A DNA stretch of 64,000 bases, taken from positions 360,796 to 424,795 of the forward strand of contig OY811972.1 in the NCBI GenBank assembly GCA_963681505.1. Direction: 5' to 3'. This document shows positions 1-64,000 of this stretch, in pieces (position 1 is the stretch's first letter; each line of letters starts with the position of its first letter). Below the pieces are notes generated by a model that made no database searches, had not been told where the DNA came from, and worked only from the letters and a program-made list of their open reading frames with translations. The stretch is from Eunapius fragilis. Lineage: Eukaryota > Porifera > Demospongiae > Spongillida > Spongillidae. The translations under genes and the position numbers were made by a program.

Positions 1-119
1 AAACTATGTATAGTTGCTATGAATGGCATCATTATAGGGAAGCTTAGCCGAACTGCGCCGTAACATGTAGTTCTTATTTTAATGAGTTAATATAGTGAAA
101 TGCAATTAAGCAATTAGCA

Positions 120-400
120 TCAATGTCGCGCTGACGTTTATAGAGGGGGATTCCCCTGGGTGTTACCGCATCTCTATGACAAGGAGTGTTTACGCGTAAA
201 CAATGCACGAGTACCGTAACCCACAACGACAACATAATTGTCGTCATCAGGTCATCAGGTGATGACAAGACCTCCCTGGCAGATGATATTCCGCAGTGTT
301 ATGGGCAATCGCCTGGGTTGATGAGTTAGTTCCTCACCTTCTTTGGACATCCGCATTTTGAAACGTGAGCTCTCATAGGCGGATCATGCATAATTGTTAA
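120..400. repeat. Dispersed repeat, copy 1 (diverged)
   Basis: Blocks here recur at 3110-3800 in the same order and orientation. A 'gacgtt...ggggattcccctgg' block lies near 130-170, an 'acgacaacat' block near 223, and a 'gatgagttagtt...ggacatccgcatttt' block near 320-360. In the second copy the last two blocks are further apart, so one copy has an insertion or the other a deletion. Neither copy shows coding signs. The similarity was judged by eye and is clearly old. Confidence 0.4.
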
Positions 401-1638
401 TTAGATTCATCAATGTTTGCGCATACATGAATATTGTATCAATTCAACGCTATGAATTCTCAAACATTAGAATAACGTATATACAGGTTAAAGCGTTACT
501 AATATATGCAATGCGTTGAATTGCACGGTGAACGCATTGTGTGGGGTAGTGGCAGCGGGCTAAGAACATTAACAGTTTACTCTTTCTCCAGTTAAAATAA
601 TTATTTTCAATTATACGCGACTATAGTTGTACAACGGAATAACAATAGCCTTCTAGCTTGTTGGTGCAGTATCCTCACCAGGAGCGGTGTTGAAGAGGTG
701 CTTCGTCCCTGCGTTATAAATTAATTGCCACCCCCCCCCCCCCCCCCCCCTTCCTTTAAATCCCTCGATCCGCTTTTTGGCACAATGTCTCAAGATTAGT
801 TTGCAAACCCCTCATGTTCTGACACCATGGAAACCGAGCATTGGAGGGCGCATAGCAAAAATGGAGTGCGCATGTAGTTGGACTGACAAAGATTATGTGC
901 TGGTCACTGGAACGAATGTCGTGTGCTGGTTCTTCGCATTCATCTGACGAGAGCACCTGGTCTGGTACAAAAAACATATCAATTCGCAGACGTTAAGAGA
1001 CTGTATGATGTTTGGGGTCACATGCAGTATATATTATGGCTGTCAGTATGCAAAACGCTCGTCTTCTTTCGCTACGTACCATTTGGCGCTCTGTGATCGA
1101 AGCTGATTGTTCTTCGTCGGAAGAATGAAAGTCAACACAATCTTCAACATTGACGTTTTGGCTTGCTTTTCTTCTGAGATAGCGTTCAGAATCTGATATT
1201 TTGTTTTCCGACTAGGTACTTCAATAAATTGCGTTTGCGTGGGCGGAAACTGGTGATCTAAATTTGTGACGGTATTTTCGATTTCTCTATCATTGCTTAA
1301 GAATGTACGTGCTTTGTAAAGTTGTTTGCAAGGTATTTAGGACTTTTATTACTAGATTACAGAAGAAAAGGGGTTGCACAATACACTAATCAGTGGTGTC
1401 TAAATGCTAGCTAGCATACAGCATAATAATTTAATATCATATTTGGATCACAGTGCCTTTGAATTCATCCAGTACTTTACATGCATTGTCATTACCACAT
1501 GTACTAGTGCTGAAAGTGGACACACCATGTCTAGTATCTAACGCTTTAAATTCTGATTGTCATAAACGCACCATAACATGGGTACAAATATTCCAGGTAA
1601 TAGTGCAGCACGATGCACTATAGGATACCATAGAAATT

Positions 1639-1878
1639 TTACTTTGATTGAAGTTTATGATTATCAGCTTTGAGATTGCGCACTTTATTTCTTAATACAT
1701 TATTTTTCCTTTTCAAAGATGTGTACCAAATGACTATGAGATATCTTAACTTCTTAAACTTAGATCTTACAACAGCCAGCAATCTTTCTACACTTCTTAC
1801 TTCAGATTGACTACTTCCATGTTTCAATACTAGATTTTCGTTTTTTAATTTCCTATCAGTTGGTCTCCCTTTTTGCAG
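1639..1878 (-). CDS. Unassigned basic open frame, possible exon
   Basis: I do not recognise this. On the minus strand an 80-codon frame (stop included) begins right after a splice-acceptor-like 'ttacag' and ends in TAA. The protein is very basic and Lys/Asn-rich, with leucines and hydrophobic residues spaced like a coiled coil near its C-terminus ('VLRNKVRNLKADNHKL'). No ATG occurs near the start, so it would have to be a downstream exon, but no upstream partner was found. It could be a remnant of a transposon-encoded DNA-binding protein or chance coding in AT-rich DNA. Confidence 0.22.
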   Translation of the reverse strand: MQKGRPTDRKLKNENLVLKHGSSQSEVRSVERLLAVVRSKFKKLRYLIVIWYTSLKRKNNVLRNKVRNLKADNHKLQSK

Positions 1879-3109
1879 CTGTAAATTTGGAACAAATCAT
1901 AGTTTACGATTGCTTTCTTTACTGAATGTTTACTTAAGTCATTTATTATTAGTCCTATCCTTTTTTAAAAGCATTGCCTTAAGAGCAATCTTTTATTAGA
2001 AGCAAACATTCTTCTAAGAGCTATTGTTAATCAGCATATGCCCCGTTAATGAAGTAGTTTAGATGAACTTGGAGTATTAAGTGATTTGTAAATTTGTGAA
2101 ATAATGTATAATGGTACGCAAAAATTTTCTGACAGCCACTGCATTGTTCCATTAATTTTACATTTTACTTTACCATCCTACTTTAATATTAGATGCTTTT
2201 GTATTAGGGTACTATAGAAACACATATGTATTCATTAATATGTTCTCCATTGATCGTCGTGAAGTCCCCAAGAAAGTGTTATATCTTTAATAATAAATGA
2301 ACGCAACATTTCTATATTACAATTAAGGATAAGATAGAGAACAGTTATCAATTGATTTTCCAAATATCTCAGAATGTAAAAGGAAAGTCATATAAAACGT
2401 TTTATTCGATGTTTTCTTATTTTCTGTATTTTGAACAGCTATATGGTATGTGGATACATCGCAATGTGCTATACAATGGCATATAATATGTGTAATGCAA
2501 TCAAAGAAGTCTCAAATTCCTATAAAGAATTAATGATGAATGTGAAGAAGAACATTACATTAACACTATATACGGGCGATTGGCAGATTACATGCATTGA
2601 GTGGAGACCTAAATTTAGATGTAATGTGTATTTGACCTTGCGAACCCTTGCAAAGAGTATCTATGTTGTATTTTATGCAACATTATCTACCTTTACGCAT
2701 GCATGGAGAAGCTATAAGCGGTCACGTTTGCGGTCCATTGACATTGCGTATACATTGCGACGCAATGTTTGAGACTCTATAACTTTTGAAATAGTAATCT
2801 GATTTCCGTGATTTCCGTGGCAAAAGCATATTTTTGATGCATTCAATTTGCTCTGTTAGGCTGTTATAGGCTATGGATAAAAGCCCAAGTTATATTAATT
2901 TTCAAAATTTCTTACAGTACCTAACTCCGACTGGATAGCAAGCCGTGAGTTGCAAAACGCGTGGTCTGTATACACATGCCCTAGGCATAAATTTTTTTAA
3001 ATCCAACATAATTAAATTCTTGGCCGGGGGGGTAGGTTGGGGGGGGGGGGGGTGAATATCCTTGGTTGGGGGAGTTTAAAGAAACCCCTCCCAACCCTTC
3101 GACAATATT

Positions 3110-3800
3110 ATTCATAGCAGGTCCGTTAAGGTCCGCTGACGTTGCAGCAAAGGGGAATCCCTCTGGTATTCCCCGCACGACCTCATTTCTTGACAATGAG
3201 ATTATGTGGTAAATAATGATATGAACCGGAACGACAACATCGTTCTTAGATGCGCAATAAACTGCATAACAGTCGGTACGCTTTTTGATGCAAGTATTAA
3301 TCACATGCAATTGTAATCTTAGTTCGTCGCATCTGTCCTCTCTCTACGCAACATGCATTTATAAATTATTGAGCCATTATGGATGGGACGCCTAGTGTAT
3401 TTTTTCGGTTTGGTGTATTTGGTTTTCCTGATAAGCACATGCATGTATCGTGAGAATTAAACTGTTTGGATAAACCACATGCTATTTGTATATGCACACC
3501 GTCTTCAGCATGCAGTAACTGCTGATCATTTAGCACTACCGCACCAACAACCTCGATGCCTCCTTAATTTTTTAATTCTATAGTTATTTAATAAACCCTT
3601 AATTGTATTGTGGGCCGGTGGGTGGGTGGTACAATGCAATCATGTTTGACTACTTAGCCCTATACATTATAATATTTTATGATGTGGGTCCTCACTTGGT
3701 AAATGTTCAGTGGACACTCTCCTTCGTTGATGAGTTAGCTCCTTTTTTCGGGCATCCACATTTTAACTTGGCGAGTTTCAGAGGTGGAGTGCAGAAAAAT
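3110..3800. repeat. Dispersed repeat, copy 2 (diverged)
   Basis: This is the second copy of the repeat at 120-400. The shared blocks are 'ggggaatccctctgg' with flanks near 3150, 'acgacaacat' near 3230, and 'gatgagttagct' followed by 'catccacatttt' near 3729-3765. A G-rich tract lies just before it. No coding potential is evident. Confidence 0.4.
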
Positions 3801-4029
3801 TAGGCATAGCGGTGAATGACCCAATGTTTGTTAAGGAAATCCATCAGGCAAAGTACTGTCATTATATACGGTAAATTCCTGCATTGGAATTTTCTATAGT
3901 GTCCTACTTGCATTCATTATTGCTGGCTTCATGATATCAAGAACACATATAGCTACTGCCATCAAAGCTTTAATTGGTACATGTTGCGGCACTGCGGCGA
4001 ACAAAGCTTGCCCATTATACGTTTCAGCT

Positions 4030-4162
4030 CTTAAGCTTCATGCATGCAGCTTCACGGATATTTATCCGTATCTCGAGGCTGTGTCTTGAACCTTATGAAC
4101 TTCAGGCCTCACTCAGTTGGTGGTTGAAGTTGGACACCCCAGGTTGTAAAGACAGGGACAAA
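4030..4162 (+). pseudogene. Short relic of a reverse-transcriptase-type ORF
   Basis: One frame here reads 'FMHAASRIF', then 'LEPYELQASLSWWLKLDTPG'. The segment corresponds in order to the larger relic at 13310-14202, which has 'APDAASWL' followed by 'LDPNELQISIQWWLGID'. The shared pattern (A-A-S, then L-[ED]-P-x-E-L-Q, then W-W-L-x-[LI]-D) is what I recall from a family of retroelement ORFs common in sponges and corals. Only about 45 codons survive, with no start and an early stop. It lies about 130 bp upstream of the start codon of TRAF gene A. Confidence 0.45.
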
Positions 4163-4296
4163 TACCTCTGATAACTGAAAACTGGCTATTTAGATCATAT
4201 ATATTACACAGCAATGATTGTTAAGTTGCATGCTTAAAGTAAATATGCAAACCCAGCCCGATGTACTGATTCAGTGGCGGTTTTTGGACGGTTGCA

Positions 4297-6900
4297 ATGG
4301 AATTAGATGTGCGATCCATAGTCAGGCCGACCACGGTTGTCAGTGTTGGTTTTGACGCAGCAAGATTCGTCGTTTCCATCCTCAAGAGGCACGAGTGCCC
4401 CATCTGCCTCCACGCCATGAGGGATCCTGTGCAGACAGAGTGTGGACACCTCTTTTGTAGGGGATGTCTGGATATGGCGTTCATCAGCTGCGGGGCTCGC
4501 TCGACATGCCCTGTTGACCAGAGCGATATCTCCGAGAAAAATGTAAGCCTTGTGTTGCTTGCCGCATAAACGTATTGGCTGCATTTGCATGCCACATACG
4601 GCTCGGGAAAAGATGCATACGTGGCTGCCTTCGTCAATATTCAGGTCTATGCTGACGTTGCGTGCAAGAAGGAGATCTTATCTCTGGAGGTGTATTGTGA
4701 TCACGCAGATCGCGGCTGTTCTTGGACTGGTCCGCTCAAAGAGCTAGAGGTATGAGTTAGTGAGTGTCGAGAAATTGGAGCTAGAGCTTTTGCCCAGCTA
4801 CGTACACATCGATCAGATGATTTCCGTGTTGATGCATGTGTGCAGGATACAGTAGATCACCTATACGTCTAGCTTTACGTGCTGGGTCTAGAAATCGTAT
4901 ACAGTGCGTGATTTAATCGATTCTCGGATGATTCCAAGTTTCCAACTGTCCTCACCTTCAAAAAAAGAAAAACTTATAGGTCTACCCGTGCTAATTATTC
5001 TTTTTTTGATTAATTAACGCATGTTATTAAATAATGTGCCAATAGTTCAATGCACAAGATGAATGCCAAGCTAATTTAAAGTGATACGAAGCCAAATTCT
5101 ACCTACTGATGAATTGAATTAATGACCTTCTCTTTAATCAGACTACAGAGGTCGTCATCACAAGCTAAATATATACATTCATTGTAATCATTAATTTAAT
5201 CATTAAAATAGGTTCGAGATTTAATAGAAAAATGCAAAGAGCTGATACGTTCCATTTGCCTCCCACAGGCCCACGCTGGGACCTGTACACACAGAGGGAC
5301 GGTGTGTAGGCTGTGCGGTCTGAGCGTACCCATCACGCTGCTGCCCACTCACCAGGAGAGGGGGTGCCCCATGAGAACTGAACCGCGAAGTCTGCACAGT
5401 GGGAGGAACGTACCTCTAATGCAGGTGGAGGTAAGTCTTCATATTGACTATGAGAGTTAAGCGTTATGCAATTTGACAACGTTTTTTTTTTTTTTTTTTT
5501 TTTTGGTGGATAAATGCGATCTTTATACAGACCCGCATTGGAAGTGAGCATCAACATTCATGTCCAAACAAATGCAGTCCAACGATAAAGCTAAATCTAT
5601 CGCAGGTAATTATGTAACTGCTTTGTGTGTTTTATATATGCCTAAAATATTCCCAGCTTGAAGCCCACCTTCACCTTAGGACTGGGGACTGTCCACTGGT
5701 AGAGGTCCCGTGTCCATACAAACTAAATGGATGCACTTTCGTGGTATGTTCGAATTTTTGGTGCATGGGAAATATTTTGATAGAATGTGTATTAGCCTAT
5801 TGACAGGGCAGTATTTCGGATTTGTTCTTGTTCTTTCATTGTGCTAACCCATAGCGGACATAAATATTATGACACAATGGTGTTGATATAAAATAATGTT
5901 AATACACAAACAGTCTCAAAGGCAACACATGTCCACCCATCTGGATGAGAACAAGCTCCACCACATCCATCTCCAAGCAGACTGTTGTAGAGAGCTGCAG
6001 GAACAGGTCAACAAGAACACCACTGCATTGGAGCAACTTAGTGGTTGTGTGTCAGCTGTGGAGACTTGTATGACTTCAGTAGAAGACCTCCAAGGTGCCC
6101 TGAAGCAGCGACTGGAGGTAATGGATAACACCCAAACAGGATCACTCACACCAACACATTGGGGATCATGGACGCCTATGTCAATGCAAGAACAATTAAC
6201 TGAGTTAGCTTCTGTGGTCAATGGAATTGAAAGAAAGGTTATCGAGAGTGAAATTAGAAGAACAACAAAAAGTGTGACATCAGGATGTCATTCATTACCG
6301 CATAATTCACAACAGCTAGATACCATTCATACCAAGGTGGCTGAATTGGATCATGGATTAGATCGATGTCTTAGTAGCTGTCTGGACCAAGAGCTCAGAG
6401 TACAGCTTCTTGAGAGGGCAACCTATGATGGAGTCCTCCTGTGGAAGATTGATGACATTGAGAGAAGGAGGAAAGAGGCAATTGATGGAGTGACCATGTC
6501 TCTCTACTCCATCCCCTTCTACACCAGCAGACATGGCTACAAGATGTGTGCAAGGGTGTACCTGAATGGAGATGGGATGGGAAAGGGTACTCACCTCAGC
6601 GTCTTCTTTGTAGTGATGAAGGGTCCTTTTGATGCTCTGTTGCCATGGCCCTTCAAACAGAAGGTGACTCTGACCATCATAAACCAGGCTGGCAAGAAGC
6701 ATGTCACAGACACCTTTCGTCCTGACCCACAATCCAGCTCATTTCAGAGACCATCAGTGAAGGAGATGAATGTAGCATCAGGATGTCCAATGTTCATTCG
6801 TCAGGAACATCTATTGAATGGAGGATTTGTGAAAGATGACTGCATCTTTCTGCAAGTTGTAGTAGACGTTTTAGATTTAGCACCATCTATTCCATTATAG
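4297..6900 (+). CDS. TRAF-family adaptor protein, gene A
   Basis: Six exons, all in phase 0: 4297-4542, 4645-4749, 5269-5430, 5531-5605, 5657-5743 and 5914-6900, giving 553 residues. A RING finger (about residues 34-74: C34, C37, C49, H51, C54, C57, C71, D74) is followed by TRAF-type zinc fingers (83-240), a coiled coil (about 240-390) and a TRAF-C/MATH domain (about 397-550, with 'YLNGDGMGKGTHLS' and 'SSFQRPSVKEMN'). TRAF proteins are cytoplasmic adaptors, often E3 ubiquitin ligases, that bind receptor tails as trimers and feed NF-kB/JNK signalling. This layout matches the TRAF1/2/3/5 type. The ATG at 4297 is the first in frame and gives a slightly longer leader than in genes B and C. One oddity is that the second half of exon 3 lacks the CxxC seen in genes B and C (see findings). 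The last exon nearly duplicates that of gene B. Confidence 0.9.
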
Positions 6901-7103
6901 TGTTGGATATTTTCTAGCATCGTAGCCCATTGTACATTAGCGCTATTTTACAGACTACTTTCAGAAATTTTGGATTTGTGCTAAAGTTTTAGCCACATTG
7001 AGCCATTTCGCATGCTACAAGTAAAATGGTTTAACTCCAGCAGATGTATAAAAGCATACTCGGGGGTTCTAAGGTCTATGGAATTAATTCAGAATGACAG
7101 AAA

Positions 7104-7135
<32 letters not shown>

Positions 7136-8908
7136 TACCCCCTATATAGGCCCTACTGGGCCTACCCCCTGACATCGTCGCTATCCCACATGTGCAGTGT
7201 AATATCCTGGGGGAATTTATTGCATTCCAAAACTAAAAGCATTTACATCAGGGACTATACCTAGCTCTTAATGACTCTGATTAAACTGCACGGCTATCCA
7301 ATATTTACAACTGATGATTTCATCATTGCTGGGATACCTGTGATGTCAGCCGTACCAAGGCGGTAGTGGATTAATTCAGCTGGATTAATTAATTTGCTAT
7401 GACCTGTTCGTGACTTACATGTAATCATAGATAGTATAATACATGGATTGGAAACGATAAAGATTACGGATTTCATGCGCGTTTCGATTTCCGTAAACTA
7501 TTTGACCTCCGGGTTTCTTGTAGATGTCTACAGGTATCGTTCGGAGTGCTATTGCCTCGGTCATGGAAGTTGTAGGGTCGCGTTTAAACACGTCACCCCG
7601 CGGGTGAAGCTGGCCAAAGAAATAGAAACTTTCATGGGCTTCGGGCCCACGAACGAGCCGGTTCGACAATCAATTAACTTCCAGTAGAAGCTGCGACACA
7701 AATGACAATTTATAGATGGAATACTGACTAAACAATTCTAGAATGATTATAGATCAGTTTAAAATAGCTTCTAGTTCATGATGTACCAATGTTTCGTGAG
7801 TAAAATCCCACAAAAAGTGATCACTTGTAGTACAGAAAACACCTATTTTTGAATGTAACTTCGTATGCGAAGGCTTTCAAGCCTTAAAAGTACCACAGGG
7901 CAATACATCTTGTGCAGCAGCAAGTAGTAGGCCATAAAAAATCTAGCAGAGTTGTTACGTTCAATGAGGAAAAGTACACAACCAAAACTCGGCCCAACTA
8001 TGGCCTTCTGGCCTATACCTTATGTAGAACTACAATACAACACACGTACCTTCCATTTGTAGTGCCAGAAAAGCTATCTGAAATATTAGTACGTTTGGAA
8101 ACACGAAAAAAAAACTCACCTGACAAAGACTTCAGGGAATTTCAAGTACCTCGAAAAACGAGTAACGGACTGTACGCGGGAAATGACGTCACGTACATAT
8201 TTAGGTATAGCGTTTCCAATCCTATCTATGATGTAATGTGGTGCATACGATTGCACCAGCATTACGAGCTAAACTTTTGTTTGTTCAGTTTTGCATGTTC
8301 GTTGGCAAGTTAACGAATACTGTTATATAGCGGCTCGTTGATTGGCTAACTCAAATGCTCCGCTGGGTTTGTACTAAGATCAGTATATCGTCTTTAACCC
8401 TGATGGTATTATCAGAGATAATGGTTCTCCCTATTCAAGTTATACCGTCATGTATGTTGTATGTGGGTGGGCCGGGGAGGGGGAATGTGGGTGGGGAGGG
8501 GAATTTGTGTGGGGGCGGGGAGAAATGTGACAATTAAACACAAGGTAGTTTTCTTTACTACGCGAGCGGGGGTGTAGTTAATATTTTTGCATCGTGAACT
8601 GCCGATAAAAAGTAGGCTGTTGCCTGGATTATGATAGCTGCATGGCGTTGAAGCTGATGCATTGCAATGTTTAGCTGACCACGTAGAGTCCAACGAAAAT
8701 GATATGGGGTTGTTATTTATATTTTGTTTCAAACATACTATAACGGTACTGTCGATACATATTGCAGCTGCTATGCTTTCGCAATAGGATCTTCTAAGTA
8801 TGCGTGTATTCATGCGACCACATGCATGTGGGCAGTATAAATCGAAGTCGAGGAGGCGAGTCTTTACAGAAACGTTTTTCTTTTCAAGCAGATGGACGGG
8901 CTCTAGCT
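6901..8908. other. Intergenic spacer between TRAF genes A and B
   Basis: It holds a poly-C tract of almost 30 bases near 7107-7135 and no recognised gene. Open frames of 60-133 codons occur on both strands (for example plus 7448-7687, minus 7415-7669, plus 7912-8313). They show no domain I know, and the frames at 7415-7687 overlap antisense. A G-rich stretch lies at 8465-8525. The promoter of gene B must lie in its right part, but no clear core element is visible. Confidence 0.4.
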
Positions 8909-11900
8909 ATGGCATCTGGATATCAAGCAAAATTTGTTAGTTTCCTTCTCGACAGGTACTTGTGTTCCATCTGTAAACTCGCTATGAAGAACCCGGTGCA
9001 AACTGAGTGCGGCCATCTTTTCTGTCGAGTTTGCCTTGACGCCATTCTCGTCGTAGCTAATCCTTTATGTCCAGTTGACAATGCCATTATCTCACGTGAC
9101 GGGGTAAGGGTGATTTACCGTTTTCATAGTATAATCACTTTTTCTTTCTTTCGACATTTCTGCAGGTTTTCGCGGACAATGCTTGCAAAAGAGAGGTACT
9201 ATCTCTGCAGGTGTACTGTAACCACAAGGATAATGGCTGCCCCTGGGTTGGAGCACTGAAAGAACTGGAAGTGAGCATGATGCTGCATGAAATATATGCC
9301 AGCTAAGCCCTTATTTTGCTGTGCTGAGATGGTGTGTATGAATAGGTTTAGGGGGAACCAAACGGATCTATAGGCAATGCTACAGTATGATTTTATTTCA
9401 ATAGACGAGTTTATGTTGTACTTGACATCACATAGTTGTAGCTCCATGCAGTTCCTACAAGTCAATAGAAGAGTGAAGCATTCTCAGTACTGTTTGCAAT
9501 ACAATTAAAACTAGAGACGTCTACAACAAGCACTACTGTCTATGTGGATGTCACATCCAGAGTACAAACTAATTGAAACAGTCATAAAGTAAATAGGTCG
9601 GGGGACTGTATTTACAATTTAGGGATTGGGAGGCTCCAAGATCAATATTTTATACTAGGCACGAAAAAGCCTGTTGTGTTATGTGTTTCCATTTGCTGCA
9701 GAGAAAGGTATCATTTGTGTGCACTTGCATTCCACTAATGTAGCATGGTCTATGCCCTTCCCCCCTCCCCCCCCCCCCCCATTCCCCTCTCCCTGTGCAG
9801 GCTCACTTAAGTACCTGCACACGGGGATCTGTAGTGTGTGGTCTGTGTGGTATGGTCATATCCTTCATGCTGCTCCCTACCCATGAGAAGGATGAGTGTC
9901 CCTTGAGGCTCTGGCTTTGCGTTCACTGCACTGCAAGCATCCCCATATCAGAAAAAGAGGTGAGTGGGCAGCCATTTACCTTGGATTTGAAGTTGTACAA
10001 TGCAAGTATAGAACTATATCAAGCAGTTCTGGGCAGATATATTCATCACAGTCATCATCTTCATGATCAAAGAAACTATTCTGATATTTTTGCATGTGCT
10101 AGTACTTAGTCGCTGGGCCTTCACTCAACAAGTATGAAAAGATGACATCATCTACTACACCCACCATCATTATCTCTACCCCCATCACTAACTCCACCCT
10201 ACCAACTAATCATTAACTTCATCACTATCCACACCCAACCCTCATACTGGTCACCACCATCACTTTCCCTATTGCCCATTGTCACCATCACTATGATCTT
10301 GAAATCATTTGGAGATAAAAATGCCACCATGGTTCTCTGCCACCATGGTACCCTTGATCTGATATTGAATTACACAGAAATGTTAATATTTTGTGTGTGC
10401 AGGATGTTTGATCATGCTTCGATGAATTTCAATTAATTCTATATGTGGTCAGTCACTCAGACATATGACTCACTTGGCTTCCTGCTCCACTCTTTTTATA
10501 TTTTAAAACGATTATCAATATAAATTATATGCTGAAGTGTTCAGATATACATATTGCATCCTCGAGAACTCTACATTGCTGAGCACAGGTACATCTCAGG
10601 CTATGGGCGTGTATGCACTGGCAGTAGGTACATTTACATAAGAAACTGCAGTCCGGAGGACTAGGAGAGTGAGGGAGAAAAATTAGGGCTTAGGGCAAGG
10701 TGGGGGGGGGCCGAAGGCCCACTACGCCCTTCAACTTTTCACCCCCTCTCTGAATCCGCCCTCAAAATGCACCCGTCCCTCCCTCCAGAAAGTTTCCCTC
10801 TCGGGTTGACGCTATCTTGGGATCTTGGGCGCCTGCTGCGCCACAGTCTTAGCAGTCTCGACCTCCAAGATGGTGGTGCAGAGTCATGTGGTGATCTGAG
10901 TGGGGTGTGGTGATCTGGTGTGGATCTGAGGGGTGTGGTGATCTGAGGGGTATGGTGATCTGGTCTGGTGATCAGAGGGGGGTGTGGATCTGGTGTGGTG
11001 ATCTGAGGGTGTGTGGTGATTTATGGCCACCATCCCCATAATTCCAAAACCTTTTAAGTTGCCAAGCAGAGCATTTTGGGACAGCAAAAACGCTTGCTGG
11101 CACCAGGATCGAGGGCTGATTGCTGGCACCAGGATCGAGGGCTGATTGCTGGCACCAGGAGTGCTGCTTCTGGCACCAGGAGTGTTGTTTGCTGGCCCCA
11201 GGAATGCTGTTGCTGGCACCAGGAGTGCTGTTTGCTTGGACCAGGAGTGCTGTTTGCTGGCACAAGAAGTTGTGGTTTGACTGGCAAAACATGTAACATT
11301 GGGTATTGGCTCTATTCATTAATGAAAAATTATGCACCTTGCATAGTTGAGGAGTGCAACATATTGCTGCCACACATCCACATACATGAGTGGTCCCTCT
11401 AGTCACTGGACCTTCGTGTCGAGGACAAAACTCAACATAGTGCAATTACGCAAACTCATTTGGAAGAAGCAGTTCAGAAATATATCTGGTGCCAGCCTTA
11501 TCCTCAAGCCTGTAACGCTGGCTATCTTGCCCTACCATTCAAATATGTAGGTTGGGCATAATCAGTCCTCTTCTGGTTTTCTAGCATCAGCACATGATAA
11601 TATTGCAATATATATATATAATTATAATTATATATATATATATATACAGGTGTGGTCCATCTAGAGATTTCATCTTACATCAGTCGATTGGAAAATGGCA
11701 AGTCACAAACACTGAAAGCTGAAAGATATATATTGCAGCTTCCTTTTGTAATGCAATATTTGCTTTGACCAGGATTTTGGAAAGGATTCATCCTCCTGGC
11801 TTTTTGTCCTTCTGCCGGCAGGACATTACTAGGCTTCCATGTAAATAAATGAGAGCTTTCTGACGCCGTGTGCTTGAGACAAAACAGGATGCTTTAATAT

Positions 11901-14900
11901 ACCAATTATCCTTTAGCACTGTAATTGTGTGAAAGTTCTCAGTTACCCATGCCATGACCTGCAATCTAGACATACAAGTAGTGTTTTATTTAGCCTGCTT
12001 TGTTGATAAACATATAGATACATACATGTATATGTTAAGCACTGTACCATTCATTTCACACATTTTATGACAAACGCATGGACTGATGAAAATAATTCCA
12101 TTAATTATAGCGTGGTTATGTTGCATATTTTAGGGAGAAAACACATATTGGAACTTTTTGATGAATCTAATTTTCTATTTTGTTTTCGTTCCCTAAGGGG
12201 CCGCCAACACGGCCTGACATGTTTTTAACTATGCCACATAGCAATCGTTAATTGATAAACAGAAGCAAGTAACAGTGCATCCATCAACCCTTTGAACAAT
12301 ATTGAACTATGAGTGTTTGTCAATCTGGTAGAATCCCATGTCATACAATGCTCATCAGTTCACTAAAGTCTGTATTCACAGTGTGTACACTAAATGATAT
12401 CTGCTCCTTCGATGACATAGTCTGTGGTTTAGTCCGTCATAATACTGTTAAACTTGCCCATCATATGCACGATTGTTTAAGGGTTGCATGAGCCATTTCT
12501 TCTATGGTTTCATTAGTTATCTCAGCAGATAACTATTAGTACTTATGATGAAGCAATAATCACTTATTTTAAGATAGGAGAATCCATAGCTCTTGCTTCC
12601 AGTAGCTGGTTAAGGTTTGCTGTGACTCTACCTTTTCTACCACAGATGGCTAAATTTAGGCCTTAAGCTGCCAATCTCAGCGTGGCGAAAATCAATGATG
12701 GACGATGAATATTGATTGAGCAGCACACATGTTTTTCTGACTTTGAGCTTTGAGATGGGTTCTAACTGAAGCTGATTGAGCAGCCGTTTACACCCTGAAA
12801 CAGCTGCCTTGTGCAGTTCTGACTGACTGCTCATGTGCAGTAAAGTAAACAAAAAAGCTCTCCTCCACTTGGAAAAGTATTAATCACAAATGTTACCTAT
12901 GAATCCTTCTCTTGTGGTGAAGTTGGAATGCATGTTGACAGCATTTGTACGTGCTGAGCATATGACTCATTGTTTTTCCATGGCATATTTACTTTGTCTC
13001 CCAACTGGGCTGACATTCTCTTACCTAAACCACATGGCTCACCAGATCTAGTTTCATTGCACATCTTTTATGTCACCTGACTTATCTCCAAAATTGCACT
13101 GTATCTGATCATCTTCTAAATCCATGGGATGTTCCCCTGCATCTACATCCATGTACTTAGTAGGTTCATCTGCAGTTAGCCTTGGTGGCCCGCAAACCTT
13201 CACTTCATTGTCATTGCGCAATTGCACGATTGCAAATTAGAAGGCAAGTCAAGTTTTTGTATAAGTAAATCACAGCTAAAATTTAATTCTAATCCACACT
13301 AATCTCACACGGTTGATCTGTTCAACAAGCTTGTCTCCCCGTCTGAGGTAATCTCTGTGGATGCTATCACTACCTCACCAGTCCACCAAAGGGTACTGTT
13401 AAAGAAACTAGAGGACCACCAGTTCTCTTTGTTGTTGGAAGCATCATCACCTGCCGACAAGGCTCCGCTGCTCTCTGTGTCAGCACCTGATGCTGCATCC
13501 TGGCTACTGGTCACACTTCCTGGCCTCGACCTGCACCTTGACCCTAATGAACTGCAAATTTCCATCCAATGGTGGCTAGGGATAGACATGGCTAGAGGCT
13601 CCTCTTGCTCTCTGTGTCCTGGCTTAGCTCTTGACCACCTTGGCAAACCACGCTACTACCTGTAAACGGGGTGGTGATGTCGTTACCCACCACAACCATC
13701 TGCCTAACGTGATTGTTTAGTTTTGCCATCATGCCCATCTTGGAGTGAGAGTAGAGTCGGGCAGTGGCATTACTTAAGCTGCACCTGGCCAGCGGATGTA
13801 CTTGTTCTCAATTGGGAGAGAGGAAATCATGCTGCCCTTGACATCACAGTGACCTCTCCCTTAATCCCTTCTATCCTAATAGCAGCAAGCTTGTCTGAAG
13901 GGGCTGCAGCGGAGGAGGCAGAGGTCAGGAAGCACAGAGCAAATGACCCAAAGTGTTCAGAGCTGGGCTGGGTGTGTATCCCACTTGCAGTAGAGACTTA
14001 TGGAAACTGGGGTAGGGAAGTCCAATCTACTTTCTCTCGCCTAGCTTCTCACCTGGCCATCGTCACCTCTTCCCACAAAGGTAAGGTGCTCACAGAGCTA
14101 TACAGCAGGCTGAACTTCACCCCGGTTCGGGCGGTGGCTAGAGCCTTGTTGGCAAGACGTGCTCCCTCCCTTGGCCTCCAGGATATCAATTTTTCCATGT
14201 AATGTGTTTTCCTAATTAACTATTATTATAAATATATGTATTGCTGTAATAGTAGTCATTATTAAAAATAATGCCATCGCATTATATATGTAAATTATAT
14301 CACGATTATGAAGCAAGCCTATATGTACGCCCCAATGTCCGCCTTGGCCTCAGTAGCTAAGGTTGGGTTAGGGTTATAAGATGCCATTGCACTAAACATT
14401 GACAGCAGTGAGGCAGCAGTAATAATATCTGTGGTGTCATTGTACCTAACAGTTAGGAAATCATCCATATGCACAGGCATACATGAAGGACTCAGCCCTT
14501 CACCATGGCAAGACGATACGATAGGATGTCACATTCTATAAAAGATTACCTGACCAGTTCTTGGAGAAGAGAAAATAAAAGGCTCGAGAGCCATAATCCA
14601 TAGTTATGGGTTGGTTGAGATGCTGCTCTTGTCATGTGTAGATAGCTTAAAGTGTCTTCAGTGCTTTCAGTTCTTATTTGTGCACTCAATCATATGGGAT
14701 GTATGTCATGGTACCCATAGCTTCACATTGAGAAGGTGTGTACTGAATATTTGAGGCCATGTCCAAACTGCTGTGACTCTAAAATGAAGATGAAGCTGAT
14801 TGAAGTAAGCAATGCCCTGTTTTTGGTAATGGTATGGAGGGGGGGGGGGGGGGAGGGGTATGACATACATAATTTAAATTTAAATTCAGGCCACCATAAT

Positions 14901-17900
14901 TCATGATAGACAAATCATTTTCCAGTGTGTAAAGGTGTAGAAGACCTAAGAGTCGCTTACAATCATTTAAGAAGAATCATCTTATATTCCTTTTTGCTGC
15001 AACGATCCCATATTTATTTATGTTTTGAATCATTTAGAAGAGACATTGCATCATTCTTAACAACTATTTTCATGTATACCTTGCATACACTGATAATTTT
15101 CTATACTGAAATCCTGCAAGGCGTGATGTGTATAATGATTGCCTATGTCCCACAGCTTGAGGCCCACCTACACCCCAGGACTGGGGACTGTCCATTGGCA
15201 GTAGTCCCATGTCCCTACAAACCATATGGCTGCACATTTGTGGTAAGCTTCTATATGGAGTACGCCTTCTGTATCTCAGTACTACAGCAATCACAAAATA
15301 TCATCTGCAATGTTGTTACAATTCCATACCAACACATTGGGTATTTAATTTCTATACCTGCCTAGCTTCCATCAAAGCTGATACAATCCACACATACACA
15401 CTGCACACACCTGCACACATACACACACTCAACATGTACAGTGCACATAAATAAACGCACTGCACAAACATGAACAGGACAAACTTGTTTCACTGATGCT
15501 TCTGAAGGACATATTCACACAACCAGCATGTATTATATAAACTTAAAGATTTTGTCACCCTGTTATGTGCATGTAGTAGGTTCACTCGCCTAACTATTTG
15601 CATTCGTGTGTACACCTGTACACATATTGGGTAATAAGTGTACAGGGGAGCACAAATTACTTACCCTACCTTATCTTTGTAAGTAATCACATTTGTCATT
15701 CAAAAATTAATATCTGAGTACACAACAGATTATTAATTGATGGTCACTATTAATTCAAATTATTTGATTGTTATCTAACAAATAAACCACATTAGAAAAA
15801 CAAAGAAAACTTTGCGCATGTGACTGAGGTGTACGTGTACGCAGAGCAAGAGGATGTGCTGACAGTGGAGGCACAAGCACTGAAGGTTCGAATAGTGGAG
15901 GTGCAAATGGTGGAGGCGCGAGTAGTGGAGGTGCAAATAGTGGAGGTGCGAATAGTGGAGGCGCGAGTAGAGGAGGCACGATCACTGAAGGCTCGAATAG
16001 TGGAGGCACAAATGGAGGAGGCGCGAATAGTGGAGGCGCGAGCAGAGGAGGCACGATCGAGCTGACGGCTCGAATAGCGGAGGCACAAGGGAGGCACAAA
16101 TGGCGGAGGCGCGAATAGTGGAGGCATGAGCACTGAAGGCTCGAATAGTGGAGGCACAAATGGTGGAGGCGCGAGTAGTGGAGGTGCAAATAGTGGAGGC
16201 ATGAATAGTGGAGGCGCGAGTAGAGGAGGTACGATTGAGCACTGAAGGCTCGAATAGTGGAGGCACAAATGGTGGAGGCGCAAATAGTGGAGGCGCAAGC
16301 ACTGAAGGTGCAAATAGTGAAAGAGTGAGTAGTGGAGGCATGGTAGGGAAGTGCAAGTAGAGCTAGAGGAAGTTAAAGTAGAGCTAGAGGAAGTGCAAGT
16401 AGAGCTTGAGGAAGTGAAAGTAGAGCTAGAGGAAGTGCAAGTAGAGCTAGAGGAAGTACAAGTAGAGGTAGAGGAAGTGCAAGTAGAGCTTGAGGAAGTG
16501 AAAGTAGAGCTAGAGGAAGTGCAAGTAGAGGTAGAGAAAGTGAAAGTAGAGGTAGAGGAAGTGCAAGTAGGAGTGAAGGAGTAAAACCTCAAAACCTAAA
16601 GCAGCAGTCTGCCCTGAGATGGTGGAGTGATACTAACATGAACATTCAGCATTGTTGCTGTTTTTTGATACACAAGTGATTGAATTTGCGAGATTCTTTT
16701 GCAATGAACATCATTTTCCTACATAGACTAATTTGTGTACACCTGTACACATTTTACTGCAAAACTTTCCTGATACAACCACATGAATAATTTCATATTA
16801 TATAGTTACTATATCATGCCCTCTATCACTTTCAATACTCATTTGAAAACAGTATACTACTATAGTGAAGCAATGTAATATGTGTACAGGCGTACACAAA
16901 TTAGAGATATGACTGTAAAAGTGATTACCAAAAAGGAACAGCATTTGTTTGATGTACACACAAAACAAACTATGTGGATAAAATTTGACTTATTGAGAAT
17001 GTTCCCATCATGTTTGTTTTAATCTCTAACTTTTGCAGTGTTCTGCAGTGCTATAGATAACAGTTATTATTGCAATTAGCCGCATATTCATGACACACTT
17101 AACCACAAGTTAACACCACCATAGGGGGTATAGATTTTCACAAGTTGTGTAAAATGCTCACTGCTGGTATGAGATATAATGCAGCAAAATGAAAGGAGTA
17201 ATTTGTGTACCACTGTACACATTTTAGGATGCAAATAGACACTAATTGTATTAAACTCTGTAAAGATATGTCAAACTGGGTCCTTTAGCTTTGTTAATTT
17301 TCATTGAATTTCAAGCTGAAATAACAAGAGATCTTGCCCTGCGGATTGGCCAGTGTTTGATACAAATTATCCTAAAAGGCCTCTTATGGGAGCCGCACTT
17401 CGCAACATACAGGGATGGTGCCCTCCCCCAAGGAGATAGCTCTAATAATTGATAACTGGGCATTCCCACAGGAGACGTTTACCCAAATGTATTGCAGTTG
17501 CATGGGCTTGGTATAAAATTATAAATGGCCTTGTGACAAATCATTACAAGTAAGTCTCTATGCAGTGATCACTTATTATGTAGTTGATATATACTCCACA
17601 AGGAGGGGAGGAGTGCCTTAGTATATTTTACAACTCATTTAAAACAGTTTTGTTTAAATGCCTGCTTCACAGTGCATAATATTATGTGTGTTGCATTGGG
17701 TGTATTTGTAGGCTTGGAGAAAACGAATGTCAACCCATCTTGACGAGAACAAGCTCCACCACATCCATCTCCAAGCAGACTGTTGTAGAGAGCTGCAGGA
17801 ACAGGTCAACAAGAACACCACTGCATTGGAGCAACTTAATGATCATGTGTCAGCTGTGGAGACTTGTATGACTTCAGTAGAAGACCTCCAAGGTACTCTG

Positions 17901-18716
17901 AAAATGCGACTGGAGGTAATGGATAACACCCAAACAGGATCACTCACATCAACACATTGGGGATCATTGACATTTCAGTCTATGCAGGAGCAATTGACTC
18001 AGTTCGCTTTTGTGGTTAAAGGGCTCGAAAGTAAGCTTATGGAGAATGAAATTAAAAGAACAACAGAAAATGTTACATCAGGATATCATTCATTATCAGT
18101 ACTACAACTTAGTAGTGATTATAATTCAGAAAAATGGGATACCCTTCATACTAAAACAACTGAATTGGAGCATGGATTGGATCGATGTCTTAGTAGCTGT
18201 CTGGACCAAGAGCTCAGAGTACAGCTTCTTGAGAGGGCAACCTATGATGGAGTCCTCCTGTGGAAGATTGATGACTTTGAGAGGAGGAGGAAAGAGGCAA
18301 TTGATGGAGTGACCATGTCTCTCTACTCCATCCCTTTCTACACCAGCAGACATGGCTACAAGATGTGTGCAAGGGTGTACCTGAATGGAGATGGGATGGG
18401 AAAGGGTACTCACCTCAGCTTCTTCTTTGTGGTGATGAAGGGTCCTTTTGATGCTCTGTTACCATGGCCCTTCAAACAGAAGGTGACTCTGACCATCATA
18501 AACCAGGCTGGCAAGAAGCATGTCACAGACACTTTTCGTCCTGACCCACAATCCAGCTCATTTCAGAGACCATCAGTGAAGGAGATGAATGTAGCATCAG
18601 GATGTCCAATGTTCATTCGTCAGGAGCATCTATTGAATGGAGGATTTGTGAAAGATGACTGCATCTTTTTGAGAGTTGTTGTGGACATTTTAGATTTAGC
18701 ACATTTTTGTCCCTGA
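8909..18716 (+). CDS. TRAF-family adaptor protein, gene B
   Basis: Six exons, all phase 0: 8909-9103, 9166-9270, 9801-9959, 14721-14804, 15156-15242 and 17712-18716, giving 544 residues. The order is RING (C19, C22, C34, H36, C39, C42, C54, D57), TRAF-type zinc fingers (about 66-225), coiled coil (about 225-385) and TRAF-C/MATH domain ending near the C-terminus. The likely role is a cytoplasmic receptor adaptor/E3 ligase. The ATG at 8909 gives a leader of the same length as in gene C; an in-frame extension runs upstream to 8804 but looks like 5' UTR. Introns 3 (4.8 kb) and 5 (2.5 kb) are swollen by a retroelement relic and minisatellites, while gene A, with the same structure, is only 2.6 kb long. 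Exon 4 has an unusual 'ccatag' acceptor. Large blocks of the last exon are almost identical to gene A. Confidence 0.88.
10886..11023. repeat. Minisatellite in gene B intron 3
   Basis: Imperfect tandem repeats of a roughly 20-bp unit resembling 'gtggtgatctgaggggt'. Open frames through it on the minus strand are repeat artefacts. Confidence 0.7.
11093..11270. repeat. Minisatellite in gene B intron 3
   Basis: Tandem copies of a roughly 25-bp unit containing 'gctggcaccagga' followed by either 'tcgagggctgatt' or 'gtgctgttt'. The two unit variants are grouped, suggesting local expansion. Open frames on both strands are artefacts of the repeat. Confidence 0.75.
13310..14202 (+). pseudogene. Decayed C-terminal part of a reverse-transcriptase-type retroelement ORF
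   Basis: The segment reads as one protein broken by at least one frameshift and stops. The first part (about 13310-13640) contains 'KLEDHQFSLLLEASSPAD', 'SAPDAASWL', 'LDPNELQISIQWWLGID' and a zinc-knuckle-like 'CSLCPG'. The frame then shifts to 'HATTCKRGGDVVTHHNHL' (about 13645-13707) and stops. The last part (about 13780-14202) contains 'WPADVLVLNWERG', 'ALDITVTSPL', 'KHRANDPKCSELGWVCIPL' and 'ELYSRLNFTPVRA'. I recall this architecture from abundant marine-invertebrate ORFs annotated as reverse-transcriptase-related; no search was done. No RT catalytic domain is visible upstream, so this is a 5'-truncated copy sitting in intron 3 of TRAF gene B. The PADV...LDITV section may be a PD-(D/E)xK-like nuclease, but that is speculative. 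Confidence 0.6.
15855..16345. repeat. Minisatellite with 15-bp-type units in gene B intron 5
   Basis: Degenerate tandem repeats built on 'ggtgcaaatagtgga' and 'ggcgcgagtagtgga', interspersed with a longer 'agcactgaaggctcgaa' unit. All reading frames stay open across it because of the repeat period, so these open frames should not be taken as genes. Confidence 0.75.
16349..16576. repeat. 21-bp minisatellite (heptad-encoding) in gene B intron 5
   Basis: About eleven copies of a 21-bp unit such as 'gtgcaagtagagctagagg' plus two bases. On the plus strand the unit translates to a seven-residue repeat of the V-Q-V-E-L-E-E type, which would look like a coiled coil, but no splice site links it to gene B. 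It is most simply an intronic minisatellite. Confidence 0.75.
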
Positions 18717-20335
18717 TTATTTGATTTATAATATTTTAAAAAGTCTGATGACAATGTTTTTATATATACCTTCAGATTTCGTGTAATGGTAAAATTGATT
18801 ATGTAAATGAGGGTTTGAAGTTGAATACAATTAGGGTCCTAATATAATGACATTCCCAATCTATGGACAGTTCATTGGCTGCCCGCAAGAGGATCGAAAT
18901 ATCATCGGAACCTACGCGAGTAGGTTCCATATAGGAATCCAACAGTATCATGAATGTCATTAAAAAAACATCACTCACGTCTAGCGGGACATTTAAGAAT
19001 CGGGTCACTTCGCTCTTAGTGGCATTCGAGCGATATAAAAAAGGACAACAGTTCTACGTTGTATTTGTGTCACAAGACGGTGTACTTTTAGAGAACAAAA
19101 ATACTCGTCCCCATCGTCCGTACCCAGTCCCACCTAAAATTTCTCCTCCGTCGGCTTCTTCTTCTTCTTCTTCCTTCCGGAGCATATAACTCACGACAGG
19201 AACGTTTGTAAAGCACGCCAAGTGTACCAATCGCTTCAGGATGCGTCTGCAGGTTATCTTCGGGGGTCTGTTAGACGCCTAACTGTTCGGGCAATTAACT
19301 AAAGCGAATAGTACCTCATTTGGTATTCGGTTAAAAATACCCAATTACATCGGCTAGCTATTTTTAAATGCAATAATAGCCACGTGTCGTGGGCGTGATT
19401 CAAATTCTTAATATTCCCGCACGCTGTGGAAGAGGTATACGCACTGAATCCAAGAGCCTTTTCGGGTCCCTACGGCTCCATGTATAAATGTCCAACCATA
19501 ATGCCAAATGGTTGAGAAACGGAATGGAGCAGCGATAACGTTATAGGAAGGCTCCTGACGAATATTCAAGGTATCATTTTCTGCATGACGCCTGTGCGTT
19601 ACTCTCAACTCTTATCATTCGTTACGCAGCTTGAAATGAAAGCCAAAACTACCATACACGTAAGTACCCGAAACTATCGCATATAATTGTTTTGACCGAA
19701 TTGATTTCTATACTATAGCTTCTTATATAGCATAACTTTCGAATTCTGTCGGTGGAACTACATACGCGATCAGATACTACGGTATACAGTCTACAGCAGA
19801 TAATGTGAAGCAAGAGGCTCCAATTAGAATGTGTCTCCCCCACACCACCGCCCTTACAGAAAAAAAACCCGGCAACAACTAGCCACTCGTACACCTACAG
19901 ATATGCCAAACGAGTGCAATACAAGACACGACAAGGTGTCAAGCGCGATACTGAAAGGACCATCAAAGCGACCACCCCGAAGGTGCGTTACACCATGAAT
20001 GTTGGATCTGGACATAAATTATAGCATGTATAGTGTATCGCTAAAATATTTTATGCAACAGTTACAGCGGAAGATATTGCATCTCTCTCCATGCTGTTGT
20101 TTGAAATATGTGCACGCTGTTCGCTGACAACAATTTCGTAATAATGTTAATGTGTATTGTGGTGCATAATTTATATCTAATAGTATCAAAGTTGCTGATG
20201 ACAACGTATTGTGGTTTATCTGATAATAGCGTGAGATCAGTGGGTACATGTAATCTTTGTCTGATGTATTATATGGCTTCACTTGCCAGTAGAGGATTTG
20301 TTTTAACTAATGGTTGTTTAAATCACCTGTTTCAG
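18717..20335. other. Intergenic stretch downstream of TRAF gene B
   Basis: It contains the hairpin-capped repeat listed at 18907-19250. The rest (19250-20335) is AT-rich with scattered short open frames on both strands, none recognised. No polyadenylation signal is obvious close to the stop of gene B. Confidence 0.4.
18907..19250 (+). repeat. Hairpin-capped interspersed repeat (family R1), copy 1
   Basis: The copy opens with a palindrome, 'ggaacctac'-4 nt-'gtaggttcc', followed by 'atatagga', then 'atgaatgtcattaaaaaaac'. It then has a TTC-rich stretch and a 'taactcacgacaggaacg' block, ending near 'accaatcgcttc'. The same succession of blocks appears at 34655-34995 (plus), 33395-33735 (minus) and 40195-40487 (minus), with a 5' fragment at 31513. 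An open frame starting at 18950 shares its first residues (M-N-V-I-x-K-T-S-L) with the minus-strand frame in the 33.5 kb copy. Confidence 0.65.
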
Positions 20336-20487
20336 GTCCAGGTCCAGGAGTGGTTCCATGTCCAGCTGCAGGATTAGCTTCACCTGCTCTACCTGCTATA
20401 TATCCTGGATATACAGAAGTATATCCTGGTCCAGAATATACAGCAGTATATCCTATACAAGATGACATGCTCCTGGGTTATAAATGA
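20336..20487 (+). CDS. Putative terminal exon, Pro/Gly/Tyr-rich
   Basis: I do not recognise the gene. After a good acceptor ('cacctgtttcag') an open frame runs 49 codons to TGA, rich in P, G, Y and A with a repeated 'YPGYTEVYPGPEYTAVYP' pattern. An AATAAA lies about 90 nt after the stop (20577-20582), fitting a 3' terminal exon. The tail resembles the low-complexity C-termini of some RNA-binding proteins, but that is only a resemblance. No upstream exon with a matching donor phase was identified, so it may be a relic or part of a gene whose other exons I missed. Confidence 0.35.
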
Positions 20488-20661
20488 AATACTTGTACTT
20501 ATTGTTTAAATAGTAATACTGTGTGTTTTAATGGTACACCCACACCTCAAAAAATTGCATGGCCACGAGATTCTAAAATAAAACTGTCATTTGACATTCT
20601 TGCTACATGGTTACTTTTCAAGAACTAAATACAATACTAAATCTACCAAAAAATGTAGGAA

Positions 20662-20946
20662 ACAAGTGATAAAAACATTCTCTATGCGAGAAGGTTGGTG
20701 GTATATAGGAATCAAAGGCGGTGGTGGTGTAAAAAGCAAGGGAACAAGGATTGTGATTGAAAAGGAAAAATGAAATAGACCTATATTAGCACACACAGTT
20801 AAACATGACGACATGCTGCTAATATAGGTCTATTTCTTTTTTCCTTTTCAATCACAATCCTTGTTCCCTTGCTTTTTACACCACCACCGCCTTTGATTCC
20901 TATATACCACCAACCTTCTCGCATAGAGAATGTTTTTATCACTTGT
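20662..20946. mobile_element. Foldback (palindromic) element FB1
   Basis: A 285-bp near-perfect inverted repeat: arms about 20662-20791 and 20816-20946 around a loop of about 25 bp. The ends read 'acaagtgataaaaacattct' and its complement. The same terminal sequence and 'tatatagga...ggtggtgtaaaaagca' internal blocks occur in FB2 (29970-30268) and FB3 (35029-35312), with a diverged relative FB4 (32390-32675). It encodes nothing, so it looks like a non-autonomous hairpin MITE. Target duplications were not clear. Confidence 0.8.
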
Positions 20947-20987
20947 ATACTGAGAGATGGCATTTACAATATCTTTTTTTTTTCTAG

Positions 20988-21305
20988 GTAGTGTCGCGGT
21001 CCAAGGTCAGCCCAGTGGAAGTACGCACGGCTAGTGCAATAGCAAAGCAGAATAGTAATCAACTCATGAATAAATCACAGAGGAAAAGATATACACAAAG
21101 TCATTACGGCCAGATAACAATAGACAAAAAGGAAGTATCCCTAGCTCTAGACACTTTGATGGAATTACGACTTAGGGTATTCAGCTTAATTCAGGCTATT
21201 GACCTTGCGTATGTACAAGGAGGACTGGTTCCCATGCTGTCCTTCACAGCTAGCATGTGCATGTATGTGGTTGATAAGAAGTTTAAAGGTTTGAGGCACT
21301 TCTAA
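20988..21305 (+). CDS. Unassigned putative terminal exon
   Basis: An open frame starts right after a strong polypyrimidine tract and acceptor ('atcttttttttttctag'), runs about 105 codons and ends in TAA. It begins in frame at the splice site (V-V-S-R-S-K-V-S-P-V-E) and contains no known domain. Its middle ('KEVSLALDTLMELRLRVFS') looks helical. It sits about 40 bp after foldback FB1. It may be the last exon of an unrecognised gene or chance. Confidence 0.3.
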   Translation, partial: VVSRSKVSPVEVRTASAIAKQNSNQLMNKSQRKRYTQSHYGQITIDKKEVSLALDTLMELRLRVFSLIQAIDLAYVQGGLVPMLSFTASMCMYVVDKKFKGLRHF

Positions 21306-21324
21306 ATTCTCTTTAATGTTACAT

Positions 21325-21540
21325 CGCCGTCCACGCGTAGAAGCATATCATCTACGCGCATAGACGATTGTATATAGTATATCGTATATATATCAAAATG
21401 CTTAACCTGTTTAGATGGCTCGATTAGAAAAATTAGTGTTATTTGGAGGATATTAATACCCGAAAATTGCTCTAAAGTAGCGTCTACGGGTAGATGATTT
21501 CCGATTTTGTCTACGTGTAGATGGTCGGGTCCGTCGATTT
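21325..21540. mobile_element. Small inverted-repeat element
   Basis: Both ends carry repeated 'catctac-n-cgtaga-n-g' motifs in opposite orientation ('ccgtccacgcgtagaagc', 'atcatctacgcgcatagacg' on the left; 'cgtctacgggtagatgattt', 'ctacgtgtagatggtcggg' on the right), about 215 bp overall. This fits a MITE with subrepeats in its termini. It has no coding capacity. Confidence 0.5.
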
Positions 21541-22972
21541 AACATTCAGATACAAACATTAGGTGTGAAACTCCAGCTTATATACCAGGTGAGCCAGAGG
21601 TCACCACATCTGAATTTACTGCCATAAATGCCGAACACGTGAAAAACACTTTGATGCCATGCATGCACTAAATAAAAAAGCATGTTTGAATGTAGTGATA
21701 CCTTCATCTTTTATGCATAGAAGACCAAAAGTAAACATTGATTCCCCACCATACCAGCCTTGCCATCAGAGGTCTGGCATTTGACCTCTCTGAGGCTGGC
21801 CATGCTGGATGGGAAGTGACTTAACGTTAACCTTTGGAATTTGCAACTAAAAAACGCTATAGGTATAGACATGTATAGGACACCAGCAAATCACCATTCT
21901 GCATAGCTATATATATGCAATATAATTAACCGTATATACATAAAGTAACATACCTTCGCAAACTTACAACGCCCAAATTTCATATCTCTTCACTTATTTC
22001 GATTGCACACCATTTTTTTCTATGGCAAAATTCGTCAAATTCGGTTGTGTTACTGACTTGTGTAAAGTGGAAGCTTGTAAGCTTTTAATTGTTCCAATCG
22101 TTGACTTGGAACGTTATCTTCTGTGCAAAGTAAGTGGACATTTTCTCCATTGATTAATTTTCCTGGTCGATCGCGAGATTGCGATATTGGTTTACTAATT
22201 CATGCATAGTCACCTAGCGTTAACAACACATTCGTTGCCTCGTGATTAGGTAAGCTGAATTCAAAGCTGCAAAGAGGATAATTAAGCAGTACATCTATAT
22301 GTACAACCTAATTACCCAACCACTTAGATGGGTTGGGCAGCATACCGCGGGGCAGTGTGTTATGCTCCCGGCAACCACGACGTGACGGGAATGGGGGGGG
22401 GGGGGGGGGGGGGGAGTGGTAGTCTCGTACCCAGACCCACCCTTACGTAAGCATTATCGCATAATGTATAATACTACGTAGAGAGGGTCTGGCCAATAGG
22501 TCGAAGAAAGTTGTTCTGTGCGCCGGAATGTTGGCGCGTCCAATCAGAATGTTGGAATGTGAGTGACGTAGATTATTTGAATTCCAGACTTTGAATTACG
22601 CCCACTTGATACAATATGGACTTAGACGGCATCGTTACAAGGTTACTCAAACCATAGATAGTCTAAACTATCTATGCCGTGAAAACCAGCTCAATGGAGT
22701 CATACAAGGCATCTCTAAACTATCTATGTACAAGGGAACGATGTCTTTATCATTCTTCCTACGGGAAGTGGCAAATCCCTTTGCTACGCTATTTTCCCGT
22801 TTGCCTTCGATGAGCTGCGTGGTTGTGAAGGTAGCCTTGCCATCGTTGTTTCTCCTCGTAGCTCTCATGTAGGACCAGGTTCGTAATTTGTAACTTAGTA
22901 GTGCTTTTTTTCATTTGTGTACTATTTTTCCTAAAGGTGACTTCACTAACTTCAAGAGGTTTGTCAGCAGTC

Positions 22973-24112
22973 TATGCCCTCACTCTCCAAAGCCACCTGG
23001 AGATGCCCACACTCTCCAAAGCCCACTCTCCAAAGCCACCTGGTGATGCCCCCACTCCTGGTGATACCCACACTCTCCAAAGCCACCTGTAGATGCCCTC
23101 ATTCTCCAAAGCCACCTGGGGATGCCCACACTCCTGGTGATGCCCACACTCTCCAAAGCCACCTGTAAATGCCCCCACTCTCCAAAGCCCCTGGTGATGC
23201 CCTCACTCTCCAAAGCCACCTGGAGATGCCCACACTCTCCAAAGCCACCTGTAGATGCCCCTCACTCTCCAAAGCCCCTGGTGATGCCCCCACTCTCCAA
23301 AGCCACCTGTAGATGCCCCTACTCTCCAAAGCCACCTGGTGATGCCCCCACTCTCCAAAGCCACCTGTAGATGCCCCTACTCTCCAAAGCCATCTGGTGA
23401 TGCCCTCACTCTCCAAAGCCACCTGTAGATGCCCCCCACTCTCCAAAGCCCCTGGTGATGCCCCCACTCTCCAAAGCCACCTGTAGATGCCCCTACTCTC
23501 CAAAGCCACCTGGTGATGCCCTCACTCTCCAAAGCCCCTGGTGATGCCCCCACTTCTGGTGATGCACACACTCTCCAAAGCCACCTGTAGATGCCCCCCC
23601 CCCCACACACACACACACACACACACTCCAAAGCCACCTGGTGATGCCCCTACTCTCCTCAGCCACCTGGAGATGCCCCCCACACTCCAAAGCCCCTGGT
23701 GATGCCCACACTCTACAAAGCCACCTGGAGATGCCCCCACTCTCCAAAGCCCCTGGTGATGCCCTCACTCTCCTGAGCCACCTGGAGGTGCCCCCACTCT
23801 CCAAAGCCCCTGGTGATGCCCACACTCTACAAAGCCACCTGGAGATGCCCCCACTCTCCAAAGCCACCTGGGATGCCCCCACTCTCCAGAGCCACCTGGA
23901 GATGCCCCTACTCTCCGGAGCCCCTGGAGATGCCCCCACTCTCCGGAGCCACCTGTCCTGTAGATGCCCCCACTCTCCAAAGCCACCTGGTGATGCCCAC
24001 ACTCTCCAAAGCCACCTGTAGATGCCCCCACTCTCCAAAGCCACCTGTAGATGCCCTCACTCTCCAAAGCCACCTGGAGATGCCCCCACTCTCCAAAGCC
24101 ACCTATAGATGC
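22973..24112. repeat. Large 28-bp-class minisatellite inside the TIR element
   Basis: Roughly forty copies of a unit like 'ctctccaaagccacctg' plus 'tagatgcccccact', with variants ('gagatgcc', 'gtgatgcc', and units shortened to 'aaagcccctgg'). Variants are interleaved, suggesting higher-order expansion. A CA run interrupts the array at about 23604-23626. Long open frames on both strands are artefacts. Confidence 0.9.
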
Positions 24113-24274
24113 CCTATGTCATTAAATATACATAGGTGGTCCCCTGGGGGGCCACTGCTCAACACATGGCTACCCTAACCCTCCAGATCACACGGCTAAG
24201 GCAACAACCTCTGCTGGCCTCTACAGTACTATATGGCCCGCACCCTATTCACCCCACAATGGCAGTCTGCACCC

Positions 24275-24600
24275 AACCTAAGGCTACGCATACAGCCTGC
24301 ACCCTACCTAAGGCTACTCATACAGCCTGCACCCTACCTAAGGCTACGCATACAGCCTGCACCCTACCTAAGGCTACGCATACAGCCTGCACCCTACCTA
24401 AGGCTACTCATACAGCCTGCACCCTATCTAAGGCTACGCATACAGGCTGCACCCTACCTAAGGCTACGCATACAGCCTGCACCCTACCGAAGGCTACTCA
24501 TACAGCCTGCACCCTACCTAAGGCTACGCATACAGGCTGCACCCTACCTAAGGCTACGCATACAGCCTGCACCCTACCGAAGGCTACTCATACAGCACCC
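24275..24600. repeat. 30-bp minisatellite inside the TIR element
   Basis: About eleven head-to-tail copies of a 30-bp unit, 'acctaaggctacgcatacag' plus 'cctgcaccct', with few substitutions (c/t at 'acgca/actca', g/c at 'aggctg/agcctg'). The 30-bp period keeps three frames open. The units are much more uniform than the neighbouring 28-bp array, so it is probably younger. Confidence 0.9.
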
Positions 24601-24754
24601 CATTCACTCCACTGCTAGCCTAGGGCATGACGGTCGGCTCTTGCCTCCCTTAGCTACAAATAGCCATTTGGGCCTGTGGTCTCACAAGGTGCTCTGCCTT
24701 ACCCCCTTCTACTGCATGCACTTGCTACAGGTGGGAATTAACAGTTCATGTAGA

Positions 24755-25118
24755 TTACATAATTGGATGAAGTTGTTGTTTTAAGACTTCTATCCACTCA
24801 TGAACTCTACTGTCATGGTTCATTCCAAGCTTGTGGATGATCTGTCTGGTAGCCTCATCAGAGAGACACATACCAAGCTTTTGTAACCTTGAGTACACCT
24901 AAAACAAAAAAAGGAAATCTTTGTAAATCAGTTTCTACATCAATGGACTGACATTTCAAAGCCTGATACTTTTCTATCGTTACAAAACATTTTCTGCAGA
25001 CATATCCAGAGCTGAACTCGTGTTCAAAGCTGATGTGATCGACAGTGATCCCATAGCCAAGAGCAACAATACCATCCCTGTGATGACGCGCTTTCAAGAA
25101 GCCGTCTGTTCTTTGCTT
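24755..25118 (-). pseudogene. Two-exon remnant of an element-type zinc-binding protein
   Basis: On the minus strand, exon 25118-24939 follows an acceptor 'ccgttttag', and exon 24898-24755 follows 'tttgttttag'. Both are phase 0 if the intervening donor is 'gtagaa'. The first exon ends in a C-x2-C pair within 'FSSGYVCRKCFVTIEKYQAL'. The second reads 'YSRLQKLGMCLSDEATRQII' and 'KLGMNHDSRVHEWIEVLK', then TAA. I recall a similar combination (a treble-clef-like zinc site, then an 'LxxLGLCxS' helix pair) from hypothetical, probably transposon-derived proteins of sponges and cnidarians, but I cannot name a family. It lies within the TIR element and lacks a start codon and any catalytic domain. Confidence 0.4.
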
Positions 25119-25224
25119 CTAAAACGGCCGAGCTCAGCGGTTCATAATTGATTAAATTCCACAAATTCGTGACGACACAAAAATGTTATACGTCACAAGT
25201 ATTATGTAACATCTAGCATACCAT

Positions 25225-25335
25225 CAACATTCCAGGAACAACTTTCTTCGACCTATAGACCTTTTTCATCACATGACCAAGTTACATTAAACGTGACGTC
25301 ATTTACGTAAGCCGCCATCTTGGTGCACAGCTGGC
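25225..25335. repeat. Internal repeat of the TIR element's subterminal sequences
   Basis: On the reverse strand this matches sequence just inside the left TIR ('taggtcgaagaaagttgttc' near 22496-22515). On the forward strand its continuation ('agacctttttcatcacatga', then 'gccgccatcttggtgcacag') matches, in inverted orientation, sequence just inside the right TIR (26500-26570). So parts of both subterminal regions meet here, as if an older or shorter copy ended at this point. Confidence 0.5.
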
Positions 25336-25989
25336 ATAGACACGACCATAGATTTATCTACGCAACGACTAATTCCGCTTCAGAAAACTGATGTCAAAGA
25401 TATTATACGGAATAATTCCTCTCAAGATACATCAGCAAGACTGCTATCATTATAACGCGTACGTATAAGGCTCGGATAATCCGTTTTGCGTTGAGCTTGT
25501 ATTTTCCCCTTTGGACGCCTGCAGGCCGGCTGCGAGCAATTCGGTATCTTATTTTGTGCTGCAAACAAATTTCGAAGCAATTCATACATGCAGTTTAAAA
25601 ATTAAGCCCCCTATACAACCAGCGTTAGCGGCTGCATGGCCTGTCAGAGACTAAATCTGGGTCTGTCACTGATGCATGCACAAATATTTCGGTCGCTTTA
25701 ATTTTGATCCGGCCGGACCAAATGAAAACGAGCGCCAGAAATATTCCGGCCGGGCTGAAACTGAATGGAGAGATCACCTGCATGCATGTATATGTACGCC
25801 AATACGAAAGTGTTCATAGCGAACAGGTACGTGTCTATAAGCTACAAGATCGCAGTGCATAATGGGTTCTGGCCAACTTCTGGGTGGCCTTTCGTTCATG
25901 CATGTGTTCTCGCTCCGCTTTCGGCAGTCAGTATTGGCACATAAACATATACAAGCATCAAATGGGTGCATTTCAAGTAGAGAACCGCG

Positions 25990-26005
25990 TGGTGTGTGTG
26001 TGCGT

Positions 26006-26065
<60 letters not shown>
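25990..26065. repeat. TG/GT microsatellite
   Basis: A nearly pure TG dinucleotide tract with a few 'cg' interruptions at its start. It lies within the TIR element. Confidence 0.95.
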
Positions 26066-26067
<2 letters not shown>

Positions 26068-26658
26068 ACAACAAAGCGACGCGTATCTGCCATATCCATT
26101 TGCGTATAAGCTCCTTTCGTGATGTTTCATATACGCTCATAGCTGATATCAGGTGTCATAACTACGTACGGCTGCTCTGACGCCGTTCGCATCCTTTTAC
26201 AGTGACCATGCAAGTTGTAGAGTCGGTATAACCAATCTTGGTTGAATTTGTTATACAGTGTAGCCAGCTGGCTTTCGGGATTGAAAGGCACTCAATATTT
26301 GCTAGCGTCGTCTTTATTATGCCTTGTCTTGAAAGAGCATCGAGGCAGCCGTCTCTTCGTCTTTGGCTGAGCTCGCGTTCACGTTCTCCTCCAATGTGGT
26401 TAATAACAGCAGATATTCGATGGAAAGAGAGATCTTTATTCTTTATCAATCACAGAACACTTGAAACACCAAATTACTGCACACAATACAATAGTACCTG
26501 TGCACCAAGATGGCCGCCACCGGTGTTTCACGTGATCTAGTTAATTATCTTGTGACACATGAAAAAGGTCTATTGGCCAGACCCTCTCTACGTAGTATTA
26601 TACATTATGCGATAATGCTTACGTAAGGGTGGGTCTGGGTACGAGACTAGGGGAGTGG

Positions 26659-27592
26659 GGAGAGTACATGATTAATATATACAGCACCTTATCAGTTAAG
26701 TCATTCAATTTGGTTAATGGTGCCTGCGTGAACTTGAAATGGGCTTCATATGTAAAAATCAATCAAGAATAGTTTTTCCACGCCTACTTATGAATTAATG
26801 CTCTTATGAGCGCTAGCTATATATGGGACGAACATGCATCGAGCTAGCGCTGTGCTGCTCTCGAACAAAAGACCAATCGCTGCTAGGGCAAGCAAGCAAT
26901 TCATACCATTTATAAGGATCATTGACGCGCAAATACACACTTAGTCATAAACAACGTTACGTGAACGTCACGGGCGCGTCCAAAACAAATTGGTCAATCA
27001 CTCATCAATACCCGTGGTGTCAAGTGACATTTCACAATCGTCTTCGTGTCGCCATGTCTAAAGTAGAATACTGTATGCACGTAGCCATTGTAGAAGTAGT
27101 TGTAGGCCTCCAAAGATTTGTAGGCCTTAAGACTTTCTATTGTGCACTGGCCTCTCGTATCAATGAGGTAGAATTGCCAGTATGCATACTTACGTAATGC
27201 CTAATGAGTTATTTTGTCATTACTCCTACAGCTAGCTGGCTTGAGCGACTATCCTGCGTGGTTGTTCAGTACAGGAAGTACTTATCGGCTTAATCAGTGA
27301 GATGGTAGGTACATGTAGGAAACTGCGGAGACATTATTTTAGTCTCGTATAATTCTTTGAAAATATAAAATATAGTCGTGCATGCAAGTTAGGGGACGTA
27401 AGTACCAAGTACATGATGCTCAAGCGCATTTTGGGTACGCACGCGCATAAATGAGGCACCAGGACACACACACACACCCACACACCCACACACACACACA
27501 TACACACACGCACACACACACACATACGCACGCACATACAAAAACTGTACACACAAACACGCACGCACGCACGAACACACGCACACACACAA

Positions 27593-27625
<33 letters not shown>

Positions 27626-28062
27626 ACACACACAACACACACACACACACACACACACATTCATACGCACACGCACGCACTCTTACGCGAACCCCTCTTA
27701 CGCACACGCACGCATCATGCATATGTGCGATGATTATATTGCCTGGCTGCTAACGTGACAACAGAATGGTATGCGCCTGTGCGGTGTTGCTATCTCAGGT
27801 AGCTGCTATACATCACCGAGACTATCGCATGCAGTAATATATATGATATTTTTAGACGACACCATAACCGGTGATAAAGGCCCTACATGGATTATTCAAA
27901 AATAACTTTGTGTTTATGTATTTATTAAGTTTAGATTTCTGATCTGGCTCCAACGTGACACTGAAGGCATCTCCGGCATTCCTTATTTGAAGACACTACA
28001 AACATTTGCAGTGTCGACGGCTTGCGCTATATCTGCTAGAGCGCAGCATGAGTTTGATTTAT

Positions 28063-28095
<33 letters not shown>

Positions 28096-28918
28096 CGCCC
28101 CCCCTACCCGCCCGCCCCGCCCCGCCCCCCTTTGTTTCGGCTTATGTATTCATAGTCGCGCGATATATACACTAAGCATTTTAAAATGAGGATTTTACCG
28201 AAAGCTTCCGCGCCCCTCCCCACTTTCGGTGTACCACGCCCATTCTCATGATCACTTAATTCGAAAATTCCAGAACCTTTGACGGCCGCCTCCGGCTGGC
28301 TTGCTGCCGCCGGGCGGTGGGTCAGACAGTGAGACACACAAAAAGTACCGTGAATTGTTCATATCTCAATACACTACAAGGGTGAACACCCTCCCTCCCT
28401 CCCTGAACCATAGATATTAGAGTAGATATCTATGCCTGAACAGTGGAAAGTAATATCTCGTAACAGTGGGGTACCACAATTGACGTGTAATAAAATGTCA
28501 ACGTAGTCAGATTACAAAGTATTAAACAAACTGCTGTGTAAACTTCGAGTCACGTAACTTTTTCATGGTACTTTATGACCTCTATTTTTATTAGATTTGC
28601 GATGTGAGTTGTGCAACCTGCCGAATTAAACTAACACTGTGCTCGCACATATGTATTGCAAAACTATAGGCACGGTTAGAAAACCAAAATAGTGGGCTAT
28701 ATGACCTTTACGTAATAGAATGTTTACATAGCAGTTGCGTTGACGTTAACACTTCTATTGTGGTATCCGCTGTACATGTAAAGCCATATAGCTAAATATC
28801 AGTAAACTAGATTCATTGAGTTGCATGGCAACATTGGGAGTTTGCGCGATGCGCATGCGCTGAATTAACCGCGCAGCTTTTGAATTTGAACATTTCTGTT
28901 TGGCTACAGGAAAAGCAA
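26659..28918. other. Intergenic spacer before TRAF gene C
   Basis: No recognised gene. It contains an AC microsatellite at about 27463-27660 and a 30-base poly-G tract near 28063-28093 followed by a C-rich block, within what looks like a dispersed element (about 28030-28330). Its 'cgaaagcttccgcgcccctc' block resembles, reversed, the insertion at 43166-43452. An open frame at 26922-27197 has no recognised similarity. The promoter of gene C should lie just left of 28919. Confidence 0.45.
27463..27660. repeat. AC microsatellite (compound)
   Basis: A long AC/CA tract with 'cgcacg' and 'cata' interruptions. Cys/Val or His/Thr open frames across it are artefacts. Confidence 0.95.
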
Positions 28919-31900
28919 ATGAGCGATAAACAAACTGGGTATGACGCAAGGTTCGTGGAGCCGCTGCTCAAGAGGCACGAGTGCCCCATCTGCTTGTATG
29001 CTATGAGGAATCCGGTGCAGACGGAGTGTGGCCATCTCTTCTGTAAGGGGTGTTTGGAACGTGTACTACAAGGAAGTCATCCGGCATGTCCTGTCGACAA
29101 CACTGCTTTATCAGAACAAATGGTAAGCGTTTTTCCCGCCCTTATTGGCCCACCTGCTAAATATATTCACAGGTCTTTCCAGACAACGCGTGTAAAAGAG
29201 AAATCCTATGTCTGTTAGTCTACTGTGACTTTATTACAAACCGGTGCGATTGGAACGGACCATTGAAGGAACTTGAGGTGAGCAAATGCTCGATATAATG
29301 AAATCATACAAATAACAAAATTAGCTTTAAATAGGGAAAGTCTTATGGAGAAGTGATGGGATGGCTGAGGGCTAGTTTAACATTCGCCATCTTCAGAGCC
29401 TACCAATTTATCACAGGGAAAAAACGCGTCGAATCATATTGGAATCATTGTGTGATATTACAGAGAATCAAACACAAATCACACGCGTCAGATTTTCTAT
29501 GTAAGATCACGCAATGATTGATCAGATTTGAAAATCCTCTGTAAAATCAGAACTTGATTTCACGATTTTTTTCCCTGTGTATGTTTTCAAGGCTCTCGCA
29601 TAAAATGCGCACTGGACATGGTTGATGGAGGCTTCCCAGCATTAAAAAATTAATGGGACCGTGGCAGCAAAAAGGGACCTAGCGCAATATTTCATATTCA
29701 AAGAGACACTTATGCCCTCTACAATTTCTTTCTTACGCATGCACTGGAAATTAGCTTGTCCATCATGTAAACTGAATTTTTAATTACGCGTACATTTTAA
29801 TTGCAAGTGTCAACCTTCCAGGAAAATTTGTGCTAGGTCCCTTGCTGCCACGACCCCAAATATTAATAGTTATTGCGTGTGTATGTATATATGCATACAG
29901 CCACTGATGGCTTCTAGTGTCACCACGTGTGGCTATTGCCAGGGGCCTAGCTCCTTAAAGCATAATTCTACAAGTAAATAAAAACATTCTCTAACAAGAG
30001 ATTTGTTGGTATATAGGATTGACCAATGGTGGTGTAAAAAGCATGGAAACAAGAGTGACAGAAATTTTACTGGAAAATTGAAATAGGCCTATATTTAGCA
30101 CACTCACAAAATAACAGCGCATGATGCCTGAGTAATGGGCTAAATATAGGCCTATTTCAATTTTCCAGTAAAATTTCTGCCACTCTTGTTTCCATGCTTT
30201 TTACACCACCATCGGTCAATCCTATACACCAACAACTCTCTCGTTAGAGAATGTTTTTATTTACTTGTTTCATAAGTTTTTTTTCACCCTGTCAGCAGTA
30301 TCGTAGTCAATAATCAAATGTATGCAATACCTTTAATAATAATTATTATTATTATAAGAATTAGATTAGTAGAATGTATGATGATGTGTCCTCGCGCACA
30401 CCCTCTTCTTCTTCGGAGACGTCCTCCTCCCCAGCCTCCTCGTCATGCTTGTCCTGGCCAGGCAGGCCAGGGTGGCAGTGGCCATGCAGGCCAGGGGGGC
30501 TGATGGTGGTGGGGGGCAGCACTGGCTGGAGTGCAGGCGGGGGCAGCACGGGTGGTGGTGGTGGTGGGGGCAGCGCTGGTGGTGCCGGCGGGGGGCAGCG
30601 CTGCTGATGGTGCCGATGGGGGAAGCGCTGGTGGTGGCAGTGGGAGTGGCGGTGGAGGCAGCGCTGGTGGTGCCAGCAGGAACGCCGGTGGGAGCAGCGC
30701 TGCTGGTGGTGGTGCAGGCAGGGGCAGTGCTGGTGGTGCCGGCAGGGGCAGTGCTGGTGGTGCCAGATGGATCGCAGGTGGGGGCAGTGCTGCTTCAGGA
30801 GGTGGCGGGGTGAAGGGGAGAGGAGTCGGAGAATGAATGTATTCATCCTCTTCCTCCTCCAACCCCTCATTGGTAGAAAAATCTCTGAGGTCTTCAGCTG
30901 CCATCTACATGTATGTAACAGAGAGTATGATTAAATTTTTACCTCTTTCTTTTTTCAAGCAAAGTGCAAAGCCTAGAATCCACATAGAGTATAATTTTTA
31001 CCTCTTTTTGCAAAGTGCACTATTCAGCGGGTGAATGACTTTAATACCTTGCAAAGCCTTAACACTTGTGTAGACTGTGCTATAATTCTATTGGTTCAAT
31101 TCCATCATATAAATGACTGGGAGGGAAGGGGTGTATGTGTGTCAGTTGTGCCAAAAATCTATTGATCCAGTAAAAATGCTCCCATCTAAACATTGAGGTG
31201 TAGCCTGCATGCAGTTAAGTTGTATTGATGGATAGTGTGGGAACTCAGGAAGTAAACTACATGGCTCAGTGTAGATCTATAAGTAAGGAAGCCTTATCAG
31301 ATTAAAACAGTAGACACAACTGTACACACAGTTGAGTCACCATGCATGCTTTACATGTGAAGTGAATGGTTTTGTGCCAATCCGTGCTGTACAAAGTTGG
31401 GCGGGCCCTACTACCACGTTTGGTCAGGTAGTAGGGTGACAAACCCAACCAAACGAGGTAGTAGGGCCGCCCGACTATGCAGTACAAATGTTGCATGCAC
31501 AGCTTTTTAATCAGGACCTACGTTAGTAGGTCCTATGTAGGATTTGAAGTGTGAATACGATTAGCAAAACACCATATTCCACTATTGCAGTTGCACCGTA
31601 GAATCAGTTGGACTTAGCGAGCGTATTTGGATACAGCCAACAATTACCTACAATGTAATAAAACTGCCAACGCTTAGAAAGCTCAGACAACAGAGATAAC
31701 ACTCGAACCTGAAAAAAAAGTTTCTCCTTCCAGATCTGATAAGATAAGATTCGCTTGGATAAGAGGTTTATTGCACTGTATCTTTGTCACGATTGTAGCG
31801 TAATGTTAGCCGTTATGCGGAAGCACTAGAACCAACAAGTTAGATACTTACTGCCGAGTTGGATTTTTAAAAATTATTTTCGTAAGGGGAGTTATGCTTG

Positions 31901-34900
31901 ACACAAATTTCAATCTCTAGCAAACAGTTTTGTTAGTGATAGCCCACAACAGATTTTATTGGCCTTTGGAAGACATAAAAGTGGGGATCAACGTGTACAG
32001 GTACTAGTAAACCCTTGCTCATGCTTAGGGTTGAACACGTTCTATATTTCATGTATTGTGCTAGTACGGTTACTACTATAATATTTTAGTCACATTTCTC
32101 CCAAAAACTTGACGTGTCGAAGGCAGTTGTGGTTACGCTCGATCGATTGTGCCGTGGGGGCATCTATGACCATCTAGCTGGTGGCTTTTGTCGCTACTCG
32201 ATCGATGAACAATGGTTGGTGCCTCATTTCGAGAAGATGCTTTATGACAATGCCCAATTGATCGAGATCATGTCTCTGGTTTGGTTAGAATCGCGCTCTC
32301 CTTTGTTAGAATCTCGTATATCCGAGAGGATTGACTGGCTAAATTCGGAACTATGGCTGACAGATTCTGCGGATTTAAAAAAGTGTGAAACAAGATGTAA
32401 AAATTTAATTAAAATAAATTTGGTGATGTAGGATTTGTAGGAAGCAATTGAGTAAAAAGTAAGGAAACAAGGAATTACGGATATTATTCATTAATTAAAT
32501 TATAAATATTACAGACCTTCATTATTTAGCAAATCTACCTACATGTAGGTATGTAATGTTTATAATTTAATTAATGCATAATATCTGTAATTCCTTGCTT
32601 CCTTACTGTTTACTCAATTGTTTCTTACAAATCCTACATCACCAATTTTATTTTAATTAAATTTTTATATCTTGTGTTAATACAACATGCCATAACATAC
32701 CTTTGGGTGGTAGTGGTAGTTCTGTGACCCCTGCGGTATCGCGTCCTCTCGGAAGCACATTTAGCCAATTGGACAGCGGGGTCATTCCAATATCGACTCC
32801 TTTTAGATGCTTTAATGGCAGCTGAATTGTCCTCGTATTTCCAGTTTCCCTCGAGGTCCTTTTCATATCGCCGCCTTTTAGCAGCACGGTTCTCCTTGAG
32901 GTCCTCTTCATATTACCGCCTTTTAGCAGATCGCTTAGATTCAATATAGTTGTCGCATTCAGAGGCCTTCTTCTTTTCGGGATCGGCCTTGTAGCTGTCG
33001 CATACAGATTCAGAAGCCTTCTTTTCGGGATCGGCCTTGTAGTTGTCGCATACAGAGGCCTTCATCTTTTCGGGATCGGTCTTGTAGCTGTTGCTAAGTA
33101 ACAGAGGCCTTCTTCTTTTCGGGATCGGCCTTGTAGAGCGCTCGGGCTTTAGCTTTGTTCTCATCTTGCTTTTGGAGGTCTTACGCTCGTTACTTAGATC
33201 TCTTCTTTTAATTACACGAAGGCATTTTTAGAAAAACAACTTCACTAGCCAAAGTAACAACTAAACTGCAATAGGAACACCAAATATATTTAGTGCAGGT
33301 TAGAGTATTTATAATACTACCTAAAACTATTAATAAAAATCTATTGTATATATTATTAAAAGAACTTGTCTTGACACTTGTCTTTATGACATGTAAGGAT
33401 AACGTGCCGGTAAATTTCGAAGCGATTGGTACTATTCCCGTTCTTCTAAACCGTTCATAGCTCGAGTTATACCTTCCTAAGAAGAAGACGATGACGACGA
33501 CCAAGAATTATTTTAGGACTGGGCACTAGAAACAGGAAATTGTTTGTTTCTCTATAACCACACCGTTTTATGACACAGAACGAACGTAGAACTGTAGATC
33601 GTTGTGCTCTCATTCCATCGCGATGGAGATAAGCAATCCGTTTCTCCGTTGTCCCTCCAGACGCTAGTGAAGTTTTATTAATGACATTCATCAACCCTCA
33701 ATCAATCCTATATTGAACCTGCTGCCACAGGTTCAGATTTTTTTCCAGAGGGGCAGAGGGGATCAAACATGAGAAGATGGGAAAAGATGGGTTGGGTGTA
33801 TAATTGTGGGTTGTGTATTGTATGTATATTGCAATTGCGGTGGTTTGTATGCATGTGGCTGGCCTTGTGATAAGGACGTGCATGTATTTGTGTGAAAACT
33901 TTTATAAAAACCATTGCAACTCCATGGAACAGCTGTATCATGTCGTTTATACCTGACCGTCCCCCCCCCCTCCCCCAGACCCACATGGCAGATTGCAAGT
34001 ACCGCAACTCTCTGTGCAGGCAGTGTGGGCAGTACGTGCTCCTCACAACACTCACCACTCACCAAGAGAAGGAGTGTCCCATGAGGACGGCTGCATGCAA
34101 GTACTGTGGAAGGGACGTGCCCGTTGTGCAGATGGAGGTGAGTACACTGTATGTTGCTCCCACTGGAACGTAGAGCACATACATTCTTTTTCACTGACCC
34201 ATGAATAATAATATATGGGTTATAAACCAAGCACCATTTTTTATCGAGCACACATGGTCGTCAATCTCACAGTGAAAAGAGGGAGTGTCATCTGCCCATC
34301 ATTGTAATTCTGAACATGACTGCTATGGTGGTATTCAAAGAGAACATCTAGCAAACCACCTATCAGCTTCAGAGAGCCTGTGCATAGTACCATCTGTAAT
34401 ATGTTCATGCCCAAGCCTGAGGTGATTTCCGTGCACGGAAATGTATTTTCCCATTCATGTGGCTTGTAGTATTATGGTCTAGCCGCTACCTCTCCAATCC
34501 AGACATTTCACATTTCATCACGTGGGTCATCGTCCCCCCCCCCCCCCCCCCTCAACCCTGCCCTCAGAAATGCTTCCATATAAGCATCAAAGAGGGATAA
34601 ATCATCTATCCATCACACAGATGGCTTCAACTTGAAGCACGGTTGTGAGTTATCGGAAGTTTCGTTAGAAACTTCCATATAGGATTTGACCCGACTATGA
34701 ATGTCATTAAAAAAACGCGACCGTCTGTAACAACACTCTAGACGATCGGATCGTATAGCTTGTTTTAGCAATCGATCTAGAAGTCAAAATGAGTAGATTC
34801 GTTTTTGTTTCATGTCGCTGAACCGCGTGGTTGTTGAGAACAAGAGTGTACTGCCCGTCCTCGTACCCAGTCTCGGAACAAGGGGCGGTCGTCTTCTTAT

Positions 34901-37900
34901 TCTTCTCCTTCTCTTGGCAACGCATAACTCAGGACAGGAACATTTCTAAGCGATGAAAATTTCACCAATAGCTTCAGAATCGGCTGGAGGACTCGCTTTT
35001 ATATAATATATGAAAAAAAATTAAGAAAACAAGTAAATAAAAACATTCTCTACGAGAAAGTTGGTGGGATATAGGATTTGATTATGACATTGGTGGTGTA
35101 AAAAGCAAGGAAAAAAGGTCTTATCAGAAGGGAAAATGTCATAGTCCTATATTTAGCACACAAACAACACATGCCCTAGAAATGTGCTAAATATAGGACT
35201 ATGACATTTTCCCTTCTGATAAGACCTTGTTTCCTTGCTTTTACACCACAATGTCATAATCAAATCCTATATCCCACCAACTTTCTCGTAGAGAATGTTT
35301 TTTATTACTTGTTATAATTTGTGTTGAATCCATAATATTGGATGCCCAACAGAAACTTATAATAGATCTCTTCATGGGGGCACAATTGTCTTGGACAATG
35401 GAGCTGTTGCATGTTTGGTTGAAGGTCCTTGGGCCATATTGGCCAAGATATGTTCCAATCAAGTGGTTATTATCACACTATATCTGATCAGAACATCTTG
35501 GTATAGCTTTGCTATCTGACTTCCTTCCAAACATGAAGGTCCAAGGTCACGAGTCCTATGCCCAACTACTGCACTATAACAAGACCATTATTTGCAACAT
35601 CACTAAAAATTACATCATGAAGTCTTAAACCACCACCCCCCCCCCCCCCCCCCCCCCCCCCCTCACAAACTGTCACAATTGTTGGCATCAGAAGAATGTG
35701 TTTGGTGGTTTCAAACAATAAGTTTGGCATGATCAGTTTTTAATAATGCACTTGCATGCTATATGTAATCTTCTATCGCAAAGCACTATTGTGTACCCTG
35801 GAAACACACACCTGCTATTTGACCATACATTGCACAAGTAAAATCCACTGTTTTTATTTCATATCTCGCCAAAAAGAAACTTAGTCTAATCATCAAACCT
35901 AGCTGTTGGAAATTTATAAATAACTTCAGACCTAAGCATGTTAGTACAATCACTTGATGCAATGGTTCACTATTGAACCAGGAATAGAGAACTTCATATT
36001 TTGTACTTTGGATGTGATATCATGTATGGTAGCACAGGTTGCTTATAAGTAAAAAGAAAATTTACAATGTGTGCCTCAAGAAATTAAGAGAAAAATGGAC
36101 TTCTTTGTAATGTACAAACAAGCACTAACACATAATATCAAAACTAAAAATATCAGATCCTAAGTTGCCTGTTGTGGAGAAACCTGGTATGTGGTTAGGA
36201 AAAACCCCAGATGGTTTTCACTGGTATCCCCCTGGTGGTTTTTCACAAAAAAGTGTTTTTAGATTGATGTGACAATATTATTTTTGCCAGTTATAAAAAC
36301 TTTAGAAACCATTTATAATAACAGTACAATGACACTGTGTACAATCCTAAAAGGTCCTGGATACAATCAATCCAGATAAAGGCCATACACAGCCTCACAT
36401 ATGTGCTTATAGATCTTTATCAAGCAAGCACAGAATAGCTTGGTTTACCATTAAAGGAAAAGATAAAAGGCACATGGGGGGCAGGTACTGGAGCATTATA
36501 CCACTGTCTAATCCCTGTGTAACAAGATACCACACCCTTAAGAAATATTTACTGATGCTAAATAGCATTTACTATACACAAACATCAATTTCCTTGTTAG
36601 TAAAACATTGCTGACCTTGCCTATTTAAAAGTGTATTTATTAAATAGAGATCTACAAGATAAAAATCATATTATGATTAGAAATCGTACTCTGTCTGTTT
36701 ATTAACTTTTTGATTAAAAAACACTGGTTATAAGACCACTAGCTGCTAGGGATACTTTCCACCTACATGTACTACTGGCTTTGTTGTACCTAATTCTGCA
36801 TGTGAGATTGGTTGCAACATGTTGCCTAGTGTTACATGCATATGTATGGCCTTTTGTTGAAAGAATATTCATTGCAGACTTAACCAGACCTTGTATCCCC
36901 TACATTTATTCCCTTGGTTTATGAAATGGACATTTATTCCCTTGGTTTATGAAGTGCAGCTGCAGTACATACATTGTGCACAGCCAACCATTTAATATTT
37001 GTAATCCTCCTCTCTTGCCTTGCTGTGAGCACTAATATGAGATGGCAGTTTTTTTTACCCCATTAAGGCTTATCCCCCATTGATGACTAGGCTACCTGAT
37101 GTCCTTCTATGCTTACCAAATGTATTATCTACTTCACATGGTCATGGGGGTGAGCGCCCGCTATGGGGGGGGGGGGAGGGGACCGTTGCACCCCCCTTTG
37201 AGACTCAATGGCACCCACCCCTCCTTTCTAATAAATGCATGTTAAATTATTTAACTCTGTTCAGTATTTCTACCTACATGTGCCAGTGGCTTATCCAGTG
37301 AAGGTGTTCTGAGTGCTTGAGTACCCACCTCGGCCAAAATTGTAACCGTTAATTATTAACGATAATGTATTTGCTGTGTGCCAAACAAAGGGCCCCCACT
37401 TTTCGTATCGGACCACCTGAAGTGAACTGCACCCCCCCCCCTCACTTTTCGTATCAGATCTGAAGCAAACTGCACCCCCCCCCCCAACTTTTTGTACTTG
37501 GCGCCCCCTCCCCTTCTAGAAAAGCTGGGGGGCACCCATGATGGTTGGCATCCACAGTGTACACAACACCACAAATGGAATTGGCGCATGAAATATGCTG
37601 GAATGAGGTGGTGTGTATACAGTATAGCGAACAGTAGTCCATACACCTGTGTTCCTGTGTTATTGGTACTTTGCCAAAGGAAATATGTAAAAACACTGAG
37701 TATGCTTTTCGTTTATATGGTGTATCAATCTTTGGCCCCCCAATATAGAACCTTGCGCACTATGCTTTAGTGCTTCCTTATGTCATGCCACAATAGGTCT
37801 GGCTAGAAGTTTCATTACTGCATGTGCAAAGATATAGAATTTCCAGCTTTAAAAAAAAAAAAAAAACTAGGAGCGCAGCATATATCCATTGTAATGCTAA

Positions 37901-38828
37901 ATCATTACGCAATAAAAGAGATGGTGAGGGTTGTGTGTGAGGTGTGAGTGGAGGTTTTGTGGTGGAGGGTGGGAGTATGGTGGTTGCTAATGTGGTTGAG
38001 TGGCTAGGGTTCTGGTTTCTGTGTACTACATGTACTAAACAAACATTGCAATGAATTGTAAGGTACAGGAGTTCCTGGAGGTTTACTGTTTTCCCAATGT
38101 TACGTACATTGTGGGGGCAGAAACTCCTTGTGTCCATGACATGACAGTCTCTGTCAACATCATACCCAATAGTACTTCAAGGTCTCATGGTAGTGACTAC
38201 TAGTCCACATAGCTGCTGGGCAGCTTCTTCAAATGGTCTATAATCATAACAGTACGATTAGCATGGAAGTCACTTTATTAATGGCTGATTCTTGCTATGC
38301 ATGACATCTCTTTCTGAGGTCATATTTTCATATGCTTACTACTGATTGGAGAATCCTTGGCATGTTTGTTTTGAACTGAACACGCACCTCCTTGTAGATA
38401 TGCAGCTTATAATTCTGACCTATTTCTCTTCGTACTACTTTTGTCCTGCATGTGCATGCTGTGCGAATGTGTGTGTGTATTTGCGTTTTCATATACGTGT
38501 GTAGGTATTCATGTGTGCGCACATGTGCGTGTACACACCTGTATGTGCAATGAAATCTACAACGCCATCCATGTAAACAATTTCTCTCTGTGTTCATTTG
38601 CAGGTCCACATTGACAGGGTGTGTACTGAATACTTGCGGCTATGCCCACATGCCTGTTCTGTTAAAAAAATGACACTTGTGAGGTAGGCATTAATTGGGG
38701 ATGATACCAGCAATAGGTCCATTTGTTCTTACTTCCCTCAGCTTGATGCCCACCTACACCCCAGGACTGGGGATTGTCTATTGGCGGAAGTGCCGTGTCC
38801 GTACAAACCATATGGCTGCACGTTTGTG
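28919..38828 (+). CDS. TRAF-family adaptor protein, gene C (3' end not found)
   Basis: Five exons in the same pattern as genes A and B: 28919-29122, 29173-29277, 33979-34137, 38604-38678 and 38742-38828, all phase 0, encoding 210 residues. There is a RING (C22, C25, C37, H39, C42, C45, C57, D60) and TRAF-type zinc fingers including 'CPMRTAACKYCGRDVP' and 'TGDCLLAEVPCPYKPYGCTF'. Exon 4 is ended at a 'gtgagg' donor to keep phase; a 'gtaggc' site 5 nt later would shift the frame. The coiled-coil and MATH exon that should follow is not visible up to 43.8 kb. It may lie in the assembly gap at 41575-41774, whose true size is unknown, or be lost. Introns 2 (4.7 kb) and 3 (4.5 kb) are packed with mobile DNA. 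If truncated, the product would be a RING/zinc-finger protein unable to bind receptors. Confidence 0.75.
29412..29579. mobile_element. MITE-like element with CACAGGGAAAAAA termini
   Basis: 168 bp with inverted ends 'cacagggaaaaaa' and 'ttttttccctgtg', and further partial symmetry inside. A possible 3-bp duplication TAT flanks it. It lies in intron 2 of gene C and encodes nothing. Confidence 0.5.
29651..29866. mobile_element. MITE-like element, GTGGCAGCAA...TTGCTGCCAC
   Basis: The ends are inverted: 'gaccgtggcagcaa' then 'agggacctagc' on the left, and 'gctaggtccc' then 'ttgctgccacgacc' on the right, about 215 bp overall. A second copy of its right half lies at 41775-41950 beside the assembly gap. 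Confidence 0.6.
29970..30268. mobile_element. Foldback (palindromic) element FB2
   Basis: A 299-bp inverted repeat of the FB1 family, with arms about 29970-30100 and 30138-30268. The ends read 'acaagtaaataaaaacattc' and complement. The internal 'ggcctatatttagca' and 'ggtggtgtaaaaagca' blocks are shared with FB1 and FB3. It lies in intron 2 of gene C. Confidence 0.8.
30361..30904 (-). CDS. Putative Pro/Ala-rich protein with acidic ends, frame broken
   Basis: On the minus strand an ATG at 30904 opens 'MAAEDLRDFSTNEGLEEEED', followed by about 110 residues of Pro/Ala/Leu-rich repeats (P-A-P-P-A-L type). A different minus frame carries a plausible acidic C-terminus ('KHDEEAGEEDVSEEEEG') ending at a TAA at 30361. 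Sensible charged ends in two frames suggest one gene broken by an indel in the GC-rich repeat, either real or an assembly error. I do not recognise the family. It lies within intron 2 of TRAF gene C next to foldback FB2 and may be element-borne. Confidence 0.35.
31113..31235 (+). pseudogene. Possible RING-like fragment
   Basis: An ATG frame reads 'CQLCQKSIDPVKMLPSKH', then a TGA, then 'GVACMQLSC'. The spacing C-x2-C, P-x-K-M-L-P, H, C resembles the first half of a TRIM- or RAG1-type RING broken by a stop. It is very short and could be chance. Confidence 0.2.
31396..31475. repeat. Short inverted repeat (about 80 bp)
   Basis: Arms 'gggcgggccctactaccacg' and 'cgaggtagtagggccgccc' face each other around about 25 bp that itself contains another 'aggtagtaggg'. 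This is probably a tiny MITE in intron 2 of gene C. Confidence 0.55.
31513..31560 (+). repeat. Hairpin-capped repeat (family R1), 5' fragment
   Basis: It carries the R1 opening palindrome ('aggacctac'-4 nt-'gtaggtcct') followed by 'atgtaggatttgaa'. The later R1 blocks are not evident, so this is a fragment or diverged copy. Confidence 0.45.
32090..32389 (+). pseudogene. Stranded exon of a SPATA20/YyaL-type (DUF255) protein
   Basis: After an acceptor-like 'ataatattttag' the frame reads about 100 codons including 'RGGIYDHLAGGFCRYSIDEQ' and 'WLVPHFEKMLYDNAQLIE'. These are signature blocks of the thioredoxin-domain/six-hairpin glycosidase-like family known as SPATA20 in animals and YyaL in bacteria. 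No neighbouring exon was found: no thioredoxin domain upstream and no hairpin domain downstream. The recognisable coding stops at the boundary of foldback FB4 (32390), in whose arm the frame runs to a stop. It sits in intron 2 of TRAF gene C. It is either a captured/duplicated exon or a remnant of a destroyed gene. The family identity is fairly sure; the status as pseudogene is inferred. Confidence 0.65.
32390..32675. mobile_element. Foldback (palindromic) element FB4
   Basis: A 286-bp inverted repeat with ends 'acaagat' and 'atcttgt'. The arms share 'gatgtaggattt...aggaag' and 'aaggaaacaaggaattac' with their complements around a centre near 32535. It is less like FB1-3 in sequence but has the same size, ACAAG ends and organisation. 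It abuts the SPATA20-type exon exactly. Confidence 0.7.
32657..33164 (-). pseudogene. Element ORF remnant with repeated YKADPEKKKAS motif
   Basis: On the minus strand one frame (33164-32913) contains three to four copies of a roughly 14-residue repeat, 'SYKADPEKKKASECDNY' and variants, ending 'KRSAKRR'. The reading then shifts to a second frame (32944-32657) with 'MKRTSRRTVLLKGGDMKRTS' and 'LPRGRDTAGVTELPLPPKG'. I recall Asp-Pro-Glu-Lys-Lys repeat N-termini like this in large sponge and coral element proteins (helicase-bearing, possibly Helitron-type), but no search was made. An R1 repeat lies directly upstream in the ORF's orientation (33735-33395). A second, more decayed pair is at 40487-39662. 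Confidence 0.5.
33395..33735 (-). repeat. Hairpin-capped repeat (family R1), copy 2
   Basis: Minus-strand copy: the palindrome 'tgaacctg'...'caggttca' lies at 33714-33735. It is followed (reading leftward) by 'atataggatt', 'atgaatgtcattaataaaac', a GTC/TTC-rich stretch and 'accaatcgcttc' near 33418-33429. It stands just upstream of the YKADPEKKKAS ORF remnant. Confidence 0.65.
34655..34995 (+). repeat. Hairpin-capped repeat (family R1), copy 3
   Basis: Plus-strand copy: the palindrome 'ggaagttt'...'aaacttcc' (34655-34676) has a different stem sequence from the other copies but the same position. It is followed by 'atataggattt', 'atgaatgtcattaaaaaaac' and, near its end, 'taactcaggacaggaaca'. 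The changed stem with preserved pairing suggests that structure, not sequence, is conserved. Confidence 0.65.
35029..35312. mobile_element. Foldback (palindromic) element FB3
   Basis: A 284-bp inverted repeat of the FB1 family with ends 'acaagtaaataaaaacattc' and complement. The arms carry 'ggtggtgtaaaaagcaagg' and 'gtcctatatttagcaca' with their complements. It lies in intron 3 of gene C, just after R1 copy 3. Confidence 0.8.
35313..38603. other. Remainder of gene C intron 3
   Basis: AT-rich DNA with a 27-base poly-C tract near 35636-35662. Near 37180-37510 there is a C-rich repeat whose unit 'cacttttcgtatc' plus 'agatctgaag' occurs twice (about 37396 and 37443). A poly-A run lies near 37851-37865. 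No exon with a recognisable domain was seen. Confidence 0.4.
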
Positions 38829-38964
38829 GTAAGGGGTTGTTTGTAAATAGCATTGCTTCAGAGAGCCTACAAATGTAGGAGAACACAAACGTGCATAGAT
38901 CTGACGTACCGTAGACTCCATAGTTTAAGCTGATTGAAAACATCCATCAGCTGTGTGTTTGTAT

Positions 38965-39437
38965 AACAACCCTTTGATGCATGTGTTGTCCTTATTTGGT
39001 TGATGCATGTATTGTCCTTATTTAGTTGATGTGTGTGTTGTCCTTATTTGGTTGATGCATGTGTTGTCCTTATTTGGTTGATGCAGTGTTGTCCTTATTT
39101 GGTTGATGCATGTATTGTCCTTATTTAGTTGATGTGTGTGTTGTCCTTATTTGGTTGATGCATGTGTGTCCTTATTTGGTTGATGTGTGTGTTGTCCTTA
39201 TTTGGTTGATGCATGTGTTGTCCTTATTTGTTGATGCGTGTGTTGTCCTTATTTGGTTGAGTGTGTGTTGTCCTTATTTGGTTGATGCATGTGTTGTCCT
39301 TATTTGGTTGATGTGTGTGTTGTCCTTATTTGGTTGATGCAGTGTTGTCCTTATTTGGTTGATGCGTGTGTTGTCCTTATTTGGTGATGCGTGTGTTGTC
39401 TTTATTTGGTTTATGCATGTGTTGTCCTTATTAGGTA
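38965..39437. repeat. 25-bp minisatellite downstream of gene C exon 5
   Basis: About eighteen copies of 'gttgtccttatttggttgat' plus 'gcatgt' or 'gtgtgt', with single-base indels between units. The open frames across it are artefacts. Confidence 0.9.
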
Positions 39438-39661
39438 TTGTTCCCATGAATTGACCCCTGCATGTTTGCCAAAAAGTGAATTTTTGACACCAGGATTCAT
39501 CAAACATGTAGTATATATATTCTATACACAAGTGTTTAAGTTATCTCTCTAGCCTGCATAATCTGCCTGAATCACTCATGGAAAGTGGATTGCTTCCTTC
39601 GCTCTGTGGCAGCATTTTTTTTTTCCTGGAGGGAGTATGTAAATCTAACAGTGATCATGCT

Positions 39662-39990
39662 CTAACATACCTTTTGATGATAGTTTGTTGGTAGTTCTAA
39701 GAGTGCATCATCTTTGGAGAATGCTTGTGCAAATGGACGTCCAGGTCTCATATTGATAAATCGGACAGTTGTAATACCATTGCCTCTTTCATGTACATGG
39801 CTGCCTGGGTAGTCCTTTAGGTATGTAAATAAGTAATTCTTACTCTGGACCACTGAGAGGTGGCTGTCACACTCATAGCCTTATTCTTTTCAAGATCAGC
39901 CTCGTAGCTGTCGTGCACATATACGTTCTTTTCTGGATCAGCCGCCTTCTTTATGGGTTCACTGTACGAGCTCGCAAGCTTAGTGATTCT
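39662..39990 (-). pseudogene. Second, decayed copy of the YKADPEKKKAS-type element ORF
   Basis: Minus-strand frames here read 'PIKKAADPEKNVYVHDSYEA', then, after a break, a segment containing 'GNGITTVRFINMRPGR' and 'ALLELPTNYHQKV'. The order parallels the remnant at 32657-33164, and an R1 repeat again stands upstream (40487-40195). This pairing of R1 and ORF twice in the same order is the main evidence that they belong to one larger element. Confidence 0.4.
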
Positions 39991-40194
39991 TTAAACTGAT
40001 GACTATTAATAACCAAAGGTCATACCTAAAGTGTAGGTGTAGCTTACAATATGTCGGTGAATTGCATAGTAGGTATGAGAATTTTGTTTATCAAGCCCTA
40101 TTTATCAAATTAGGTACTACTCAGTTTTGTATTTTGCCCATATGGGTCATACATGTATCTGACCCCTAAACATAAAATCCAGAAGTATGCTGGC

Positions 40195-40487
40195 ACTCTT
40201 CAACATCGCTTCTAGCTTGAGTTCTTCATGGTGAAAGGAATAAGATGAAGAAGGAGAAGAAAAATGGCGGTGAATAAGGACTAGCTACGAGACATGGGCA
40301 CAAGTATTTTTGTTCTCTAAAAGCACTCGCTGTTATGTCACAGAACCAATGCAAAACTGTGCATGTTTATATTATCATTTGATAGCGACAAAGAGAGAAA
40401 TGATCGGATTCACGGTCATCCATCCAGACGCGAGCCACGTTTTTATTATACAACATCAATTCTATATGGAACCTGCTTTGCAGGTTC
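40195..40487 (-). repeat. Hairpin-capped repeat (family R1), copy 4
   Basis: Minus-strand copy: the palindrome 'gaacctgc'-3 nt-'gcaggttc' lies at 40469-40487, followed leftward by 'atatagaatt', a GTC-rich block, the TTC-rich stretch and a 'gaagaactcaagctagaagcg' end. The 'aatgtcatt' block is degenerate here. Confidence 0.55.
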
Positions 40488-40697
40488 TGATGTAATTTTG
40501 TATCGTGCGGACATGTTATACATGTATGGATTGCATAGCAAAGTATGTTATCACAGATGATAGATTACTGTATGTTATGACTTTTTATAATAGAACCAGC
40601 CCATGATTTTATATTTTTTAATCAGGCCAGAGATCTCTAATGTATTGATATTTGAGGTCTGTTGTATCCCTACATGGACACTGATCAATAGCAATAA

Positions 40698-40869
40698 CAA
40701 TCTGATTATTTTGAACTCTGGATGTGAGACATTACAAGAAGTCCGTTTTTGTCTCTAGCTTTTATTGGGCCCCACACAGTTATATCATTGTGGGGCCCAA
40801 TAAAGCTAGTGACAACAATGGACTTCTTCATGTGACATCACATTGGGAGCACAAAATAACCAGATTGTG
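40698..40869. mobile_element. Small palindromic element
   Basis: A 172-bp inverted repeat: the left arm 'acaatctgattattttg' ... 'gaagtcc' ... 'ctagctttta' plus 'ttgggccccaca' is mirrored on the right ('tgtggggcccaa', 'taaagctag', 'ggacttc', 'caaaataaccagattgt'). The loop is only about 10 bp. It is a non-coding foldback/MITE. Confidence 0.65.
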
Positions 40870-40942
40870 AAGTTGTCAATTGATGCCCCATATTTGTCTT
40901 AAAGGAGGCAATACCACATAAATGGCAATGATCAATGTTCTG

Positions 40943-41161
40943 TCACCAAAGTGATTGAGAGCAACCACACGTATCTTGATAAGATAGCTTCACTTTGACA
41001 CTCTGACATGGGACCAGAGAAAAAGAATTAGGGCCTTGGTAATTCGAGCCAAGCTCCAAAGGACCTGTACAATGAGCAAGCACTTCAAATGTAAAAGGGC
41101 ACATTTCTGTACACTGTGGTAGACAGATGTACCCAGGGGAGATCCCCGGGGCTGTAGACAT
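40943..41161 (-). CDS. Unassigned Cys-rich open frame, possible exon
   Basis: A 72-codon minus-strand frame, M-S-T-A-P-G-I..., with eight cysteines ('YICLPQCTEMCPF', 'CGCSQSLW'). It looks like part of an extracellular Cys-rich protein, and a 'gtctacag' acceptor-like site overlaps its start. I cannot assign a family and found no partner exons. It occupies the space where the missing last exon of TRAF gene C might be expected but is on the other strand and bears no resemblance to MATH. Confidence 0.22.
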   Translation of the reverse strand: MSTAPGISPGYICLPQCTEMCPFTFEVLAHCTGPLELGSNYQGPNSFSLVPCQSVKVKLSYQDTCGCSQSLW

Positions 41162-41574
41162 TAAGACAAACTGGTCTCAGAGTTGCCACAATCACCTGAT
41201 CTCCATGTTTTTCCTTTTCGCTGGAGCTGTGGAACGTGAGTGACTTCTTTGCATCAATCAGACACTTTCACTCCTGATATATTGATTGCTTCTGCAAGAC
41301 ATCATCAATGTGTAACCCTGACAGCTGCAGTGATGCAACAGGAAGCTCCCTTCCTCACTGATGTCACACTGGGTGGGGATACAGCATCTGCATTGACATG
41401 TCATAGCCCTCTTTGGTGGGTGACTTCAAAGTCAAACTCTTGGAGCCTTTTGTAACTTGACCTTCTGGCTCTTTGGTGCAATACAGCCACTTCAAGTGAA
41501 CTGACGGAAATATTCACTTTTTATTCACTGCAGTGTTTGTCATCATTATTCCACTACAATAAATCCATTTGTTC

Positions 41575-41774
41575 NNNNNNNNNNNNNNNNNNNNNNNNNN
41601 NNNNNNNNNNNNNNNNNNNNNNNNNNNNNNNNNNNNNNNNNNNNNNNNNNNNNNNNNNNNNNNNNNNNNNNNNNNNNNNNNNNNNNNNNNNNNNNNNNNN
41701 NNNNNNNNNNNNNNNNNNNNNNNNNNNNNNNNNNNNNNNNNNNNNNNNNNNNNNNNNNNNNNNNNNNNNNNNNN
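41575..41774. other. Assembly gap (200 N)
   Basis: Exactly 200 undetermined bases, the usual placeholder for a gap of unknown size. The missing coiled-coil/MATH exon of TRAF gene C and the left half of a MITE (41775-41950) could both be hidden here. Confidence 0.99.
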
Positions 41775-41950
41775 ACTAACGCGTAATTAAAAATTCAGGG
41801 CAACTGTAACTCCATGATGGACAGACTAATTTCAAGTACGTAACAAAGAGGTTGTAGAGGACATAGGTGTCCCCTTGAATATGAAATAATTTGAAAAACT
41901 TGAAAGAATATGCACTAGGTCCCTTTTCACTGCCTCGACCCCAATTATAA
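41775..41950. mobile_element. Right half of the 29651-29866 MITE family, truncated by the gap
   Basis: 'gcactaggtccctt' and 'ctgcctcgacccca' near 41911-41943 match the right end of the element at 29651-29866. The interior 'acgcgtaattaaaaattcag' matches that copy's interior in inverse orientation. The left terminus would fall in the N gap. Confidence 0.5.
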
Positions 41951-43129
41951 TTACAGCGATACGATACCTTCGCGTGAACTGTACCATATATACATATATA
42001 TAAGTAATTAGGAACTTGGAAAGCTTCATCCCATGGAAGTTCCCAATTACTATAATTATATGTATATATCTGAGCGGGTCCACATTGTTGTGTGCCAGCA
42101 CAGGGTGGCGGCCATATAGCCTTCATCCCATCATCAGCAGCATCCTGCCACACCCCTTGACGCAGTGACCTATATGTAGCGACCGGTCTACTCTGTCTGT
42201 CCCACATTGTGCAGCTGTATGCAGACCTGTCGTCGCACAGATGTGCCTATAAGGACACATTGGCAGGCAGCAGGTCAAGGTTGATGTCACATAAGGTCAT
42301 GTATACCTGGCTAGCCTCAACAGTCGATGGAAGCATATATCTAATATGATGATAGACACACTAAGCACAATTGTGATTCGCATGGAAATAACACCTTGCA
42401 TGTATTATTTGTATAGTGTTGTGTGGTGCATTTATGGAATTATGGTGGAGTTCATGGATTAACTGGTGTATGGAACTATACTGCATGTATAGGCTTTCTT
42501 AAGCCACAAGTATGACTACGGAAACTTGTCTTGATGGATAATGTGACTAAATCTTCAAACTTAACCACCAACATGAAATGCTTGAAAGTGTAATCACATA
42601 GAGATTGAAGTCACATCATTGTCTGTAGTGATCATGCCCACATCAATACTAAAGCTGATGATAATGTCCCTTTATACTACAGATCACACAATGACCAGCT
42701 AGCACGCCGAGAATTGAATTTTATTTTGATTAAAAACAAACAAAACACAAGAACCTTCTGAGGGAAGCAATGGTATGCATATGTGTACGCCTATGATAAG
42801 AGACACAATTAATGTGGCAGGTGGTCTACTGATAGACATTCATAATGGCAAACTAGGCACAGGAAATTCGGAATTTCACTCTGAAGTTTGCCACAATGTG
42901 ATAATTGAACCGACCCTATAACCAGTTACTGGAGAAACCTTCAAACGTGCCTCCACCAAAACTGACATCGGACATCTCAGCAGATGGTTCTTGGGTGGCC
43001 ATATTGAAAAAAAAAAAACAAAACGTTTTATGATGTCAGAGTACTAAATCCACTTGCTCCATCCAACTGCACCTCCACACAAGGCCTCAGAAGTATAGAA
43101 AATGCCCGCTTCACTCCCTTATCATACTG
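41951..43129. other. Intergenic spacer upstream of HIBCH
   Basis: No recognised gene. AT-rich DNA with a short run of A at 43008-43020 and scattered open frames under 145 codons, none with a known domain. Confidence 0.4.
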
Positions 43130-43592
43130 AGCAAGGCGGTACCCCTACGTCCATGCAAGGTGGTACCCCTACCAGGTGGCGGACACAGGAATTTTGGAAG
43201 GTGGGGGTCCGACATGAATAATCAACAGGGGGAGGGTGCGGGAGGGGGGGGGGGGGGGTGTGCTTCCTCCCGCGCGAAGCGCGGAAGCTTTTGGGGGTCC
43301 CGCACTTGTGCACTGGATGATACGCTATATCACGTGGGGTGTTGTTAATTGCTTTCGTATAGTATTGATACTTAAATTTTTCATCATCAGATCTAAGGGG
43401 GGGGGGGGGGGGGTCTGGACACCACCGACCCCCGACCCCGTATCCGCCACTGCCTACGTCCGTGCAAGGTGGTACCCCTACGTGTGTGCAAGGTGGTACC
43501 CCTACGTCCGTGCAAGGTGGTACCCCTACGTGTGTGCAAGGTGGTACCCCTACGTGTGTGCAAGGTGGTACCCTACGTGTGTGCAAGGTGGT
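43130..43592. repeat. 24-bp minisatellite interrupted by an inserted element
   Basis: Units 'ggtggtacccctacgt' plus 'ccgtgcaa' or 'gtgtgcaa' lie at 43135-43170 and again at 43450-43592. Between them is a G-rich insertion (about 43166-43452) whose right end contains the inverse of 'cagtggcggatac' and whose left end has 'ggtggcggacacagg'. These look like imperfect inverted termini. The insertion contains two poly-G runs and a 'gcgcggaagcttttggggg' block. Confidence 0.7.
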
Positions 43593-43803
43593 ATGCAAGA
43601 TTTGAAATGCAAATAACATACCACATGGCATTCTCTTTATATGCATATGGGACAGTGGTCCAGCAAAATCATTGTTCTAGAGTTATTATCACAACAAGCA
43701 CACATGTCTTGGGGGGGTCAAACCTAGATGGCCTAACTAGGTTTAATAAAGCTTAATAATTCTCCAGGAGCGAGGTGTCGTCCTCAGTACGTACTGCTGT
43801 ACA

Positions 43804-48941
<5,138 letters not shown>

Positions 48942-49114
48942 ACCCAACTGTGTGATGCGTCCGTCCTGTTGACAGAGAATTTGCAGAGCGCCGTATGTGT
49001 GTGCGGTTGTACCGCTGTGTACTAACCAAAGCTGGTCACGTTCGCGCGGGCAATATCTAAGAATGTAATCTGCTGAGCGCGCTGTAACCTCTGTTCTCGG
49101 CTGTCTTGTTCCAG

Positions 49115-49208
49115 GCACAACATACGTACGCAGCTGCACACGTATTACATCACCGCTACGAGGCCGGGGAACGAGATGGATGAGCGGCGGCCCAGCAATT
49201 ATAAAAAG
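49115..49208 (+). CDS. Orphan putative exon (gene not recognised)
   Basis: Between the acceptor 'tcttgttccag' and a GT donor ('aagggtgata' context; exon ends at 49208) an open frame reads 31 codons, including 'HNIRTQLHTYYITATRPGN' and ending 'RRPSNYKK'. It enters with one base of a split codon and leaves in phase 0. Codon use and splice signals look real. Phase 0 matches the next orphan exon on the same strand at 54174, so the two could belong to one gene with a 5 kb intron holding the PLAC8 gene on the other strand. I cannot identify the protein. Confidence 0.4.
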
Positions 49209-50883
49209 GTGATACGACAATGAAAGGCCTAATACGATTACAGGTTGTGGGGTGGAGGGAGGTCCCCCTTTGTGATATATATATATATATATAATAGGTC
49301 TGTAATGCAAAAACAACTAACTGGCAGCACTGCAAGAAGAATATCAGTGGTTTCACTAGATAATTTTCCCTTGGATCTCACAATGTATTGGTGTATAATT
49401 GAAAACACTTCTAATTATAATATCATTTCAACCTACAACGTTTTGCATCTCATCCGGTGCTAGTCACGAATACAAGGACAAATTTAATTTAAACTCAGCA
49501 TTCAAAGACGTCACTGACTCACTGCCACACCCAATCGGTCGGGACTGCTCGGTAAAAATTTAAAATATCGCTTCAAAAGTACCTATCGCGCTCCGCGTGT
49601 TGCGCACACTTTAAAGAAGTGCCAGCCCGGCCGGGCACTTCTATAAATACAATATATAATGCCTATACAATGACGTGGAAGGTACCTAACCGGAGCATTA
49701 TGTGACGTATACTTACTTGCAGGCACACTATATATGAAGTGGTCCGGTTATATTTAACACAACCAGTGCTGCCGCGACATGAGTAAAATATCGTATTGTA
49801 TCGCGATATTATTAAGTATATTCATCGAGCAATTATTTGTCTAAATAATCGCACAATTTTCATAGCTGAGGCTGCGTTGTTGTGGCGGCGATAGAAGAAC
49901 CAACACATAAACCTTCCTATCATGCTGTAGTGCAGGGGAGATATCGTGAATTCTACCCCCATTACGTTACAATCCCTCGACTGCTCCTTCAGAAGGGTTT
50001 CTCACGGCATGAGTTATATAAACCAGAAAAGAAATGATGGAGCCGCAGCGGACACCAGAATTAACGGCTGGGTCAATCCATTTTCAGTGGTAAAATGCAA
50101 ATAAAGTGGGGTTCGTGTTGTAATTTTGCCGCTCTACAAGTAGCCCCTCCCCCACCTCATTAAATAAAAAAACCTACGAAAACAGGTATTTATAAGCGTT
50201 CGCGGTTACGAGCCATATCATTTTTATTTCGATGGGGGCCGGGCGGATATATGTGTACGCAGTACGGCAGCGTGTATGGTCGAAAGCTAGTTGCACCTGC
50301 TGAATTACTTCGTATATTTCCGTCTATCTCTGTCCATTCTTCCATGTATCTCCGTATATCCCATACACGTTTGTATCGCGATATGACCAAAAGATATATT
50401 GCGGCAGCCCTGAACACAACTCACCTGCGGAAGGAGGGGGGGAGTTCTTATTGCCTCCCCGGTCCCAAGCATGGTCTAGTTTGTGAAAGGAAATGTTTGC
50501 TATCAGCTGTATCGGTTAATAATTGTCCCCGTGCCCATGCAAATTATCGTAGCTGCGCTATTTGGACCTGGGTACGAGACTAGTGTGGTGCCGAATTATT
50601 TTCATTTATGTTTCTTTTCTCGGAAATCCACAATCGAAAAATATAAATACATGCATTCAGTTTGTGCGCCTGCGTGCGCCAGCTGATCTATATTCACTAT
50701 CTAACCGCGCAATAATCTGAGCGCTAGCTCCAGTCAGCTTATATGCATGAGCCAGCCAGACATAAACTGTAATATAATTCCGATCGTCTGTTTTAAAATC
50801 ATACATTTGAAATGCACATATATATGCATAAATCTGAGCTAGGAGGCGCGGTTATGGTATGTCTCCTCCTTTTCCCTCTAGCT
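49209..50883. other. Spacer between HIBCH and the PLAC8 gene
   Basis: No recognised gene. It contains a short TA run near 49277-49293 and a terminal motif 'ctgggtacgagactag' at about 50568-50583, the same as the end of the 22-26 kb TIR element and possibly a solitary terminus. The rest is unique-looking, AT-rich sequence. Confidence 0.4.
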
Positions 50884-51216
50884 CTATTCCCGAGCCATGT
50901 GCGAAACCTTCACAGATTTGAGCTCCTGTGCTTCTTGGATGATAGTACAGTACTGGCAGCACAGAGCACACAGTATGTCGTTGCCGAGGGTCCCTTGGAT
51001 CCCCAGGTGGCTACGGACCTTCTGTCTGATCCTGACGAGCGCGTACCAGTTCAATACCGGGACGCACTGTGACAGGCCACAAAGCCAGCAGTTACTGCCA
51101 ACTTTCTGCGCGTTCTTTCCGAACGTGTAGCAGGGGCAGATGTATGTCACGCAGCACAGGGAGCAGTCGCTGAAGCAGCCGCATATTCCGTGAGACCAGT
51201 GCTTTGTGTGACTCAT
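50884..51216 (-). CDS. PLAC8 family Cys-rich protein
   Basis: Read from the minus strand, the ATG at 51216 gives 110 residues, matching the usual size of small PLAC8/onzin proteins (about 105-115). Family hallmarks are present: 'WSHGICGCFSDCSLCCVTYI', the CC-x4-CPC motif within 'CCVTYICPC', 'TFGKNAQKVGSNC', 'IRQKVRSHLGIQGTLGND' and 'CALCCQYCTIIQEAQELK'. PLAC8-domain proteins are membrane-associated or cytosolic and act in cell-size control, metal handling or immune roles depending on lineage; which applies here is unknown. The frame is open 42 codons further upstream, to a region without an ATG, so an upstream exon is possible. The whole domain is in one exon. Confidence 0.85.
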   Translation of the reverse strand: MSHTKHWSHGICGCFSDCSLCCVTYICPCYTFGKNAQKVGSNCWLCGLSQCVPVLNWYALVRIRQKVRSHLGIQGTLGNDILCALCCQYCTIIQEAQELKSVKVSHMARE

Positions 51217-51581
51217 ATCGTATATCGGCCGGGTTCTTTGGGTTTGCGAAAATGATATATCTCCGAAAAGAAACGGCGATGTGTGGACCTCCTGGACGCC
51301 GAGGTTAGACGGATTTGATTGTGCAATCGCAGTTTCATTCAATTCTTATATAATTTTGCCGCATGTATGCGTGTTATGCAAGTGCTTTGTGGGCAGCCTG
51401 TAGAGGAACAAGCTACGCTATGCACAGCCCAGCAACTTCACGATATACTCATTGTACTCACGCGGGCACTGCTGCATGAGCTCGTACATATTGAGCTGTT
51501 ACAATGTGAATTAGTAACGAACAGGAGAATCAGCATGTAGTGATGTATACTAAAGTATAATAAAACCATTATAATTCACCT

Positions 51582-51725
51582 ATCAATGGTCTCCCCCACC
51601 TGGGATTTGACAATTGCGGTTTTCAAAATGGAGCATTTTAACCAAATAAATCAAAAATCTTAGTCAATCCCCACCCAAATGCCCCATCTGCACCCGCACT
51701 GGAGGAGGTGGGGGAGACCATTGAT
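51582..51725. mobile_element. MITE with 20-bp inverted ends
   Basis: The ends 'atcaatggtctcccccacct' (51582-51601) and its exact complement (51706-51725) enclose about 100 bp. It is non-coding; target duplication not clear. Confidence 0.7.
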
Positions 51726-52987
51726 TGGTGCAAAAAAGAAAGGTGGTAAATTATTTTATTTTTCCGGCGAGAGTTGAAAACCGTCAAATAAACATGCATC
51801 AGATGTTGCTGGACACTTCCTATATAAGGCCTAATAGGTACAGGTTTATCGAAGGGAATGCTTATTTGCTTGTTATAGTAGTTGTGTCGTTGCAGTTAAC
51901 CCTCAACGATTGTCCCACGCGGAAAGATGTTAAGTTCTGCCTGTAAAAAAAAGACTAGCTTAGCCAATCGAAGATCGAGAGATATCGATCTCGTAATGAG
52001 AACATATCATAAGTGGGGTGGGGGTGTTAGGTATATGGCTTTGTTTTCTACCTCTCTCAAAATATGGAGGACATTAAGAAACATAGAAGAACATGTATTT
52101 TAATTTTTTATACTAAGACTGCACAGTATACCCTTTAATACTAAGACTGCACAGTATACCCTTGAAGTTTTACAAAACACTGATGTATACATGTACATTA
52201 AGTATATACACCACCTATATGACACCATACAGCAGTAAAGATAAACCATAGGGACTGAATTAGGTATGTGTACTAGTAATATAGGACGCTATTGTAGTAC
52301 ATTTATCTGACCTTGCATGCGGATAGGCTTATTAACTTTTGATTCATCCAAGTTACTCAGAACTGAATGAACTGCTTGTATCTATAAAGATTTCTTATAA
52401 CTGTAATATGAACAATGAGATCCAACACTTTTAAACTAAAACTATCAAATTAGTAATAAAATAGGAAACCGCACAACATTTTGTTATACCCAGCAGCGAA
52501 GGAAATACTTCAAAAGGAATCTTGGTGACGTCAGCATGTTCTATCGGCCCATTTGGAATGTTTACAAAATTTAAGACACGTACAAGGCAAATATTAATCT
52601 GAACAGCCGCGAAAACATAAGTTACTTATGTGTGTGCTCTACCACAGGCATATTTCATTTATGAAAGACAATATGTGTCATCAACAACAGCATTACTCCG
52701 GCCCTGGATTGCAAGTACAGATACATGGGCATGCTATACTGATAAAAAGAATTTCGATTCTAGCATTGAACTGTGCCCGCGGTGTGTTAAGCAATGAGTG
52801 TATAGGGTATAACAAAATGCAAGGATTCTGTATAATCAAACTAGACCACATGTATAATCCATTTAAAGTTTTGCTTACAAAAAACGCATCCGATAAATTG
52901 CACAAACTTTTCTACAGAAATCTGTATGTAGAAGCGATGACAACACCATAATTCAGTAAAAAGAATCATATCCAGTGTCACATAATA
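51726..52987. other. Intergenic spacer
   Basis: No recognised gene. It includes a two-copy tandem duplication of 'ctaagactgcacagtatacc' (52112-52160) and a 107-codon plus-strand open frame (52628-52951) of unknown nature that begins 'MCVLYHRHISF'. Confidence 0.4.
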
Positions 52988-53485
52988 CTCACAAAATGGC
53001 ACATTCATTGCAACCTCAAGTTTCTGTTAGCTTATACAATTGCAAGGTGTCCCATGGAGGGCCGCTAATGAGTCACAATATATCAACTTTATAACCTTGA
53101 CTGTGTCAACCTGTTGTTTCCATCCTAAGATTTTCTCAGATAGTTTCCTGTAGCGCTACGTAATCCGCTCCTTTTCTAATATTTCGTTTCCTTCTCCGCA
53201 CCCTGCTTCTTACTTTCATTACCTGTACGACGGCTATACCTATACGGGCCGTCGTACACGTAATGAAAGGTAGGGCGAAACGAAATATTAGAAAAGCGGC
53301 GGATTATGCAGCGCTACAGGAAACTATCTCGAGAAAATCTTAGGATGGAAACAACAGGTTGACACAAGGTTTGTTGATACATTGGTCACAAAGTGACTCA
53401 ATAGCAGCCCTCCGTGGGACATCTTGTATAAGCTAACAGAAACTTGAGGTTGCAATGAATGTGCCTTAAAGTCGCATTTTGTGAG
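52988..53485. mobile_element. 498-bp palindromic (foldback) element FB5
   Basis: The arms (about 52988-53228 and 53250-53485) are imperfect reverse complements along their whole length, with ends 'ctcacaaaatg' and 'cattttgtgag'. Examples of mirrored blocks are 'tgcaacctcaagtttctgtt', 'gtttccatcctaagattttc' and 'tttctaatatttcgtttc'. The centre is itself a hairpin, 'gtacgacgg'...'ccgtcgtac'. It encodes nothing and is a different family from FB1-4. Confidence 0.8.
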
Positions 53486-53911
53486 CTGTTAAAAGATTTT
53501 GTGAGCCACTACTGTACTGTATGATGCCTAGGGTTAAAAATTATTTGAAATTTATTTTCATATTAAGTGTGACCCAGTACATATTTTCAGAGTAGTAGAA
53601 ATTAACAAGGAATTTTTTTAAAAGCGAAATAACCCCCCTCCCTAATATGTCACTCATTTTTTTCGGCCTATAAGCCTGGACCCTAAGGAAGGGCCGGCAC
53701 ACTCAATGATCGTTACTGGTGCTGTGCGTTATTACTGAAACAGACATGCAGTGACGAGATGTTGGAATAATATACGTGTTGAACTGAGGGCGTGACATGC
53801 ATCGAAATTGATCGAAAGAGAAAACGTATGGAGACCATGCATGTTCAGCTTCTAATGAAACAAGAACAGTTTCTGATACGTGACGGGTGCGTTTTCGTGA
53901 TCTATCGGGCC

Positions 53912-53996
53912 CTAGTCTCGTACCCAGATCATCACCGCTGGTGATCTCATCACCCGCGCAGCTATACCCATGCAGTGTCGGCCTGGGTACGAAACC
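53912..53996. mobile_element. Tiny element or relic with TIR motif of the 22-26 kb element
   Basis: The left end 'tagtctcgtacccag' and right end 'ctgggtacgaaacca' are near-inverse and match the first 15 bp of the 80-bp TIRs at 22420/26649. Only about 85 bp separates the outer ends. It may be an internally deleted copy. Confidence 0.4.
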
Positions 53997-54173
53997 ACAT
54001 GTTGCGGTCCGGCATCTCCTGCAGCATGCGGGGCTTTCCACCATGCCAGTTAATTATCCATGCATGTGTGCACGCAACTCACTACAGTTTCATATAGGCC
54101 AAATTATGCATGGCATGGCATGCATGTGCGGCTACACTTAAAATAAAAAACCCCTTCCGTCGCCACTGTTCAG

Positions 54174-54269
54174 CGCAGTGACGTGGTTGCCTCGTACACT
54201 AATGCGCACTTCCTGCTGGCTGCCGGCTACAAGAGACGCCCCATGCTGAACTGGATGATGATGATTAAT
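54174..54269 (+). CDS. Orphan putative exon (gene not recognised)
   Basis: After the acceptor 'cactgttcag' a 32-codon open frame includes 'RSDVVASYTNAHFLLAAGYK' and 'PMLNWMMMIN', followed by a good donor 'gtaagg'. It is in phase 0 at both ends and is compatible with the exon at 49115-49208. No domain is recognised. It lies 210 bp beyond the 3' end of the minus-strand beta-galactosidase gene, so a plus-strand continuation would have to run through that locus. Confidence 0.4.
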
Positions 54270-54482
54270 GTAAGGGCATGTCAAGCTACTATTATACCAT
54301 CATTGCATACACTACACTGATGAACAAAAAAAAAAAATTATAACAACCTAACTGTTCAACTACATTAAACTACTATTGCTAGTAATTCTTTTGACAGAGC
54401 TAGAGATGTACGTGTACAAATAAGAATTAATTAATGCAACAATAAACAACCATATTGATTCTGGATTTTAAAAATCTCATGT

Positions 54483-56411
54483 CTAGCCAATGTCAGGAGT
54501 GCTTACAAATTCAGCATAACACGACGAATACGGTGGACTACAGGGGGCGTGGTCTATCTCAAACAAGATCAGCTCGTTCAGGTTAGGATAAGGTTTCAGG
54601 ACACTCACCGGCACATACAGGGTTTTCTGGGGCCCGGCGGCGGGCCAGTAACGGCCCAAGTTGAAGCCATTCACAAAGGCTTGACCTTTGACCCATCCGG
54701 TAAGGCTAAGGAAGGTATCATTGGGCACGAGGCCTGCAGAGAAGTAACCTCTGAAGAATGCAGTTGATAATGACTTGACAAAGCCGAGGGGCTGGAACGG
54801 TATCTTTGCTGTGTCGTTGAGAGGCACCGACTGACTGACCCAGCCCACAACAGGGTCGCCATTAAGCTCCACCCCATAGAGGATTCCTTTGGACTCGTTG
54901 ATCATGGCCCCGAAGTTGATTCGACCCATGTTCTCCACAACCACAATCACCACTGTGTCCTCCATGAGTGGACCAATGATAATGCTCAAGTTGGCGTCAA
55001 CGGACGCTGTACGTAATACGATGCCCTGGAGTGTCCCGCCCACATAGACCACACCCCTATCGTGGAGGCCCAGTAGAGATAAAGTTGACCCGGCAGGACA
55101 AGGGGTTAAGGTGGAGCGATACATCACGTGACCAAAGCTCTGATCGATGGCCTCCATCGTGAGGGGCGTGGGCCAGGTGACGTTCTTGGAGATCAACTGG
55201 GGGCTGTCCAGAAGCCATGCATACTCGGTCATTGCGACCCTGCCGTACGCACTCTTGGGGGTAGGGGGAGGTACGTACGTAGGCACGGGTTGGTACTTAC
55301 CAATGACCTGACGTATCAACATGAACTTCTCCCACGGATCACCGGCCTCCGTGAGAGGAGCGTCGTAATCATAGCTGGTAGGCTCTGGTTGGAATTTATC
55401 GGACGTGTCCGCTCCATTCCAGAAGGCAAAGTTGGTGCCGCCTTCAAACATGTACATGTTGACGTTCGCGTTCAACTTCAGTACTGCATCCAGCGCGTTG
55501 GCAAAGAGGGTGGAGTTGACGGTCTGGTGAGGCTGTCCCCAGAAATCCAACCATCCCGTGTAGAACTCGGAATTGACGAGCGGACCGTGAGGCTCCACCT
55601 CCCTCTGAGCGCTGAAGCTCTGTACAGGATCCGACGATATACCAAAGTCCACGGTGGCATAGACAGTTGAATTGGGAAGACTGCCGCATTTCAGCACGTA
55701 AGGTGGATCGGTGGTAAACAGAACGACGCTGGGGCCGAGGAGGCCGCGAAACAGCTGTTCCAAATGAGCGAGGTAATTTTTATCGCATCCGTAGAAGCCG
55801 TACTCGTTTTCCACCTGCACGCTTATGATGGGCCCGCCGTTCTCGTACAGCAGCGGCTTCATCTGGGACAAGAGTACAGCGAGCCAACGATCGACGTAGT
55901 AGAGGTAAATGGAGTCGCTGGAGCGTAGCGCGATGGCGGGATCTACGGTGAGCAACCAGCTGGGGAGCCCGCCCATCTCCCACTCGGCGCAGATGTAAGG
56001 GCCGGGTCGCAATATGACCAGGAGTCCCACCTCCTGCGCGGTCTTGATAAACTGGACCACGTCCCTGTCGCCATCCCACACGTACACACCAGGCGTGGGC
56101 TCGTGGAAGTTCCACGGAACGTAGGTCTGCACAGCGTTGAGACCAGCCGCAACCATCTTCAACAGCCTGTCCTTCCAGTAATATGGAGGAATACGGCTGT
56201 AGTGTAAGCTTCCTGATATGTATCTGTTGGGTGTGGAGGAAGAAAGCAGATATATGCAACTGGTCGATGTGCCAAGGCCTTACCTGAAGGGAAGTCCATC
56301 TTTGAGGAAAGTATCGTTCGCGTAGTCAATTTTGAAAGATGGTCCAGCCACAGTGGTGATCGCGCCATAGCTTAGTACGTGCAGCAGTACGAGGAGCAGC
56401 GACAGAGCCAT
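54483..56411 (-). CDS. GLB1: Lysosomal-type acid beta-galactosidase (GH35)
   Basis: Two exons, 56411-56284 and 56223-54483, join across a 60-bp intron to give 622 residues (the human enzyme has 677). The N-terminus 'MALSLLLVLLHVLSYG' is a signal peptide, followed by 'IDYANDTFLKDGLPFRYISG', the start of the GH35 TIM barrel. Hallmarks include 'GLNAVQTYVPWNFHEP', 'LRPGPYICAEWEMGGLPSWL', the acid/base Glu at about residue 183 in 'VQVENEYG', and the nucleophile Glu at about 262 in 'LVNSEFYTGW'. 'NGFNLGRYWPAAGPQ' near the end belongs to the C-terminal beta domains. It removes terminal beta-galactose from glycoconjugates in the lysosome. An in-frame ATG slightly upstream would only lengthen the signal. 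It could be the GLB1-like paralogue, but the sequence follows GLB1 closely throughout. It is intact. Confidence 0.93.
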
Positions 56412-56836
56412 CACGTGATCAGAGATAAGATGTTTCAACCGGGACATAAAGGGTATAATTAGAACATCCATTAAAATGTACCGGAATGTGGTATCATTAT
56501 CCAACCGTTCAGTATCGTACCGTTTTCTGCAGAACCGCAACGGGAGCCTTTACGAGGTGTATGCAGTGCGTAAACATATACACATGCAGATCCTTTCTGC
56601 ACCTATCTATGCCCAACGTATGTACAAATATCATTTCTCTGACCGTCGGGAAGTATGCATATTAGGGTCATGCACGTGCGCATGCACGGGTGACCTCGTT
56701 TAGTCCAATTGATGCCGTGGACTTCGTAAACTTTTTCTTAAGTTTCTAAACACTTGGTAGTTTAGCGATCGCAAAAAAGTACGAATAATATCTATACATT
56801 TTTATACTGATCCCCCATGATTCAAGTGAGACTACA

Positions 56837-58124
56837 ATGGACTTCCACTTATGCCAGCTCAAATTGCATTGTCGCTTGTGTGGATCCTTTTGTTGGTCCA
56901 CAAGGAAGGAAGGAAACAGTTAAAGGCCAGTCATCCCGAGGGTTTACTTATGTTCAACGTTTGAGCTGTACTTATGCTTTGGACTGGGTTCTTTCTGCAA
57001 GCGTTGCTACGACGCGATGCAGCGCAAGCTAAAGGCAGTGAGTCAACATCGCCATTTCAACAGCCACACACATGCATACATGGTGCTGTACAGGTGGGAA
57101 GCTCAAGCATCAGATGATGGGTGCAAGGTGAGCAGCAAACGTTAACCTACATAATTTACATTCAAATTATAGCTTTGTGACCATTCTATAGCTCAACATG
57201 ATGGTGGGAGACCACACACCCTTAGTACAACTGCTCCTAAAATACATACAATTCAACGTCTTGCACCAAACAAGAAGAATATGATAAAAGGGATACCTCT
57301 TGCAGCCATTTCAGTGTTGGATAACTTGAAATGTTCCCTTTGCTGTGACATCCTCCACAGGCCCATGCCATACTGTTGTATGTGCTGACTGTCTGGCCCA
57401 GTATTTGGTAAAAAATGGATGCCTGCAATGTCCATACAAGGGCTGCTGCACCAAACTGACTGCTGAGAGTCTCAATTAAGTCTGCTCCAAGCATCTATGT
57501 CAACTTGCTTGAGGATGTAGCTCTACATTGTCCTTCCTGCAATGTTGACATCAGGGCAGGATTGTATCAAAGCCACAAATGCAATGCAAGCTCTCCCACT
57601 TCACATGAGCTCTTACCTTTGTTAGCTCCACCAGCATTAGCAGCTCAATCCCCAATATCATGCTCACCACCAATAAATGGTGAAACATGCCAAGGCCAGG
57701 TTTCACCAGCAAGAATTATCTTCCAGTCCAGAGCCTGGTGTCATTACGGTTCCAACTGGAGGAAGGGTATGCATGTATATGACATGATTTTTGTAACTAG
57801 GCAATGATGAAAAACTTTTTTAGCCAATAACTCATGTTACAAACAGTAAGCGTCCAATAAGCAAGGCTAGCAGTAAAACACTATATCGCTACAGAAAACA
57901 AGTTCAAAAGGTGCGACATGTACTCACCAGTGATGATCCTACTACACCCTTCGGAGGAGATCAGAAGTCTCAGAAAGAATGAGAAGAACAGCTTGCTAAA
58001 GAATGCTGGTATAACCCTTGATATTTCCCCTGAACAAGGGGAAAATGAAGGAGCACCTGGCATATCACCTACACTTATAACAGCAAAACCACCCCCATAT
58101 AAAAGAACCAAAAAATCACAATAA
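56837..58124 (+). pseudogene. Decayed gene resembling the RAG1 N-terminal zinc-binding region
   Basis: Segment 1 (56837-57126) reads 'MDFHLCQLKLHCRLCGSFCW', a stop, then 'FGLGSFCKRCYDAMQRKLKA', ending at a 'gtgagc' donor. Segment 2 (about 57193-57766) reads 'ISVLDNLKCSLCCDILHRP', shifts frame to 'CHTVVCADCLAQYLVKNGC', shifts again to 'SIKSAPSIYVNLLEDVALHC', and then has 'CPSCNVDIRAGLYQSHKC'. Segment 3 (57847-58124) has 'SSKTLYRYRKQVQKV' and a Pro/Lys-rich tail. The order (C-x2-C ... C-x2-C motif, RING, a 'VK..LN.L...CP' linker, C2H2-like finger) parallels the RAG1 N-terminal half and its transposon relatives (RAG1-like and N-RAG-TP proteins, from memory). At least one stop and two frameshifts make it a pseudogene. 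No catalytic RAG core is present. Confidence 0.5.
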
Positions 58125-59463
58125 CACCTGTTGGAAGGACTCGGGGGGGGGGGGGGGGGGCTGACCGCAAAACCTTGCAACTGATATCTCCATCGTTTAT
58201 CATTTTTTCAACGTGCTATTCACATTGATCCTCCCTTTAGCTTCAATAAAGAATCGAATAACATTTGACCGAATCATATGTGTATACGATAGCGCGACCC
58301 GGTTGTCATGGCTCCATGAGATATGGTTAACTTTGTACGAATATCGAGAGCCACCTTCAAAAATAATTGAAAACTTACTCTGTCCCACGAGATGCTGTCA
58401 CTTTGCAGCCGCACCGTGACCGAATGGTGTAAGCTGTACTCGTGGCACTTGTTATAATTGATACAAAACAGACTGGATTCTTACAGTATTCAGTCTATAA
58501 AGTTGCTTGTTGCATCTTTTAACAAACATCCAGATTTTTTACGCAGCTCGGTGAAAAAATGATATGCATTCATGCACATGAATTTGGATTGTCTATATTA
58601 TAGTCAAATAAGCTTTTTTCTAATACCTTTACTTTTCTGTGTGGATGTCTTTGTTGCTTTTTATACTTCTCTAGCCATGAACTAGCACTCGAAAAACTAT
58701 TTTTTCTGTGTGTACTGAGCCTAAACTTTCTTCCACCCATTCTAAAACAAGTCTGAAAAAAAAAAACGTCACGCGGTACATAGCTATGAGGACTATATTA
58801 GCACCAAAACTGATCTAGCTCTACTGATGTAGGAAAAACTCCCCCCCAAAGATACCAACAAAGGACGCGAAACACCCTGATACTCGCCCCCTCTGATGCA
58901 TGGTTTTTTGCCTGCACTACGATACAGTAGCTGCTCAACCTATGCATCATGCAAGACAAAAACCATGTGTGAACATATTTTGGCCCTTGGTTTGAGTACA
59001 GACTGCTCAGTTGTCTATCTCTTACCCCATAAACATTATTAGTACAATTCATCCTTATACCGCGAACGGAAACTTTGCTTGTAAGCGCTTCAAACGATCT
59101 TGTCGGTTATACTACCGACTTAAAAGGTTGGATTTGTTCTTACGAGACGCTTGTGTGAAGTATATAGTTCTGTGACACCTCACAGGTGCGAGAAATTAAG
59201 ACACGGGCTGTACCAAGTCGTTCAATATCAACGTATGGCACGCGCGTGACACGTTTCCAACCCATATAATCGATTAAGACTTCATTTTTTAATTCTTTGA
59301 ACGCCATGCAAGGGTACATGATGTATGTTTAAGTGGGGTCAGTTCCTGACCCAAATGTTATAGCCCTCCATTGCATTTGAATCGTTAGAACCGTAAACGC
59401 TATTTTATCGACGTCTTATTTTCAAGACTTCATACTACACCACTTCTCTGTGGTAGAAATTTG
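58125..59463. other. Intergenic spacer
   Basis: No gene recognised. It holds a poly-G tract (about 58143-58161), a short A-run near 58754, and small open frames without known domains. Confidence 0.4.
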
Positions 59464-59760
59464 GGCTGTTCCATTCAATGACAGTACAGGGGTACGGATG
59501 GAAATTTTTAAAAATTAACTGTGGTTAGCTTTGATAATCATAATATCCAGGGGGATTTATTAACTGTCCGGGGTGATTTATTGCCACCCAGGAAAGTTCA
59601 AATTTGTATCAAAACTGGTGATTGGATCATAGCAAAAAAAAATTTGAAGCGTTGATTACACTTACTGAGATGTATGTATTATAGTATTTGATGCAATATG
59701 AACTCTCCTGGGTGTGTATTGTCATCCTTACCCTGTACGGTCATTAAATGGAATAACCCA
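59464..59760. mobile_element. MITE-like inverted repeat
   Basis: 'ctgttccattcaatgacagt' then 'acaggggtacgg' at about 59465-59500 is mirrored by 'ccttaccctgt', then 'acggtcattaaatggaataa' at about 59728-59757. This gives an element of roughly 300 bp with imperfect ends of about 35 bp. It is non-coding. Confidence 0.45.
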
Positions 59761-60445
59761 ATACATTTTGGGGTCTCGTACGTACTCCGTGTCAGTATTA
59801 CAACACCCCAATAGGGTTCGAACCGGCCATGACTTTCGGCAGGAGTAATCAAATCGCCGGTTTGTAGGTAATACCTATATATTGACTTGCTCTGTTCGTT
59901 AATTTCATCCGTTAAGGCGACCACACATTAGGCAACATGGTGCGCACAACACTATGAATTTTAGCAAAATTCTAGTAAAATATCAGTAAACTAATGTTTT
60001 ACTGACAATATAATTGGATTCATTGAGTTGCATTGTTGCTAAGTGAATGGTGGCCTTTAGAAGATATTGCTGAGCGAAGTGCGTGCATGGACGGTTTCCC
60101 GCTTGATTCGCGCCAATGATTTAAGCAAGCAATCTATTGTATGGAGGCGGGTGCCTAAATCACTGGAGCGAATCAATTGAACGGTATTACACAGTCTCTT
60201 TGAGCAGTGAAGACTTGCTCCACCTCCAGCTGAAAATATTCACACTGTTGTATTTCTCAACATTTTTAGGTACATATGACCAGTGTTCCCAATAACCAAA
60301 TAAGCCCTTGTCTCCAAGGATACATAACCAAGATGCCCCCGTATCCATGGATACCAATAAGCCATTTACTTTGGTATCTAAAAAATATCAGTGGGAATCA
60401 GGCTCCACCTCCCAAAGGTCTGGGGACCTCACACCCCTGACTCAC

Positions 60446-60525
60446 TTGAAGTCGATACACTTGAGGGTCTCTGCCAGCTCCCCCAGTTCCACTGACCTCG
60501 TGAATGCTCCTGGTGCAAGTACTGT
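60446..60525 (-). CDS. Putative exon of an unrecognised protein
   Basis: On the minus strand, after the acceptor 'gaccctttcag', the frame reads 'TVLAPGAFTRSVELGELAET', then 'LKCIDFK'. The sequence then allows either a 'gtgagt' donor (exon 60525-60446) or, read through, a TGA stop after the Lys. Codon use looks genuine and the splice signals are good, but I cannot name the protein and no second exon was found. The adjoining DNA is a CT-rich low-complexity block. Confidence 0.35.
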
Positions 60526-60589
60526 CTGAAAGGGTCAAAAACCTTGTGCCATTGATGGGAGATAGAACTTATCATACCACTTAACCTCT

Positions 60590-60870
60590 TTCCCCTCCCC
60601 ACACCACCAACACCCCTCTTCCTCCTCCCCGTACCACCCCCTCTTCCCCAGCCCCACACCACCTCACCTCTTCCCCATCCCCACACCACCCCTTCCCCCC
60701 ATACCACCCCTCTTCCCCCTCCCCATACCACCCGTCTTCCTCCTCCCACACCACCTCACCTCTTCCCCCTCCCACACCCCTCTTCCCCTTGCCACTCCAC
60801 CACCCTCTCCCCTCCCCACATCACCACCCTCTCCCCCCCATACCACCCTCTTCCCCCTCCCCACACCCCC
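60590..60870. repeat. CT/CA-rich degenerate repeat
   Basis: Built from 'cctcttccccctccccacaccacc'-like pieces of variable length. One strand is nearly free of G. Gly-rich open frames on the minus strand are artefacts. Confidence 0.8.
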
Positions 60871-60937
60871 CTTATCTCTGGGCCACAAGAGTTGCAAGGA
60901 AGTTTGCCAACCGCCTCTGTACTAGAGCCAGTCTAAG

Positions 60938-61150
60938 TCACGCCCTTCCCTACATGTGGAACATCAGGGTAACACAGCCATGCCCCTCCCTACATGTGGA
61001 ACATCAGGGTAACTCAGCCAAGCCCTTCCCTACATGTGGAACATCAGGGTAACACAGCCATGCCCTTCCCTACATGTGAAACATCAGGGTAACACAGCCA
61101 TGCCCTTCCCCAAGTGTGGAACATCAGGGTAACACAGCCATGCCCTTCCC
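60938..61150. repeat. 40-bp minisatellite
   Basis: Five copies of a 40-bp unit, 'acatgtggaacatcagggta' plus 'acacagccatgcccttccct', differing at only a few positions. A G-rich tract follows at about 61160-61187. Confidence 0.9.
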
Positions 61151-61189
61151 TTGTGTGTATGTGGGGGTTGGGGGGGGGGGGGGGGGTTT

Positions 61190-61974
61190 CACCTAAATTT
61201 AAAAATTCTGAGATGGTAAGTCTAGTACTTCCCACCGCCACCCTCTTTTATAAAGGTGCAGGGGCAATGTTTCACACACTTCCCTCCCCCCTCATGCAAC
61301 ACACCACTCCAGTACATACATCACCCAATCCAGTTCAACACACCCAGTCAGTCATACAATACACCAATCAGGTACATACATCCGACCACCAGTCCTGTAT
61401 ATACAACATGCACATGAGTGTACATACATCAAACATGCATGCGTGCGCTTGAGTGTAGGCCTATCGCGATAGTGTGATGGATTATCACCAGGCGCCTGCC
61501 CACACATGGGACTTGAGTCCTTGGACCTGAGCTCTGATCAAAAACCAACAGGAAAACCCTATATCAAGCTCATATCAGCGGACCTGATAAGTGCGGTAAC
61601 TTTAGTTGAGCTATCCCAAAACACCCTCCGTACTCACGAGCTTCTATAGGCCTAGTATAACGGTGGCATACGTCTTTCAGATAGTTCAGGGCGTGAAGTT
61701 CAGTACTCAATGGATGAATTAATAACTTTTGCAAGTAAGGAATTTCATTACAGGGCGTAGGTCTTTTGATGGATGGTTAATATTCATCATGGCTCGGGTG
61801 AATGGAATCTCTTCTAAGATATACATGCTAGTAAGAGCGGATGTTGGGGTCAGTTCCGGTGGCCGTGGGGAGCAAATTGAATGATCAATGATGGCAGATC
61901 GGCTGGTGCGGCGTATAGGGATTCCTCGGCCCCTATTGCTGTTAGAGCTATAGTTTAACCGTACTGCGCATGCG
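61190..61974. other. Intergenic spacer
   Basis: No recognised gene. Short 'cacaccagtacatacatc'-like repeats lie at 61290-61390. A 90-codon minus-strand open frame (61719-61991) overlaps the MITE end and shows no known domain. Confidence 0.35.
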
Positions 61975-62214
61975 TTAGGGGGCATCTCCAAACTATTTTG
62001 GAAAAGATAACGTGATTGTGACGTTTCATCATTCCCCCCCCCCCCCCCCCCCCCCCCTCCTCATAACGTCATTGATATACAAGGTTGTGGGAGTCCGGAC
62101 GCCATTGTTTTTGTTCAGTTCATCTGAAAACGTCACGAGCCTGACCCCCCCCCCCCCTCCCCTAACGTCAAGATGACGTTATGGTTTCCAAAATAGTTTG
62201 GAGACGTCCCCTTA
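61975..62214. mobile_element. Harbinger-like MITE
   Basis: The element (61978-62211, 234 bp) has inverted ends of about 38 bp sharing 'tctccaaactattttggaaa' and 'ataacgt', beginning GGGG on both sides. It is flanked by the 3-bp direct repeat TTA (61975-61977 and 62212-62214). TIRs starting in G-rich sequence with a TTA duplication are typical of PIF/Harbinger. The interior holds poly-C tracts and no ORF. Confidence 0.7.
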
Positions 62215-62699
62215 GTAAACGGGTACTATATGTCGCGGAAGGATCTTGTCGGAAGGGGTTCGGCTGAGGTCTTGCTGTATATTGGCTTGACATACGAAAT
62301 GTAGAGGAGTTTATTAACGAAGCGCAATAGGTTAAAATTGAAATGACATTAATTTGAAGCTATTGAAGTGTTGAATTTGTATTTACATGCGATGGTAATT
62401 AATTTTTTGTCTTGAATTTTGTATAACATTGCTTTATTGTAACGCAGTGAAAAATAAAACTCGAATTCAGACTAATATTTAGTAATTTCCGAGGTCATTT
62501 AGAATTCATTTTGAAATACAATGCAAAATGACCGCCGATGTATGGGCGATTCATGCTTGTAGTGCAGCTAAATTTTTTTATGCGTCACATAAACGTACTG
62601 CATACACACACCGCGATTAAAAGTTCAGAAAGCCTTATAATGTATGCATGGTGCAAATAGCTCAGCCGGTAACTTATATAGTTCCAATCATCCCCACAT
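62215..62699. other. 3' flank of the lectin gene
   Basis: AT-rich, with no recognised feature. A 'tttatt' near 62433 would read AATAAA on the minus strand, about 265 bp past the lectin stop, and might be its polyadenylation signal. Confidence 0.35.
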
Positions 62700-63338
62700 T
62701 CAGCAATGGAACCCAATGGCATCTATCAGGCTTCCGGAACGACCGTAGATCCCGGATAGGTTGCAGTTGGTCACCTGGAAAGGGCTGCCTCCACCTCCTC
62801 CGTACGGTCCGAATACTCGCCCTCTGTTCGTCACGAAAGTGAGACTATCCACCAACGATCCGCTTCGTCCAAAGATTACATTTACTGTTTCACCCGAGGC
62901 TAGATCGATTTGGGCTGGGCTTCCGCCACCACCGCCGTAATACCCCGAGGTTTGGCCGTTGCGGTACACAAGTTGAATTGAGTCGATCAACCTGCCAGAT
63001 CGAATGCGAATCGACCGCACTGCGCCACCTCGAGTGTTGAAGGCACGTCCTCCTCCTCCACCGTAAAGCGGGCTGTCAGACTGCACCTCCCTGAATGGTT
63101 TAAACGCGCGCATAAAATCAGTTTAATTAAATAAATCAAGCGAGCACATTTCCATGCATCATTCCTTAACTTACGTTACTTCTTCGATCCCCAGCTCCTC
63201 TGCAATAGCCACGAACGTTCCATTGGATTTAGTACTCTTCACAAGATCGGTCTCTTGAGCGACCGAGCCCCAAACAGCATCCCTTGCACTGCAGATCCCA
63301 AAGAGAAGAGCGACAACACCCGCGGCGTAGATGAGCAT
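62700..63338 (-). CDS. Secreted jacalin-related lectin
   Basis: Two exons, 63338-63175 and 63090-62700, give 184 residues. The N-terminus 'MLIYAAGVVALLFGICSA' is a signal peptide, so the product should be secreted. After a 40-residue linker comes a jacalin beta-prism domain. Glycine-rich 'YGGGGG' loops occur three times (about 40 residues apart), and 'GRSGSLVDSL' and the C-terminal 'GRSGSLIDAIGFHC' match the sugar-binding end of the ZG16/jacalin family. Jacalin lectins bind mannose or galactose and often act in mucus or innate defence; ligand and role here are unknown. The start ATG at 63338 is chosen because it begins the signal peptide and sits about 70 bp after a TATA-like box. The domain is intact. 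Confidence 0.85.
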
Positions 63339-63407
63339 TCTGTATATACTACCTCTCAGTCTGGTAGCTTTGAATTGGAGTGTTCGGTTCTGGAGAACGA
63401 TCCGCTG

Positions 63408-63417
63408 CTTATATATA
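63408..63417 (-). promoter_or_regulatory. TATA-like box of the lectin gene
   Basis: The minus strand reads 'tatatataag', 70-80 bp upstream of the lectin's ATG, a suitable place for a TATA box with a short 5' UTR. It is suggestive only, as the region is AT-rich. Confidence 0.4.
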
Positions 63418-63794
63418 CATTCGATGTGATGCATGTATAGTGTTTGCTTCCGCCGCTTCTGTTTATTTCAGCCTGCCGGCCGGCTAGCATTCGTCAGGGG
63501 CGCGCGTCAATGCTGCGGGAAAAAATCCCATGCATCATGGACAAGTTTAGGTATATAATCCAATTAATTGTTTGTATGGTATTGCGGTCGGTGTGTACAC
63601 ATGTAGCAGCTGGGTACCACGTAGGCCTTGGCAGCCTGAGAGCCCATGCAGTATACAGAAGGCGCCGCTAGATTAAACGTATACATATATCATCGTCCCA
63701 TTGCAGGTCAGTATACACTGCATGCATGCATGAACGTACAATAACTTAACCCTAAGTATACAGATAAGCATGCAATTGCATGTGTACATGTAGA

Positions 63795-63820
63795 TCATGC
63801 AAGGGCGTAGACAAAGGGGT

Positions 63821-63865
<45 letters not shown>

Positions 63866-63970
63866 GGGGGGTGGCAGGGGGGCTTTAGCCCCCCCAGATT
63901 TTTGCACTTGAGTTATTAAAATTTCTGAAGTCTTTAATAATCAATTGTAAGCGCGCGCTATTCAATACAG
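63795..63970. repeat. Dispersed element end with TG and poly-G tracts
   Basis: 'gcaagggcgtagacaaagg' opens a segment containing a short TG repeat, a poly-G run of about 30 bases (63835-63864) and 'ggggctttagccccccc'. The opening resembles common 'agggcgtag' element termini I recall from marine invertebrates. The element seems to run on towards the end of the window. Confidence 0.4.
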
Positions 63971-64000
63971 TTGCATGTGACACGCCACACGCACGTATTA

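Follow-up and report, generated by a model that had tools for sequence, protein, structure and literature searches.

The 64,000-nucleotide window of Eunapius fragilis DNA analysed here contains a transposable element bounded by terminal inverted repeats (TIRs). From left to right, the left TIR is followed by the remnant of a RecQ-like helicase gene (plus strand), minisatellites with units of 29 and 30 bp, the remnants of two exons (minus strand) and the right TIR (Table 1). As a preliminary description had claimed, the two 80-bp arms are 100% complementary as an inverted pair, with 4,070 bp between them, and both are flanked on the outside by the 9-bp direct repeat GGGGAGTGG; random 9-mer pairs drawn from the window match by chance at a frequency of ~8.5e-5. 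The repeat contains AGTGG and is thus more than poly-G, and 13 other copies of the family carry perfect 9-mers of other sequence, which argues against a mere extension of a poly-G run and for a true target site duplication (TSD).

Table 1. Features of the element in the window (positions are those of the window)
Feature	Position	Strand	Basis or remark
Left 9-bp target site duplication GGGGAGTGG	22411..22419	.	Flank comparison
Left TIR, 80 bp perfect	22420..22499	+	Homology with displaced right TIR extends to ~22516
Imperfect palindrome inside left TIR	within 22420..22499		CCAGACCC...GGGTCTGG
RecQ-like helicase remnant, first coding part	22734..22856	+	Contains ILPTGSGKSLCYA; Pfam/PDB matches of the open L029 version
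Minisatellite, ~29-bp unit	22974..24114	.	Repeat analysis
Minisatellite, 30-bp unit, ~11 copies	24263..24596	.	Repeat analysis
Later exon remnant of second (transposase-like) gene	24758..24898	-	40-aa match to L053, 57% identity
Exon 1 remnant of second gene, N-terminal part with CxxC	24927..25185	-	Alignment to relatives
Displaced inner part of right TIR	25236..25253	-	Inverted match
Unrelated ~1.3-kb repeat, inverted ends GACCTTTTTCAT	25257..26570	.	Nested in right TIR at TAT target
Right TIR, outer 80 bp	26570..26649	-	Inverted match to left TIR
Right 9-bp target site duplication GGGGAGTGG	26650..26658	.	Flank comparison

The perfect match between the TIRs does not extend past 80 bp because another repeat (~25257–26570) has inserted into the right TIR. 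On the inner side of this insertion, positions 25236–25261 match 22491–22516 as an inverted pair at 92%. A query with positions 25261–26572 yielded at least 11 full-length genome matches including the window itself (40 of 86 candidates scored); among the matches scored, the other ten full-length copies agree at 94–98%, and TAT is present on both sides of the five other copies examined. Therefore, the complete-looking 4.2-kb element of the preliminary description consists of a ~2.9-kb host element and an unrelated nested repeat of ~1.3 kb. Base 26570 is, by coincidence, common to the right TIR and the end of the nested repeat.

The helicase remnant contains the motif ILPTGSGKSLCYA, presumably Walker A, and its frame in the window copy is broken upstream by short insertions. 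The open version of this piece in copy L029 matches Pfam DEAD above the cut-off (E 3e-7), and its best matches in the PDB are BLM, RECQ5 and RecQ chains (E 2e-4 to 8e-4), with three RNA helicases (E 0.002 to 0.007) among the 26 PDB sequences listed. The two minus-strand exons are remnants of a transposase-like gene, present in pieces within an interior that had been described as holding no transposase. The later exon is 51–57% identical to its counterparts in two longer relatives, L052 and L053 (E 1e-14 to 3e-14), and exon 1 is 31–36% identical (E 4e-10 to 1e-7). By comparison with the ~730 bp that separate these exons in L053, only 28 bp lie between them in the window, and the coding sequence between the exons is therefore missing from this copy. 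Exon 1 of the window copy has 8 bases fewer than that of copy L022, and its frame is open in several sister copies. The idea that this frame is kept by selection, as for a repressor, was rejected, given a pooled pairwise pN/pS of 0.77 (78 non-independent pairs from 13 window-family copies), which reveals no clear purifying selection. In a fuzzy count with a 12-base core, the ~29-bp minisatellite unit occurs 5 to 49 times in 13 of 14 oriented copies, and the remaining 585-bp copy (L033) has no units.

We searched the TIR against the 218,937,333-base assembly of 24 contigs; a passage of the genome report describes E. fragilis odEunFrag1.1 as 23 chromosomes plus the mitochondrial genome (PMC12616128). 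At least 44 scored matches were obtained genome-wide (40 of 165 first-look candidates scored), scattered over many chromosomes, and many of them face each other in pairs at distances of 0.1 to 4.2 kb. Both ends were located in 33 elements of the window family and of related families, and 22 of these elements are flanked by perfect TSDs, 21 of 9 bp and one of 10 bp; L055, L057, L059 and L060, each lacking a located end on at least one side, were excluded. The first count covered 26 elements, of which 17 belong to the window family, 2 are longer relatives and 7 are small ones, and gave perfect 9-bp TSDs in 20, all different in sequence, and a 10-bp TSD in one. The five others are L026 and L032, which lie in homopolymer surroundings, L033, L054, and L056, which matches at 8 of 9 bases. 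Seven pairs were added later: L082/L083 (C5) has a perfect 9-bp duplication; the two 9-mers agree at 8 of 9 bases for L046 and for L048, at 7 for a 103-bp pair in L039, at 6 for L047 and at 1 for L080/L081; and the poly-G flanks of L075/L076 (C8) are uninformative. A perfect informative duplication is thus absent in 11 of the 33 elements, with agreement at 8 of 9 bases in three of the 33. Within the window family, perfect 9-bp TSDs were found in 14 of 17 elements, or in 14 of 20 after the addition of three more two-ended elements, two of which match at 8 of 9 bases.

An empty site further supports transposition. The joined flanks of the C16 copy L031 match L037:6983-6448 at 94% over 536 bp; the latter contains no element and a single copy of the 9-mer with one mismatch, and is a paralogous empty site of this sister insertion. 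This was the one clear case in a search of the retrieved sequence for empty sites of 13 sister copies, which also gave short spanning matches at 77–79% for L028 and further weaker ones for L031. A second copy of the window element's right flank was searched for and none was found. The earlier view of a non-autonomous TIR element that moved recently and made real 9-bp target duplications is borne out. Separately, a target preference for poly-G is weak and not claimed: 3 of the 26 insertions lie within 30 bp of a run of at least 9 Gs or 9 Cs (binomial p 0.014 against a 2.0% window background), in a set of elements that were not chosen blindly, and L075/L076, in poly-G, lies outside this count.

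The longer relatives L052 (C10; ~5.2 kb, 108-bp TIRs of 95% identity, TSD ACAATTAAT) and L053 (C8; ~5.3 kb, 124-bp TIRs of 92% identity, TSD CCCCACGAA) share the ends of the window family and its 9-bp duplications. In both, frames of a RecQ-type helicase share one strand and a multi-exon gene runs convergently to them, the last exon of L053 being 57% identical to that of L052. A Pfam scan, which among the longer relatives covered seven long frames of the autonomous-type L052 up to E 1, detected DEAD, ResIII and Helicase_C above the cut-off and RecQ_Zn_bind below it, and DUF6589 on two exons of the second gene (E 5.5e-38 and 6.9e-11); no MULE or Mutator domain was found in these seven frames. 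The DUF6589 exon has at least 127 genome matches (119 of 242 candidates scored), and its copies on C10, C12 and C5 are 99–100% identical, a degree of likeness that suggests recent activity of the DUF6589-bearing subfamily. None of the scored DUF6589 matches falls inside the 20 two-ended window-family elements, among which no coding partner of the window's very subfamily was found, and in those coding-type relatives that were examined, the helicase shares ~54–67% identity with that of the window family. Across eight relatives, partly fetched, the motifs GDN[IVL]D, GGD[QH] and EH[LI]N[RK] occur in 6, 6 and 7, respectively, and all three together in 4; the second reads GGYQ in L052. We infer that these motifs are candidates for the D, D and E residues of a transposase. 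Searched against PDB sequences, the DUF6589 exon had a single match (E 2.1).

The interior protein had been taken for a foreign-looking, captured sequence. It proved to be part of a RecQ-like helicase, and the gene layout, in which the helicase and the second gene read inward from opposite ends, recurs in the relatives. Of 55 divergent second-gene (exon-1) matches, 30 have a helicase match within 15 kb, as compared with 0.87 expected at random placement, and 29 of these 30 pairs are convergent. This comparison used 55 of 77 exon-1 matches and 116 of 150 helicase matches, with window-family rows excluded; 17 of the 30 pairs are small elements with exons 58–100 bp apart, and many pairs are mutual copies and therefore not independent events. 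Since the helicase and the inward second gene recur together in relatives, the RecQ-like helicase is unlikely to be captured cargo and seems to belong to the transposon itself.

Taken together, the element in the window is very probably a cut-and-paste DNA transposon from the AcademH lineage that carries internal deletions and is non-autonomous. AcademH, within the Academ superfamily, was reportedly described by Kojima in 2020 in Mob DNA 11:15. We make this assignment because the helicase and the 9- or 10-bp TSDs match the AcademH report, a passage of which assigns TSDs of 9 or 10 bp and a helicase to AcademH, and TSDs of 3 or 4 bp and a nuclease to AcademX of the same superfamily (PMC10045372). 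In agreement with AcademH, the lineage has TIRs (80 bp in the window, 108 bp in L052 and 124 bp in L053), both TSD lengths, and a superfamily II helicase, seen as domains in L052 and as a remnant in the window. The window copy differs in being internally deleted and in carrying two minisatellites and a nested repeat.

The fit to AcademH is one of helicase and TSD length. An alternative is a distinct, unnamed superfamily with a RecQ helicase and a DUF6589 transposase that resembles AcademH without belonging to it, and our literature search, which lacked most subscription papers, found no paper on DUF6589. We nevertheless consider such a superfamily improbable, since the pairing of a helicase with 9- or 10-bp TSDs is that of the AcademH report, as far as its passage goes (PMC10045372), and both lengths are seen here. 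The same search found no earlier description of the particular family, which is undescribed in that literature; its kind, AcademH, is already known. Long TIRs and 9-bp target duplications also fit Mutator, and the preliminary description had accordingly suggested a Mutator (MULE) element that is non-autonomous and has captured sequence of the host. However, the interior pieces match both genes found in longer relatives that share these ends. The coding remnants in the window come from a RecQ-like helicase and from a gene of the DUF6589 type; a RecQ-type helicase is present in those relatives, together with DUF6589 in L052, and no MULE domain was detected in the seven L052 frames. As far as tested, a Mutator affiliation is thus disfavoured and very improbable. 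Kolobok duplications are 4-bp TTAA, as compared with the 9 or 10 bp seen here, and a relationship to the helicase-bearing Kolobok elements (KolobokH) is scarcely credible. The likeness lies in the helicase, KolobokH being listed together with AcademH as helicase-bearing in a part of PMC10799480. An inverted duplication or assembly artefact without any mobile element has a negligible probability, given the dispersed copies on many chromosomes, their distinct duplications and the empty site.

The ends of this AcademH-like lineage were also analysed for secondary structure. The terminal 18-mer TAGTCTCGTNCCCAGACC occurs 2,587 times in the genome (1,308 + 1,279), with 0 occurrences of the reversed control, and GGTCTGG lies 34–60 bases further inward at 819 of these sites (control, 0). 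In single-strand folds with RNA energies, CCAGACC(C) pairs with (G)GGTCTGG in the TIRs of eight elements. Of 24 pairs predicted on the group-A alignment, which has 14 rows and includes identical ones, 4 have changed in both partners while still pairing; in group B, the outer stem was not recovered by RNAalifold on the MAFFT alignment, whereas single sequences do form it. With the outer motifs removed, all 21 TIR interiors fold better than the shuffle mean (median z -2.1; below -2 in 11 of 21; window sequence -1.8); of these interiors, 20 stem from 43 listed sites that carry the inner motif by construction and one from L053, and related sequences among them are not independent. Folded as DNA, the whole TIR gives z values of -3.4 for the window, -2.1 for L052 and -7.6 for L053. 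Support for a tendency of the TIRs toward imperfect hairpins is thus mixed. A rather doubtful extension is that the ends of the lineage consist of ~11 unpaired terminal bases and a ~62-bp palindrome, whose inner stems vary between subfamilies with pairing kept, and that transposition may need cruciform or hairpin ends opened by the element's own helicase. If true, this would explain why the helicase travels with the transposase.

For the movement of the window copy, we propose the following model. The transposase, a DUF6589-type protein with a candidate D-D-E, would be supplied by a longer relative, recognise the shared end TAGTCTCGTNCCCAGACC and excise the element, which would then be joined to a target cut with a 9-bp stagger. 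The RecQ-like helicase may assist; it might unwind the element ends or intermediates of repair. The window copy, which encodes neither protein, would have been moved in trans, and the TAT-target repeat would have jumped into its right end afterwards.

The number of exact terminal 18-mers points to a transposon group of very high abundance in the genome of this sponge. The results link the Pfam domain DUF6589, of unknown function, to a probable transposase that occurs together with a RecQ-like helicase, and the near-identical coding relatives, with DUF6589 exons at 99–100% identity, provide material for testing the role of a transposon-borne helicase.

Ten related small elements (L054–L063, on the contigs C8, C2, C21, C11, C12, C3, C1 and C16) retain the first exons of both the RecQ-like helicase gene and the second, transposase-like gene, which face each other with a separation of only 58–86 bp. 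Both ends could be placed for six of the ten, and these six measure about 0.9 kb. Three elements (L034, L035 and L036) consist of two TIR parts facing each other, with a total length of only 116–131 bp, and each carries a perfect 9-bp duplication. Within the window, additional copies of the family's terminal motif are present in degraded form, and the facing sites at 53913 and 53997, spanning no more than 85 bp, resemble a tiny fold-back element. Runs of at least nine G or C number 22 across the whole 64-kb window, and a few window-family insertions adjoin runs of this length.

The helicase remnant of the window element is broken by two short insertions, both of which contain CTAAACTATCTATG; in the sister copy L038, a larger insertion is located within the first of the two. 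Comparison of L043 with L049, from two different chromosomes, reveals 99.8% identity across a 5.8-kb stretch, which includes a TIR and a helicase piece, both of the window family.

Coordinates of the terminal-motif sites, the interruptions and the compared loci
Feature	Sequence	Position
Degraded terminal-motif copies	Window	53913-53997
Degraded terminal-motif copy	Window	50565-50582
Insertions in helicase remnant	Window	22650-22722
L043	C12	6176000-6185999
L049	C2	5208000-5217500
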